DNA of 64,000 nucleotides, from assembly GCF_026151205.1 (NCBI RefSeq), contig NC_087081.1:1787886-1851885 (forward strand), given 5' to 3'. The notes below the pieces were generated by a model, which saw only the letters and a list, made by a program, of their open reading frames with translations, made no database searches and was not told the origin of the DNA. Position numbers and translations under genes: made by a program. Origin of the DNA: Bolinopsis microptera (Eukaryota; Ctenophora; Tentaculata; Lobata; Bolinopsidae). Of this stretch, positions 1-64,000 are shown one piece after another. Position 1 is the stretch's first letter, and each line of letters starts with the position of its first letter.

Positions 1-2113
1 TGATTATAATTATAAGGGACACCTAAATATAAATGCGGTATCATTTCGGCTCACATCATATTTGACTGCCAGGCCAGAGTATCCGTTATTTTACCATAAT
101 ATTTTGGTAGGAATTGAGTTACACTTACTGAAATTAACGAAAGTTAGTGCAAATTATAGTTCATTTTAGTTTTAAGAAATAAATTAAGTCTTCGCAAGTA
201 ACCACTTTAACATGAGACTGATCTACTCTATTACTATTTTACAAATAAAAGTTAACATTAAAAGTTCTAGTAGTATACTTGAGACCGAGCGCGGCCGACA
301 AACGACCATTAATATTATACGACAGTTGGTGCGCGTGCAAGTATATCCACGTGCTAGCTTGCCAATAGTAATATCATGAGCTAAGTTTTTCCACGGGTCC
401 CCATTTTGACCAGTTTCAGATTGGTTTCCACAAAAACCGAGCGTACTAAATCACTCTACAGTCGATCTTCGATATTTTTCTAAAAGGGCCCCTGACAATT
501 TAAATCTATTCTATGTATTTTTGAACGCTGACTCCGAATCACCCCACATGACATAGGGTTAAAATTTTCCCCTTGTACTCCAGTAGCAGGGAATAGTTGA
601 GCGTGCACTTCGATGTACACGATTTCTGACAACACAGGGTTGTTTGTTAGATCATTCTTAACCAAAATCGTTTAGGTACACAATTTGTGTCGCTAGACAT
701 AACCCTATAGGGCAAATTTTCTAAATTACCCTCAGTCGCGCATACGAGATTTTTGTATTTCAGCTCCTAAAGGGCATAGAGACTTACATTTTAGCTTAAA
801 ATTACCGCAATGGCCACATTTATATACAAGTTATGAAGCAACATAAGGTCTCCAGTGGTTCGTTTTAGAGATATTGACAAAAAACTGTTTTTTGGCTCAG
901 CGAACCAAAAATGGCAATGAATTTTGGTAACTTGAACTAGGAAGGTCGTAGAGACTTGAATTTTAGCTTAAAATGACTGCAAACATCATATTTATATACA
1001 ACTTATAAAGCAATATAAACCCTCGAATGCTTATTTGTTAAGATATTGACAAAAATCAGTCATTTTGGCTGGATTTGGAAAAATACCAAATTGGGCAACT
1101 ACTTTAGTCTTTTTTTGACAAGTTTTGTACTCAAGTTATTAAAATGTGCTTTGCAGTTGTAGATCGGGTGTTTTCTTCCAATATGGGTTTCGGTATAAAT
1201 TCGGAAGCAACCGGTTCATGGGTGATAGAGGTTAAAAACCCTAAAATGTCAGGCGATGGGCGAGACAATTGTCTGAATTTGGTTATAAAATCGCTCTTTG
1301 CTAGGGTTTGTTCTTTTCCGCTACATCGATCCGATTTCTAACTACTAATCATCCCCCTCTACATCATTCTCTTTTAGATACATGATTTCTATAAGTTCTT
1401 GAAGGTACATCCGGCATGATGTAAAGTCTATATCAAAGCATTTTAATGTGGTCTTAACAAGTTGCAAGATATTCAAGTTCACTAATAAAACAGAGATTGT
1501 AGGATATCCTTCTTTTACATATTGAGTAATTTTCAACATTCACAATCCTGGAGAATGTTCCAGAAAATGTCCTAGAAACAATTCTAGAATCCCGTAGGTG
1601 TCATCTGAAAGTCTAAATCAAAACTCCGGTGTAGTTAGAGTCACGGAGGTGGGATAATTGTGTTCCCATTTCCAGCTAGAGTAGACTCTCCTATTACTTC
1701 CAATACTGCCTGAAACAACTGGTATTTTTTGTCTCTGCGGGTGTAACGAACAATCTTCATTACCCATAATATATAATATTTATAAATTCAATTGTGTTTA
1801 TTGTGTTTATTTATTAGTGGGAAGAGGGATTTTCCAATCTTAAAATAACATTTTCTTGTCCAATTTAAATCGGACAATTTAAACGTCAGCATGAAACTGC
1901 AACTATTTTACTCCTAACTAATTGAAACAATGAAGCCCATGACGAACCTGGGTTCGCAAATTATCAAGACCATTAGCAGCATCGTTCTCAGACTTATCCC
2001 CCACTCCATTATCAGTGGGTAGAAGCGGAGTAGCTAGAGGACTAGAGGATGTGTGGGGGCCCACTACTGCATCTCTGTAACTGGGGACTACACCCGGGAT
2101 GTTCAGTCTGCAA
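1..2113. other. No gene recognised; AT-rich leading segment
   Basis: I see no convincing exon chain on either strand. Short open frames of about 60 codons at 480-665 (minus), 1144-1341 (plus) and 1345-1539 (minus) have no recognisable motif and no supporting splice pattern. The only structure I can support is the ~172-bp repeat listed separately at 769-1110. Confidence 0.5.
769..1110 (+). repeat. Two tandem copies of a ~172-bp dispersed repeat
   Basis: A block containing GAGACTT, then TTTAGCTTAAAAT, then TTTATATACAA.TTAT.AAGCAA, then GATATTGACAAAAA recurs with a spacing of about 172 bases (GAGACTT at 779 and 951). Diverged copies of the same module lie at about 33010-33480 inside the TTAA-flanked transposon, so this is a dispersed family that stays tandem at both sites. 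I recognise no coding content. Confidence 0.6.
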
Positions 2114-3272
2114 GGCAGGTCCTCTACCTGATAGTTGGAACGTTGAGGGTGAGTTACACTGTATAACCTAGTGTAACTATGGTAACTAGTAGTGTAACTA
2201 TGGTAACTAGTAGTGTAACTATGGTAACTAGTAGTGTAACTATGGTAACTAGTAGTGTAACTATGGTAACTAGTAGTGTAACTATGGTAACTAGTAGTGT
2301 AACTATGGTAACTAGTAGTGTAACTATGGTAACTAGTAGTGTAACTATGGTAACTAGTAGTGTAACTATGGTAACTAGTAGTGTAACTATGGTAACTAGT
2401 AGTGTAACTATGGTAACTAGTAGTGTAACTATGGTAACTAGTAGTGTAACTATGGTAACTAGTAGTGTAAGTATGGTAACTGGTAGTGTAACTATGGTCA
2501 CTAGTAGTGTAACTATGGTAACTAGTAGTGTAACTATGGTAACTACTAGTGTAACTATGGTAACTAGTAGTGTAACTATGGTAACTAGTAGTGTAACTAA
2601 GGTACTTAGTAGTGTAACTAAGGTACCTAGTAGTGTAACTATGGTAACTGGTAGTGTAACTATGGTAACTAGAAGTGTAACTATGGTCACTGGTAGTGTA
2701 ACTATGGTAACTAGTAGTGTAACTATGGTACCTAGAGGTGTAACTAAGGTACCTAGTAGTGTAACTAAAGTACCTAGTAGTGTAACTATGGTAACTGGTA
2801 GTGTAACTATGGTAACTAGTAGTGTAACTATGGTAACTGGTAGTGTAACTATGGTAACTGGTAGTGTAACTATGGTAACTAGTAGTGTAACTATGGTTAC
2901 TAGTAGTGTACCTATGGTAACAAGTAGTGTAACTATGGTAACTAGTAGTGTAACTATGGTAACTAGTAGTGTAACTATGGTAACTATGGTAACTAGTAGT
3001 GTAACTATGGTAACTAGTAGTGTAACTATGGTAACTAGTAGTGTAACTATGGTAACTAGTAGTGTAACTATGGTAACTAGTAGTGTAACTATGGTAACTA
3101 GTAGTGTAACTATGGTAACTAGTAGTGTAACTATGGTAACTAGTAGTGTAACTATGGTAACTAGTAGTGTAACTATGGTAACTAGTAGTGTAACTATGGT
3201 AACTAGTAGTGTAACTATGGTAACTGGTAGGCAGGTCCTCTACCTGATAGGTGGAATGTTAAGGGTGAGTTA
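2114..3272. repeat. 43-bp imperfect direct repeats bracketing the 21-bp minisatellite
   Basis: The block starting GGCAGGTCCTCTACCTGATA occupies 2114-2156 and again 3230-3272, with about three mismatches. The two copies sit at the outer edges of the 21-bp array. Each contains the dyad CAGGT-CCTCT-ACCTG. This could be a target duplication, the flank of a locally duplicated cassette, or an ancestral unit into which the minisatellite expanded. Confidence 0.75.
2161..3229. repeat. 21-bp minisatellite, about 50 copies
   Basis: Head-to-tail copies of a 21-base unit that begins GTAACTATGGTAACTAG and ends TAGT. Most units are identical; a more diverged block (about 2590-2800) has AAGGTACCTAG variants, and one partial unit lies near 2980. 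The unit is a multiple of three and lacks stops in one frame of each strand, so it opens long artificial frames (plus strand reading VTMVTSS repeats). Each unit carries ACTAGT. The same monomer returns at 26.3-26.9 kb. Confidence 0.95.
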
Positions 3273-3432
3273 GGAATGTTGGATTAAGATTATATTTCTG
3301 CACATCGAATTAGGTCTTTGATTACAGTAAAAAGTTGTGGTTGTAATCCCAGTTAAAAAAAAGTAGTCTATTTAGAGATCATTAGTAAAACCCCGATTTA
3401 CTGCGCCCCTTTATAAAGCAAACCCCGAGTCA

Positions 3433-4524
3433 GGGTTTACTGTAACTAGGGGTTATACTGTCACTAGGGGTTATACAGTAACTAGGGGTTATACATGGTA
3501 ACTAGGGGTTATACTGTAACTAGGGGTTATACTGTAACTAGGGGTTTTACTGTAACTAGGGGTTTTACTGTAACTAGGGGTTTTACTGTAACTAGGGGTT
3601 ATACTGTAACTAGGGGTTATACTGTAACTAGGGGTTATACTGTAACTAGGGGTTTTACTGTAACTAGGGGTTATACTGTAACTAGGGGTTTTACTGTAAC
3701 TAGGTGTTTTACTGTAACTAGGGGTTATACTGTAACTAGGGGTTTACTGTAACTATGGGTTTTACTGTAACTAGGGGTTATACTGTAACTAGGGGTTATA
3801 CTGTAACTAGGGGTTTTACTGTAACTAGGGGTTTTACTGTAACTAGGGGTTATACTGTAACTAGGGGTTTTACTGTAACTAGGGGTTTTACTGTAACTGG
3901 GGGTTATACTTTAACTAGGGGTTATACTGTAACTAGGGGTTATACTGTAACTTTGGGTTTTACTGTAACTAGGGGTTTTACTGTAACTAGGGGGTTATAC
4001 TTTAACTAGGGGTTATACTGTAACTAGGAGTTTTACTGTAACTAGGGGTTTTACTGTAACTAGGGGTTTTACTGTAACTAGGGGTTATACTGTAACTAGG
4101 GGTTATACAGTAACAAGGGGTTATACTGTAACTAGGAGTTATACTGTAACTAGAGATTTTACTGTAACTAGGGATTATACTGTAACTAGGGGTTTTACTG
4201 TAACTAGGGGTTTTACTGTAACTAGGGGTTTTACTGTAACTAGGGGTTATACTTTAACTAGGGGTTATACTGTAACTAGGGGTTATACTGTAACTTGGGG
4301 TTTTACTGTAACTAGGGGTTTTACTGTAACTAGGGGCTTAGGGGTTATATATACAGTAACTAGGGGTTATACTGTAACTAGGGGTTTTACTGTCACTAGG
4401 GGTAATACAGTAACTAGGGGTTTTACAGTAACTAGGAGTTTTACTGTAACTAGTGGTTATACTTTAACTAGGGGTTATACTGTAACTAGGAGTTTTACTG
4501 TAACTGGGGGTTTCACTTTAACTA
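3433..4524. repeat. 18-bp minisatellite, about 60 copies
   Basis: Tandem units of GGGGTTATACTGTAACTA with TTT/TAT variation at the GGGGTTTTAC position. The unit length is a multiple of three, giving artificial TRGYTV/TRGFTV reading frames at 3495-3752 and 3755-4009 that I do not treat as genes. It shares the core GTAACTA with the neighbouring 21-bp array, which suggests the two satellites derive from each other or from one seed. Confidence 0.95.
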
Positions 4525-4548
4525 TATTATAATTATATAATGGAGAAA

Positions 4549-4812
4549 CTAACGGTGAGTCCACTCTACGAACACTATTTGGTAGGTCGGCATGTCGATT
4601 GCCGAGACCTCAGACGTGGTTTGTCGGTGTGGATGGTGTTCGCCTGTCGCTGCTGATTTCTGGGAGGCGAGTTGTACGTTCTTCTCTTTCGTGCGCAGTA
4701 AGAGTCCCATGGGAATGGAGATGTAGGACTCTCTGGTGCACTTCATAGCTCGTCCGTAAGTCGGGCACTTTCGGGGCGTGTTTAGGACGAACCAGTGTCC
4801 CTTCTGGTACAC
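4549..4812 (-). CDS. Possible exon or coding fragment, unknown
   Basis: A minus-strand open frame of about 87 codons in a locally GC-richer stretch between two repeat blocks. It is basic and polar, reads WFVLNTPRKCPTYGRAMKC near its start and ends VEWTHR just before the 18-bp array. It has no signal peptide or motif I can name. The composition contrasts with the surrounding AT-rich DNA, which is the main reason to list it; a second overlapping open frame exists at 4610-4843. It may be a terminal exon, a transposon relic or chance. Confidence 0.2.
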   Translation of the reverse strand: MYQKGHWFVLNTPRKCPTYGRAMKCTRESYISIPMGLLLRTKEKNVQLASQKSAATGEHHPHRQTTSEVSAIDMPTYQIVFVEWTHR

Positions 4813-4963
4813 AGCTTACGGAGGTGCTTCGAAACTGAGGCACGTAGTGGAGTTGTCGTACTGTTGTTGGGCTTCAAATCCAACTTGTCGAATAGCGAAG
4901 AAAGGTGCTAGTGTGGTGGTGTCCATATAGTAGTAGTATATCAGTTCTAACGTTGACCGTTTA

Positions 4964-5412
4964 GACACTGAGTCCCATGAGGATGAGCATAGTTTATCCT
5001 ATTTTAATGGGCGCTTACCATTAGTTTAGCATATTAAGATTTGTCCCTCTCCTGCATGCCAGCCACGGACCCGAAACTAACCCCTTTCGGAAAAATCTTC
5101 ATGTTGGCAGAGTAAATCAGTTCTAAACGGTCAACGTTAAGACACTGAGTCCCATGTGGATGAGCATAGTTTATCCTATTTTAATGGGCGCTTACCATTA
5201 GTTTAGCATATTAAGATTTGTCCCTCTCCTGCTTGCCAGCCGCGGACCCGAAACTAACCCCTTTCGGAAAAATCTTCATGTTGGCAGAGTAAATCAGTTC
5301 TAAACGGTCAACGTTAAGACACTGAGTCCCATGTGGATGAGCATAGTTTATCCTATTTTAATGGGCGCTTACCATTAGTTTAGCATATTAAGATTTGTCC
5401 CTCTCCTGCATG
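4964..5412 (+). repeat. 177-bp tandem repeat, 2.5 copies
   Basis: The segment starting GACACTGAGTCCCATG begins at 4964, 5141 and 5318, an exact 177-base period. The third copy breaks off near 5412, within CTCTCCTGCATGC. Copies differ at only a few positions, so the duplication is young. The monomer length is in the range of classic satellite DNA, but only this short array is seen here. Confidence 0.9.
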
Positions 5413-5607
5413 CAATGCCCTCGCCTATATAATACCCAGACCCAAATCTCTGGCCAGAGTTGTTTTAGAGTTGTGCATCATCTTTGGTTTAAACCCCCGA
5501 TTTCTGCAAATCTAGATTTACGCTTTTTCCCAGGTAAAATCACTAAAAACTTATGTTTGGTCTTATTGTGCTTTCGAGCCACACTTAAAAGTTTTCTGCT
5601 ACTCTCA

Positions 5608-5754
5608 GTAATTACATAATTCTTCATAAATCTTCAAGTTAAACAATTCCATTGGAGCAGTGGGCTACAAGGAAATGACACTTTCTGTAATTACATAATT
5701 CTTCATAAATGTTCAAGTTAAACAATGATTGCATCGGGCTACAAGGAAATGATA
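5608..5754 (+). repeat. ~89-bp direct duplication
   Basis: GTAATTACATAATTCTTCAT starts at 5608 and again at 5697. Each copy continues through TTCAAGTTAAACAAT and GGGCTACAAGGAAATGA. It is a simple tandem duplication with a small internal deletion in the second copy. No coding content recognised. Confidence 0.85.
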
Positions 5755-7690
5755 CAAAATGAGTATAACATAATAAATTAATTCGACAAATCTCGTGAGC
5801 TTGGCTCTCCCATTGCATACCTCCCCTGCAGTTTTTACTACCTGGCTGGTTAGAATCTTAATGTTTAAATTATTTGCTATTAGTTTAAAAGAGAAATTAA
5901 TATTTTGTGACAAGGCGGAGGTCGGATTTTTGATGATTATGAGCTTTTATGTCAGGCACAAGTTTCTCATTCTCGCACCAAACTTGTATTATTGGCATTT
6001 TGTTAATATTTGCAAGTTAATAGTGTATTTTATATTGTCAGTGTCTCTTTTGAGTCTCCATATGAGTTTGGATAACACGGTTGATGTTTCGTAGAACTCA
6101 TTCTTTAAGCTTTGGCAATAATTTGACCAACGCTTTTTGAAAGCGTTTCAGTCAGACCTTTATCTTTATATATGTATAAATATGATGCTCTGCCTTCCGA
6201 TAATGCATTGGACTGGTAAACAGTTGATTTGATCTGACATTTTCACGGCAATGGACAATTTGTTTTGTTTCTACAGTTGCAAGTTGCGGAATCTTGGTCG
6301 GTACTCGGTGGAGTCGCCTTGTGAGCTTATAGTTATAAATTCGGCAACAGTATTTTATTTTATCGTGTTTATGTTGATGACTTTGTGGAGGTGCTTTAGG
6401 AAATACTTGTCTGGGATGTTGAAGAACTTCTTCCCAATATTAGTTTCCTTATTTGATATATGTATAATATATAGACGCTTTGACAGTCAATTACTTATTC
6501 TGTGTGTGAATGTTTGGGACACCTTTTCAGTATGTGATCTATTGTTGAATTCTTGTCGCCAAGCAGACAAGTGCTCAAAGATGAACTCTTTATTAAACAA
6601 ATCCCTAGTCCCATGTCAACGCACCTATCCGGAATAAAATTTGCTCGCACAAAACCTGGTTATCATGAATATGGAGCATAGTACTGAGCCTCCTGAGGGC
6701 CAATAACGGACATGGAATCAAGTCACGTGATTCAGTGATAAGGTTTTATTGGATATATATTCTTAATACTTCAATTGCGAGATGGGCAACCTCCCCCAGT
6801 TAAAATTCATGCCAAAACGTCCTAATACTTTAAATATCCTTGACGGTTTTAATTGCCCAATTCGACCTGGTTAATGAATAAAACATTCAAAGTGACATCC
6901 TTCTGACTCCCCTGGACCTTGAGTATTGTGTATTTAGGACTTTAGGAGACGTGCAGTATGATGGGTTGTACTGCCCGTTACTCACTTTGACTACGGTATG
7001 CCCATTACAAGTTTTTTTTACCATTGAAACCCCTATCTCGGATAGTTAAGTAACATGCCAGGTCTTTTGGTTCGGATCCTAAGGTCCAATAGCAGGTGCT
7101 TGGTACAACATTCATTATTTTATAGGATCTGATTTCATTTTCCAAACACTCGTTTTATAGTACCCAGGGACTAACTAAGTTCCCTTTAGACTTCCTCCCT
7201 TGTGACGTTTCCTTCGTATCACTCCCTGAGATATGGGTTTAGTCACGTGACATATTTTGTATGTGACGGGTAGAAATTATTTTCAGTCAAATCTCGTTAA
7301 CGCTTTTATTTTTGGAATTTCCAGAAGAGCAATTTATTGAAACTTTAGAAATTATAGGGAGTTTTTATCAACTATGGCCATAATTAAATTGAGATGAAGT
7401 GTTTTAATTAAGATAAAACTGCCGAGAAGAATGCATGGATTGCTATTACTTACAGTAGCATGCATATTGGACTGATGTTTAAGTTATGTAAGTGTATTTG
7501 TATAGATTGGCATGTCATACTGCGAGACTCAATAATTTTCAGAGCCAAAAATCAAGGGAAAGGCTAGCATACAAGAAAGGTCACCATCACATACTATAAC
7601 ACACTAAAACAAGTGACTAGAACACACTAGAACACTAGAACACACAATCTGAACTAACCATGCAGAGCTCTAAACTCACTTTTACCACCT
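5755..7690. other. No gene recognised
   Basis: The longest frame here (6251-6637, plus) is a hydrophobic, Cys- and Leu-rich 128 codons with no signal peptide, no splice support and codon content expected of AT-rich DNA. I see nothing else that can be supported, apart from two isolated CACGTG palindromes at 6724 and 7244. Confidence 0.4.
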
Positions 7691-7950
7691 GTCACGTGCT
7701 TATCACGTGGGCGTTTGATATTTTCTACCCACAACCTGACACATGCATCTAAACCCAAATCTGGGTGCGATTACGTGAAAATACCACAGGAAATAATAAT
7801 CTAATAATAAATAAAAACTCCGAATAATTTGTTTTTGTCTATACATATAATGAACTTCCGCTCTATCATCATGTCCCGTTACACCTGCTGTCGTAACATC
7901 ACGTGTCATTATCACGTGTCATTATCAGGTGTCATTATCACGTGTTATTT
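7690..7950. promoter_or_regulatory. CACGTG (E-box) cluster
   Basis: Five perfect CACGTG palindromes (7693, 7704, 7900, 7913, 7939) and one CAGGTG (7926) occur within about 250 bases. The last four lie in a 13-base tandem repeat of the form TCATTATCACGTG. CACGTG is the core site of bHLH-ZIP factors such as Myc/Max, USF and MITF. The cluster lies about 1 kb upstream of the secreted gene at 8989, but whether it controls that gene is inference; it may simply be a small minisatellite. Confidence 0.4.
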
Positions 7951-8988
7951 CCACTCACCATCTAGCTCGATATCATCTTGAGACAGGTCAGCAATCTCCG
8001 AGCTACTCCGAGAGTTGAGGTATGTTATTTGCAGCAGATAATATTGAGTTTCTGTTTGAGTCTCTGTTTGAGAAATATTTTTTACAATCGGGGGCTGAGG
8101 TTTTAATAATTGATAAAATTATAGATTCTCGTGATTATAATCCCAGATAATGACATCAAAACGTAGAATTGGATCAGTATCATGATAAATTCACGTTTAA
8201 AATAAAGTCCAAATAAAACACCGGTCACTAACTGAATCTCCCCACATCGCCATTAGCTCCACCGTCTGAGTCAGACTGTTTATAGTGGAGGTAAGCTAAA
8301 ACAGATTGGTGGGATCTTAAGGTGGGGTTCAGAGAGTGGTGCGGGGTCATGTCGAGATCCTTAAGGGGAGGGGTTCAATGGCACATATTATTCCACTGTA
8401 AAGAATTTCTAGATAAATAATCAATCCTCATATAGGTGAGATACATCAAAAAAATTGTGTAATCCTTGCCATCCTTTGTTAAAGCAATACCACTCTGTGT
8501 AACTCATCTCAGTTCGCTATATTTCCTAACAGCACTGTGTGTTCCTTTGTTCAGGCGGGTTTAATCGGTCTTCATAACTGCACTCAGACCATTTCAGCCT
8601 CTTCCTCAATGATAGCGTAAATGCCATATGGATCACATCACCGATGATACGTCACTGATTGGGCCATGTGATGTGATACCTGTGGGAGCCCGGAATGAGA
8701 GGTTCTTAGTTGTCGGTCACCGGATGTTATTCCCATTTCAGAAGAGGACGAAGTTTGTTAAATGGTATAATTTTTATACTGAAAATTTACTGAAATAAAC
8801 TGAAAACAACTGAATTGAATGAAACTAACAGAATTAACAAAAAACTATATTGAAATTAATGTCTAGATATAGTATCGTTGTTATGAGTAGAATGTGAGCT
8901 TTGTTTTTAAACGCATCATTTTAAAATTGCTTTGTGAAATTTAAACTTTAAGCTAACTCAAACTGAAAATAATTATTTCTACAGAGAA

Positions 8989-10400
8989 ATGTCGATATTT
9001 CTTCTACTAACGTTTCACCTACTCTTCTCTCCTGCTCAATGTGGTAGGTTTCATATAAGTTATTGCTCTTAAATGACCACTTTCTCACTTTCATGGGGGG
9101 GGGGGGGGGGGGGGCTGAATTTTTCTGAGAAAATTTTGAAATTTTGCCGCCAAATGTTTTTGAGGCATATTGGTTTTTTGCTCATAACTCAGCCATTTGT
9201 TGTCAAATCTTGATGAAATTTCATATACGAGTTCAGGAGATCATTAGCTACAAGTAGAGTACATAAACTATGGATATGGGGCATGTTCAGGGTATTTGGA
9301 TAAATTCGGCCTAATTTGGACCAAATATGGGCTTGGCTACCCCGCGGGAATGTTGGACGGACAATATCTAAAACTTAACTAAAGTACTAGCAAAACTTAC
9401 TGTCGTATCCTCTAAAATCACCTAATTTGTTTGCAATTTTAGGGAGGGGCACCAAAATGGGAGAGGGCGCCAACAGGGGGGCGCTTTTTCGGCAGGGGGG
9501 GGGGGGGGGGGGGGCGTCAACAGGCAACGTTACGCCACTGATAATGTATGAGTAACGCAGATTAGTAATCGTTGTATGAATATTGACGTGTTCCTTCAAT
9601 AAATCTTGTATTATAAACCTACGCATCAGTACTACTACTAGTAGTCAATAACTACATAAGGTTATTATAATAAAAATGAAATGATGGCGTTTGGACTTGT
9701 GTGTTATGACCAGCTCACAGTACATTACATTAATGCATTTTCTGAATACCATCAGGCTAGCTCAAATTATTCGTAATACTAATATGATAATTGAAATTAT
9801 TACTTTATTAAAACTGTTTTGTAACAAAAACTTGTGCTCGAACGGTAGCCAGTTAAAAATATCGTTAGTTACATATTGTAAAGGTACTGTATAATTATAC
9901 GTGTTATTGCAGCTAAGAGAAAAAGACTGGATGGTGAGATAGTCCCAGTCAGTGCTGCACAGTCCTGCACTTACGATGATAACGAGGAGAAGTACGCTGC
10001 TCACCACGCTATAGACCTTGACCTGGAGACTTATTCCGGGACAGACAAGGGTTCTGACGGTAAAAGCTGGTTAAAGATAACACTAGACCAGGTTCACTGT
10101 GTGGAACAAGTGATGTCGCTTAGTAGTAGAGGTAATCCTTTCCTCACCTGGACCTGCTCTATCAGAGACTGTAGTACCTGTGAGGGTGGCTGTAATAGCA
10201 AAGAGGCCCTCACAGTGTACACAGAGGAACCAGCACCTGATAACCTATCACCTGCTTCCAAATACGGCTGCAAATACGGAGATACGGTGAAGCTAGAGAA
10301 TATGTATGGTTATAGCCTCATTGAGCATGAGATAGTGGTAATCGGGAAACAAGGTGAGACTACTCATAATTCTTACTATATACCTATTTATAGTAGGTAG
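8989..10400 (+). CDS. Secreted discoidin/F5-8 type C-like domain protein, two exons
   Basis: Exons are 8989-9043 and 9913-10400, joined over a GT..AG intron (donor TGTG|GTAGGT, acceptor TTATTGCAG|CT). The phase-1 junction gives one open frame of 180 codons plus TAG. Residues 1-18 (MSIFLLLTFHLLFSPAQC) form a clear signal peptide. From about residue 31 the sequence reads AAQSCTYDD, then AAHHAIDLDLETYSGT, then DGKSWLKITLD, the usual start of a galactose-binding F5/8 C or F-type lectin fold (QSSTY..A..AIDG...T...WW.VDL). Several Cys follow (WTCSIRDCSTCEGGC) and probably form disulfides. An acceptor-like TTTCTACAG ends four bases before the ATG, so the start exon is probably preceded by an intron or a trans-splice site. 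The likely role is extracellular glycan or adhesion binding; the ligand is unknown. Confidence 0.75.
9098..9540. mobile_element. hAT-type MITE relic with poly-G tracts, inside an intron
   Basis: The right end ...GTTACGCCACTG at 9540 matches the terminus of the complete MITE at 43439-43782, as do the G-run/GGCGC stretches and the GAATTTT block. No CAGTGGCGTAAC left end is seen, so this copy is truncated or rearranged. It lies in the intron of the secreted F5/8-like gene and carries two runs of about 17-20 G. Confidence 0.6.
9676..9765 (+). repeat. Dispersed repeat also present near 48.8 kb
   Basis: ATGGCGT.TGGACTTG, GACCAGCTCA.AG, CA.T.CATTAATGCA and ACCAT...GCTAGCT occur in the same order here and at about 48778-48855. 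The family is unknown; both copies are short and diverged. Confidence 0.5.
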
Positions 10401-11456
10401 GATATGTTCACGGTTTACATTAGAAGATTAAAGTGAAATATGTGTAAAAACAAACAATGAAGCTTTTTTAAGTTTCTTTATATCCCACAACTGATTCATT
10501 GGACTAATCTAAAAAGTTTTTATTAGATGATAGCCCTAACCGAACATCTTTATTTCAGGATGTTTAAGACTTTCGGTTGCAGAGCAAAAAATGTGTACCC
10601 ATGCACTTCGCGCGCACTGTAAATACTGACATGATATGAGCTCGGAGTTTTAACCAGATATAATATTTATTAACTAAGATATCTTTTGTTTCTTTATATA
10701 AAGCCAGTAGGATGAACACTGAAATTTAAGATCAACTATACAAATTTTAGCAGTCAACGTTATGAGACGCCGGTTTGAAACTCAGCGAACAAATATACTC
10801 GACCGTTAAGTTTTTGCGGGGGATTAGAGGGGATTTCTATCGAGGGTCACAAGTAAGTAAACTTAAAGTGATGACTGCATGTTTATCGCGAGAACCCAAT
10901 TCCTGATTGCCATAATTGACAAAAATAAGGGATAAATTCATTTACAAGTTTCATGTTTTCATCTAATAGCTCGAAATAAATGTAACATATCATACTCAAA
11001 TTTTACATAAAATATGAAAAAAGAATGAGTATTTTATAAGTTTATAGCTTATTTCTAGAGTGAAATTGATATCAATTAACTGTTTTTGTCATATTTCAGA
11101 TGAAGTATACCGAAAATGACGATTGTATCAAGACTAAAAGATAAACAGATGGCGATAACCAATGGATCTCAATCAGCTTCCAACCAGGTTTGCTCACAGT
11201 TTAATTTGAGAGTTTATATTTGGATAATGAAGCTATATAATTAAACTTTCCCTAAAAACGATTGCATATTTTAGCAATGAAACGTTTTACTAATTTACTG
11301 TTTAGTGCAGCAGTATTTTTGCATTACACATTAGCACATTGGTAAATCAATTTGGTTAAACTAAGATTACATCTATTCTCATCGATAAACCTTGATAATT
11401 TCTATCAATTTCTTAAAAACTGATAAAGAAATTGAGTTTTAAGTTTTTAATTTCGT
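10401..11456. other. Intergenic; one splice-flanked segment
   Basis: Presumably this contains the 3' UTR of the secreted gene. A segment at about 11101-11189 is preceded by CATATTTCAG and followed by CCAACCAG|GT. It contains ATGGCGATAACC (short frame MAITNGSQSASNQ up to the donor). This could be the first exon feeding the downstream tandem array, but nothing confirms it. Confidence 0.3.
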
Positions 11457-11768
11457 AAAAAAGAAGCGTACGATCCTATGTTAAGATGGCGACCTAGTTA
11501 GTTAAGAACATGAAAACGTAAGTCAACAGAATATTGAACGAAGGAAAATTATCGAACACATCAATGTTGGCGTAGTATCACGAATTCCTTTTGCAGCTGA
11601 GCCCATAATATAATTTTAATGTTATTTCTCGATTAGCTATCGTTTTTCTTGCGTTTTTCTTGTTATCAGCTATTTCTCCACGAGGTCGAGTAAAAATTCA
11701 CAACAACATACCATCACAGGTGTTGACGTAGACTCCTTATATCTTAAAAAGATAAAAGCAGACGAGAT

Positions 11769-11855
11769 ATGTCGGAGCTTATTAGCAACTCTCGTCATGA
11801 AGCAGATCAGATTCTTCTCCACGACAGCAAGTGTACTAACACGGACCTATTAAGT
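11769..11855 (+). CDS. Candidate exon (MSELISNSRH...), first tandem unit
   Basis: ATG to a donor AGT|GTAAGTT, 29 codons starting MSELISNSRHEADQILL and ending TNTDLLS. Equivalent segments lie at about 13158 (start codon changed to TTG, donor broken to GATAGT), 14550 (ATG to ATA), 15989 (ATG kept) and 17728. Between units 1 and 3, four of the five internal base changes fall at silent third positions in this frame, a weak sign of past protein constraint. The product is unknown. Loss of ATG or donor in some units suggests most copies are pseudogenes. Confidence 0.35.
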
Positions 11856-12160
11856 GTAAGTTGATGGTAAGACATTCATGCTTTTGATCGAATAATTGTG
11901 CGTTTTATAGTAATTTACGATTAGCCTTGTTTCACTGACAATTTAATGTTGGGGACATTTTTTGATTTTTCTGAGTTTGTTTACAATCATTTTCAAATAC
12001 CCAAGATAAGAATTGATCCTTTAAAGTATCTTTATCTTAACCAATCTGTGATTTTGAATTTACACCAGCTTCTTTGAGGGAGCGACGAAATTCTAACCTT
12101 TAGATCTCTCAACAATCCAGAATATAGTTTAATGTCACATTTAACAAAGACATTTGCAGG

Positions 12161-12373
12161 TTTATTGCTGTAAACGATCCTAATGTATCACACAGCCATG
12201 AGCCACCGCAAGAAGGAGCTGTTCCTTCGTCCATACAAGGTAGGACAAAGAAACCAATGTTTATCAGGTCAGGTAATGGCACCCTAAAACATGAATATTT
12301 AAATACTATAGACCAACGGGGGCTTTCTCAAAATAAAGTTAAACGGCTCACGATCCAACATTACTTATATTAG
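12161..12373 (+). CDS. Candidate second exon-like segment of unit 1
   Basis: A pyrimidine/AG border (CATTTGCAG, and a second one at CACACAG) precedes a segment ending TCCATACAAG|GTAGGA, a good donor. If the donor is not used, one frame stays open further (PQEGAVPSSIQG, then RTKKPMFIRSGNGTLKHEYL) to a stop near 12373. In unit 4 (16468-16677) the same frame is open for 69 codons; unit 5 has MQTQPKTRFLRPHK at 18165. The true frame and exon borders cannot be decided by eye. A third island, after TTGATAATTTCAG (12597) and ending AATAAA|GTAAGT, also recurs in each unit. Confidence 0.25.
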   Translation, partial: FIAVNDPNVSHSHEPPQEGAVPSSIQGRTKKPMFIRSGNGTLKHEYLNTIDQRGLSQNKVKRLTIQHYLY

Positions 12374-15300
12374 AATCCGACTACTTCAAATCTATATCAT
12401 GGTGCATCTGGAGAAGCAAACTGATTACAGTATAACAATTGGTTTGATAGAAACAAGGAGGAAATCAGCAGAAATAGTATGTTGGTATTATATAAATATA
12501 ATCAATTAACTTTGTAACACCATTGTGACACTGAATATAATTGATAAAATTGGTTTTTGTTGTACTGGAACAAATTTTTACATTGATAATTTCAGGTGCT
12601 TATAATTGAGAAACAAAGAACAACTGTGAAAAGGCTGTTTTCCTGAAGCAATGAAGTACAATGATGAGCTAGCGAGACTAAATCACCAGTATCAATAAAG
12701 TAAGTTACCTAAAATTATTGTTTATTTACTTATTCACTTGTTAAGATTTTCTCGCAAAATATTTGTAGACTTAAATCGATATTTGACATTCAGAAAAACT
12801 TATTAGTGTAACAATGTTCAATTCTTTCCAAGACGCAGTTACCCCAGTAAAAAAGAAGCGTACGCTCATATGTTAAGATGGCAACCTAAGTTAAGAACAT
12901 GAAAACGTAAGTTAACGGAATATTGAACGAAGGAAAATTATCGAACACTTTTATGTTGGCGTAGCATCACGTATTCCTTTTGCAGCTGAGCCCATGATAT
13001 AATTTTAATGTTATTACTCGATTAACTATCGTTTTCCTGCGTTTTTCTTGTTATCAGCTAATTCTCCACTTGGTCGAGTAAAAATTCACAATAATTTACC
13101 ATCACAGGTGTTGACGTAGACTCCGTATATCTTAAAAGATAAAAGCAGACGATATTTGTCGGAGCTTATTAGCAACTCTCGTCATGAAGCGGATCACATT
13201 CTTCTCGACGACAGCAAGTGTACTAACACGGACCTATTGAGTGATAGTTGATGGTAAGACACTCAAGCTTTTGATAGAATAATTGTGCGTTTTATAGTAC
13301 TTAACGATTAGCCTTGTGTTACTGACGATTTAATGTTGGGGAATTTTTCTGCTATTTCTGAGTTTGTTTACAATCATTCTCAAATACCCAAGATAAGAAT
13401 TTATCCTTTAAAGTATCTTTATCTTAGCTAATCTGTGACTTTGAATTTACATTAGCTTTTTTGAGGGAGAGACGAAATTCTAACCTTAATATCTCAGAAC
13501 AATCCAGAATATAGTTTAATGTCACATTTAAGTTTTAACAAATACATTTGCAGGTTTATTGCTGTAAACGATCCTAATGTATCATACAGACACCGCAATA
13601 AGGAGCTGTTCCTTCGTCCATACAAGGTAAGACAAAGAAAACAACATTTATCAGGTCAGGTAATGGCACCCTAAAACATGAATATTTAAATACTATAGAC
13701 CAACGGGGGCTTTCTTAAAATAAAGTTAAACGGCTCACGATCCAACATTACTTATATTATAATCCGACTACTTCAAATCTATATCATGGTGCATCTGGAA
13801 TAGCAAAGTGAATACAGTATAACAATTGGGTCGTTAGAAACAAGGAGGAAATCAGCAGAAATAGTGTGTTGGTATTATATCTTTATATAATCAATTAACT
13901 TTGTAACACCATTGTGACACTGAATATTATTGATAAAATAGGTTTTTGTTGTACTGGAACAAATTTGTACATTGATAATTTCAGGTGTTTATAAGGTGCA
14001 TTGAATAACAAAGAACAACTGTGAAAAGGCTACATTCCTGAAGCAATGAAGTACAATGATGAGGTAGCGAGACTAAATCACCAGTATCAATAAAGTAAGT
14101 AACCTAAAATTATTGTTTATTTACTTATTTACTTGTTAAGATCTTTTCGCAAAATATTTGTAGACTTAAATCGATATTTGACATTCACAAAAACCTATTA
14201 GTGTAACAATGTTCAATTCTTTCCAAGACGCAGTTACCCCAGTAAAAAAGAAGCGTACGATCCTATGTTAAGATGGCAACCTAAGTTAAGAACATGAAAA
14301 CGTGAGTTAACGGAATTTTGAACGAAGGAAAATTATCGAACACTTTTATGTTGGCGTAGCGTCACGTATTCCTTTTGCAGCTGAGCGCATGATATAATTT
14401 AAATTTTATTTCTCGATTAGCTATCGTTTTCTTGCTTTTTTTCTTGTTATCAGCTATTTCTGCACATGGTCTAGTAAAAATAAACAACAATTCACCATCA
14501 CAGGTGTTGACGTAGACTCCACAAATCTTAAAAAGATAAAAGCAGACGAGATATATCGGAGCTTATTAGCAACTCTCGTCATGAAGCGGATCAGATTCTC
14601 CTCCACGACAGCAAGTGTACTTACACCGACCTATTGAGTGTAAGTTGATGGTAAGACACTCAAGCTTTTGAGTGTAAGTTGATGGTAAGACACTCAAGCT
14701 TTTGATCGAATAATTGTGCGTTTTATAGTAATTAACGATTAGCCTTGTTTTACTAACAATTTAATGTTGGGGACATTTTTTGATTTTTCTGAGTTTGTTT
14801 ACAATCATTCTCAAATACCCAAGATAAGAATTGATCCTTTAAAGTATCTTTATCTTAGCTAATCTGTGATTTTGAACTTACACTAGCTTTTCTGAGGGAG
14901 AGACGAAATTCTAACCTTTATATCTCTCAACAATCCAAAATATAGTTTACTGTCACATTTAACAAAGACATCTGCAGGTTTATTGCTGTAAACGTAAAAC
15001 GATCCTAATGTTTCATACAGTCACCGCAAGAAGGAGCTGTTCCTTCGTCCATACAAGGTAAGACAAAGAAACCAACATTTATCAGGTCAGGTAATGGCAC
15101 CCTAAAACATGAATATTTAAATACTATAGACCAACGGGGGCTTTCTCAAAATAAAGTTAAACGGCTCACGATCCAACATTACTTATATTAGAATCCGACT
15201 ACTTCAAATCTATATCATGTTGCATCTGGAATAGCAAAGTGACTACAGTATAACAATTGGGTCGTTAGAAACAAGGAGGAAATCAGCAGAAATAGTATGT

Positions 15301-17134
15301 TGGTATTATATAAATATAATCAATTAACTTTGTAACACCATTGTGACACTGAATATTATTGATAAAATAGGTTTTTGTTGTACTGGAACAAATTTTTACA
15401 TTGATAATTTCAGGTGCTTATAATTGAGAAACAAAGAACAACTGTGAAAAGGCTGTTTTCCTGAAGCAATGAAGTACAATGATGAGCTAGCGAGACTAAA
15501 TCACCAGTATCAATAAAGTAAGTTACCTAAAATTATTGTTTATTTACTTATTCACTTATTAAGATCTTCTTGCAATATATTTGTAGACTTAAATCGATAT
15601 TTGAAATTCACAAAAACTATTAGTGTAACAATGTTCAATTCTTTCCAAGACGCAGTTAACCCAGTAAAAAAGAAGCGTACGATCCTAGTTTAAGATGGCA
15701 ACCTCAGTTAAGAACATAAAAACGTAAGTTAACGGAATATTGAACGAAGGAAAATTATCGAACACATTTATGTTGGTGTAGCATCACGTATTCATTTTGC
15801 AGCTGAGGCCATGATATAATTTGAATGTTATTTCTCGATTAGCTATCGTTTTTCTTGCGTTTTTCTTGCGTTTTTCTTGTTATCAGCTAATTCTCCACAT
15901 GGTGGAGTAAAAATTCAAAACAATTCACCATCACAGGTGTTGACGTAGACTCATTATACCTTAAAAAGATAAAAGCAGACAAGATATGTCGGAGCTTATT
16001 AGCAACTCTCGTCATGAAGAGGATCAGATTCTTCTCGACGACAGCAAGTGTACTAACACGGACCTATTAAGTGTAAGTTGATGGTAAGATACTCAATCTC
16101 CTGATCGAATAATTGTGCGTTTTATGGTACTTAATGATTAGCCTTGTGTTACTGACGATTTAATGTCGGGGAATTTTTTTGCTATTTCTGAGTTTGTTCA
16201 CAATCATTCTCAAATACCCAAAATAAGAATTGATCCTTAAAAGTATCTTTATCTTAACTAATCTGTGATTTTGAACTTACACTTGGTTTTCGAGGGAGAG
16301 ACGAAATTCTAACTTTAAAATCACTCAACAATCCAGAATATAGTTTAATGTCACATTTCACAAAGACATTTGTGAAATGGGAGAGACGAAATTCTAACCT
16401 TAAAATCACTCAACAATCCAGAATATAGTTTATATATATATATTAATGTCACATTTCACAAAGACATTTGCAGGTTTATTGCTGTAAACGATCCTTATGT
16501 TTCATACAGACACCGCAAGAAGGAGCTGTTCCTTCGTCCATACAAGGTAAGACAAAGAAACCAACGTTTATCAGGTCAGGTAATGGCACCCTAAAACATG
16601 AATATTTAAATACTATAGACCAACGGGGGCTTTCTCAAAATAAAGTTAAACGGCTCATGATTCAATATTACTTATGAGTATTGTTAGAATCCGACTACTT
16701 CAAATCTATATTATGGTGCATCTGGAAAAGCAAAGTGATTACAGTAAAACAATCGGTTCGTTAGAAACAAGGAGGAAATCAGCAAAAATAGTATGTTGGT
16801 ATTATATTCAATTAACTTTGTAACACCATTGTGATACTGATAGGTGAAGATTAATGACAAAATAAGTTTTTGTTGTATTGCAACAAATTTGTACATTGAT
16901 AATTTCAGGTGCTTATAATTTAGTAACAAAGAACAACTGCGAAAAGGCTGCCTTCCTGAAGCAATGAAGTAAATGATGATGTAGCGAAACTATATCACCA
17001 GTATCAATAAAGTAAGTTACCTAAAAATATTGTTTATTTACTTATTCACTTGTTAAGATCTTCTTGCAAAATATTTGTGGACTTAAATCGATATTTGACA
17101 TTCACAAAAAGTTATTAGTGTAACAATGTTCAAT

Positions 17135-17642
17135 TCAATTGAGGTTAGTGAGGTTAGTGAGGTTAGTGAGGTTAGCGAGGATAGTTAGGTTAGTGAGGAT
17201 AGTGAGGTTAGTGAGGTTAGTGAGGTTAGTGAGGTTAGTGAGGTTAGTGAGGTTAGTGAGATTAGTGAGGATAGTGAGGTTAGTAAGGTTAGTGAAGTTA
17301 GTGAGGTTAGTGAGGTTAGTGAGGTTAGTGAGGTTAGTAAGGTTAGTGACGTTAGTGAGGTTAGTGAGGTTAGTGAAGTTAGTGAGGTTAGTGAGGTTAG
17401 TGAAGTTAGTGCGGTTAGTGCGGTTAGTTAGGTTAGTGAGTTTAGTGAGGTTAGTGAGGTTAGTGAGTTTAGTGAGGATAGTGAGGTTAGTGAGGTTAGT
17501 GAGGTTAGTGAGATTAGTGAGGTTAGTGAGGATTGTTAAGTTAGTGAGGATAGTGAGGTTAGTGAGGTTAGTGAGGTTAGTGAGGTTAGTGAGGTTAGTG
17601 AGGTTAGTGAGGTTAGTGAAATTAGTGAGGTTAGTGAGGTTA
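17135..17642. repeat. 9-bp minisatellite (GGTTAGTGA)n, about 56 copies
   Basis: Tandem GGTTAGTGA with scattered single-base variants (GATAGTGAG, GTTAGTAAG). It replaces the beginning of the fifth 1.4-kb unit. The left junction follows AACAATGTTCAATTC and the right junction rejoins the unit at TTCACAACAATTCACCATC. Because the period is nine, both strands carry stop-free frames (LTNLTN and VRLVRL types), which I treat as artefacts. Confidence 0.95.
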
Positions 17643-18780
17643 AATAATATGATATTCACAACAATTCACCATCACAGGTGTTGACGTAGACTCATTATAT
17701 TTTAAAAAGATAAAAGCGGACGAGATATGTCGGAGCTTATTAGCAACTCTCGTCATGAACCGGATCAGATTCTTCTCGACGACAGCAAGTGTACTAACAC
17801 GGACCTTAGGTCCGTCGGACCTATTAAGTGTAACTTGATGGTAAGACATATAATATTTTGATCGAATGATTGTGCTTTTCATTGTACTTAGCGATTAGCC
17901 TTGTTTCACTGACAATACAATGTTGGAGAATTTTTTTGCTATTTCTGAGTTTGTTCACAATCATTCTCAAATACCCAAGATAAGAATTGATCCTTTAAAG
18001 TATCTTTATCTTAGCTAATCTGTGATTTTGAATTTACACTAGCCTTTCTGAGGGAAAGACAAAAGTTCTTACTTTAGTATCTCAGAACAATCCAGGGTAT
18101 AGTGTTATGTCACACTTAACATGGACATTTACAGGTGTATTGTTAAAGTTGGACCTAATGTATCTTGCAGACACAGCCCAAAACGCGGTTCCTTCGTCCA
18201 CACAAGGTAAGAGAAAACAGCAGGCCAGGTAATGTCACCTTAAAACATGATTATTCAAATATTGTAAACCAAGAAGGAGCTGTTCTTTTCTCCATGCAAA
18301 GTAAGGCAAAGAAACCCACGTTCATCAGGCCAGGTAAACGACCCTAAAACATGAATATTCAAATGCTAACCAACGGGCGCTTTCTCAAATTAAACTGCTC
18401 ATTCAACTACTTCAAATCTTTGAGCACAGTGATTATAGGATGACATTTGGGTGAAAACAGGATTGAAATCAGCATAAAATAGTGTTTAAGTTATTATATA
18501 ATCAATTAACTTTGTAACACTGGTAATTAACTTTATGACACTAGTGATTAACTTTGTGACACTGCAGGTAATTAATGATGAAATAGTTGTTTGTTGTACC
18601 TACTGGAGCGAAGTTTTACATTGATAATTTCAGGGCGCTTATAGTTGAGCAACAATCAGAACATCAACTACTGTGAAAAGACTGCATTCCAAAATGCAAT
18701 AAGCTAATGAGGCACTTCATGATGAGATAGCGAAACTAAAGGACATTTAAAGTTATATGTCTGAGCAGCGATAGACCGGA

Positions 18781-19263
18781 CAATTTCGAGACAATTTTTA
18801 GGCCTTCAAACTACAAAATGTTTTGAAGCAACATTTTAGATTAAATATAAAATTAAGGAACATTGAATTAGTGATAATTTCATTAGGATATATTTTGTAT
18901 TTGAATTTGTTGAAACTTAATTAAACTAATTACAACACTACAATTCTATTACATTTATTGAGAATTATGTAATGTAACGTGATGGGAATATTTTAAGCGG
19001 GCATGTCCTGTCCAAACCCAGGATGCACAAAACGAAGAATTTGTTTTAACTTTGTATGAAAAGCATCAATAAAAAATATATATCTTTAAACTAAATTAAT
19101 TTTATGTTTTTGGGTTTGCAATTTCGTTCAATACGTAAATCTGTGAATAATTTATTTTTATTTCATTTTATTTTTGAGGACATACAACATGTTCTACACT
19201 TTATAAGTCTAGAGATGTAATGTCAGACCCCTTACTGAAAGGATCAAGAAAGCAAGATAGAAG
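18781..19263. other. No gene recognised
   Basis: AT-rich sequence downstream of the tandem array with no open frame, splice pattern or repeat that I can support. Confidence 0.4.
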
Positions 19264-19506
19264 ATGCTTGGGCACGTTCTCAGAAGTGGTGATGACACTC
19301 CCGCCTTCTTATCTTTCAGATTTGCATGTTTAGGATGTTTTGACTACAAAGGAAGGAGGGGCAGACCTCGTTTAAATTTATTTGATTTATTATTAAAAGA
19401 CATTATGACAAAGAAAATTATTGTGATTGTGAATAAAAGATTTAGTTTAAGTAATTTTAACGATTACAAAGCTCATGATAGACGTTTATGGAGAAGCTAT
19501 GGGTGA
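19264..19506 (+). pseudogene. RTE-like LINE: C-terminal tail of reverse transcriptase ORF
   Basis: An 80-codon frame beginning MLGHVLRSGDD, then GRRGRPRLNLFDLL. The same order (RMLGHILRGQED, then EGRRGRPCLNLLDVI) forms the C-terminus of the larger LINE at 49218-50630. This is therefore the 3' remnant of a related RTE-like LINE, 5'-truncated and lying directly upstream of the AlkB-bearing LINE. The GRRGRP motif is common near the end of RTE-type ORF2 proteins. Confidence 0.75.
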
Positions 19507-19701
19507 GTCGAGACTACTCGGCCACTCGATTTTATGATTTAATTTCTATTATCTTGTGTTTGCTGTATATAGTTGATTAATAATAAGTCTATAGTCTACT
19601 ATATATATTTTCAATCATTTTACTACTTTCATTACGCATCAATATTTTTCCTCTGTAATCTACCTTTTCTTATCGCACTGAGCTTGTGATTTATACTGAT
19701 C

Positions 19702-21471
19702 ATGCGACGAAATTCTACACCTAATACCTCTACACCTACATCATCCCAGAGGAAGAAACTAGCTTCTAAAGCTGCTTCTGAGTCAATCGCTGACTCAGAA
19801 GCACCTTCTACCGGTATGTTGGGGCTTGGGGTGTCAGGGAATTACACGTTTGCAGCAACAACATGCCTTCACTTGTTAAGCTTACTGCCTGCTCCCGATT
19901 TAGATTTTGAGTTCGAAAGACTCCGCCTCCTTTCGAAAAGTGCTACTAAAGCAAGCACAACGGACAACAAAATTTCTTTTTTAAGGAAACATTTATTAGG
20001 CCAATGTGCCCTAGACGCTGACGAGACAATGAACAAATTAACTGCGAGTCTAAAACTCATTTCATGTACCGTTAATGAAGAGGTTGAGAAGGCGGTCAAC
20101 AGCATCACGGAACGAGCCTGCACTGCGATCCAGGAAGTCTCTGAAGAGTCCAGGAAGCAGACCTCTCTCATCGTTGAAGCAGCTAGCAGTAGTTCTCCAC
20201 AGACTCTCTCCCCTTCCGGTGAAGTAGAAAGCATACCTAACCCACCACCTCCGGTAAGATTTTTGGACTGTGACTTTGGTGATCTTTCTTTTGATGAAAT
20301 CTACCGCGAGCTTGACTTTAACATGAAACACCCGGGGGGCCGTTCAACGTCATATTTTGGCTCGGTACCTTACAGTTATGGCAGAACCAACCACCGTGCA
20401 ACCCATGATAAGCCCTTGCCACCTGTCCTAAAGCGCATTTTTGATTGTTTGCATGAATCCGATCCTGACTTTACTCCCACGAACTATACCTGCCTCTGTA
20501 CTTACTATAAGGACGGGTCAGTTGGTATTCCATTGCATAGTGACAGCGAATCCAGCATTGTTGAAGATAGTCTGATTTACACTGCATCATTTGGCTCTAC
20601 CAGAATTATGAGAATGTCAACGTCGACAGGCCCTTTCGTTGAGCATAACATCCCGCTTGAGCACGGCTCTGTCTTTGCAATGTCTCGATCTGATCAGAAC
20701 CACTGGCAGCACGGCATTGAACGTGATCCTATGTTAAGGCAGCCACGAATCTCGCTCACTCTTCGCAAGTTGAAACAGCCTGATCCCACGGCCTTACCAG
20801 CACCTGCAGCCCCTACTCGGGTCCCGCCTGTTGCACCACCTACACAGATACAGTCACCAGCGTCCCGTCACTCCAGAGTCCTCTTAATTCACGACTCAAT
20901 ACACCGAGAAACGCCAGAATGGCTGTTCGACCAGATACCTGGCCACCGATGTCAAAAGCGCCTTAACTATCAACTAGTGAACTCACTGGAACATCAACAT
21001 GAGTTCAAACATTCTAAAGCAGTCGTACTTTCCTGCGGCATTAATGACCTAGCTAGGTATGGGCAGTCGGCCAGGAGTCTTGCGGACAATTTCTGTCCCC
21101 GTTTTATAGACTCTTGTAACAACAACAAGAATACCGAGTTTATGTTTTGTGCTTTATCTATGACTAAATTTAACTGGTTGAATGCAGAGATTGACGCTTT
21201 TAATATCATAATGTTGAACCTGGCTAAGGATATTCCAAATCTGAGTTTTTTCGATGCCCATGCCGTGATCAAGCGTGCTAACTCATACTACGTATGGGAC
21301 CGCAACGACAGACATGGCATCCACTTATATCACGAGGTGCAAAGGGTAGTGGCACATGAACTTGTTAACTGCGTTGGCAAGTTATGTGGATCTGAACAGA
21401 GACGTCACAGGAACTGTGAGTGGCTCTATCACCACAAGCCTAACAGTCTCTCCAGATATAACCGAAGCTGA
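19702..21471 (+). CDS. LINE ORF1: AlkB-like 2OG-Fe(II) dioxygenase plus SGNH-hydrolase-like protein
   Basis: 589 residues. Residues 1-35 are basic and Ser/Thr-rich; about 120-160 is a helical, charged stretch. Residues about 186-356 form an AlkB-type dioxygenase: YYKDGSVGIPLHSD has the HxD iron ligands H279 and D281, WQHGIE supplies the distal ligand H337, and PRISLTLR gives the RxxxxxR pair R349/R355 that binds 2-oxoglutarate and substrate in the family. A Pro-rich linker follows (362-385). About 392-560 is SGNH-like: HDSI (Ser399, block I), CGINDL (N448, block III) and HGIH (His541, block V), but the usual Asp three residues before that His is His538. AlkB enzymes remove alkyl groups from RNA or DNA; esterase domains are known in CR1-type ORF1 proteins. 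A role in keeping element RNA or cDNA copyable is inference. Confidence 0.8.
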   Translation: MRRNSTPNTSTPTSSQRKKLASKAASESIADSEAPSTGMLGLGVSGNYTFAATTCLHLLSLLPAPDLDFEFERLRLLSKSATKASTTDNKISFLRKHLLGQCALDADETMNKLTASLKLISCTVNEEVEKAVNSITERACTAIQEVSEESRKQTSLIVEAASSSSPQTLSPSGEVESIPNPPPPVRFLDCDFGDLSFDEIYRELDFNMKHPGGRSTSYFGSVPYSYGRTNHRATHDKPLPPVLKRIFDCLHESDPDFTPTNYTCLCTYYKDGSVGIPLHSDSESSIVEDSLIYTASFGSTRIMRMSTSTGPFVEHNIPLEHGSVFAMSRSDQNHWQHGIERDPMLRQPRISLTLRKLKQPDPTALPAPAAPTRVPPVAPPTQIQSPASRHSRVLLIHDSIHRETPEWLFDQIPGHRCQKRLNYQLVNSLEHQHEFKHSKAVVLSCGINDLARYGQSARSLADNFCPRFIDSCNNNKNTEFMFCALSMTKFNWLNAEIDAFNIIMLNLAKDIPNLSFFDAHAVIKRANSYYVWDRNDRHGIHLYHEVQRVVAHELVNCVGKLCGSEQRRHRNCEWLYHHKPNSLSRYNRS

Positions 21472-22113
21472 GCGCTTTACAAATCATTGATACCATTCTG
21501 ATTAAAAAATGCGATTCACTTTTTTCTCAACTTCCAGTCCACCTTTAACAGATCGTTACCAAGATAGATCATATTATAATGAAATGATCTGATTGGTGGA
21601 ATTTTTCTCATTATCTGAAAAGCTCATTCATTATCAGTATCTCTTATCACCCGATCGCACACAAAACATCTTACTCTACAAATCTGTATCATCCTAAATC
21701 AATGAGATTTCATAACTCTATACAATATTCAAAATTCACATACAAATCTATAAATAATCAAGTGCGTTCTCTTCAGTATTACTCAAGTTCAGTGCGATAG
21801 TCCCTTATTACGTAAACGCTACAAACAAATCAAATACAAATAACACCTCACAAAACTACACAACACAAAAGCAACCACTTTATTCGATTTCTATTTTTTA
21901 GCCAAATCAGTTATTTAAATCATACTGATAAGGCCCTAGATAAGGACACTTTATTTCACTTAATTATCCGATTTTAGCTTAAAATAATATAATTTACTTT
22001 TAAATCATATCACGATTCTGTAGCATACAGGACCTCCGGTTCTCGTGAAAGAATCTGATTTGAACTATAGTTTTATATACTATCAGTATCATAATCATAA
22101 TATTTAGTTATAA

Positions 22114-25100
22114 ATGGAACCCACTGTTACATCTGAAAATAAAGTCAAGATCAAATGTTCAAGCTGCAGCGGCTGGTGTTACTCTATTAGAAATATTCGC
22201 ACATGCTCATGGTGTCAAAGTAATGTCCATGTCAAATGTTTTAAGGATAATTTAGGCTGTACGAGTTGCTGTGAAAGTATCATTCCTGGATTTCACGCAA
22301 CCTACTATGAAATCTATGACGACTACAGTAAACTTAATAGTGACATATTTAATCCGTACGATCAGAATAGTCGATTTAATCTTATTGGCGACGCCATGAC
22401 CAACGAAGAGCATCAAGATTCAACTTGGAGCAATATTTCATCTTTCCTAACTAGTTGTCAGTATAAACAACAACGTAACGTGAAAAAATCTACCTGCTCT
22501 CAACTTAAAACATTTTCTATGAACATAAGATCCCTTATTAAGAATATAGATCAACTACGTGATGATATTGAGACTTATGATAAGTATGATATATTGTGTT
22601 TTAACGAAACTAATTGCACTTTAGGGAAATTACCGAACGGAATAAACGACGTTACCTTAGATGGATTTCATGAACCATTTATCCAGGATCCAATTCGCCC
22701 ATCTGGAAAAGGTGGGGGGCTAGCCACTTATGTACACAAACGTGTAGTCGATTATGATAAAATTGATATTTTCACTCCAAACCCTGAACCAACTAATACT
22801 AGTGGCGAATTTCAATTTATCAAGCTCCATCAGTGCAAAGGATACAACAGAACGAAAATAATTGGCAATGTTTACCGTTCTCCCGCTAGGAGACCTGAAG
22901 CGTTTCTAGAAATTTTCAAAAATACGCTGCACAACCTAGGGAGACACACCCGTAAACATATGACGCTTCATGGAGATTTCAACCTTGATTTACTGAAGCA
23001 CAGCAGCGACCAAGCATGTCAGAACATTATAGATATTGCGTCCTCTTACGGTTTTATTCAAATTGTATCACGCCCAACTCGCCTAACGGACCATAGTGCC
23101 ACGCTTATTGACCACATCTACACAAACAATCTTGAGGATACAATAAGCTGTAACGTCTTAACGACAGATATGTCTGATCACTTAGCAATAGTCACTACAA
23201 TAAATCTTGATAACACGCCAACCAGCAGCTACCGCTCTGCGTCTAACTCACAAAATGTATCTCAAACTGAAACACGTAGATTTAACGACACCAACAATCA
23301 AAAATTCAGAGACTTAATTACAGATGAAAGTTGGTCAGAAATTTTTAACAATACCAATGATGCCAACGAACAGTTCAATAATTTAAATACGGCTTATAAT
23401 AAGATTTACGAGTCCGCCTATCCCACAAAAAGACAATCACGAAGACAAAATGAACGTGTTAATCCGAAACCATGGATGCTGCCCTGGCTCGAAGAAGCTA
23501 TAGAACGTAAAAATGAGTCATATTATGATTTTGTTAAGGAACCATCTGATAGTAACCGCAGTAAATATGACCGTCTGAAGAAGTTTTGTAATAAACACAT
23601 CGATAAAGCTAAAAACAAGCACTTCAAAAAATTTTTTGAGCAAAACAAAGAAAATTCTAAGAAGCAGTGGCAAATGATAAACAGTCTTCTTAATAGGAAA
23701 AAATCTAAACCTACTTCAATTAAACTGACTGACGAAGACGGCTCAATCAGCACTCCGGCAGCTGTAGCAGAAAAATTTAACGATTACTTCTCAAACATCG
23801 CTCCTAAAATTAAGTCTGAAATTAGTAGTAGGACCACTTTTGATCCTGGTGGAACCCATAGCACACTTCGCAACGCCACTTCAAGTAGTATTTACTTAAA
23901 GCCAGTCACTGCCACAGAAATTCAGGACGTCATAAACCTGCTTAAGAATAAAGCCACACTAGACACTAAAATTGAACCTCTAAAAATCGCTAACAGCTGT
24001 CCCAGTTTTACTAGTGTACTAGCCCACGTTGTCAACAGTTCTTTTGAACAGGGGATCTTTCCACAGGCTTTGAAAGAAGCGAAGGTGGTCCCAATTCACA
24101 AAGGTGGATCTAAATCTGACATAAAAAATTACAGACCAATATCTCTTCTTGCTTCTTTCTCTAAAGTATTTGAAAAGCTAATGCATAACCGAGTTATAAG
24201 TTTTTTAGATAAATACAGCATACTATGTGAAAACCAATACGGTTTTCGCCCGGGTAGGTCTTGTGAACATGCTCTTCTCAACGCAAAAGACACCATTCTT
24301 AATTCAATGTCTAAAAAGCAGGTAACTTTACTTCTTTTAATCGATTTCAGCAAAGCTTTCGACCTTGTGGATCATTCCATACTCTTGCGCAAGCTGGACC
24401 ATTACGGCATAAGGGGTCAAGCCTTAAACTGGTTTAAGTCATATCTCACTAACAGGAAACAGTTTGTATCAATTGGCTCGTCAAAATCTTCAACCAACCA
24501 AATTTTATACGGCGTGCCTCAAGGGTCAATATTAGGACCTTTACTTTTTATAATCTACATAAACGACCTGCCTCAAATATCAGATATAGCCAATTTCATT
24601 ATGTACGCAGATGATGCCAACATCTTCCTGATAGGAGAAAATCTTAATGAAGTTTACGATAAACTAATAACTCTTAGCGATGCTTTAGTTAAATGGGTAG
24701 ATAATAATGGTTTAGCTCTCAACCTTAAGAAAACAAATTATATGATCTTCTCTCGACAAAGAAATCTTAATTATCGTGATGTGGCAATTTCTGGTGTCAC
24801 AATTGAGAGAAAAACAGAAGCCCGTTTTTTAGGAGTTATAATAGATGATAAACTAAACTGGTCCCATCATATTTCTGCCATGAAAATGAAAATGTCCAGA
24901 TACATAGGAGTCATGTACAAACTTAAAAAATATCTGCCTCTCGAAGCACGTCTTCAAATTTATCAAAGTTTTGTGCAGTCACACCTTAATTATTGCAGCC
25001 TTGTATGGGGTTTTGCTGCCAAGTCTCATATTGAATCGCTTTTTGTAAAACAGAAAATGGGCCTTCGAGCAGTATTACCTGGTTTCGTCAATTACTGGTA

Positions 25101-25585
25101 CAAGGACGGTATCCCCCCAGCAAGTACCAAGTCTGGCTTTTATTCACATAAAATATTGACAGTACACAGTATCATTGTAAAGAACGCACTCATTTTAATG
25201 CATTAATTGAAAAACTTTCCTCATCTAGTACCATTGTCTCTCAAGAAAACAATTCCCAAAAGCGCACCATTATTTAATACTAACCTGGATTCTATTCTCA
25301 CTACACAATGGTCAGAAAAGTATGGTCAACACCCTTACAACAACTCAGTATTTTTTAAAGGTCCATTATTAGCAATAAACCGATATAATGTTGCAGCAAC
25401 TTCCCCGCCTAGTCTATTTAACCTGAACATTTACAAAACTTGTATAAAAACTATGCTCATCGATCAGCAAAATGAAAACATCGAAGACGAATGGCCTAAT
25501 TTCATGTTATTTTGTATAACAGGACTAAGAAAATCAAAGCGTAACATAAACCAAAATGCCGATAATAACCTTGTCTCTACATCTT
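22114..25585 (+). CDS. LINE ORF2: PHD-like finger, APE endonuclease and reverse transcriptase, one in-frame stop
   Basis: Open for 1030 codons to TAA at 25204-25206, then open in the same frame for 126 more codons to about 25585, so the frame is otherwise intact. Residues 15-53 hold a Cys4-His-Cys3 pattern (C15/C18, C31/C34, H39/C42, C49/C52) like a PHD or RING finger. The APE-type endonuclease spans about 130-370: SMNIRSL, FNETN, GGGLATYV, HGDFNLDL near 286, LIDHIYTN, MSDHLAI. The RT spans about 600-900: LIDFSKAFD (Asp744), GVPQGSILGP and YADD (Asp833/834). The endonuclease nicks target DNA and the RT primes there. The part after the stop is a C-terminal domain of unclear role. A C-to-T change at a CAA codon would explain the stop. 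Confidence 0.85.
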
Positions 25586-25966
25586 AAATTATATGCACAC
25601 ACTTATGCATCACTCAATAAACGTCGCATATCTCATCAATTACACTGCCAACATAGGACATTCTTTTTTATCGCCGCGATTTCAAATCAAGTTAAAAATT
25701 CTACAAATTTGAAGTGCTCAGTCTTGTTTTACTTTTCTTATCTTTACCTATTAACCATTGGAAAATAAAACTTTAGGCTATAAACCTTCATTGCATACTT
25801 TACCGGTAGAGTCTAAATTGAATAGTTTGAGATTTCCTTTACATTTTATATTTATGCATGTGCCCCACGGGGATGAATTTCTTATTACCATTGATATTAT
25901 ATATACTTTTTTGAGTAAACATTGGCTGGTACCACGGGCCAGTCCCCAACAAAAAAAAAAAAAAAA

Positions 25967-26303
25967 TACTGTGTGCAAGTGTTTGTTTCCTGCGAAAGTA
26001 AATTTATTTCTTGGCCTGTCTCCAAATAATGTGTGTTTTATTTATTGCATGGAATTCCATTAATGGTTGTAATAAAGTTAACCGTTCAAGCACTTCATCT
26101 TCTCAAATCGGCTGAAAATAAAAGCTTAATGAAAACTTAATAACAATAAACAAAATTCACAAAAGCAAAGTTATAAATGTTTTTTGACCCGAATCTTTTG
26201 TAACGGTCATCTTAATAAGCGGAGTACCAAACAATAATACACCCAAATAATGGTACAACAGATTATTGATACATAACAATTAACACGCTTCTCTGCTAAA
26301 CTT
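25967..26303. other. No gene recognised
   Basis: A short stretch between the LINE poly-A and the inverted satellite. I see no open frame or repeat I can support. Confidence 0.4.
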
Positions 26304-26941
26304 TGGTAACTATTAGTGTAACTATGGTAACTAGTAGTGTACCATAGTTACATTATAAGTTACCATAGTTAAACTACTAGTTACCATAGTTACACTACTA
26401 GTTACCATAGTAACACTACTAGTTACCATAGTTACACTACTAGTTACCATAGTTACACTACTAGTTACCATAGTAACACTATTAGTTACCATAGTTACAC
26501 TACTAGTTACCATAGTTACACTATTAGTTACCATAGTTACACTACTAATTACCATAGTTATATTACTAGTTACCATAGTTTCACTACTAGTTACTATAGT
26601 AACACTACTAGTTGCCATAGTTACACTATTAGTTGCCGTAGTTACACTACTAGTTACCGTAGTTATACTACTAGTTACTTAATATGTAACTAATAATGTA
26701 ACTATGGTAACTAGTAGTGTAACTAGAGGTGTAACCATGGTAACTAGTAGTGTAACTATGGTAACTAATAACTAGTAATGTAACTATGGTAACTAGTAGT
26801 GTAACTACGGTAACTAGTAGTGTAACTACAATAACTTTGGTAACTAATAGTGTAACTATGGTAACTAGTAGTATAACTACGGTAACTTGTAGTGTAACTA
26901 TGGTAACTAGTAGTGTAACTATGGCAACTAGTAGTGTAACA
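26304..26941. repeat. 21-bp satellite in inverted orientation blocks
   Basis: The monomer of the 2.16-3.23 kb array recurs here in three blocks: forward 26304-26340, reverse about 26341-26680 (about 16 units), then forward about 26685-26941 (about 12 units). The two large blocks face each other with only a few bases between, forming an imperfect inverted repeat with arms of about 250 bases. More variants are present than in the first array, so this copy is older or less homogenised. Confidence 0.9.
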
Positions 26942-27530
26942 CTAATTTTAGTTCGCAAATGGAGTTGAAACCTCGCCATTTTTAGCAGGGTTGTAAAAAA
27001 TAATAGGAATTGGCTATGGCATTCTAAGAATTTTGATTAAGGCTATAAACTTTCTATAATTAACGTCAGAAGTGAGGTAAAATGTTAGAATAATTTCGTA
27101 ATTTCTTTAAGTTTATTGCGCCGTTGCAAATAAGTTAATAGCATTATTAAGACTTTAAGAGATTGCGAGCAAGAAAAAATTAGCAACAAGCGTTGTCGAG
27201 TTATGCTTTATAAGTTTACTAAAAAACCCGTGGTCACAGGAAAGAAGCTAATAATATTTTTAAAAAGTTTAAATCACGTCAAAAAATATCCTACACAACC
27301 GGAGATACAGCCAATTAAAATAGTAAAATGTTGCTCGCACTTAACACAGCGTAATTACCACAAAACAGATCAAAATGACTCTAAAACAATAATTGCACGT
27401 GCACGTGCGTGTAACAATCCTCTTTACCATGGTTACTGTGCAACTTTTGCTTTTTACTTAATTTGCATATGGGCGGTCGTATATGTACATTTTTATACAA
27501 AAATAATTCTTTGAATTAGTTTTGGAACAC
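26942..27530. other. No gene recognised
   Basis: AT-rich. A 103-codon frame at 27203-27514 is Lys-, Thr- and Cys-bearing with a hydrophobic tail but has no recognisable family or splice support, so I leave it unassigned. Confidence 0.35.
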
Positions 27531-27725
27531 AACAAGAAAATTGAAAATAATCTTGTGCGAGGGTAGGGACCCAAATGTCGTTTCTAACCCAAATAAACTT
27601 TAAAGAGGCTTTCTGGGGTTTCTGAACTGGAATTCTATGGGCTTCCAGACGGCCAGACCGAGTATTACCATCCCATCCTTCTAGAGTTCATCACAAGTAG
27701 CACCCACCTTGAAGATATAATTTAA
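27531..27725 (-). repeat. Fragment of the composite repeat (matches 45660-45870)
   Basis: Read on the minus strand, this runs ATCTTCAAGGTGGGTGCTAC, then GAACTCTAGAAGGATGGGAT, then GGCCGTCTGGAAGCCCAT, and ends with AACCCAAAT...GGGTCCCTACCCTCGCACAAG. The same order occurs at 45655-45850 and 62810-63000. It is a solo fragment of that mobile family, evidence that the family is dispersed and not confined to the 35-64 kb block. Confidence 0.8.
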
Positions 27726-28646
27726 ATTTAGAAAACAATCCCGGTTCGGTCACGGTGAAAATTCGGCAAAATTCGGCAACACTCTCTACGATTAAGTTGA
27801 GCAAGGCACTGTGATGCGAAGCAAATTCGAGATTCCTCTGATTTATTTCTGCTTCAGATGATTGTGCAGATATCACAGACTTTATAGTTGGGGTGGGGGA
27901 GGGGGTGGCTTTAGCTCTAGTCGGATCAGATACTGTCCTGCTGTCAAGGAAACTGATTCTTGAAATCGTGCCATACCTTAGTTAATTAAGTGTCCTTGCG
28001 TTAAGTAACCCTTTTGTGTTTTCCTTGTTAACTGCACTGGTCCGTTCCTATAATTCTGTTAGTACAATAAATGTGCATCTTCAATTATATCGATATTTAG
28101 TAGGTTAGTAGCTGCGCCGTTATTTTTGCAAATCACACTGTTGGGACAGATCACTAATAACACACATAGATTTACTATGTTTAGGAAAACATCCCGTGTT
28201 GTGCCCTCTATCACTATGGCCTTGCTAGCTCGATGTTTTAAAATGGAAATATTCATAAAGCTTTTCCAAGCCTATTTAAACAAAAGTCAGAATCCAAATA
28301 TTTATTGTCAATATTGAATTCAGAACGACCAAAAGCTTGAAACCTCCCTTGCGTTTCTACCCCAAACTGAGGAGTTTATCCAAACTGACCAATTGTGTCC
28401 TATAATATATTATATTCCAGTTTCCCCTGCTCAAGAACTGCACCCGGGTAATATTTGCAGTGATATCTGAGTTAAGTATATTATTCCCCGTCCAAATTCC
28501 TTTCTCTCGCCCAGTTTCCCAACTGCTTTGTGGGTACTTTTGACAGTGCGAACGAGCCGGGCCATGGTATATAGCGCGGGGGACTAAGTCTCTAGTAAAA
28601 TTAATTTTAACCTGAGCCACTACCAACAGATTATCTGTTAGATTAG
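27726..28646. other. Intergenic; open frame downstream of the secreted gene
   Basis: On the minus strand a frame of about 89 codons (28626-28357) starts MVVAQVKINFTRDLV and ends about 20 bases beyond the stop of the four-exon gene. A 20-base GT..AG stretch could in principle join it to that gene, but this is far shorter than animal introns, so I treat it as 3' UTR or chance. Nothing else is supported. Confidence 0.35.
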
Positions 28647-29715
28647 TTACAAACCTGGATTAATAAGCTCCGCCTCCTTTTCCTTAGGGTGTCTTATTTT
28701 CTTGCTTGCATCATAAACATAATGTCTGAATTTGACGTGTGTCACATCAGAGGCCATCTTGGCAATGCAGCCAACAGGATCTCCTGCGTCAGCAAACTTT
28801 TGGCTGTGGTACTGGTGAAAAGCAAGTTATGAATACTATTATGATTGGTAGTAAGAATAACGATAAAACTGTACAGTTGAAAAAATTTATACAATCTCCG
28901 ATGAAGCTTTTCTTTCATATTTTGATAACATGTCCATTTTATATTTTGATGCATTGTCTATACCATATTTCTATATTTAACACTTACCATTTTCCCTTGA
29001 CACCACACTTGAAACTCTTGGGCTGTTTTGTAAAAGTACCAGTCCATAGTACTAGATCCAGATATTAAGTTACTGAAGGGGATGTCTATTTCCGAGGAGC
29101 AACCTAATATAGCCACCGACAGTATGCCATCTGAAGAGAAAATGAAATAACTTTCGCACACTACAACAAGAGCGTTACTAATTGTGTCACTAATTGCAGT
29201 GCGTTAATTTCTGAACCACAAAGGGAAGGAGCTATATAGTTTATAGTCTTACTTGCATTGGCTGGCTTAATACTGTCCTTTACTTACCTGAATTGGCAGG
29301 GATATTGATGTTGATGAGAGTTTCGTAAGTATTGACAATTGCATAGAAACGTATACCAGTTGTGCCAGCCACGATATCAGTCTGCACTGATAAGAGATAT
29401 CCATCTAAAGGTGTTATCACCATCCTTTTCTCCCTGGTTGTTATCTCCTGCCATTCTGTCCACCCTGATAAAGGTGGTTACGTTATGACTTATGAGCTGT
29501 GCGCGCCTTGTGTCACTTATTCATGCACGTGCAAATTAAGTGGATTTTTGAGCAAGAAATAGGTCACCACAACACAGGTTCAACAATTCTGACGCATTTT
29601 AAGCCGTACAGTAAAAAGTTTGGTGTGGGTTTGATTAGATGATTTAATGTTGACTTATACCTACACCAATAGACTGGACTAGAGGAACACTTGTCAGGAA
29701 CACCAACAGAAACAT
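28647..29715 (-). CDS. Secreted protein of unknown family, four exons
   Basis: Exons on the minus strand: 29715-29661, 29464-29288, 29130-28988, 28811-28647 (lengths 55, 177, 143, 165; 540 in all, 179 residues plus TAA). All introns are GT..AG (196, 157 and 176 bases), with donors GTATAAG, GTAAGTA and GTAAGTG and acceptors TTTATCAG, TCTCTTCAG and TTTCACCAG; phases 1, 1 and 0 keep the frame. Residues 1-18 (MFLLVFLTSVPLVQSIGV) are a signal peptide. The mature part begins WTEWQEIT, has Cys in GCSSE, VWCQGK and VGCIAK, a WYFYKT segment and a charged C-terminus. It resembles a beta-rich extracellular domain but I cannot name the family. An acceptor (CTATTAGCAG) ends one base before the ATG. Confidence 0.65.
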
Positions 29716-30735
29716 ACTGCTAATAGAAATGATCAGGGTTTATGGTTGAGTTAAATCTCAGTTAAGAACCTGATAATTTGGCGTAATCTGAACACATAAT
29801 GTAAGTGTTGAACTAAATCTGATAGTTAAAGTAATAAACATATTAGTCTTTACCGGGTATCAGTCAACGGATATTACAATATTTCACAGTATCATTCTTA
29901 TCTGAGTGCAAACTGTAATTCATAGTCCATCATTCTAGAATCTTGATCATGCAGAGCAGACAGTCCTAAAACTGATGAAATAAGTTAACAAGTTAATAAG
30001 TCACGATATCTGTAAGAGAATGGAAAACTGATAATAACGAGGGTAAAATTTATAAATTTAGGTAAGTTCTAGTCACTTCACAATATTAGGGAAACGAAAA
30101 GTTCAAGAGAAAAAAAGGTAGAAGATTATGAATTTAGGTTGAGTTGAAAAGAACAACTTAGAAAAATCACTGGATTGGAATTGCTTAATATAACTAAGCG
30201 TTCTTGCAGCAAAACAATTCGTCGAATTATAAAATTTGAGAGACTGCTCCGTTATAAACCAGTTCCCCATGTTGCACGTGCAGTTGTTCACATGCCACGT
30301 GGTCAGGTCTAGTAGTCACGTGATTTGCTCCCTAAGTTGCTCACCTCGCTAATCCCATGAGACTAAGGGAGAGAGAGAGAGAGGAGCAGTTAAACTAGCT
30401 GTTACTGCTAACAGGACCAAGTCACTATGAGTACTAATCATCCTGGACATTACGCTTACTGAACAGATAGTCAGTCTTGCGAGCAGAGAAATCTTCTCAA
30501 AAGAGAGCTCTGCTTGAAATATGACCTTAACAATATACAAATCTTATCTGAGATTTGTCGTTAGTTTTACCGGTTTATTAGTAGGGGCTTATCATTGTAT
30601 TGAGGGAAATATGCTGAGAGGAGGAACTTTAAGACTAAAGAGTGAAAGGGTTGTAATCCTTTAGCTAACTCCCGACCCTGGATAGAGCTCTCACCACAAA
30701 CTAGACTTTGAATTTCTCTGCTACAACAACTCCTT
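29716..30735. other. Upstream region of the secreted gene; no firm exon
   Basis: There is a good minus-strand acceptor at about 30367 (a CT-rich run ending CCCTTAG) followed 18 bases later by a donor GAG|GTGAGC, so a micro-exon is possible. Plus-strand poly-GA at about 30370-30384 is the complement of that tract. CACGTG occurs near 30276 and 30314. No gene can be built with confidence. Confidence 0.3.
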
Positions 30736-30977
30736 TTATGGGTGAAAAGCTGAGACTCCCCATTCCCGAAGGTGACTAACCACCTGAGAAACACCACTAT
30801 GCCCATAGTATTTACCAGCTCCAGGCAGCCCTGTTAGAGTAACCTGGCTGACTAGTGTGGTAGCTCTTGTAATATTTATGATAATTTTGCCGTCTAGTAG
30901 AGTTCGCACAAAACAAACAGGGTAAAATTGTGGACTCATGAATCCGACTAAAGGATTGTTCCTCGGTTCAATCGCAG
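30736..30977 (-). CDS. Possible terminal exon of a minus-strand gene, unknown
   Basis: After an acceptor TATATCTCTAG the minus strand is open for about 79 codons, reading IEPRNNPLVGFMSPQFYP, then VRTLLDGKIIINITRA, then TLTGLPGAGKYYGHSG, and stops at 30736. Codon use and the acceptor make an exon plausible, but I could not find the upstream exon or signal peptide, and a weak donor CAG|GTGGTT lies inside it. It is not obviously a paralogue of the neighbouring secreted gene. Confidence 0.3.
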
Positions 30978-31626
30978 CTAGAGATATAGAAAATCAGCTA
31001 CAGGAGCTTGGTTTAACTATTTGAGAAGTCTATGTTGGTTTAGAGATTGGAGAGGCATCTTGATACAATTAATATTTTGATAGATCGACTCGATCCCATT
31101 TTGTTCACAGCGTCATGGAATCAATAACTATAATATGTCTTCAAACTTAGATGGTTGATTTAGGAAGGTGCACGATATTGTAACGCTATATGTAACGTTA
31201 TGGTGCACGATATTGTAACGCCGTCTATAAGTTACTGGGGAAGAGACCACAATATACATCGTAATTTTGCCGACTGCTTCGGAACGATACAATTTACCAA
31301 CGGTGGAGGAGGATGGACAGTCTTTCATCAGAGAAATGCTCAAACAGTGTAAAACAGTATCAGTTGAGGACGTCAAACTAGAGAACATGATGAAGATTGG
31401 CAATAATGTACTTGCCAAACAACTAGTGCGTTCCTTACAATTGATTGAGAGACAAGAAATGTTTACCAGAAATTGAGAAATATGCGAGCACATGTTAGTG
31501 CATAGCTAAACAGCTTGTAGTAGAGGAAGAGGCGTGAGCTAAGCAAAAACATTATGGTCTTTAGTTTGCCGAGGTGTTTCAGAATCGAAGTTATGCGTTT
31601 GGGAAGAAGACTAAAACATCGTCCTG
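30978..31626. other. Intergenic with a 69-codon charged frame
   Basis: A plus-strand frame at 31267-31476 reads ERYNLPTVEEDGQSFIREML, then VSVEDVKLENMMKIG, and ends ERQEMFTRN. It has the charge pattern of a folded helical fragment but no family I recognise. It may be a transposon protein relic or an exon. The duplicated GTGCACGATATTGTAACG lies at about 31167 and 31202. Confidence 0.3.
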
Positions 31627-33676
31627 TTAAAGGACCAGTTAACTGAAAAATTTGTAGTCTCCAATTTGGCTAAGATTTAAAGCAGCTGTGACAAACCGGT
31701 AAAGAATCGTATCGCCGAAAGAACCAACTCTCTAGCGTACGTGTAACGCGTGTTATTGCAATAATAAGCTGTGGCCTCGTGACGTCATAAAGTCCCTCAA
31801 TGCGCGCTGGCATAGCGTAATACGTTGCAAATGTTTATCGTTGTCAATAAAACACCTGTAACTCACTCAAATTTTAGAATTATGACTATTTCCCTAGTTC
31901 TCCAAAATCCTTATAGTTTTGGCTATCATCCTAACTAAAGGAATAGCTGATTGGATGTACAGTGCTCACGTCATGATTTTAAACAGTGATATAGGTTCTT
32001 GAACAGTGGCGGGTGAATGTACGGTTAGAAAGTTTCTGCTATTACAACTTATATGTCATATGTGATAATTTTGGATTCATTTCATTGCTAGTTACACAAG
32101 CAGGGATACTGTACCGATTATTTTTCCCCAGTCCATGAAACTCTAACGAATTTAGAAAGGATCTAGATATTGATAAGTAGGAGTTTGTTCAATTCCGAGA
32201 GCAATTATATATTTATAGCATAGCGAAATTTCTAACTTTAGTCCGCATGGCATGTGTCAGCCAGTATAGGAGACAAGAAGTCTGGCTACTTTACGGCCGT
32301 TCCTCTGGGACCATTAGTAGAAGTAGCTTCTATCATAAAGTCATAACAGTGCCATGGGAACAGAATTCCCGCCAAAATACCCGGTCTACCAAATAGTAAT
32401 ACTGATTGGAGTGTACGCGTGTGCGGTGTGTTTTGAATTAAACTTACGGCTTACCTAGTTGTTATCCTAATTGCATTATTATCGGTACATAACATAAATA
32501 AACTACTGGTAAGTTTAAATACCAAGTGCAAACGTGTTCAGTCAATCGACCCACTGAACAACTATAGAATTTCTAAGACCCTATTATTCTTTGGCCATAT
32601 ATTACGGCACGATCGATTGTTAGATGGCTAAACGACCAACGTTAATCTATACAATTCTAAAACTATGAGCTAGCACTTTAATCTGAAAATACACTTTTTA
32701 TATTACTCCTGATTTTTACATTTCACGTAAAACATTGTCGCCATAGGTTGATCATGGACACTAACAGCTTAATTTGAGATAAATGACTTGTGAGTTTCTC
32801 TAAAGTTAACTCTAAAGTTGTGTAGTCCAGTCATTTATGGACATTTATGGAAATGAACCCGCAAATGTTCAGATACTCACGAAACTTTGCACAGACCTTC
32901 CCGAAGGTATGAATAAACGATTTTCGTTTGGAGATATTTTTTTGACCGTGGAGAAAACCCAGGAGGGCCCCGCCCATATTGACCCAATAACTTAACCGAC
33001 CCCTTGCTTCTGAAGGTCGTAGAGACTTCAAAATAGGCTTAAACGAAGCCGCATATGCATGTTTATATAGGAGTTATTGAGCAACACATGGCCTAAAATC
33101 CTTACTTTTCGAGAAATTCGCCAAAAACCATTTTGGGCGTGGTGCTGAGCCCATTTTCGATAGGATCGTGATAGAGTCTTTAGACAGGGTACAAAAGAAC
33201 CGCAATTAGCATATTAATATATGACTTACGAACAAACATATGCCTTAAAGTGCTTACTTTTTCAGTTATTGGCCAAAAACTGATTTTCGGTTCCAGAAAT
33301 CATGCAAAACTATGGGTATCTGGTAAATTGGGCTATGAAGGCCCTAAAGGTTTTTGGATGTATGCAAATTGTGCAGAATGGCCATGTTTATATACAACTT
33401 ATGAAGCAACATGTACCCTAAATTACTTACTTTTCGAGTTATTCGGGGAAAAACATTGTATTATGTCCATTTTCTACCTGTAAAATACAGTGTCACGAGC
33501 TCCTCTGCGCGCGCAAGGGACTTTATGACGTCATCGCCAAAATAGTACAAGCGCTATTTACACGCGTTAGAGAGCAGTTAGAGATTTAGGAATTTCGACT
33601 CGTTGCTTAGTTTGCTATTTGTCACAATCTGTCAAAATATGAGGATAACTTTTTTTTCAGTTAACTGGTCCTTTAA
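31627..33676. mobile_element. TTAA-flanked DNA transposon, non-autonomous (Kolobok/piggyBac type)
   Basis: A 2042-bp element (31631-33672) bounded by TTAA on both sides. The 20-base terminal inverted repeat AGGACCAGTTAACTGAAAAA is perfect. Subterminal sequence is also inverted but looser, including GACGTCATAAAGTCCCT at about 31779 and its complement at about 33515. A TTAA target with AGG termini fits the Kolobok group (as in vertebrate Kolobok MITEs beginning TTAAAGG); piggyBac also uses TTAA. No transposase frame is seen. Two or three tandem ~160-bp modules of the family at 769-1110 lie at about 33010-33480. Confidence 0.8.
33010..33480 (+). repeat. Tandem ~160-bp modules inside the TTAA element
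   Basis: Three diverged repeats, each with a TAGAG.CTT / TAGGCTTAAA start, then TTTATATA..A.TTAT, then AGCAACAT, then CTTACTTTT and GCCAAAAAC. They correspond to the modules at 769-1110. Their presence inside a mobile element explains how the module became dispersed. Confidence 0.55.
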
Positions 33677-34244
33677 GGTAACTTTATCCAGCTCGTCCAT
33701 TGTACAGCAGATATTAATTAAGTAAAGGGAACTTCGCAATAAAAAGCACAAGACAGTGTTCCTGTCACCCGATCGCACAGCAGAACATGAACAGAGAAAC
33801 AGATTTTTTACGAGTATCAGCCGTTAAGTATGACGAGTGCGCGGCGTAAAATCGCGATCCTGATGAACACTGAGCTTACTAGACTGGGCCGCGCTCAGCC
33901 TGTCATTCCGCCTAATCTCTATTATTTTAATGAACATAATAGCCTGGGGTCCCCAGGTAACACTGAGCTAACATTGCTACATGGTGGATACAAATTATTT
34001 ACATCTTGACTTAAACATTGATATACAATTTTTACAGTCAGAGAAAAAAATCTGTACTCGCGCTTGGCGCTTATTACTTATTAATAGTTACATTTGACAT
34101 ATGGGTCTACTGCAAACCATTATTTGTGATTCATATTATGAAAGTTTTATTTTTGTTATGACTCGGTTCAAAAGAAAGAATTAAATTATTCATGCTGACC
34201 TACAAATATTAATCATTAATTGGCAATTTTTCTGACAGTAAAAT
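33677..34244. other. Unassigned; dispersed CCTGTCATTCCGCC module
   Basis: At about 33890-33960 the sequence CGCTCAGCCTGTCATTCCGCC, ATCTCT, TAATGAACAT and CCAGGTAACA matches in order sequences near 54710-54650 (complement) and, more distantly, 39275-39390. This is a dispersed module of an unknown element. No gene recognised. Confidence 0.45.
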
Positions 34245-34247
34245 TAA

Positions 34248-34546
34248 AGTGGCTCAGTGGCTCAGTCGGTAAAACCGCCTGTCTACTGGCCTGGACGTTG
34301 CGAGTTCGAATCCCAGTTGGGCCAAAATCTCAAAAACTGAAGGGCAGCCATCACTCACCAAACCATGGTGTGAATGGTAGTGGCTTTCATTAGAGCTGCG
34401 AAAATAACACGAGTGTATGTGCCTGGGGTTGTTTCCCGACTATACTGCAAGGAAATCTGTACCGAGAGGACCGTGGCCGAAATGCAATTAGACAGGGAAA
34501 TCGGCTCCCCGATCGACTGCGGTCGATCAAATTATTATTATTATTA
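34248..34546 (+). mobile_element. tRNA-derived SINE with (ATT)n tail
   Basis: The head has a pol III A box TGGCTCAGTCGG and a B box GAGTTCGAATCCCAG about 35 bases apart, but no proper cloverleaf, so it is not a tRNA gene. A ~220-base body and a tail of (ATT)n at about 34532-34546 follow. The GTGGCTCA motif is duplicated at the very start. The head resembles the SINE at 42033, but the body differs. Confidence 0.75.
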
Positions 34547-34603
34547 TATTATGAAAGTTATATTTTTGTTATGACTCTTTGATTCAAATTTCTGATTGTT
34601 TCT

Positions 34604-34949
34604 GAATAGACTCAGTGAAGACAGATTCTAATGGAAATAAATAGCTGAATAACGTATCGACATTTCTACGTCATACTCATATTCTGAAATAGTATTAATT
34701 CAATTATAACGATCAATATAATATGTACATTAAAAATTTGACGACGAAATTTATTTCAAACAAAATATATAACTGTAAAATAGTTACAGTTATATATTTT
34801 GTTTGAAATATTTTCGTCAAATTTTTAATGTACATATTGATCGTTATAATTGAATTAATACTATTTCAGAATATGAGTATGACGTAGAAATGTCGATACG
34901 TTATTCAGCTATTTATTTCCATTAGAATCTGTCTTCACTGAGTCTATTC
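34604..34949. repeat. 346-bp near-perfect palindrome
   Basis: From GAATAGACTCAGTGAAGAC to its complement GTCTTCACTGAGTCTATTC, the arms of about 165 bases are nearly identical; the only differences I see are a five-base indel (ATATAATATG/ATATG) and a small change near CGACGAAATT. The centre lies in ATAACTGTAAAATAGTTACAGTTAT. There is no coding content and no clear target duplication. It could fold into one long hairpin in RNA or DNA, as a foldback MITE would. Confidence 0.9.
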
Positions 34950-35318
34950 AAAAACTCTCTACCCAACGCTCTTCGAGCTACGATCGTCCTGTGACGAAGT
35001 AAGGACAAATCTTGAGGTCCTCAGGTAACATCGACCACCGATTGAAAATTCAGAGATTTTTTGACATAAAGGTCAAATGTAAAACTAAAATCATGATGTT
35101 GATTGATTGACGACGTCAATTTTTGAGCACAGCGCGAGCGCATGCGGAAAAGGACCGCGTAGCTAGTCAAGATGTTAATAAATATTTGGCTTGTGGCGCG
35201 ATGTGTTGCTCTAACTATAGCCCTCTCGCTTGCAGTAGCGCCTGACCGCCGGAGGCGGAAATGACCTGGTTAGCTAGGTGAACGCGATGTGCCTTGTATA
35301 GTAGGATGAAATCCTACT
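34950..35318. other. No gene recognised
   Basis: Unique-looking sequence between the palindrome and the start of the composite repeat. No exon chain or repeat supported. Confidence 0.4.
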
Positions 35319-35334
35319 CACAGGAGGAGCAAAG

Positions 35335-35590
35335 TGCAAAGAAACTGTCACTAACTGCTACAAACTGCCACTAACTGCCACAAACTGCCACTAACTGCCA
35401 CAAACTGCCACTAACTGTTACAAACTGCCACTAACTGCTACAAACTGCCACAAACTGCCACTAACTGCCACTAACTGCTACAATCGCGCCCACGCACTGC
35501 GCGCGCAGTTTGCAGCAGTTAGTGGCAGTTTGTAGCAGTTAGTGGCAGTTTGTAGCAGTTAGTGGCAGTTTGTAGCAGTTAGTGGCAGTT
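35335..35590. repeat. Palindromic 10-bp minisatellite (CACTAACTGC)n
   Basis: Alternating CACTAACTGC and CACAAACTGC units run to a GC-rich centre (about 35483-35510, GCGCCCACGC...GCGCGC), then the same units run in reverse complement. The whole forms a long imperfect hairpin. The same structure recurs at 55230-55485 and, in opposite orientation, at 54809-55020. It sits next to the CACAGGAGGAG edge and is probably the subterminal array of the mobile element. Confidence 0.9.
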
Positions 35591-36118
35591 TTCTGCAGTT
35601 GCGCCGAGCCTTTTAGCAATTTGTCTTTGGCGCCTTACATGCCACATGACTTATTGACATTGTATAATTGGTCTAAAAACAATTTTGTATTATTAGAAAA
35701 TATATGAATTTGGGACAAAATAATTTACTATCGAAGGAAACAAATATTAACTTTTTGACAAGAAAAGCGATTACCAACTAGTACTACAATTACACAAACA
35801 CTGCATGGCAATACGATTACAAATTGTTTAAATGTTAAATCCGGGTATCGCTATTAGTATTGTGCTATTGTGCCAAAATTACAATATTATATGGTCAATC
35901 GTAATCATTTGCAATTTGGAAGACCCCTCTGCTGATATGTAAACGACTCCTTATACTAACTTGATTGTAGCAAACCGCGTGATGTTTATTGATCATCAGT
36001 TCGATAGGACGATAGTTATGAGAAAAGCTACAAAACTACAATTTCCATTACCAAAGTTTTAGAACTAAACGCTTGATTGAGGGTTCAGAACTTTATTTGA
36101 ATAACAGGGCCTCCCACA

Positions 36119-38773
36119 CAGGAAACAGAGTCTGTTAAGGAATCCGGAAGGATGAATAAGATTCTGAAATCCTGTAACGACAACAAACATACACTAGAAG
36201 CCGTTTACAAACCAAACGGAGACATCACCAAAAATGCAGAGGAGACATTGGAGGTCATGACACGAACCCACTTCAAGGATAGTGTCACTGATCCGCCAGT
36301 GCCTCCACCTGGTCCTCTACCAATCACCACCACCTTACTCAATACCATCTACAGCCCAGACAGAATCGAGGAGGCTCTTAAATCCTTCGATCCGTTGAAA
36401 GCTGCTGGACCCGACACCCTCAAACCTATCATCATACAGAAAGCTTGGACACACATCAAAGACATCACCAGAACCATTATGACAAAAAATCATGAAACCC
36501 AACACATTCCAACTTTGTGGAAAGAATCCCTTGGAATCTTTCTCCCAAAGCCTGGAAAAACTGACTACAACCAACCAAAGTCATTTCGAACTATCACCCT
36601 TTCTCCAGTGATGTTAAAACTACAGGAGAAGGTGATACTGTGGCATATGCAACACGACCTTAATATCGCTAAAGACATCAACAAACGACAATTTGGCTTT
36701 AAGAAAGGATGTTCAACCGAAGCAGCCCTTCATAAAGTTACTCACACCATCGAGCGCAGGATAGCTAAGAAGGGATATGTCCTAGGCGTCTTTCTAGATA
36801 TAGAGGGAGCTTTTGATAATGTCTCTTTCAAGGCTATTTCTGACGCTATCAAGACCACGAAAGTGGATCTGGCCACAGCACAATGGATTATCAACATGGT
36901 AACTAACAGATTCATCACATTAAATCATAAGGATAAGTCGACAAGGGTTCGGATCCGGAGAGGGTGCCCTCAAGGTGGCATCCTTTCCCCTTTCCTCTGG
37001 AACCTGGTAGTCGATGATCTCCTGGCCTACACCGCAAGAGACATACCAGGTTATCTGCAAGCTTTTGCAGACGATCTGCTCTCTCTAGCGGAGGGGAATG
37101 ATTTAGACATCATCTGGAACAGAACACGCAAAACCATCAACACAATAGAAAAATGGTGCCAAACCAAAGATCTATCCATAAGCGCACTCAAAACACAAAT
37201 AGTCATGTTTACCTGGAATAAGAAATGGACACTAAGACCTGTGGTGGTGGGTAACACCACCATAGGTCTATCCAAATCTGCCAAATTCCTAGGAGTGACC
37301 CTCGACAGCAAGCTCAATTTCAATGAACATATCACCAATACCACCAAAAAAGCTACGGCATCCCTTATGCAATGTAGAAGAGCTGTCGGCCCCACTTGGG
37401 GTATGAGCCCTAAAACATGCAAATGGATGTACACCGCTGTCATCAGACCTATTCTATCATACTGCTGTAGTATATGGATTAGAGCAACCCAAACAGACAC
37501 CAACGCGAGGAAGTTCAAACGAGTTCAGGCATTGGCATTGAGAATGATGTCTGGTGCCATGCCTAGTACTCCCTTCATCGCACTGAACCACCTCACTAAC
37601 ACTCCAGATATCATACTTTTCCTGAGAGGTGAAGCAGCAAAGGGCACAGCCAGGCTTCAAGCTTATGGAAGCCTAACCCTCGAAACTATCGCCCCCAGAA
37701 AAGGTACCATCACAACTCACACCACTATCAACAAACAATTCATGGTAGATCTCAACATACCACCCAAAGCAGAGAGAGACCTATCTATACCAACCATGAT
37801 GCTTGAACGACGCTTCACGGTCACCACTCCTGGAGCTGACAACATTGGTTATAGAGGCTCACTCCAAAACACCATCGACAACATCCCCAGTGAAACCATC
37901 ACCTGCTACACAGACGGGTCACGCACAGACTCAGGTAGCGGGGCTGGTTATATTATCACCACAGACAACAACAACACTACACTAGATGAAAGATCATTCA
38001 AGCTTCCCGATTATTGCACCGTTTATCAAACAGAACTCACTGCCATCATCGAAGCTTGTAAATATCTATCAACTTATACAAACACACACATCATCATATG
38101 GTCAGACAGTCTCTCCTCTATTCAAGCCATATCCTCACCTTCAACGAGGAGTAGGACTACTAGAGACTGTTACGACACCCTCAATACACTCGGATCCACT
38201 AACACCTTAGAGATCAGATGGATAGCTGCACACATTGGATTGTGGGGTAATGAAAAAGCAGACGAGCTGGCCAAAAATGGTACAACCAGTGAATCCACTT
38301 TGAATTGCCCAATTCCACAATCTTACATCAAACGCCTGATCAACGACAAAGTCACAAAACTTAATCAAGAATCATGGATTACTGATGGTCCCAGACACAC
38401 TAAACTGACACTTGGACATAAAAACATCAACATCATCAAAAATCTCAACACTACACTCAGTAACAACAGACAAAATTATAGAACTGCAGTGCACCTCATC
38501 ACGGGACATTGTGGCCTCAACAAACACCTACACACCATTCGCAAATCAGACACAAGTGCTTGTCCTAAATGCGGCGACGAAGAGGAGACTGTCTCACACT
38601 TTCTCGGACAGTGCCCGGCTATTGCCCAAATAAGAGGTCAATATTTCCGGGACTACTACCTCTCTGTCAATGACATATTCGACAACCAACACATCTCCAC
38701 CATTGTCAACTTTACAAACCACACTAAACGCTTAGTGGTGCCAGAGGAGTTGGACCAGACAGGTGTAACATAG
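36119..38773 (+). CDS. LINE ORF2 (3' part): reverse transcriptase, RNase H and CCHC finger
   Basis: An open frame of 873 codons from ATG 36152 (open back to the truncation at 36119). RT: FLDIEGAFDN (Asp216), RGCPQGGILSPFLWN, QAFADDLL (Asp307/308), KFLGVTLDSKLNF. RNase H: CYTDGSRTDSGSGAGY (Asp588), TELTAIIEAC, IIWSDSLSS and AAHIGLWGNEKADELAK, so the acidic residues and the HxGxxGNExAD motif are present. The C-terminal zinc knuckle CPKCGDEEETVSHFLGQC follows. This order is that of the I/Jockey-related clades that kept RNase H. The endonuclease and ORF1 are missing. The enzyme copies element RNA at a nicked target and removes the RNA strand. Confidence 0.9.
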   Translation, partial: QETESVKESGRMNKILKSCNDNKHTLEAVYKPNGDITKNAEETLEVMTRTHFKDSVTDPPVPPPGPLPITTTLLNTIYSPDRIEEALKSFDPLKAAGPDTLKPIIIQKAWTHIKDITRTIMTKNHETQHIPTLWKESLGIFLPKPGKTDYNQPKSFRTITLSPVMLKLQEKVILWHMQHDLNIAKDINKRQFGFKKGCSTEAALHKVTHTIERRIAKKGYVLGVFLDIEGAFDNVSFKAISDAIKTTKVDLATAQWIINMVTNRFITLNHKDKSTRVRIRRGCPQGGILSPFLWNLVVDDLLAYTARDIPGYLQAFADDLLSLAEGNDLDIIWNRTRKTINTIEKWCQTKDLSISALKTQIVMFTWNKKWTLRPVVVGNTTIGLSKSAKFLGVTLDSKLNFNEHITNTTKKATASLMQCRRAVGPTWGMSPKTCKWMYTAVIRPILSYCCSIWIRATQTDTNARKFKRVQALALRMMSGAMPSTPFIALNHLTNTPDIILFLRGEAAKGTARLQAYGSLTLETIAPRKGTITTHTTINKQFMVDLNIPPKAERDLSIPTMMLERRFTVTTPGADNIGYRGSLQNTIDNIPSETITCYTDGSRTDSGSGAGYIITTDNNNTTLDERSFKLPDYCTVYQTELTAIIEACKYLSTYTNTHIIIWSDSLSSIQAISSPSTRSRTTRDCYDTLNTLGSTNTLEIRWIAAHIGLWGNEKADELAKNGTTSESTLNCPIPQSYIKRLINDKVTKLNQESWITDGPRHTKLTLGHKNINIIKNLNTTLSNNRQNYRTAVHLITGHCGLNKHLHTIRKSDTSACPKCGDEEETVSHFLGQCPAIAQIRGQYFRDYYLSVNDIFDNQHISTIVNFTNHTKRLVVPEELDQTGVT

Positions 38774-39002
38774 CGACTACTTTAACGCCGTCTTATTTCG
38801 CCTCTCTCTTCCACACTCAACCACCACTTAAGCGTTTATCTATGACACACCCCACAACACTTACCATCATCCTTGATTACACATCTTGATTCCACTGGCA
38901 TCCTCCCACAGGACTGCCATACCCCAGAGGTAGGCAAAGCATTCATATGCTATCCTCTCGTGGGCCAACCAGGCCCAGCCTCTCTAAAAAAAAAAAAAAA
39001 AA
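38774..39002 (+). other. 3' UTR and poly-A of the truncated LINE
   Basis: About 210 bases of non-coding sequence follow the TAG and end ...CCAGCCTCTCT followed by 17 A. It contains no AATAAA that I can see; LINEs often rely on the A-run itself. Confidence 0.7.
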
Positions 39003-39476
39003 GGGCCTCCCACGGATTGAACAGTTTTGTGCGGAGAAAGAAGTGAAGAGAGTACGAAGCCAAAGAGTTCTCCGACAATTATTCCAGCCAGCCTCGCCGC
39101 AGCAACGCCAACAGCAAGCAAGGACTTATTCATGCAACATATATAAGTATATACAACGCTGACCCAGAATGGACATGCCACGGTACCACTATAATATTTG
39201 CTTCGATTCTCCGTGATACTGATAGCACTAGCAGTAGCAGAATTTGCTGCTTGTAATTCCTGGGCGTTGCTGAACCTGTCATTCCGCCCTATCTGCTATA
39301 GACATATTTTTAATCGCCATAATATGTTCAATGTTAAATCAATGTGTTTAACTTAATAAATGCAAAAGCCTGAGCGAGGTTACCCAGGTAAATTGATCTT
39401 TGCAAGTTGAATTTGCGTTTCTGAAACTACTCTCTGCACTGGTAATTGTATTTAAAAGGGAACACAAAATGATGTA

Positions 39477-39510
39477 CGTGACCAAAATTATTCCCCGCGC
39501 GACGCGATAA
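39477..39510 (+). repeat. Recurrent CGTGACCAA...ATTCCCCGCGCGA module
   Basis: CGTGACCAAAATTATTCCCC followed by GCGCGACGCGATAAGATTC. Related blocks lie at about 41808, 46740 (complement), 53130 (complement), 56476, 58340 and 63880 (complement), each followed by TTTCA., a CGCGCGTAAA/CGCGCGTCAAAT segment and later TTTAACT..AACTGTTTGGAAAAC. The composite repeat is therefore itself built from diverged internal copies of one older module. Confidence 0.6.
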
Positions 39511-39653
39511 GATTCCCTTTCAGCATTCAGTTTCAGTTAATTCTGGGTAATTCGCGCGTAAAATCATATTGGCACGTGTGCGTTCCATGTTCTCAGAATT
39601 AGGCAACGGTAAGTTTATAATCTTTAACTTTAACTGTTTGGAAACAGGTGTTG

Positions 39654-39881
39654 TTATTTTATGCTGGGAATCCCAAAAAGTGCTTGATCGGCCAGTTCAT
39701 CATTGTGTCTCGCTAAATACTTGGCTAGTTTCATTATGCTTCGACTAATCATCACTGTTGGCTTGGGGATGGTATTCAACTGTCGAGGGCCTACTGTAAC
39801 AGCCATTAATACGCTTATAGTTTTCAGACAGCTACTAACCGATATCCAATGGGTCTCAGCCATAGAATAATACAGGCTCAA
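39654..39881 (-). CDS. Small conserved ORF in composite repeat (…DELADQALFGIPSIK)
   Basis: A 75-codon minus-strand frame containing AETHWISV, then QLNTIPKPTVMISRSIM, then LARHNDELADQALFGIPS. A homologous open frame lies at 52706-52939 (plus strand, about 77 codons) and a frameshifted one at 56882-56645. I recognise no family. It could be an exon of a transposon protein, or simply an open frame preserved by recent duplication; the copies differ by several amino acids in the first half and none in the second. Confidence 0.3.
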   Translation of the reverse strand: MSLYYSMAETHWISVSSCLKTISVLMAVTVGPRQLNTIPKPTVMISRSIMKLAKYLARHNDELADQALFGIPSIK

Positions 39882-40746
39882 TTCGGTGGCTCGGAAAAGT
39901 ATAATCTATAATATTGAAAGGTTCATGCGCAAATTTACCTAGTTTAGCCGTCATTGATTATAGGTACAGACCGACGGAATTGCTCATCAGCAGATCTTGC
40001 GCTTCCGCTGCTGTATCGGACGTCTGTGATCAAAGCAGTAAAGTCGACTTCCCATAAATTGACAACAGGATGTCCCCTGATTCTCCTAGGTTTCTGGATA
40101 GAAGTCAACTATTTATGCTCAATTCTCGAGCCGATAATAGTCTTGCTTAGATTTTCAGACAATAGTCTTAAGATTCCTGTTGGTTTCATCGGTGTAATTT
40201 ATTACAAATATTATCTGTTCACCTTAAAGTTAGCAAATTTTGCTTTTCGCAATTGAAACTATAAAAGCGATATGATTAGTTTTGCCAACAAAAGGTGGCT
40301 CGAGCTCCATTCCATTGGGTGATAAACAAAAAAAGAAACCGCCTCACAGTTAACAAGCAGCGAGACCTTATTAATATTATTATTTATGTTATTATATTTA
40401 TGTTATTATATTTATGTTAACACAAGTTTGCGTCTTATGAAAAATTCACGAATTAAGGAGCAATAATTTTATTATTATTTGCTTATTGCTATACTAGTGA
40501 CTTATTTTTATTCATTATTGTTTATTTACTGTCTAATTCCGACAACATAGTTTTATCTCATTGTATCCATTTAAAGTTAAAAACGGACATTAAAATGAAC
40601 GCTCGGAGCCCGGAGGCATTCAAACGTTTACGTACCTACGGGCGTTGACTTGAACGTAAATGGGCAGACTATTTAACTTTAAGGTTAAACGGATATTAAT
40701 ATATGTACGCTATGCCCTAGCTGGGGCCTCTTCTCAGACTCTCGAG

Positions 40747-41562
40747 CAGGCTTGTCCGCCGTGGCTAAATGGATCGGCGGCGGCGTTTCACTAAAATTAC
40801 ACCGGCGGCGGCGGCGTACGCCGGCGTGAGCCGTGAAATCAAGGCCAACTAAATTGAGGTCTATGAAATATGAATATGATCATGTACTTAATTTGGGTAA
40901 TTTATACTTAACTTCAACAAATGATGTTGGTATATTGTTATGGTATTATCTGCTATCAAATAAAAGTTGAGACAAATTGATACAATTATTTTATTTAAGG
41001 TAAAGTACATAAACAATAAATTATTGCTGAAATCAATGGATCTCTCAATCTTTTTTGTTTGTTGTTGGAAACAAAATCATAGTTTTTAGAACAAAACAGT
41101 GTATATTTGAAATTCTTAACATTCATCCTAGATCGCTGACTAGAAAGAATTAAACCTGCAGCCGACCAGGTTCTTTCAATTTCCGCACTACTTATACTGG
41201 CAGGTATACAATGCACTATTCTTACTATGTTTGAGAGTATTGGGAAAGTTTTTTGCCTATCGGCCCAAAATCTTAAAAGTTCGAATTGTAAAATTTCTTC
41301 TTCAGTCAAACTTATGAGTAGGTATCTGCTCAGTTCTTCTGATAATCAATATTGTTAAGTTAGCTAAAGGTGTGTATCATGTGTGTGTTGCCCCTAGCCG
41401 TTAATCGCTATCAGTTACTCTGATATCTTCAAATGAAGACAGAATTATTTTGAAGTCAGAAAATGCACGCCGTACGCCGATGTACGCCGGGGTGTATCGG
41501 CGGCGTTCGGCGTGGCAAAATAACCCGGCGGCGGCGGCGTTCGGCGGCGGCGGACAAGCCTG
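40747..41562. mobile_element. Internally deleted hAT transposon, 816 bp
   Basis: Termini CAGGCTTGTCCGCCG and the complement at the right end (CGGCGGCGGACAAGCCTG). The 8-bp target duplication CTCTCGAG lies at 40739-40746 and 41563-41570. Copy 2 has the empty site with a single CTCTCGAG near 58095. Subterminal (CGG)n/CGGCGTACG stretches are GC-rich. Only the 3' part of a transposase gene remains (see 40995-41309). Confidence 0.95.
40995..41309 (-). pseudogene. hAT transposase C-terminal dimerisation domain, truncated
   Basis: About 100 codons: EILQFELLRFWADRQKTFP, then ILSNIVRIVHCIPASISSAEIERTWSAAG, then SSQRSRMNVKNF. This is the conserved hATC dimerisation block (W..., FP.L..I.R, P(A)S...ER.FSAAG, R..M). 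The DDE catalytic core and BED finger are missing, so the element cannot move by itself. Confidence 0.85.
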
Positions 41563-42032
41563 CTCTCGAGCGTTCAATTTGAATTGGTGTCGATTCAAAA
41601 TTAAAGTTAATTAAAGTTCAATAAGATAAACTTATCATTGCTGGTTTGATTTTGGAACCTTCTCTAGACCTAGTAATTTTGGATTCGTAAGTTATGTGCG
41701 AGAATAGCTTCCCAGTCCCACGTCAAAGTGATTTATAGATTATCCTTATTTTCAAGGGAATCGTTAGGTATTCGTATACTTATAGTATAGTTTTATTATT
41801 ACACGTACGTGACCAAATATTATTCCCCGCGCGATGTTATTACAAATTAGATTCTCTTTCACTTTGATCAGTTTCTTTCAAAAACAGATTCGCGCGTCAA
41901 ATATATTTAGTTTGCGCGCTTTTGGTACTCCCAAAAGTACGTCAAAATGCAATTCTGTGAATTGCATTATTATAAATTTATTATATAAATATATTATAAA
42001 TTTATTATAAATATATTATAAATTTATAATAA

Positions 42033-42390
42033 CGGCTTAGTGGCTCAGTTGGTTAATCCGGGCCTGGTATTGCTTGAGGTACCAGGTTCGATTCCCGACT
42101 CTGCCACTAGCCGTGGGGTGAGCGTCGTCGACGCTCAGCTAAGGATCCTGAGTGGTCTATGCAGCCCCCCGGTCCACTCAGCCAAATACTCGAGAAATCG
42201 GGTGTGAGGGTTAAATGAGGAGCTGCCCATTGCAGCAAAGTCTCGGGCGAAGAAAGTATGGTACACACTACCTTAACCGTCACTGGCCTAATGTATAATT
42301 GAATCCTTCGGCTTCCTGTAATTGGCTGGTTACACACTTGTGTAACAATGTGGCTGTTGGAATGTCCGAAGTAAAATAAGAGTTGAGATA
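42033..42390 (+). mobile_element. tRNA-derived SINE, second type
   Basis: Absent from the matching place in copy 2 (near 58517). The head carries an A box TGGCTCAGTTGG (42049) and a B box GGTTCGATTCC (42083); the body continues CTAGCCGTGGGGTGAGCGTC. The 5' side abuts an AT-rich TTATAAATTTATTATA repeat (about 41990-42032) that may be part of the insertion. I could not find an exact target duplication. Confidence 0.75.
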
Positions 42391-43240
42391 AAAGTCATAG
42401 GTAATAGGCTCCATGTCATTGTCTACAGGACTGGTCACCGTTAACCTTGTTTAACTTAAACTGGTTGGAAAACGCGGATGTGTTATGAAAAATTATGTTT
42501 ATCGCTTTGCCATTCGGCCGGTAGAATTAGATCAGAAAATCATGCGGATACCGATAAGACGATAAAACAGTTATCGAATTTTATACCTTTACCTAAGGCT
42601 AATGGTGATGCAACGCTAATGGAATACCTTGATCAGAAAGAAGTAAGAACTTTTGCTTTTGGCAAATCTAAAAACCACGGAAATTTTCAGCGACATCAAC
42701 GCTAAAAGTAAAATCGGAAACGATTTTCACTTCAAGATCTACTTAGAGAAAGGGTAATCTTATTGTAGTGCGACACGAACTGTAATGCGACACGTACTCT
42801 AGTGCAAAGTCCGACAAAAACACTCTCTGTCGCACTAGGGTACGTGTCGCACTACCATCCAGGTAGCGTACTCTACTGCGACAAAATATCCTGACTTATT
42901 TCCAAGCTCAGGTCACATCCTATCCTTCTTATGGACCATTAAGTGATTCGTCGGGTCGGTTCACGTCACTTATTTCGAATTGATCTTGCGAATACGATTC
43001 GTCGGTTCACATCACGTGTTTCGAAGTGATCCACTGATCACAATTCCTTCGGGTCAGTTCAAGCCACGTATGCAGTGTGTGATCCACCGGGTAACTCTTA
43101 AGCAGCATATGATCCTCATTCCTATCACACGTATCGTATGAAGGTATATCTCCGATTTGGATAACAAGTTCATATTCTTGGGCCATATATAAAGTCACGA
43201 TGATTCTACCAAAGCATCGAACGACATCAACATGTATTCT

Positions 43241-44165
43241 TCAATCACCTCCATTCCTGGACGCACTACTGGTTCAAGAAACGTTATCCACGACGGATAC
43301 CGCTACTGCCTGGATAATTAGAAGCGCGACGACAGGACCTACTGGCGATCCACTGGGAAGATCTGCTCCGGACGTCTCAGTCTGATGAACGACACTAGGT
43401 ACTGTGACCAGTACGAAGACTTATTCCCACCCTCCTACCAGTGGCGTAACTTAGGGCCCCGCAGACCCCGCTGTGCGGGGGGGGGGGGGGCGCCGTATTA
43501 GGGGGGGGGGGGGCGCAATTTTCCTGAATTTTAGGCCCTTCACTGAAAAAACGCCTTGTTTGTGTATTTCCCTGTCCAATTTAGCGTTCGGTCGACGCGA
43601 AAAAAATATTTGGGGTACCCTTTTTTGCTTCAGGGGGCGCAAAAAGCTGTAGGGGGGCGAGAAAAAAAGTACCCGACCTTTTTTTTTTTTTTTCTTTTTT
43701 TTTTAGGGACACAAAAAATTTAAGGGGGGCGCTTTTCGTCACTGAGCGGGGGGGGGCGCCAAAAGGCAAAGTTACGCCACTGCCTCCTACTCCTGCAGCA
43801 AACTCTGTCCACACAGCAAAGCAGCATATGAAACGGAAAGCTTCCGATACTGACCTCCCTACGAAACACCTACATAATTGCTGATGCTGTTGGACATTAT
43901 GAAGCCCTCTTGGATGAGCTCCTTGCTTTTGGAGTCGACCCTCAATCTGTCATGAGTGACTACGAGAGAGCCCTGATAAACGCTGTGGAGACAACCTGTA
44001 TACTACCAAGAGAGGATGCTTCTTCCACCACAAGCAAGCACTTTGGAGGAAGATGCAGCAACATGACCTAGTCCCGGAATACAACGCAGAGAACTCAGCA
44101 GTACGGAAGTACTTTAAGATGATCGGTGCTATTGCCTTCGTGGACCTAATCTTCGTGGACCTAAT
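43241..44165 (+). pseudogene. MULE transposase with FLYWCH finger, broken
   Basis: One frame at about 43250-43430 reads VIHDGYRYCLDN, stop, KRDDRTYWRSTGKICSGRLS, the pattern of a FLYWCH zinc finger with one Cys changed to Ser (YWRS for YWRC). After the MITE, 43858-43995 reads YEALLDELLAFG, then SVMSDYERALINAVET. A frameshift follows, then 44015-44150 reads GCFFHHKQALWRKMQQHDL, then VPEYN, then YFKMIGAIAFV: the MULE transposase core (the SDYE block contains a catalytic Asp). The stop and the Cys-to-Ser change are shared with copy 2 (60755-61300), so the decay predates the duplication. Confidence 0.8.
43439..43782. mobile_element. hAT-type MITE, 344 bp, with 8-bp target duplication
   Basis: Terminal CAGTGGCGTAAC ... 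GTTACGCCACTG; target duplication CCTCCTAC at 43431-43438 and 43783-43790. Copy 2 has the empty site (single CCTCCTAC near 60938). The interior is G-runs, GGCGC blocks and a T-run and has no coding capacity. The CAGTGGCGTA terminus is typical of hAT elements. A relic of the same family lies at 9098-9540. Confidence 0.95.
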
Positions 44166-44488
44166 CTTCGTGGATTGTAATCTTTGATTTTATATTTAAC
44201 CCCATATTTACTCATACACGACTACACTCTTGTCATTAAAACTTAAAAATGGAAAGTCAAATTTTTATTGCGTAAAGTGTTTTGTCGCACTTTAGTTCTT
44301 GTCGCACTACAGTCCAGGTAGCGCACTGTAGTGCGACAGTGTCGGCCTTGAAATTTCTCTGTCGCACTAGGGTACGTGTCGCACTACGATCCAGGTAGCG
44401 TACTCTACTGCGACAGTGTCGATCTTGGAGGTTTCGCACTAGGGTACATGTCGCACTAGAGTACGTGTCGCACTACAGTACGTGAACC

Positions 44489-46150
44489 GAACTGCTGAAG
44501 GTAATTCGTTAGAAGGCTTACATCTCGATCCCGGGGTGCGGATAGAAGAAAAACATTATTTATAGTCTTGGACACTTATAACTAGCTGATAGCACAGACT
44601 ACGTTTTTGTTAGGAAGAATTAGGGTCCGCAAATATGATGTCATTGTCAAAGTATGAGTATTTACTTTGATAGACACCCGGCTTAGTTGTAGTGAACGTA
44701 CGGAACGTTCACTAAAAATAGTTTGTGAACGCGTTCGCTAAAAGATTTAACGTTCGGAACATAAGGTAAAGGAACGTTAATCAGATTTGAAATATTAACA
44801 CGTCGACACGCCATCGTTTCCCGCAATTTTACTTGTTCTAGATGAGTTAGAAGAGTTTTAGCGCGCGTGCATGCACGTGTCAGCAGAAAATATTTTAAAT
44901 GCTAATAATTTAGGTATTTAATGAAAAAATATGTTAGTCTCATTATCGTATAATGGTCAGCATCCGCAATGTCTATCAGTACAGCATCTCTACGTAATTG
45001 TGTACACTGTATAGTACACGGAATGAAGTATCGAGCATTAACAGATATATGTGTCATCATTAATTATGGATGAGAATACCTTTGAACTATTGAAAGTTGA
45101 TGATCAATAAACGTCATGCGGTTTGCTACAAGTACAGTCAAGTTAGTATAAGATCTGTCGAAATTCGAGTGAAATTATTTTCATTCCCATACATTCAAAA
45201 ACTGAGCCAGTAAACCTTATTAATATTTAGACATGATAAGTAAAAGTAACTCCAATCATTCCAATTTTTCGTCTGGTGTATGTGAGTTTTTTCCCTCCAA
45301 ATACTTTACCGGCTGATAAACATTAATATATTTCATGTACACATCTGTTTTCCAAACAGTTTAAGTTAAAGACTAAAGTTACCGGTACGTGACCAGAACT
45401 GCATTGAGTGCACACGTGCGAATTTGATTTTACGCACGAATTAGTATTAAATGTTAGACCAAGAAATTGATCTAACACACAACTGTACTTCTGTACACTT
45501 CAATGATTGGGCTGATGACTCCAGTGAAAGGGCTGGTGACTCTAGCGAAAGTGCTGGTGACGAGGAGAAAGACCAAAAACCAGGGATTCCTTCGGGAGCA
45601 TGTAAGATTATATCCAAAGTTTGTTCGCCAATGGGGTGTGTCTGGGTGTCAAAGATCTTCAAGGTGGGTGCTACTTGTGATGAACTCTAGAAGGATGGGA
45701 TGGTAATACTCGGTCTGGCCGTCTGGAAGCCCATATAATTCCAGTTCAGAAACCGATTAAGGAGGTGCGGCTACTGATGAGAAGTCTCCTTAAAGTTCAT
45801 TTGGGTTAGAAACGCCATTTGGGTCCCTACCCTCGCACAAGATTATTCTCAATTTTCTTGTTGTGTTCCACAATTCTACCAATAAGTATACTTACCTTTA
45901 TGTACATGATATCTTTCTATAGCATATTCTCTATACAATAGTGTTTCTCCTATAATAATATATTGTACATGACAGATCACATAGAACTTATCCTGACTGT
46001 CATCTTTTGCGGACCCTAATTCTTCCTAACAAAAACGTAGTCTGTGCTATCAGCTAGTTATAAGTGTCGAAGACTATAAATAATGTTTTTCTTCTATCCG
46101 CACCCCGGGATCGAGATGTAAGCCTTCTAACGAATTACCTTCAGCAGTTC
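44489..46150. mobile_element. Second nested inverted-repeat element, copy 1
   Basis: GAACTGCTGAAGGTAATTCG at 44489 begins an inverted repeat of about 150 bases: 44489-44641 matches the complement of 46007-46150, both running through ATCCCGGGGTGCGGATAGAAG-type sequence to TTAGGGTCCGCA. Inside are a GAACGTTCACTAAAAATAG block (44695), a frame MSISTASLRNCVHCIVHG near 44970 (intact at 62122-62367) and an acidic frame at 45451-45690. It abuts the MULE directly. Superfamily not recognised. Confidence 0.7.
45451..45690 (+). CDS. Small acidic ORF in the nested element, unknown
   Basis: 79 codons with an Asp/Glu/Ser-rich middle (NDWADDSSERAGDSSESAGD, 20 residues) and a C-terminal part SGACKIISKVCSPMGC. 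The copy at 62604-62846 is frameshifted. A fragment of the downstream part of this sequence, without the acidic frame, is dispersed at 27531-27725. The low-complexity middle makes coding status uncertain. Confidence 0.25.
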   Translation: MLDQEIDLTHNCTSVHFNDWADDSSERAGDSSESAGDEEKDQKPGIPSGACKIISKVCSPMGCVWVSKIFKVGATCDEL

Positions 46151-46218
46151 CATAACTTAAGGTAGATACCATACTATACTACTTGTATCACGTCGCGATC
46201 CCCACCGACATGTCATTA

Positions 46219-48401
46219 CTTTCTCTAAGTAGATCTTGAAGTGAAAATCGTTTCCGATTTTAGCGTTGATGTCGCTGAAAATTTCCGTGGTTGTTAGATT
46301 TGCCAAAAGCAAAAGTTCTTACTTCTTTCTGATCAAGGTATTCCATTAGCGTTGCATCACCATTAGCCTTAGGTAAAGGTATAAAATTCGATAACTGTTT
46401 TATCGTCTTATCGGTATCCGCATGATTTTCTGATCTAATTCTACCGGCCGAATGGCAAAGCGATAAACATTATTTTTCATAACACATCCGCGTTTTCCGA
46501 CCAGTTTAAGTTAAACAAGGTTAACGTTGACCAGTCCTGTGGACAATGACATGGAGCCTATTACCTATGACTATAAATTTATAATAATGCAATTCACAGA
46601 ATTGCATTTTGACGTACTTTTGGGAGTACCAAAAAGCGCGCAAACTAAATATATTTGACGCGCGAATCTGTTTTTGAAAGAAACTGATCAAAGTGAAAGA
46701 GAATCTAATTTGTAATAACATCGCGCGGGGAATAATATTGGTCACGTACGTGTAATAATAAAACTATACTATAAGTATACGAATACCTAACGATTCCCTT
46801 GAAAATAAGGATAATCTATAAATCACTTTGACGTGGGACTGGGAAGCTATTCTCGCACATAACTTACGAATCCAAAATTACTAGGTCTAGAGAAGGTTCC
46901 AAAATCAAACCAGCAATGATAAGTTTATCTTATTGAACTTTAATTAACTTTAATTTTGAATCGACACCAATTCAAATTGAACGCTCGAGAGTCTGAGAAG
47001 AGGCCCCAGCTAGGGCATAGCGTACATATATTAATATCCGTTTAACCTTAAAGTTAAATAGTCTGCCCATTTACGTTCAAGTCAACGCCCGTACGTAAAC
47101 GTTTGAATGCCTCCGGGCTCCGAGCGTTCATTTTAATGTCCGTTTTTAACTTTAAATGGATACAATGAGATAAAACTATGTTGTCGGAATTAGACAGTAA
47201 ATAAACAACAATGAATAAAAATAAGTCACTAGTATAGCAATAAGCAAATAATAATAAAATTATTGCTCCTTAATTCGTGAATTTTTCATAAGACGCAAAC
47301 TTGTGTTAACATAAATATAATAACATAAATATAATAACATAAATAATAATAAGGTCTCGCTGCTTGTTAACTGTGGGGCGGTTTCTTTTTTTGTTTATCA
47401 CCCAGTCGTACAAGCTCCAATTCGTCTCACAGGGTGAGGCTGATATCGATTGCGACAGCGCTTTCATTGGAAAACTCTGTAGTTCGGGTACCTCTCAACC
47501 GAAGTTGCTCCACCAAGAGACTGGACCGTCAGAATCTTGGCTAAAACTTGAGGCAGCGTCAGTAGAGAATAAGCCTCTTTTCTCTCGGTAGAACGTGTAC
47601 TGCGAAATTAAAGTATCTTCTTCTTTGTTGCGCCGTCACACCACGTGTCCATGACATCTAGAAACTCCTTCCAAGTAGTAGAATAATATTGATTGCTCAA
47701 TGAAATAAATGATTACGATTAAAATGTGGTATATAAGTCGTTCGTTTTTGGTGAAGTATTATCAGTTGCCATCATCAACAACAACAACAACAGCTATTCC
47801 AATTCCTGACATGGTACTCTTCTGTCTAATGGACGAAATTAATGGACCCACCGCCTCCCGTAAGGTTGCTTAATCGTTTAATAAGCCTTGACACCACCGC
47901 TGATTGAAATTCGCGTGCGATGATGTGAACCCTGCTTGATTCAGGGGATGATGTGAACCCTGCTTGATTCAGGGGATGATGTGAACCCTGCTTGATTCAG
48001 GGGATACTGTCATTATGCAGTAATGATCTGGTAGACAGGTTTTCGTGGACAGTTGTCCGCGGACAGTGGTCGGGCTATCTCGATACTGCCGAAACTCCTT
48101 CCAGACATCCTGATTCGTGTGTTGATCAAATCCCTGATATATAAGCCGGGTGAACACAAAACCCTACTGAATGTAGGGGGAAATGGAGCTCGAGCCACCT
48201 TTTGTTGGCAAGACTAATCATATCGCTTTTATAGTTTCAATTGCGAAAAGCAAAATTTGCTAACTTTAAGGCGAACAGATAATATTTGTAATAAATTACA
48301 CCAATGAAACCAACTGGAATCTTAAGACTATTGTCTGAAAATCTAAGCAAGACTATTATCGGCTCGAGAATTGAGCATAAATAGTCGACTTCTATCCAGA
48401 A
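46219..48401 (-). repeat. Right inverted arm of composite repeat copy 1
   Basis: Reverse complement of the left arm, ending where ATCCAGAAAC stops matching (left counterpart TTTCTGGATAGAAG at 40091). It retains the ~360 bases that the left arm of copy 1 lost but copy 2 kept (47390-47670 versus 57390-57680), including the frame FITQSYKLQFVSQGEADI at 47364-47591. It also carries an extra 430-base insertion at 47674-48103. Confidence 0.85.
47661..48103. repeat. 430-bp insertion or duplication bounded by a 13-bp direct repeat
   Basis: GAAACTCCTTCCA occurs at 47661-47673 and 48091-48103; the other arms have it once. Between the copies is sequence absent from copy 2, including three exact 28-base tandem units (47922-48005, GATGTGAACCCTGCTTGATT...) whose CCCTG...CAGGG parts can pair. 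Either this is an insertion with a 13-base target duplication or the other arms lost it by recombination between the repeats. Confidence 0.75.
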
Positions 48402-49113
48402 ACACTATATAGCGGAGTTTTAGGGCCTGAAAAGTGAAACGTGCATGCATGCGCGCTAAAACTCTCCTAACTCATCTAGAACATGTAAAATTGCGGGAAA
48501 CGATGGCGTGTCGACGTGTTGATATTTTAAATCTGAGTTAACGTTCCTTTACCATTATGTTGCGAACGTTAAAATCTTTTAGCGAACGCGTTCACAAACT
48601 ATTTTTAGTGGTCTGTACCTAATTAATGACGGCTAAACTAGGTAAATTTGCGCATGAACCTATCAATATAGGGACTGATGAAATCAAGGCAGTTAGTGGC
48701 ACAGAAATCGAAAGGATTAGTGATTTCATAAATCAGTAGTCAATGACTAGACAGGGTTATTGAAAATTACAAAGAATAAAATGGCGTCTGGACTTGGGAC
48801 CAGCTCATAGCACAGTTCATTAATGCAATCTGAAAACCATTCTGCTAGCTAAAAGTAAAAAATGATTTTGTTAGGTAAAACGTACTGAAAATTAAAATTA
48901 AGATTAAAAATTGAAAACGAACTGAACTAAAAAAAAGAATGACACGTCATGCTAAAATACATATTCCGAAGTAAAATTAATCCCAAATTTTCCCCAAATG
49001 TTAAAATACTTGTCGACAAAGATTTCAAACCGTTTGCGCAAGGTGCAGCAATATTAAAACTTTGTCGTGCAATTTTACGAACTAAATTTTTACAATCCAA
49101 AATAAAACTGTTA
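48402..49113. other. Jumbled fragments of composite-repeat family; no gene
   Basis: 48430-48610 matches the complement of 44700-44890 (GAACGCGTTCGCTAAAAGAT, CGCCATCGTTTCCCGCAATT). 48615-48665 matches the complement of 39905-39966. About 48778-48855 resembles 9676-9765. The remainder up to the LINE tail has no feature I recognise. Confidence 0.6.
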
Positions 49114-49217
49114 TAGTAGTAGTAGTAGTAAATCTTTCAAAGTACGAAATATCTTTTTAAAAGAGCATCCTAGGCACCTTATAGATATCAAAACGCATAA
49201 AAAAGAAAACAAAAACA

Positions 49218-51185
49218 TCAACCATCTTCTAACTTCTTCCATTCCTCCCTATCTAAAGCCAAAAATCTAAGGTCTTCGAAATCAGTCAAATTCTTAAGTC
49301 TAATATCAAGATTTCTACTAGTCAAGTCTTTTCTAATAACATCTAATAAGTTTAAACATGGTCTACCCCGTCTCCCTTCCATAAAAATATCAGAATTTAT
49401 AGCAAATAACATAGAGGTGTATGCTGGTGAGTCTTCCTGTCCTCTTAAGATATGTCCTAACATTCTCCATCGAAACTTAGAGACTCTCACAGACAAGGGA
49501 GTGACATAACAACGAGCATAGAGTGCCTCATTAGAAATAACCCCAGTAGGCCATCTGATGTTGAGGATTCTTCGGAGGTGTTTGCGATGAGCAATATCAA
49601 GTTCATTCAACGAAGCTAGTGGTGCAGCCCAGGAGTTGCAGTTGTAGAGTAGAATAGAGACTACTTGTGCCTCGTAGATTTTGATCTTCCTTTGGACTGA
49701 AATCTTGCTCTTCATCCAAACTTTCTGAAATTTACTAAAGGCAACATTACCAAGGAATATTCGATTCTTGATATCCTTAACAGTGCACATCAACGATCCT
49801 AAAGTTTTGTTAGAGCGCCACTCTTCATCACCTCTATACACTTTTCCAACAATCACCTTGCGTTTAACAGTGGGTTTAGGATCTGCTAAATAAAAATGGA
49901 CAAATTCAGTCTTGGAAGAATTGATATGAAGGTCCCACTGCTGGAATATATCTTTAGCGATAGGAAGCATTTCTTTGAGTGGAGCAAGTTCAGTGTTATT
50001 AAAGTCAATATCATCAGAGTATCCTGTTTCGAGTGGCATGAATTCTTCTGAGATAGGAGGATTAGGGATTGGATGATTTACTGGGTAAGGTGTTGATGAT
50101 ACTTGGGAGAGTACAGATCTGAGGTGAATAAGTGCAGCGGCTTCAACAACAGTAAATAGATTACCTGATAGTGCATCTCCTTGAAATGCTCCAGTTGTGC
50201 TTTGGAACTCAATTGATACAGTATTATTGACTTTTACTTTCAACACTGTGTTTGATAGTAGGAGCCGTACCATCCTAATTTCATCACTAGTACAGCCAGC
50301 ATCTTCAAGAACATTGAGTACTGTTTCTCTGCTGATGGTGTCAAAGGCACTTGACATGTCTATACTCATTCTGTGGTAGCTCCAATGCTTTCTAAGTACC
50401 ACTGAGGTTAGCATACGTTGAGACCAAATTATATCGCCACAACTTCTACCTCTCTTGTAAGCACTTTGTGTAGGACCGGTGTACTGATCTAGCTTGCCTT
50501 GGATACGTTTTAGGGTAATCATTGACAGTAATTTTCTGGAGCAGTTTGAGAGGGTGAGAGGTCTGATGTTTGCTGCTGGACCAAGTGGTTTCTTAGGCTT
50601 TTGGAGTGGAGTAATATTGCCTTTTCCCAATAGATGTTATGGTGGTGTTTGTTTCAAATGCGGTATTATACAGTCTGCATATTTCTGAAATACACTTCTG
50701 TTTGCATACTTAATCAATTCACTTGGGATATCATCAGGCCCATTGGCTCTACCATTCTTCAAAGCTTTAGCAGCTATCTCAACTTCAATAGCAGTAATAG
50801 GGTCAGCGAGAGGACTAGGTTGATCAAAGAAAGTGTCAATAGGCTCAACTGTATGTTTTGCAGTGAACTTCTCTTCAAAGTGGTTCTTTAGTGTAGCAGC
50901 TTTTCCAGTGTCTGTACCTATGAAGTTAGAGTTTTCATCATGCACACTTATGGTTGGAGCACGTTTGATACCTGCTAGTTGGCGAGTGGCTGTAAAGTAT
51001 GCTCTAGAACTATCAGTTTCGTTTATCTCTTCAGCAAGAGTGTCTGCATGCTCTTCTTGAAGGAGCTTGATTCTCTTACGAGTGTCATTTTGAATACGAT
51101 TGATTTTGGTACGTATAACTGATCTATCTTCAGAGGTGTTGTTCTGATTGAGTAGAGCTTGTAGAACTTTCTTTTCATCAGACAT
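49218..51185 (-). pseudogene. RTE-like reverse transcriptase, one in-frame stop
   Basis: Two segments in the same frame (51185-50640 and 50636-49218) are separated only by a TAA at 50637-50639. The upstream part has NGRANGPDDIPSELIKYA, the usual pre-RT block. RT motifs: RPLTLSNCSRKLLS, MSIDMSSAFDTI (catalytic Asp), GAFQGDALSGNLF and TGYSDDIDF (YSDD instead of YADD). The C-terminus has HRKHLRRILNIRWP, RMLGHILRG and EGRRGRPCLNL, ending KKLEDG. About 656 codons if the stop is ignored. Confidence 0.85.
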
Positions 51186-51335
51186 CTCTCGAATTTCAAG
51201 GTCATTACAAAAGTTTTTAGGGCGTTTCCTAGGAAGGTATCCAATTACTAACCTCAGCAGCTTTATGTATCATTGTGAAACAAACTATTCATTTCTTCCT
51301 CAGGGTTAGGATTAACAGGGCTGTCTGTTAGAATA

Positions 51336-52310
51336 TCATTCAATGTGTTGTGTAATGCATTTTAGCAGCAGGATTACTGACAAGGGTTGTGATATCAAAA
51401 TGCATTTTAGGTTTCTGTTTGGGGGAAGGTGAGCGTCACTGAAGTTGAAACGTGTAATAACAATTTTGTGATCAGATTTAACAAGAGTACCCCCATAACT
51501 TCGAGAATTCACTAAAAGTTTCTTCAATCGACTGCTACATAGGACATAGTCAATTTGAGAGTAGTAGGGCAAAGTGCGATGTGAGTTTTTAGGAGCTGAG
51601 TAGTCTTTCATAAAACCAATTCTTGTTGTTATATGACGGACAGGGTGCTGGAAGCTAGTGTTGCAAGCAAAAAGTTTTTTATCAACAAGAAAATTAAGAG
51701 ATGCTCTCCATTTGAATTCCTCTTTCCAGACCCATACATACCCATAAAGTCATTATACCCGAAAACAATATCTGAATGAGACAATTTACCGAGTCGAGAG
51801 TTGAAATCTCCAAGAATATATAAGTCCCAACTTGATGGGATATCAACAGCTTTGCCAAGAAACTTGTAGAAATAATCACGTCTCTGCGGATACTTATCAC
51901 AATTTACTTGAGTGTGTCCATAGGCATTGATAACACGGCAAAGTCTTGGTTTACTGATTTACTTGGTATCTCAAGATCTAGATAAGCAACCCTGTCACTG
52001 ATACTGTTGTAACACTTGATGTAGTTGGTATAGACTGAATTTACAAGAAAACCAATACCTGCTTGCCACTTATTGTCAAATTGCTGAAAGTTTATGAAGC
52101 GATATTTGTGTGATTTCCCATCATCATCTGTAAAATGCAAACTGAATCCTCAAAGTGACGACATTTTGTTTCTTGCACAGCGAGAATGTCTATTTTACGA
52201 TAATAGCAATCTCTCAAAAGTTCATCCCGTTTAACTGGAGAAGTAATACCCAGGACATTAAAAGTAGCTAGAGTGAAGATTAGTGCTGTGCTTCTTCTTT
52301 TGCGTTCTGA
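51336..52310 (-). pseudogene. APE endonuclease of the RTE-like LINE, frameshifted
   Basis: Pieces in order on the minus strand: LATFNVLGITSPVKRDELL and VQETKC near 52290-52170 (the Asn and Glu of APE), FINFQQFDNKWQAGIGF near 52090, YILGDFNSRLGKL near 51800 (GDFN), YYSQIDYVLCSSRLKKL near 51540 and VKSDHKIVITRF near 51470 (SDH). All catalytic landmarks are visible but lie in shifted frames. Confidence 0.8.
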
Positions 52311-52687
52311 TGTAGATAATCTACTCTGTACGTTGCCGCCAGAGCATCTGCCGAAATCACTCGAACAGGCTGTTATAAGAACTATTAATACGAGCTAAAC
52401 GAACTAACTGACTAATAAATTTACCATAATACTGGCCTTTGGGATTATTCCCATCTAATAGGGATAATTAATGACATCAAAATTATAATCGTTCCTCTTG
52501 TCGTAAAGTTTTTTTAAAAATTTTCCCTTATAAATATTGATAGTGATAGTAAGGACTAATATCTAAAAAGTCAGTTTCACGAACTGAAGTATTATTTTTA
52601 TTCATAATCATCTCTGGAGGATATATTTCACTTAAAAACTCGTTCTAATAGACCAAAATCATATATAAGACCATACCATGAAGATTA

Positions 52688-53604
52688 TACTTTTCCGAGC
52701 CACCGTTGAGCCTATATTGTTCTAAATCTATGGCTGAGACCCATTGGATATCGGTTAGTTGCTGTTTGATAACTATAAGCGTATCAATGGTTGTTACAGT
52801 AAGCCCTCAACAGTTGAATACCATCCCCAAGCCAACAGTGATGATTAGTCGAAGCATAATGAAACTAGCCAAGTATTTAGCGAGACACAATGATGAACTG
52901 GCCGATCAAGCACTTTTTGGGATTCCCAGCATAAAATAACAACACCTGTTTCCAAACAGTTAAAGTTAAAGATTATAAACTTACCGTTGCCTAATTCTGA
53001 GAACATGGAACGCACACGTGCCAATATGATTTTACGCGCGAATTACCCAGAATTAACTGAAACTGAATGCTGAAAGAGAATCTTATCAGTTATCGGCTAT
53101 CGCGTCGCGCGGGGAATAATTTTGGTCACGTTCATCATTTTGTGTTCCCTTTTAAATACAATTACCAGTGCAGAGAGTGGTTTCAGAAACGCAAATTCAA
53201 CTTGCAAAGATCAATTTACCTGGGTACGGTACCTCGCTCAGGCTTTTGCATTTATTAAGTTAAACACATTGATTAACATTGAACATATTATGGCGATTAA
53301 AAATATGTCTATAGCAGATAGGGCGGAATGACAGGTTTAGCAACGCCCAGGAATTATAAGCAGCAAATTCTGCTACTGCTAGTGCTATCACGGAGAATCA
53401 AATCAAATATTATAGTGGTACCGTGGCATGTCCATTCCTTGGTCAGCGTTGTATAGGTTGCATGGATTAGATAAGTTCCTGCTTGCTGTTGGCGTTGCTG
53501 CGGTGAGGCTGGCTGGAACAATTGTCGGAGAACTCTTTGGCTTCGTTCTCTCTTCACTTCTTTCTCCGCACAAAACTGTTTAATCCGTGGGAGGCCCTGT
53601 TTTA
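52688..53604 (-). repeat. Solo inverted fragment of the composite repeat
   Basis: Reverse complement of about 56001-56915: it begins (minus strand) CAGGGCCTCCCACGG and ends GGCTCGGAAAAGTATAATCT. Both ends are abrupt, so this ~0.9 kb unit may be a mobile piece in its own right. The right flank 53605-53700 joins the GAACGTTCACTAAAAATAG module otherwise found at 44695. It contains the intact small frame at 52706-52939. Confidence 0.8.
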
Positions 53605-53704
53605 ACGTTCCTTATGTTCCAAACGTTAAAATCTTTTAGCGAACGCGTTCACAAACTATTTTTAGTGAACGTTCCGTACGAATTCACTACAAGTACAACT
53701 AAGC

Positions 53705-54780
53705 TATAAGGGCAAAATCATCGATTAGAGGCTTTTATCTTAAAGAGTGAACCGGAACGTGAAACAGATCCTATTGCACGGTGGAGAACCAAACTAGCAA
53801 CTTTTCTATTATAAATACGTTCAGTAGGTGAAATTTATTGTTATTAATTTTTACCTGTCAGATACGTAAAATAACAAAGTAATCTCTCCGTTAGGCGTTC
53901 GATCGGGTAGGAGAAATAAGCAAGCTGATAAGAGACAATAAAATTACAAACGTATGCAATTAGTGTGTGCGTGAGGTATATTACTTTAATTTTTAGTGCC
54001 GACTTTAGCTTCAATGATATCACCGCGCACCGTTAACATACTCATAGTCTGGACAGCACCCTTCTAAATCCGAAAAGTGTCATACTTGTAGTAAATATTT
54101 GGTAGAATTCGGTCCAGGACAAGCTATTAAATTTTTTTGCTGCGCTCCGGTCTATCACAGCAGTTTTCCTAATACCGTAGAGAAGTTTTTTTTATTAACA
54201 AATAAAACTCGATTACTAGACTCCTAGCCTGATACGAACTAAATTAAAAATTGCTCATAATGAACTTATCATCTTATCATAAATAAAATAAATGCTGTTA
54301 GCTGTGAGCTTTTGCTGGTCCCATGAATATAATTCAATGGATATGATATAATATAAACATTCATTACTTGCACATTTACGAGTCTTCTGAATCTATTATA
54401 TTACATAATACACGACTTCTCATTTCATAATTCATATCAAACATTTATATACTCATGCAGCGAGAACAAAATATTTAGTGTCGAAACTAACACAAGCAGT
54501 CATATTGCCGTGTTGTAAAACGGCCGACCGTTTACTACAAGTTAAGTCAATTCAAATCAAATCAAAACATAGTTTTAAAAAACGTATACGCTATCTGCAA
54601 CATTTGACATCTAGCACAACGTGCACAGTCTGGTTTAGTCAACAATGTTACCTGGGAAACTCAGGCTATCATGTTCATTAATAACTAGAGATTCGGCGGA
54701 ATGACAGGCTGAGCGCTGCCCAATAATCAACAATGCAGCTCTAAACGCTGCGGACTTGCTATTATAAAAATTGATGAGCG
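53705..54780. other. No gene recognised; CCTGTCATTCCGCC module fragment
   Basis: AT-rich. Around 54640-54720 the complement of the module seen at 33890-33960 occurs (CTCAGGCTATCATGTTCATT, GGCGGAATGACAGGCTGAGCG). No open frame or splice pattern supports a gene. Confidence 0.45.
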
Positions 54781-54808
54781 CTCGATTTGAAATCCCGACG
54801 CGCATAAA

Positions 54809-55040
54809 AACTGCCACTAACTGCTTCTAACTGCCACTAACTGCCACTAACTGCCACTAACTGCTACTGTCGCGCGCAAATGCGTGGGCGCGATTGTAGC
54901 AGTTAGTGGCAGTTAGTGGCAGTTAGTGGCAGTTTGTAGCAGTTAGTGGCAGTTTGTGGCAGTTAGTGGCAGTTTGTGGCAGTTAGTGGCAGTTTGTAGC
55001 AGTTAGTGACAGTTTCTTTGCACTTAGCTCCTCCTGTGTA
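54809..55040 (-). repeat. Palindromic 10-bp minisatellite, inverted copy
   Basis: The same CACTAACTGC arms around a GCGC-rich centre, ending GCTCCTCCTGTG at about 55035, the complement of the CACAGGAGGAGC edge that starts both composite-repeat copies. It lies 175 bases from, and head-to-head with, the start of copy 2 (55214). The sequence beyond the array differs from that of copies 1 and 2. Confidence 0.85.
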
Positions 55041-57484
55041 CTAGCTGACGCCACTCGCAGCTGTGCTGCTCGCTGTAAGTGTACGTCAGCGATCGAAATT
55101 TATACGCGTATCACCCGTTAAGATGTGCCACCCGACGCGCCACACAATTTTTTTCGTTGCTCCATGCTCGTCGCACGTCGACTTCACATAGCCATGTGCC
55201 TACGCGTACTGCGCACAGGAGGAGCAAAGTGCAAAGAAACTGTCACTAACTGCTACAAACTGCCACTAACTGCCACAAACTGCCACTAACTGCCACAAAC
55301 TGCCACTAACTGTTACAAACTGCCACTAACTGCTACAAACTGCCACTAACTGCCACTAACTGCCACTAACTGCTACAATCGCGCCCACGCACTGCGCGCG
55401 CAGTTTGCAGCAGTTAGTGGCAGTTTGTAGCAGTTAGTGGCAGTTTGTAGCAGTTAGTGGCAGTTTGTAGCAGTTAGTGGCAGTTTTCTGCAGTTGCGCC
55501 GAGCCTTTTAGCAATTTGTCTTTGGCGCCTTACATGCCACATGACATATTGACATTGTATAATTGGTCTAAAAACAATTTTGTATTATTAGAAAATATAT
55601 GAATTTGGGACAAAATAATTTACTATCGAAGGAAACAAATATTAACTTTTTGACAAGAAAAGCGATTACCAACTAGTACTACAGTTACACAAACACTGCA
55701 TGGCAATACGATTACAAATTGTTTAAATGTTAAATCCGGGTATCGCTATTAGTATTGTGCTATTGTGCCAAAATTACAATATTATATGGTCAATCGTAAT
55801 CATTTGCAATTTGGAAGACCCCTCTGCTGATATGTAAACGACTCCTTATACTAACTTGATTGTAGCAAACCGCGTGATGTTTATTGATCATCAGTTCGAT
55901 AGGACGATAGTTATGAGAAAAGCTACAAAACTACAATTTCCATTACCAAAGTTTTATAACTAAACGCTTGATTGAGGGTTCAGAACTTTATTTGAATAAC
56001 AGGGCCTCCCACGGATTGAACAGTTTTGTGCGGAGAAAGAAGTGAAGAGAGTACGAAGCCAAAGAGTTCTCCGACAATTATTCCAGCCAGCCTCACCGCA
56101 GCAACGCCAACAGCAAGCAGGGACTTATCCATGCAACATATATAAGTATATACAACGCTGACCCAGAATGGACATGCCACGGTACCACTATAATATTTGC
56201 TTCGATTCTCCGTGATACTGATAGCACTAGCAGTAGCAGAATTTGCTGCTTGTAATTCCTGGGCGTTGCTGAACCTGTCATTCCGCCCTATCTGCTATAG
56301 ACATATTTTTAATCGCCATAATATGTTCAATGTTAAATCAATGTGTTTAACTTAATAAATGCAAAAGCCTGAGCGAGGTTACCCAGGTAAATTAATCTTT
56401 GCAAGTTGAATTTGCGTTTCTGAAACTACTCTCTGTACTGGTAATTGTATTTAAAAGGGAACACAAAATGATGTACGTGACCAAAATTATTCCCCGCGCG
56501 ACGCGATAAGATTCTCTTTCAGCATTCAGCTTCAGTTAATTCTAGGTAATTCGCGCGTAAAATCATATTGGCACGTGTGCGTTCCATGTTCTCAGAATTA
56601 GGCCACGGTAAGTTTATAATCTTTAAACTTTAACTGTTTGGAAACAGGTGTTGTTATTTTATGCTGGGAATCCCAAAAAGTGCTTGATCGGCCAGTTCAT
56701 CATTGTGTCTCGCTAAATACTTGGCTAGTTTTCATTATGCTTCGACTAATCATCACTGTTGGCTTGGGGATGGTATTCAACTGTTGAGGGCCTACTGTAA
56801 CAGCCATTAATACGCTTATAGTTTTCAGACAGCTACTAACCGATATCCAATGGGTCTCAGCCATAGAATAATACAGGCTCAATTCGGTGGCTCGGAAAAG
56901 TATAATCTATAATATTGAAAGGTTCATGCGCAAATTTACCTAGTTTAGCCGTCATTGATTAGGTACAGACCGACGGAATTGCTCATCAGCAGATCTTGCG
57001 CTTCCGCTGCTGTATCGGACGTCTGTGATCAAAGCAGTAAAGTCGACCTCCCATAAATTGACAACAGGATGTCCCCTGATTCTCCTAGGTTTCTGGATAG
57101 AAGACAGAAGTCGACTATTTATGCTCAATTCTCGAGCCGATAATAGTCCTTGCTTAGATTTTCAGACAATAGTCTTAAGATTCCTGTTGGTTTCATCGGT
57201 GTAATTTATTACAAATATTATCTGTTCACCTTAAAGTTAGCAAATTTTGCTTTTCGCAATTGAAACTATAAAAGCGATATGATTAGTCTTGCCAACAAAA
57301 GGTGGCTCGAGCTCCATTCCCCCCTACATAAACATTCAGTAGGGTTTTGTGTTCACCCGGCTTATATATCAGGGATATGATAAACACACGAATCAGGATG
57401 TCTGGAAGGAGTTTCTAGATGTCATGGACACGTGGTGTGACGGCGCAACAAAGAAGAAGATACTTTAATTTCGCAGTACACGTT

Positions 57485-57685
57485 CTACCGAGAGAAAAGA
57501 GGCTTATTCTCTACTGACGCTGCCTCAAGTTTTAGCCAAGATTCTGACGGTCCAGTCTCTTGGTGGAGCAACTTCGGTTGAGAGGTACCCGAACTACAGA
57601 GTTTTCCAATGAAAGCGCTGTCGCAATCGACATCAGCCTCACCCTGTGAGACGAATTGGAGCTTGTACGACTGGGTGATAAACAA
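57485..57685 (-). CDS. Small conserved ORF in inverted arm (QSYKLQFVSQGEAD...)
   Basis: 66 codons reading QSYKLQFVSQGEADVD, then FIGKLCSSGTSQPKLL, then ESWLKLEAASVENKPLFSR. The inverted counterpart at 47364-47591 is open with one amino-acid change (I for V). No family recognised; it may be an exon of a gene carried by the element. Copy 1's left arm has lost it. Confidence 0.3.
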   Translation of the reverse strand: MFITQSYKLQFVSQGEADVDCDSAFIGKLCSSGTSQPKLLHQETGPSESWLKLEAASVENKPLFSR

Positions 57686-58600
57686 AAAAGAAACCGCCTC
57701 ACAGTTAACAAGCAGCGAGACCTTATTAATATTATTATTTATGTTATTATATTTATGTTATTATATTTATGTTAACACAAGTTTGCGTCTTATGAAAAAT
57801 TCACGAATTAAGGAGCAATAATTTTATTATTATTTGCTTATTGCTATACTAGTGACTTATTTTTATTCATTATTGTTTATTTACTGTCTAATTCCGACAA
57901 CATAGTTTTATCTCATTGTATCCATTTAAAGTTAAAAACGGACATTAAAATGAACGCTCGGAGCCCGGAGGCATTCAAACGTTTACGTACCTACGGGCGT
58001 TGACTTGAACGTAAATGGGCAGACTATTTAACTTTAAAGTTAAACGGATATTAATATATGTACGCTATGCCCTAGCTGGGGCCTCTTCTCAGACTCTCGA
58101 GCGTTCAATTTGAATTGGTGTCGATTCAAAATTAAAGTTAATTAAAGTTCAATAAGATAAACTTATCATTGCTGGTTTGATTTTGGAACCTTCTCTAGAC
58201 CTAGTAATTTTGGATTCGTAAGTTATGTGCGAGAATAGCTTCCCAGTCCCACGTCAAAGTGATTTATAGATTATCCTTATCTTCAAGGGAATCGTTAGGT
58301 ATTCGTATACTTATAGTAAAGTTTTATTATTACACGTACGTGACCAATATTATTCCCCGCGCGATGTTATTACAAATTAGATTCTCTTTCACTTTGATCA
58401 GTTTCTTTCAAAAACAGATTCGCGCGTCAAATATATTTAGTTTGCGCGCTTTTGGTACTCCCAAAAGTACCTACGTCAAAATGCAATTCTGTGAATTGCA
58501 TTATTATAAATTTATAGTCATAGGTAATAGGCTCCATGTCATTGTCCACAGGACTGGTCACCGTTAACCTTGTTTAACTTAAACTGGTTGGAAAACGCGG

Positions 58601-58828
58601 ATGTGTTATGAAAAATTATGTTTATCGCTTTGCCATTCGGCCGGTAGAATTAGATCAGAAAATCATGCGGATACCGATAAGACGATAAAACAGTTATCGA
58701 ATTTTATACCTTTACCTAAGGCTAATGGTGATGCAACGCTAATGGAATACCTTGATCAGAAAGAAGTAAGAACTTTTGCTTTTGGCAAATCTAAAAACCA
58801 CGGAAATTTTCAGCGACATCAACGCTAA
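58601..58828 (+). CDS. Small conserved ORF in inverted arm (CYEKLCLSLCHSAGRI...)
   Basis: 75 codons, identical in copy 1 (42478-42705): MCYEKLCLSLCHSAGRI, then ENHADTDKTIKQLSNF, then LMEYLDQKEVRTFAFGKS. The inverted arms carry the same frame in part (about 46480-46265). No family recognised. Retention in several copies is expected for recent duplicates and does not prove function. Confidence 0.3.
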   Translation: MCYEKLCLSLCHSAGRIRSENHADTDKTIKQLSNFIPLPKANGDATLMEYLDQKEVRTFAFGKSKNHGNFQRHQR

Positions 58829-59230
58829 AAGTAAAATCGGAAACGATTTTCACTTCAAGATCTACTTAGAGAAAGGGTAATCTTATTGTAGTGCGACACG
58901 AACTGTAATGCGACACGTACTCTAGTGCAAAGTCCGACAAAAACACCCTCTGTCGCACTAGGGTACGTGTCGCACTACCATCCAGGTAGCGTACTCTACT
59001 GCGACAAAATATCCTGACTTATTTCCAAGCTCAGGTCACATCCTATCCTTCTTATGGACCATTAAGTGATTCGTCGGGTCGGTTCACGTCACTTATTTCG
59101 AATTGATCTTGCGAATACGATTCGTCGGTCACATCACGTGTTTCGAAGTGATCCACTGATCACAATTCCTTCGGGTCAGTTCAAGCCACGTATGCAGTGT
59201 GTGATCCACCGGGTAACTCTTAAGCAGCAT

Positions 59231-60614
59231 ACAAGGAATACAAGGAATACAAGGAATACAAATTTAAAATCTTGAGCTACAATAGTAACTGTTAAGATAA
59301 TAACAATATCATAAGATTTGAATTTATTATATTAATATAACTTAACTAAAGTGAAAAATAAGATTTGACATAAAATATTTTGTTTTCAGTCGCCTTGGTA
59401 ATGCTGTAATGCTTGAGCCAGGTCACTTTGCAGTTTGCACTCGTCGTTGCGCGAAAAGAAACAAAAGCGGGTACAGTGATTTTCAGTGTTCACTGTTCAT
59501 GTACTGGCCAGAGAGTCAACAAATTTCTTGCGGTTGTTAAAACACGTAGTGGCAAAACTAGCAACGACTCTCGTGAGGTGGACTTGACTTTCGTTCGTGA
59601 TAAGTTCAATGATTTCACTGTTGTTGCTGATGAATTTGAGAACGTTTGCTCCAGGGATGACATTGTGAACAGAATAAGATGTCGCAGACGGTTTGATTGG
59701 ATTTGATATGAGTGACTGGATCTTGTCTAGGACTTTTCGCCTCGATGCAGCGTTAAGATCACAATGGATAAGGAGTGGTCTTCATTCTCAATAATACCAG
59801 AACCTAAGACTATATTGCACCAGGAGCATATTCGCTCGTCACGTGGAGTTTGATTATATCGGCCAAGTTCAATTTCGAGTCGATGTGCACTGATCCGCAG
59901 TCTTGTGATATTAGCACGGTCTGCATATTTAATGACACTATCTAGGTAATACTCTTTGTTAAATTTGGATTTTAGGTCACGATAGAATTCTAATTTCCGA
60001 GAAGTGTTGATACAGGACCCCCAATATTCTCTAAAGTTACATTTCAAAGTTTTAGTAATGACGTGTGGTGTGAATATTTTACTCCCGATGGGTTGTGTTG
60101 ATTGAGGAGGAATTCGTTTCTTGAAACCGTTGTGAATAAGAAAGTCCTCTTTTGGTGGTTTTGCGATACTCGGGTTTCTTTCGAAAAGTAACTTGGAGTG
60201 ATTGTTTTTGAGTGTGCGGTAGGCTGTGACATGATCGGTAGAGAAACATGGGTCTAGCGCGAGGACAGGCTCCAAACCCCTGTACCAGTCCAATTTCATG
60301 TTCATCTGTTCTTTGAAAGCTAAGGAGACAAGGGAGTTATCTTTGAGATTTTTCAAACGTTGGCTATATTTGAGAGTGAGGTTATACATTCATAGATTAA
60401 TGGGTAGCGGCCTGACTCACCCCAGACGCCTGCGTTGCTGGCTTTACGATTTACCCCAGTGACCATTTAAGAAAGTGAAGGTGAACTTTTTCGCTGTTCA
60501 GAAGGCTAAATTTCTTGAGGATACTAGTTTGAAATTTTGTTTTTGTGTCGGCATCCATATTGAGATCGACTTGTTTTGTTTTGTGTTTTATGATAGCCAT
60601 GTTAGGTGTGTAAA
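59231..60614 (-). mobile_element. 5'-truncated CR1-like LINE fragment
   Basis: Absent from copy 1, where AGCAGCAT joins ATGATCCTC (43108). The left end (its 3' end) has three copies of ACAAGGAAT; on the element's own strand this is an ATTCCTTGT tail, resembling the short ATTC-type repeat tails of CR1 elements, with no poly-A. There is no clear target duplication, also usual for CR1. Confidence 0.8.
59410..60389 (-). pseudogene. C-terminal part of CR1-like ORF2
   Basis: A 220-codon minus-strand frame (60389-59727) with LDWYRGLEPVLALDP, YWGSCINTSRKLEFYRDL, then LRISAHRLEIELGRYN, then RICSWCNIVLGSG and NEDHSL: the region after the RT of many CR1/L2-group proteins, with the CxxC...H knuckle. After a frameshift near 59750 the frame continues (RRKVLDKIQSLISN, then ATTCFNNRKKF) to a stop near 59410. 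The RT core is missing because of 5' truncation. Confidence 0.75.
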
Positions 60615-61639
60615 TATGATCCTCATTCCTATCACACGTATCGTATGAAGGTATATCTCCGATTTGGATAACAAGTTCTATTCTTGGGCCCTATATAAAG
60701 TCTACGATGATTTTTACCAAAGCCTCGAACAACATCAACATGTATTCTTCAATCACCTCCATTCCTGACGCACTACTGGTTCAAGAAACGTTATCCACGA
60801 CGGATACCGCTACTGCCTGGATAATTAGAAGCGCGACGACAGGACCTACTGGCGATCCACTGGGAAGATCTGCTCCGGACGTCTCAGTCTGATGAACGAC
60901 ACTAGTCTGTGACCAGTACGAAGACTTATTCCCACCCCTCCTACTCCTGCAGCAAACTCTGTCCACACAGCAAAGCAGCATATGAAACGGAAAGCTTCCG
61001 TACTGACCTCCCTACGAAACACCTACCTAATTGCTGATGCTGTTGACATTATGAAGCCCTCTTGGATGAGCTCCTTGCTTTGGAGTCGACCCTCAATCTG
61101 TCATGAGTGACCTACGAGGAGAGCCCTGATAAACGCTGTGGAGACAACCTGTATACTACCAAGAGAGGATGCTTCTTCCACCACAAGCAAGCACTTTGGA
61201 GGAAGATGCAGCAACATGACCTTGTCCCGGAATACAACGCAGAGAACTCAGCAGTACGGAAGTACTTTAAGATGATCGGTGCTATTGCTTCGTGGGACTA
61301 AATCTTCGTGGACCTACTCTTCGTGGATTGTAATCTTTGATTTTATATTTAACACCATATTTACTCATACACGACTACACTCTTGTCATTAAAACTTAAA
61401 AATGGAAAGTCAAATTTTTATGCGTAAAGTGTTTTGTCGCACTTTAGTTCTTGTCGCACTACAGTCCAGGTAGCGCACTGTAGTGCGACAGTGTCGGCCT
61501 TGAAAATTTCTCTGTCGCACTAGGGTACGTGTCGCACTACGATCCAGGTAGCGTACTCTACTGCGACAGTGTCGATCTTGGAGGTTTCGCACTAGGGTAC
61601 ATGTCGCACTAGAGTACGTGTCGCACTACAGTACGTGAA

Positions 61640-63300
61640 CGAACTGCTGAAGGTAATTCGTTAGAAGGCTTACAATCTCGATCCCGGGGTGCGGATAGAA
61701 GAAAAACATTATTATAGTCTTGGACACTTATACTAGCTGATAGCACAGACTACGTTTTTGTTAGGAAGAATTAGGGTCCGCAATATGATGTCATTGTCAA
61801 AGTATGAGTATTTACTTTTGATAGACCACCCGGCCTTAGTTGTAGTGAACGTACGGAACGTTCACTAAAAATAGTTTGTGAACGCGTTCGCTAAAAGAAT
61901 TAACGTTCGGAACATAAGGTAAAGGAACGTTAATCAGATTTGAAATATTAACACGTCCGACACGCCATCGTTTCCCGCAATTTTACTTGTTCTAGATGAG
62001 TTAGAAGAGTTTTAGCGCGCGTGATGCACGTGTCAGCAGAAAATATTTTAAATGCTAATAATTTAGGTATTTAATGAAAAATTATGTTAGTCTCATTATC
62101 GTATAATGGTCAGCATCCGCAATGTCTATCAGTACAGCATCTCTACGTAATTGTGTACACTGTATAGTACACGGAATGAAGTATCGAGCATTAACAGATA
62201 AATATGTGTCATCATTAATTATGGATGAAAATACCTTTGAACTATTGAAAGTGATGATCAATAGACGTCATGCGGTTTGCTACAAGTACAGTCAAGTTAG
62301 TATAAGAACTGTCGAAATTCGAGTGAAATTATTTTCATTCCCATACATTCAAAAACTGAGCCAGTAAACCTTATTAATATTTAGACATGATAAGTAAAAG
62401 TAACTCCAATCATTCAAATTTTTCGTCTGGTGTATGTGAGATTTTTCCCTCCAAATACTTTACCGGCTGTAAACATTAATATATTTCATGTACACATCTG
62501 TTTTCCAAACAGTTTAAGTAAAGACTAAAGTTACCGGTACGTGACCAGAACTGCATTGAGTGCAACACGTGCGAATTTGATTTTACGCACGAATTAGTAT
62601 TAAATGTTAGACCAAGAAATTGATCTAACACACAATCTGTACTTCTGTACACTTCAATCATCAATGATTGGGCTGATGACTCCAGTGAAGGGGCTGGTGA
62701 CTCTAGCGAAAGTGCTGGTGACGAGAGAAAGACATAAACCAGGGATTCCTTCGGGAGCATGTAAGATTATATCAAAGTTTGTTCGCCATGGGGTGTGTCT
62801 GGTGTCAAAGATCTTCAAGGTGGGTGCTACTTGTGATGAACTCTAGAAGGATGGGATGGTTATACTCGGTCTCGCCGTCTGGAAGCCCATATAATTCCAG
62901 TTCAGAAACCGATAAGGAGGTGCGTCTACTGATGAGAAGTCTCCTTAAAGTTTATTTGGGTTAGAAACGCCATCTGGGTCCTACCCTCGCACAAGATTAT
63001 TCTCATTTCTTGTGTGTTCCATCATTCTACCAATAAGTATACTTACCTTTATGTACATGATATCTTTCTATAGCATATTCTCTATACATTAGTGTTTCTC
63101 CTATAATAATATATTGTACATGACAGGACATAGAACTTATCCTGACTGTCATCTTTTGCGGACCCTAATTCTTCCTAACAAAAACGTAGTCTGTGCTATC
63201 AGCTAGTTATAAGTGTCCAAAGACTATAAATAATGTTTTTTCTTCTATCCGCAACCCGGGATCGAGATGTAAGCCTTCTAACGAATTACCTTCAGCAGTT
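61640..63300. mobile_element. Second nested inverted-repeat element, copy 2
   Basis: GAACTGCTGAAGG at 61640 pairs with its complement at about 63290. Includes the frame MSISTASLRNCVHCIVHG at 62122-62367 (81 codons here; frameshifted in copy 1) and the acidic frame at 62604-62846. Many single-base differences from copy 1. Confidence 0.7.
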
Positions 63301-63367
63301 CATAACTTAAGGTAGATACCATACTATACTACTTGTATCACGTCGCGATCCCCACCGACATGTCTTT

Positions 63368-64000
63368 ACTTTCTCTAAGTAGATCTTGAAGTGAAAATCG
63401 TTTCCAATTTTAGCGTTGACTGTCGCTGAAATTTCCGTGGTTGTTAGATTTGCCAAAAGCAAAAGTTCTTACTTCTTTCTGATCAAGGTATTCCATTAGC
63501 GTTGCATCACCATTAGCCTTAGGTAAAGGTATAAAATTCGATAACTGTTTTATCGTCTTATCGTATCCGCATGATTTTCTGATCTAATTCTACCGGCCGA
63601 ATGGCAAAGCGATAAAACATTTATTATCATAACACATCCGCGTTTTCCGACCAGTTTAAGTTAAACAAGGTTAACGGTGACCAGTCCTGAGGACAATGAC
63701 TGGAGCCTATTACCTATGACTATAAATTTATAATAATGCAATTCACAGAATTGCATTTTGACGTACTTTTGGGAGTACAAAAAGCGCGCAAACTAAATAT
63801 ATTTGACGCGCGAATCTGTTTTTGAAAGAAACTGATCAAAGTGAAAGAGAATCTAATTTGTAATAACATCGCGCGGGGAATAAATATTGGTCCGTACGTG
63901 TAATAATAAAACTATACTATAAGTATACGAATACCTAACGATTCCCTTGTAAATAGGATAATCTAAAATCACTTTGACGTGGACTGGGAAGCTATTCTCG
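63368..64000 (-). repeat. Right inverted arm of copy 2, cut by window end
   Basis: Reverse complement of about 58230-58875, matching copy 1's right arm from 46219. The arm continues beyond the window. Confidence 0.85.

What the first reader, a model, noticed from the sequence alone, without database searches (positions are those of the whole stretch)
19702..21471. LINE ORF1 fuses an AlkB-type dioxygenase to an SGNH-hydrolase-like domain
Seen: HxD (H279/D281), distal H337 in WQHGIE and R349/R355 in PRISLTLR, followed after a Pro-rich linker by HDSI, CGINDL and HGIH blocks. Known: AlkB enzymes remove alkyl lesions or methyl marks from nucleic acids, some plant RNA viruses carry one, and CR1-type ORF1 proteins can carry an esterase. 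I do not recall an established description of both joined in a LINE. Inference: the element may protect or demethylate its own RNA or cDNA, or counter host methyl-based silencing or m6A/m1A marking.
Basis: partly seen in the sequence, partly recalled or inferred. Interest (0 to 1): 0.9.

Follow-up and report, generated by a model that had tools for sequence, protein, structure and literature searches.

The report
LINE ORF1 joining AlkB and SGNH
A jumping gene in an animal genome makes a protein that joins a nucleic-acid demethylase-type enzyme to a lipase-like domain, and the same pair recurs in many related elements and in another kind of jumping gene, which suggests the elements carry their own RNA or DNA repair tool.

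Summary
ORF1 (19702-21471, 589 aa) of a LINE (about 19611-25966) carries an AlkB-type 2OG-Fe(II) dioxygenase (PF13532, E 2.7e-19) followed by an SGNH-hydrolase-like domain. It is not a single copy: the window's own 264.65-Mb genome has ten 98-100% copies (this one included) and full-length open relatives at about 62% and 33-39%. H279, D281, H337, R349, R355 and S399, N448, H541 are invariant in 22 of 22 aligned ORF1s. Both domains are under purifying selection.

The pairing is general here: 140 of 150 listed AlkB places have an SGNH match within 2.5 kb on the same strand. It occurs with three divergent ORF2 groups, and in reversed order in a giant-ORF class that, in the one locus scanned, carries a Helitron domain.

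Among solved structures the AlkB domain is nearest ALKBH3/ALKBH2, so I favour clearing of m1A/m3C-type lesions from single-stranded intermediates over m6A erasure. That step is inference. In the window's group (A-F) the SGNH catalytic Asp is replaced; other groups keep it.

Precedents: an AlkB ORF in orchid Gypsy elements, and esterases in CR1/L2 ORF1. I found no report of the fusion.

The parts
19611..19701 (+). 5' UTR of the element (about 91 nt)
   Evidence: Five other copies of the 98-100% family share 86-91 nt upstream of the ATG with the window and then diverge into unrelated flanks (two further fetched copies, L002 and L006, lay in the other orientation and were not compared)
19702..21471 (+). 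ORF1, 589 aa
   Evidence: ten 98-100% copies without stops in the genome, this one included
19702..20238 (+). ORF1 N-terminal region (residues 1-179), no known domain
   Evidence: No credible Pfam match (best is Phage_Arf, E 0.15); helix 126-157 in a low-confidence model; dN/dS 0.26 between families A and B
20254..20772 (+). AlkB-type 2OG-Fe(II) dioxygenase domain (residues 185-357); H279, D281, H337, R349, R355
   Evidence: PF13532 E 2.7e-19; ALKBH3 in PDB 2.1e-16; five residues invariant in 22 of 22 ORF1s and in 20 of 20 rows including three host-like genes
20773..20871 (+). Pro-rich linker (residues 358-390)
   Evidence: sequence
20872..21468 (+). SGNH-hydrolase-like domain (residues 391-589); S399, N448, H541 invariant; block-V Asp replaced by His
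   Evidence: Lipase_GDSL_2 E 1.4e-4, below cut-off; profile to PDB 3p94 E 0.037; alignments
22114..25206 (+). ORF2, 1030 aa; frame stops at TAA 25204-25206, whereas a 62%-family ORF2 (L009) runs on to 1158 aa
22150..22245 (+). Cys-rich zinc-finger-like N-terminus of ORF2 (C1/PHD-like)
   Evidence: C1_1 E 0.0034, below cut-off
22519..23181 (+). endonuclease domain of ORF2
   Evidence: Exo_endo_phos E 6.2e-7
24112..24843 (+). reverse transcriptase domain of ORF2
   Evidence: RVT_1 E 1.5e-36
25915..25966 (+). 3' terminus: GTAAACATTGGCTGG...CCAGTCCCCAAC with a short potential stem, then poly(A)
   Evidence: Same 3' end followed by A tails of different length and different flanks in 4 of 6 family B loci and, diverged, in 4 of 4 family C loci; not found in the two F loci

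Best explanation
ORF1p of this LINE is an RNP protein with a catalytically competent AlkB dioxygenase of the ALKBH2/3-like kind fused to an SGNH-like domain. Most likely it travels with the element's own RNA and removes alkyl or methyl groups from the base-pairing face (m1A, m3C) of the single-stranded template, and perhaps of the exposed cDNA, so that reverse transcription at the target site is not blocked. The SGNH domain probably gives localisation or assembly: lipid or acyl binding in the window's group, possibly true hydrolysis in groups that keep the full triad. SHOWN: both domains, their fusion, conserved catalytic AlkB residues, multi-family conservation, purifying selection, and the same pair in a giant-ORF class with a Helitron domain in the locus scanned. 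INFERRED: enzymatic activity, substrate, association with the element's own RNA, and the role of the SGNH domain.
For: PF13532 match, with ALKBH3/ALKBH2 the closest solved relatives. The Fe- and 2OG-binding residues HxD...H...R.....R are invariant in 22 of 22 ORF1s and in 20 of 20 rows of the tree set, groups A-L plus three host-like genes. dN/dS between one family A and one family B copy is about 0.08 for each domain, with dS near saturation. Pooled over five within-family pairs (one per family A-E, of nine computed), pN/pS is 0.23 (AlkB, Fisher p 1e-5) and 0.15 (SGNH, p 1e-6). Ten 98-100% copies, in different flanks where compared: the ORF was carried through recent transposition. AlkB and SGNH lie together at 140 of 150 listed places. 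The pair also sits in a Helitron-type ORF; Helitrons move through single-stranded DNA (established knowledge), and a single-strand substrate is what LINE RNA and a Helitron strand have in common.
Against: No activity, expression or RNP association is tested. The transposon AlkBs carry RxSxTxR where the three host-like genes carry RxNxTxR, so substrate preference may have shifted. Resemblance to ALKBH3 does not fix the substrate; chains named DNA N6-methyladenine demethylase are matched about as well as E. coli AlkB (2.1e-4 and 1.5e-4). In A-F the SGNH triad Asp is replaced. The N-terminus has no recognisable RNA-binding domain, and the AlkB domain is slightly acidic (pI 6.1). One within-family pair (B_L010/B_L013) has 4 non-synonymous and 0 synonymous changes in AlkB. 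Only L029 was scanned for Helitron domains.
Confidence: 0.5

Rival explanations
1. Epitranscriptomic or epigenetic counter-silencing: the AlkB domain erases m6A (RNA) or 6mA (DNA) marks that the host uses to silence or sequester the element, as proposed for the orchid Gypsy AlkB.
For: The orchid Gypsy-encoded AlkB demethylates m6A in ssRNA in vitro (PMC9289625: abstract, passages and discussion seen). PDB chains named DNA N6-methyladenine demethylase are matched at 2.1e-4 to 1.7e-3. Massive amplification of the domain across this genome's elements fits an arms race.
Against: ALKBH3 (3.6e-23) and ALKBH2 (8.7e-19) are matched far better, and ALKBH5 and FTO are not among the 35 PDB sequences at E <= 1 (their presence in that copy was not checked). 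The orchid protein is of the ALKBH5/9 kind. Presence in a Helitron-type ORF does not need an mRNA mark.
Confidence: 0.22
2. The enzyme acts on host nucleic acids or proteins (tRNA, host mRNA, histones) to make the cell permissive, rather than on the element's own RNA.
For: ORF1 is a separate reading frame; AlkB homologues with tRNA and protein substrates exist (recalled).
Against: Fusion in the presumed RNP protein, next to an SGNH domain already known in ORF1ps (PMC3905857), points to action within the RNP. Conservation in different element classes favours a cis benefit.
Confidence: 0.12
3. The AlkB and SGNH folds serve only as non-enzymatic nucleic-acid- or lipid-binding scaffolds.
For: In families A-F the SGNH block-V Asp is replaced by H, H, R, N, N, N. 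Oskar is called a non-catalytic SGNH protein in PMC3905857.
Against: The AlkB Fe/2OG residues are invariant in 20 of 20 rows. SGNH Ser and His are kept in 17 of 17, and the Asp in 11 of 11 rows of the other groups.
Confidence: 0.13
4. Artefact: a chance ORF, a captured host gene at one locus, or an assembly duplication.
For: None found.
Against: Ten 98-100% copies, different flanks at those compared, divergent families on many contigs, purifying selection.
Confidence: 0.01

Closest known systems
Esterase-type ORF1 of CR1/L2/RTEX elements (ZfL2-1; PMC3905857)
   Same: ORF1 of a LINE with a C-terminal SGNH domain behind a linker; Ser, Asn and His of the active site kept
   Different: AlkB domain in addition. 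Window group lacks the block-V Asp. The transposon-specific His four residues before the oxyanion Asn is Ser here. None of the three rows of the PDB profile search is named as that esterase (its presence in that copy was not checked). That paper's text does not contain 'AlkB' or 'dioxygenase'.
AlkB ORF of Phalaenopsis Ty3/Gypsy elements (PMC9289625)
   Same: A retrotransposon that carries its own AlkB domain; demethylase activity shown there in vitro
   Different: LTR element, separate ORF, ALKBH5/9-like m6A demethylase, one orchid lineage; no SGNH mentioned in what I saw. Here: LINE ORF1 and a Helitron-type ORF, ALKBH3/2-like, fused to SGNH, many families.
AlkB domains of plant RNA viruses (Alphaflexiviridae, Betaflexiviridae, Closteroviridae; named in PMC9289625)
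   Same: AlkB carried by a parasite with a single-stranded RNA stage
   Different: Part of a viral replicase (recalled); no reverse transcription
ALKBH3 and ALKBH2 (cellular)
   Same: Catalytic motif and a stretch of about 150 residues alignable
   Different: RxSxTxR instead of the RxNxTxR of the host-like genes; fused to SGNH; 16 of 17 transposon rows form a separate group, J does not
GDSL esterases of Terminons and additional domains of Helitrons (RPA, OTU, AP-EN; PMC6431247, passages seen)
   Same: Mobile elements with an SGNH/GDSL accessory domain; Helitrons with extra domains
   Different: 'AlkB' occurs 0 times in that review. Here SGNH and AlkB lie together in the N-terminal part of a Helitron-type ORF.

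Membership tests
non-LTR retrotransposon (LINE) | ORF2 with apurinic-type endonuclease and reverse transcriptase | tested here: met
   Exo_endo_phos 6.2e-7, RVT_1 1.5e-36
non-LTR retrotransposon (LINE) | A-tailed 3' end and termini shared between copies | tested here: met
   5' end shared with five copies, 3' end with four B and four C loci
non-LTR retrotransposon (LINE) | target-site duplication | tested here: inconclusive
   No duplication flush with both ends found
AlkB 2OG-Fe(II) dioxygenase | HxD...H iron triad and R.....R 2OG-binding motif on the Pfam profile | tested here: met
   PF13532 over cut-off; residues invariant
AlkB 2OG-Fe(II) dioxygenase | demethylase activity | not testable with these tools
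   needs protein
ALKBH2/3 subfamily | best profile match to ALKBH3/2 among solved structures | tested here: met
   3.6e-23 and 8.7e-19; ALKBH8 3.1e-7, E. coli AlkB 1.5e-4, DNA N6-methyladenine demethylase 2.1e-4
ALKBH2/3 subfamily | RxNxTxR as in the host-like genes | tested here: not met
   RxSxTxR in 17 of 17 transposon rows, RxNxTxR in 3 of 3 host-like rows
SGNH hydrolase | block I Ser, block III Asn, block V His | tested here: met
   Ser, Asn and His in 17 of 17 rows; S399, N448, H541 invariant in 22 of 22 ORF1s
SGNH hydrolase | block V Asp (DxxH) | tested here: not met
   His in the window; 0 of 6 rows in families A-F, 11 of 11 in groups G-L
SGNH hydrolase | Pfam curated cut-off | tested here: not met
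   20-23 bits against 32.9 for the window; 34.0 for relative L032; group J has no SGNH match at E <= 0.05
CR1/L2 esterase-type ORF1 | transposon-specific His (H191) four residues before the oxyanion Asn | tested here: not met
   Ser444 here, by position relative to N448; feature from PMC3905857
CR1/L2 esterase-type ORF1 | N-terminal coiled coil | tested here: inconclusive
   helices only in a low-confidence model
LINE clade (CR1, L2, Rex1 ...) | placement of RT among reference elements | not tested
   no reference LINE RTs at hand

The most novel reading that the evidence does not exclude
AlkB plus SGNH is a portable two-enzyme module of mobile elements, kept in both orders and in unrelated classes (LINEs and Helitron-type rolling-circle elements) of one animal lineage. 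It would be a transposon-encoded repair or proofreading system for single-stranded transposition intermediates, a function I have not seen described for LINEs or Helitrons.
Probability: 0.35. Interest if true: 0.92.

Novelty: new variant of a known kind. Interest (0 to 1): 0.8.

Why it matters
What ORF1 proteins do beyond packaging RNA is a long-standing question, and the role of the SGNH domain in LINEs is unexplained. An ORF1 that carries an apparently active nucleic-acid demethylase predicts a testable activity on the element's own intermediates. The recurrence of the same pair in LINE ORF1s and a Helitron-type ORF suggests that chemical damage or marking of single-stranded intermediates limits transposition enough to select for an on-board enzyme. 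At least 140 AlkB places in this genome have an SGNH neighbour, against nine ALKBH genes in humans (recalled), so annotators should not count such copies as host repair genes.

Tried and rejected
Structure prediction: two single-sequence AlphaFold2 runs on window sequences (whole ORF1, mean pLDDT 38; SGNH piece, pLDDT 36) were too poor to use, so no fold search was made.

Scans of the viral and prokaryotic collections gave no relative of ORF1, so spread beyond this genome is unknown. No target-site duplication was found. NCBIfam had no hit for ORF1.

The SGNH piece alone has no PDB relative by phmmer (the one row is a thiol peroxidase, E 1.9), and its profile reaches only E 0.037. These weaken the SGNH call for the window on its own. 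In group J (L033) Pfam finds no SGNH at E <= 0.05; it was read from the motif blocks. J does not cluster with the other transposon AlkBs but falls, on a long branch, with the host-like genes: a second capture cannot be excluded.

An exchange of ORF1 between lineages (group L) was considered and is not supported: the AlkB of L groups with G/K (90/90), but its SGNH groups with A-F (99/95) and its ORF2 with C and F.

Considered and rejected: chance ORF, read-through of a host ALKBH gene, a single frozen copy.

Full report
OBSERVATION. Pfam assigns residues 223-355 to PF13532 (AlkB-type) with E 2.7e-19, 70.6 bits against a cut-off of 31.2. The closest solved relatives by sequence are chains named ALKBH3 (2.1e-16) and ALKBH2. 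The C-terminal part matches Lipase_GDSL_2 weakly: E 0.001 in the whole ORF, 1.4e-4 as a domain, 20-23 bits against 32.9. It has no PDB relative by single-sequence search; its profile reaches a GDSL-like lipase (3p94) at only E 0.037, aligning the GIND and G-x-H blocks.

ELEMENT. ORF2 at 22114-25206 has a Cys-rich N-terminus, endonuclease and reverse transcriptase. Its frame ends at a TAA at 25204-25206, while ORF2 of a 62%-family copy runs to 1158 aa, so this copy's ORF2 is probably shortened. Five other copies of the 98-100% family compared with the window share 86-91 nt upstream of the ATG and then diverge, which places the 5' end near 19611 (L002 and L006, in the other orientation, were not compared). 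The 3' end (25915-25966) recurs with different flanks and A tails of different length in 4 of 6 family B loci and, diverged, in 4 of 4 family C loci; it was not found in the two F loci. No flush target-site duplication was found.

COPIES. A search of the window's own genome (264.65 Mb, 232 contigs) with ORF1 lists 76 matches. Ten are 98-100% identical over residues 1-589 or 4-589 without a stop (the window's own copy is one of them). Ten cover residues 4-588/589 at 61-62% (eight without a stop). Further long open relatives lie at 33-39%; other rows are fragments or carry stops. I fetched 20 loci of the more distant families and aligned 22 ORF1s (some are shortened at the N-terminus): H279, D281, H337, R349, R355 and S399, N448, H541 are invariant. 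All 22 match PF13532; 13 of 22 match Lipase_GDSL_2 at E <= 0.1.

SELECTION. Between one family A (window) and one family B copy, dN/dS is 0.077 (AlkB), 0.078 (SGNH) and 0.26 (N-terminus), with dS near saturation, so the ratios are rough; for E against F dS is beyond saturation in both domains. Pooled over five within-family pairs, one per family A-E of the nine pairs computed, pN/pS is 0.23 (AlkB, Fisher p 1e-5), 0.15 (SGNH, p 1e-6), 0.28 (N-terminus) and 0.26 (linker, p 0.08) (counts). Single pairs vary: B_L010/B_L013, not in the pool, has 4 non-synonymous and 0 synonymous changes in AlkB, and B_L009/B_L014, in the pool, 7 and 5.

BREADTH. PF13532 gives 151 matches in the genome, with 150 of 587 candidates scored, so this is a lower bound. 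Fifteen further loci were fetched: 13 picked from the AlkB list for different frame lengths or high score, and two (L039, L043) from SGNH lists. Three (L036-L038) are host-like, with AlkB and no SGNH found. The other 12 show both domains: G (L030, L040), a 630-aa class (L043), H (L031, L041, L042, with a PHD-like finger that in L031 is below the Pfam cut-off), J (L033: AlkB, then a weakly coiled-coil-like stretch, then SGNH read from its motif blocks only), K (L035), L (L039), and I (L029, L032, L034), where the order is SGNH, Pro-rich stretch, AlkB (in L034 the two lie in different frames). In L029 the I-type ORF continues into DUF6570 (8.1e-14) and Helitron_like_N (1e-7, over the cut-off); the other I-type loci were not scanned that far. 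Of the 15 rows of the I-type SGNH search, 11 cover nearly the whole query and all 11 have an AlkB place nearby; the other four are a fragment, two rows of a decayed copy, and a LINE of the 630-aa class. Six of the 11 lie in frames of over 2000 aa.

CO-OCCURRENCE. I tested the 150 listed AlkB places for an SGNH match within 2.5 kb on the same strand, using rows typed and parts of the rows (chosen in part with the unmatched AlkB places in view; rows left out can only lower the count). 88 matched and 52 more, so 140 of 150. Of the ten others, three are the host-like genes. Four have an SGNH row 3.0-7.6 kb away on the same strand (read by eye). Three are unexplained. Chance would give well under one such neighbour per hundred places (some 330 SGNH rows, 264 Mb, two strands; my arithmetic). 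The reverse count, SGNH places without AlkB, could not be made, because the AlkB list is cut at its best 150.

RELATIONS. The AlkB tree (20 rows) separates 16 of 17 transposon rows (100/97) from the host-like genes; J_L033 sits with the latter on a long branch. All 17 transposon rows have RxSxTxR, the three host-like rows RxNxTxR. ORF2s fall into three groups, {A-F, L}, {H} and {G, K}, at about 20-30% identity between groups (ten rows in the tree, the short H2 piece left out; J, L042 and L043 not placed). For L the markers disagree: ORF2 with C and F (84/95), SGNH with A-F (99/95), AlkB with G and K (90/90). This is unresolved. Reticulate ORF1 evolution is known for CR1/L2 elements (PMC4120745: abstract, discussion, word search).

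SGNH CATALYSIS. In the 17-row alignment Ser, Asn and His are kept throughout. The block-V Asp (DxxH) is present in 11 of 11 rows of G-L and in 0 of 6 rows of A-F (H, H, R, N, N, N). The window's SGNH domain may be a Ser-His dyad enzyme, may use another Asp (D533 is invariant within A-F), or may only bind. The transposon-specific His191 of known LINE esterases (PMC3905857: introduction and first part of results read) has no counterpart by position.

MECHANISM. Shown: a conserved, selected AlkB-SGNH ORF1 with an intact iron and 2OG site. Inferred: enzymatic activity; the substrate, for which I favour m1A/m3C-type lesions on single-stranded nucleic acid because the profile ranks ALKBH3, ALKBH2, ALKBH8 and then, about equal, E. 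coli AlkB and a DNA N6-methyladenine demethylase, and does not list ALKBH5 or FTO at E <= 1; and action on the element's own RNA. Such lesions stop reverse transcriptases, and Helitrons expose single-stranded DNA (established knowledge), so one need could explain the pair in both classes. The m6A route, shown in vitro for an orchid Gypsy AlkB (PMC9289625: abstract, passages and discussion), and a 6mA route remain the main rivals.

LITERATURE. Twelve paper searches were sent and seven answered: AlkB+CR1+retrotransposon, 3 papers; AlkB+ctenophore, 3; AlkB+SGNH+transpos, 0; AlkB+Helitron, 15; ORF1+non-LTR retrotransposon+2OG-Fe, 1; retrotransposon+AlkB+non-LTR+domain, 14; Repbase+ORF1+AlkB, 1. 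Judged by titles and starts of abstracts, only the orchid paper concerns an AlkB domain in a transposon; I opened none of the other listed papers. The word AlkB is absent from the ORF1 survey of 448 elements, the esterase paper and the giant-transposon review. The library holds only open-licence papers, and Repbase entries were not searchable, so an earlier annotation is possible.

HOST. The genome has 13 large contigs: C1-C11 and C13 are 16-26 Mb each and sum to 242.9 Mb (lengths), and C12 reaches at least 15.0 Mb. Ctenophores of the Hormiphora-Bolinopsis group have n = 13, and Bolinopsis microptera has a k-mer genome size near 254 Mbp (PMC10232365, passages). A ctenophore host is an inference and was not tested.

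Mended against the calls: the group L reading (the SGNH tree speaks against an ORF1 exchange), the number of Helitron-confirmed loci (one), the 6mA-demethylase match, the compared copies and 3' ends, and the count of paper searches.

Noticed in passing
L029:3883-9999 (+); also L032, L034: Giant ORF (open frame 3388 aa) with SGNH then AlkB, long Pro/Ala-rich and repeat stretches, DUF6570 and Helitron_like_N: the same two domains as the LINE ORF1, in reversed order.
   Followed up: partly
L039 (ORF1 817-2427, ORF2 from 3222): The three markers disagree: ORF2 and SGNH group with the window's group, AlkB with G/K at 90/90; its SGNH keeps the block-V Asp.
   Followed up: partly
19600-19640; L001, L005, L007, L008 upstream of ORF1: The 5' end of several copies carries variable partial tandem duplications of the first 20-40 nt of the element (ATCATTTTACTACTTTCATTACG...), perhaps from 5' template jumping.
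   Followed up: no
25915-25966: 3' terminus with a short potential stem (CTGG...CCAG); in families B and C the stretch reads CTGG...CCGG and CCGG...CCGG, so pairing may be kept; possibly an RT recognition hairpin.
   Followed up: no
19210-19508: Just upstream of the element lies a stretch that, read by eye, resembles the C-terminus of the RT ORF at 49218-50630 (-): the LINE may have inserted near an older element.
   Followed up: no
about 40-46 kb and 57-63 kb: The same series of tandem repeats recurs about 16-17 kb apart (40375/57730, 42764/58887, 44434/61587, 45509/62670), suggesting a segmental duplication within the window.
   Followed up: no
36152-38773 (+), 49218-50630 (-): Two further RT ORFs: one with RNase H (and a weak zf-RVT match), one RT with a weak DUF6451 match.
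   Followed up: no
2169-4524, 17140-17642, 26299-26940: Long minisatellites with 21-, 18- and 9-bp units; the 21-bp GTAACTATGGTAACTAGTAGT array occurs at two places of the window.
   Followed up: no
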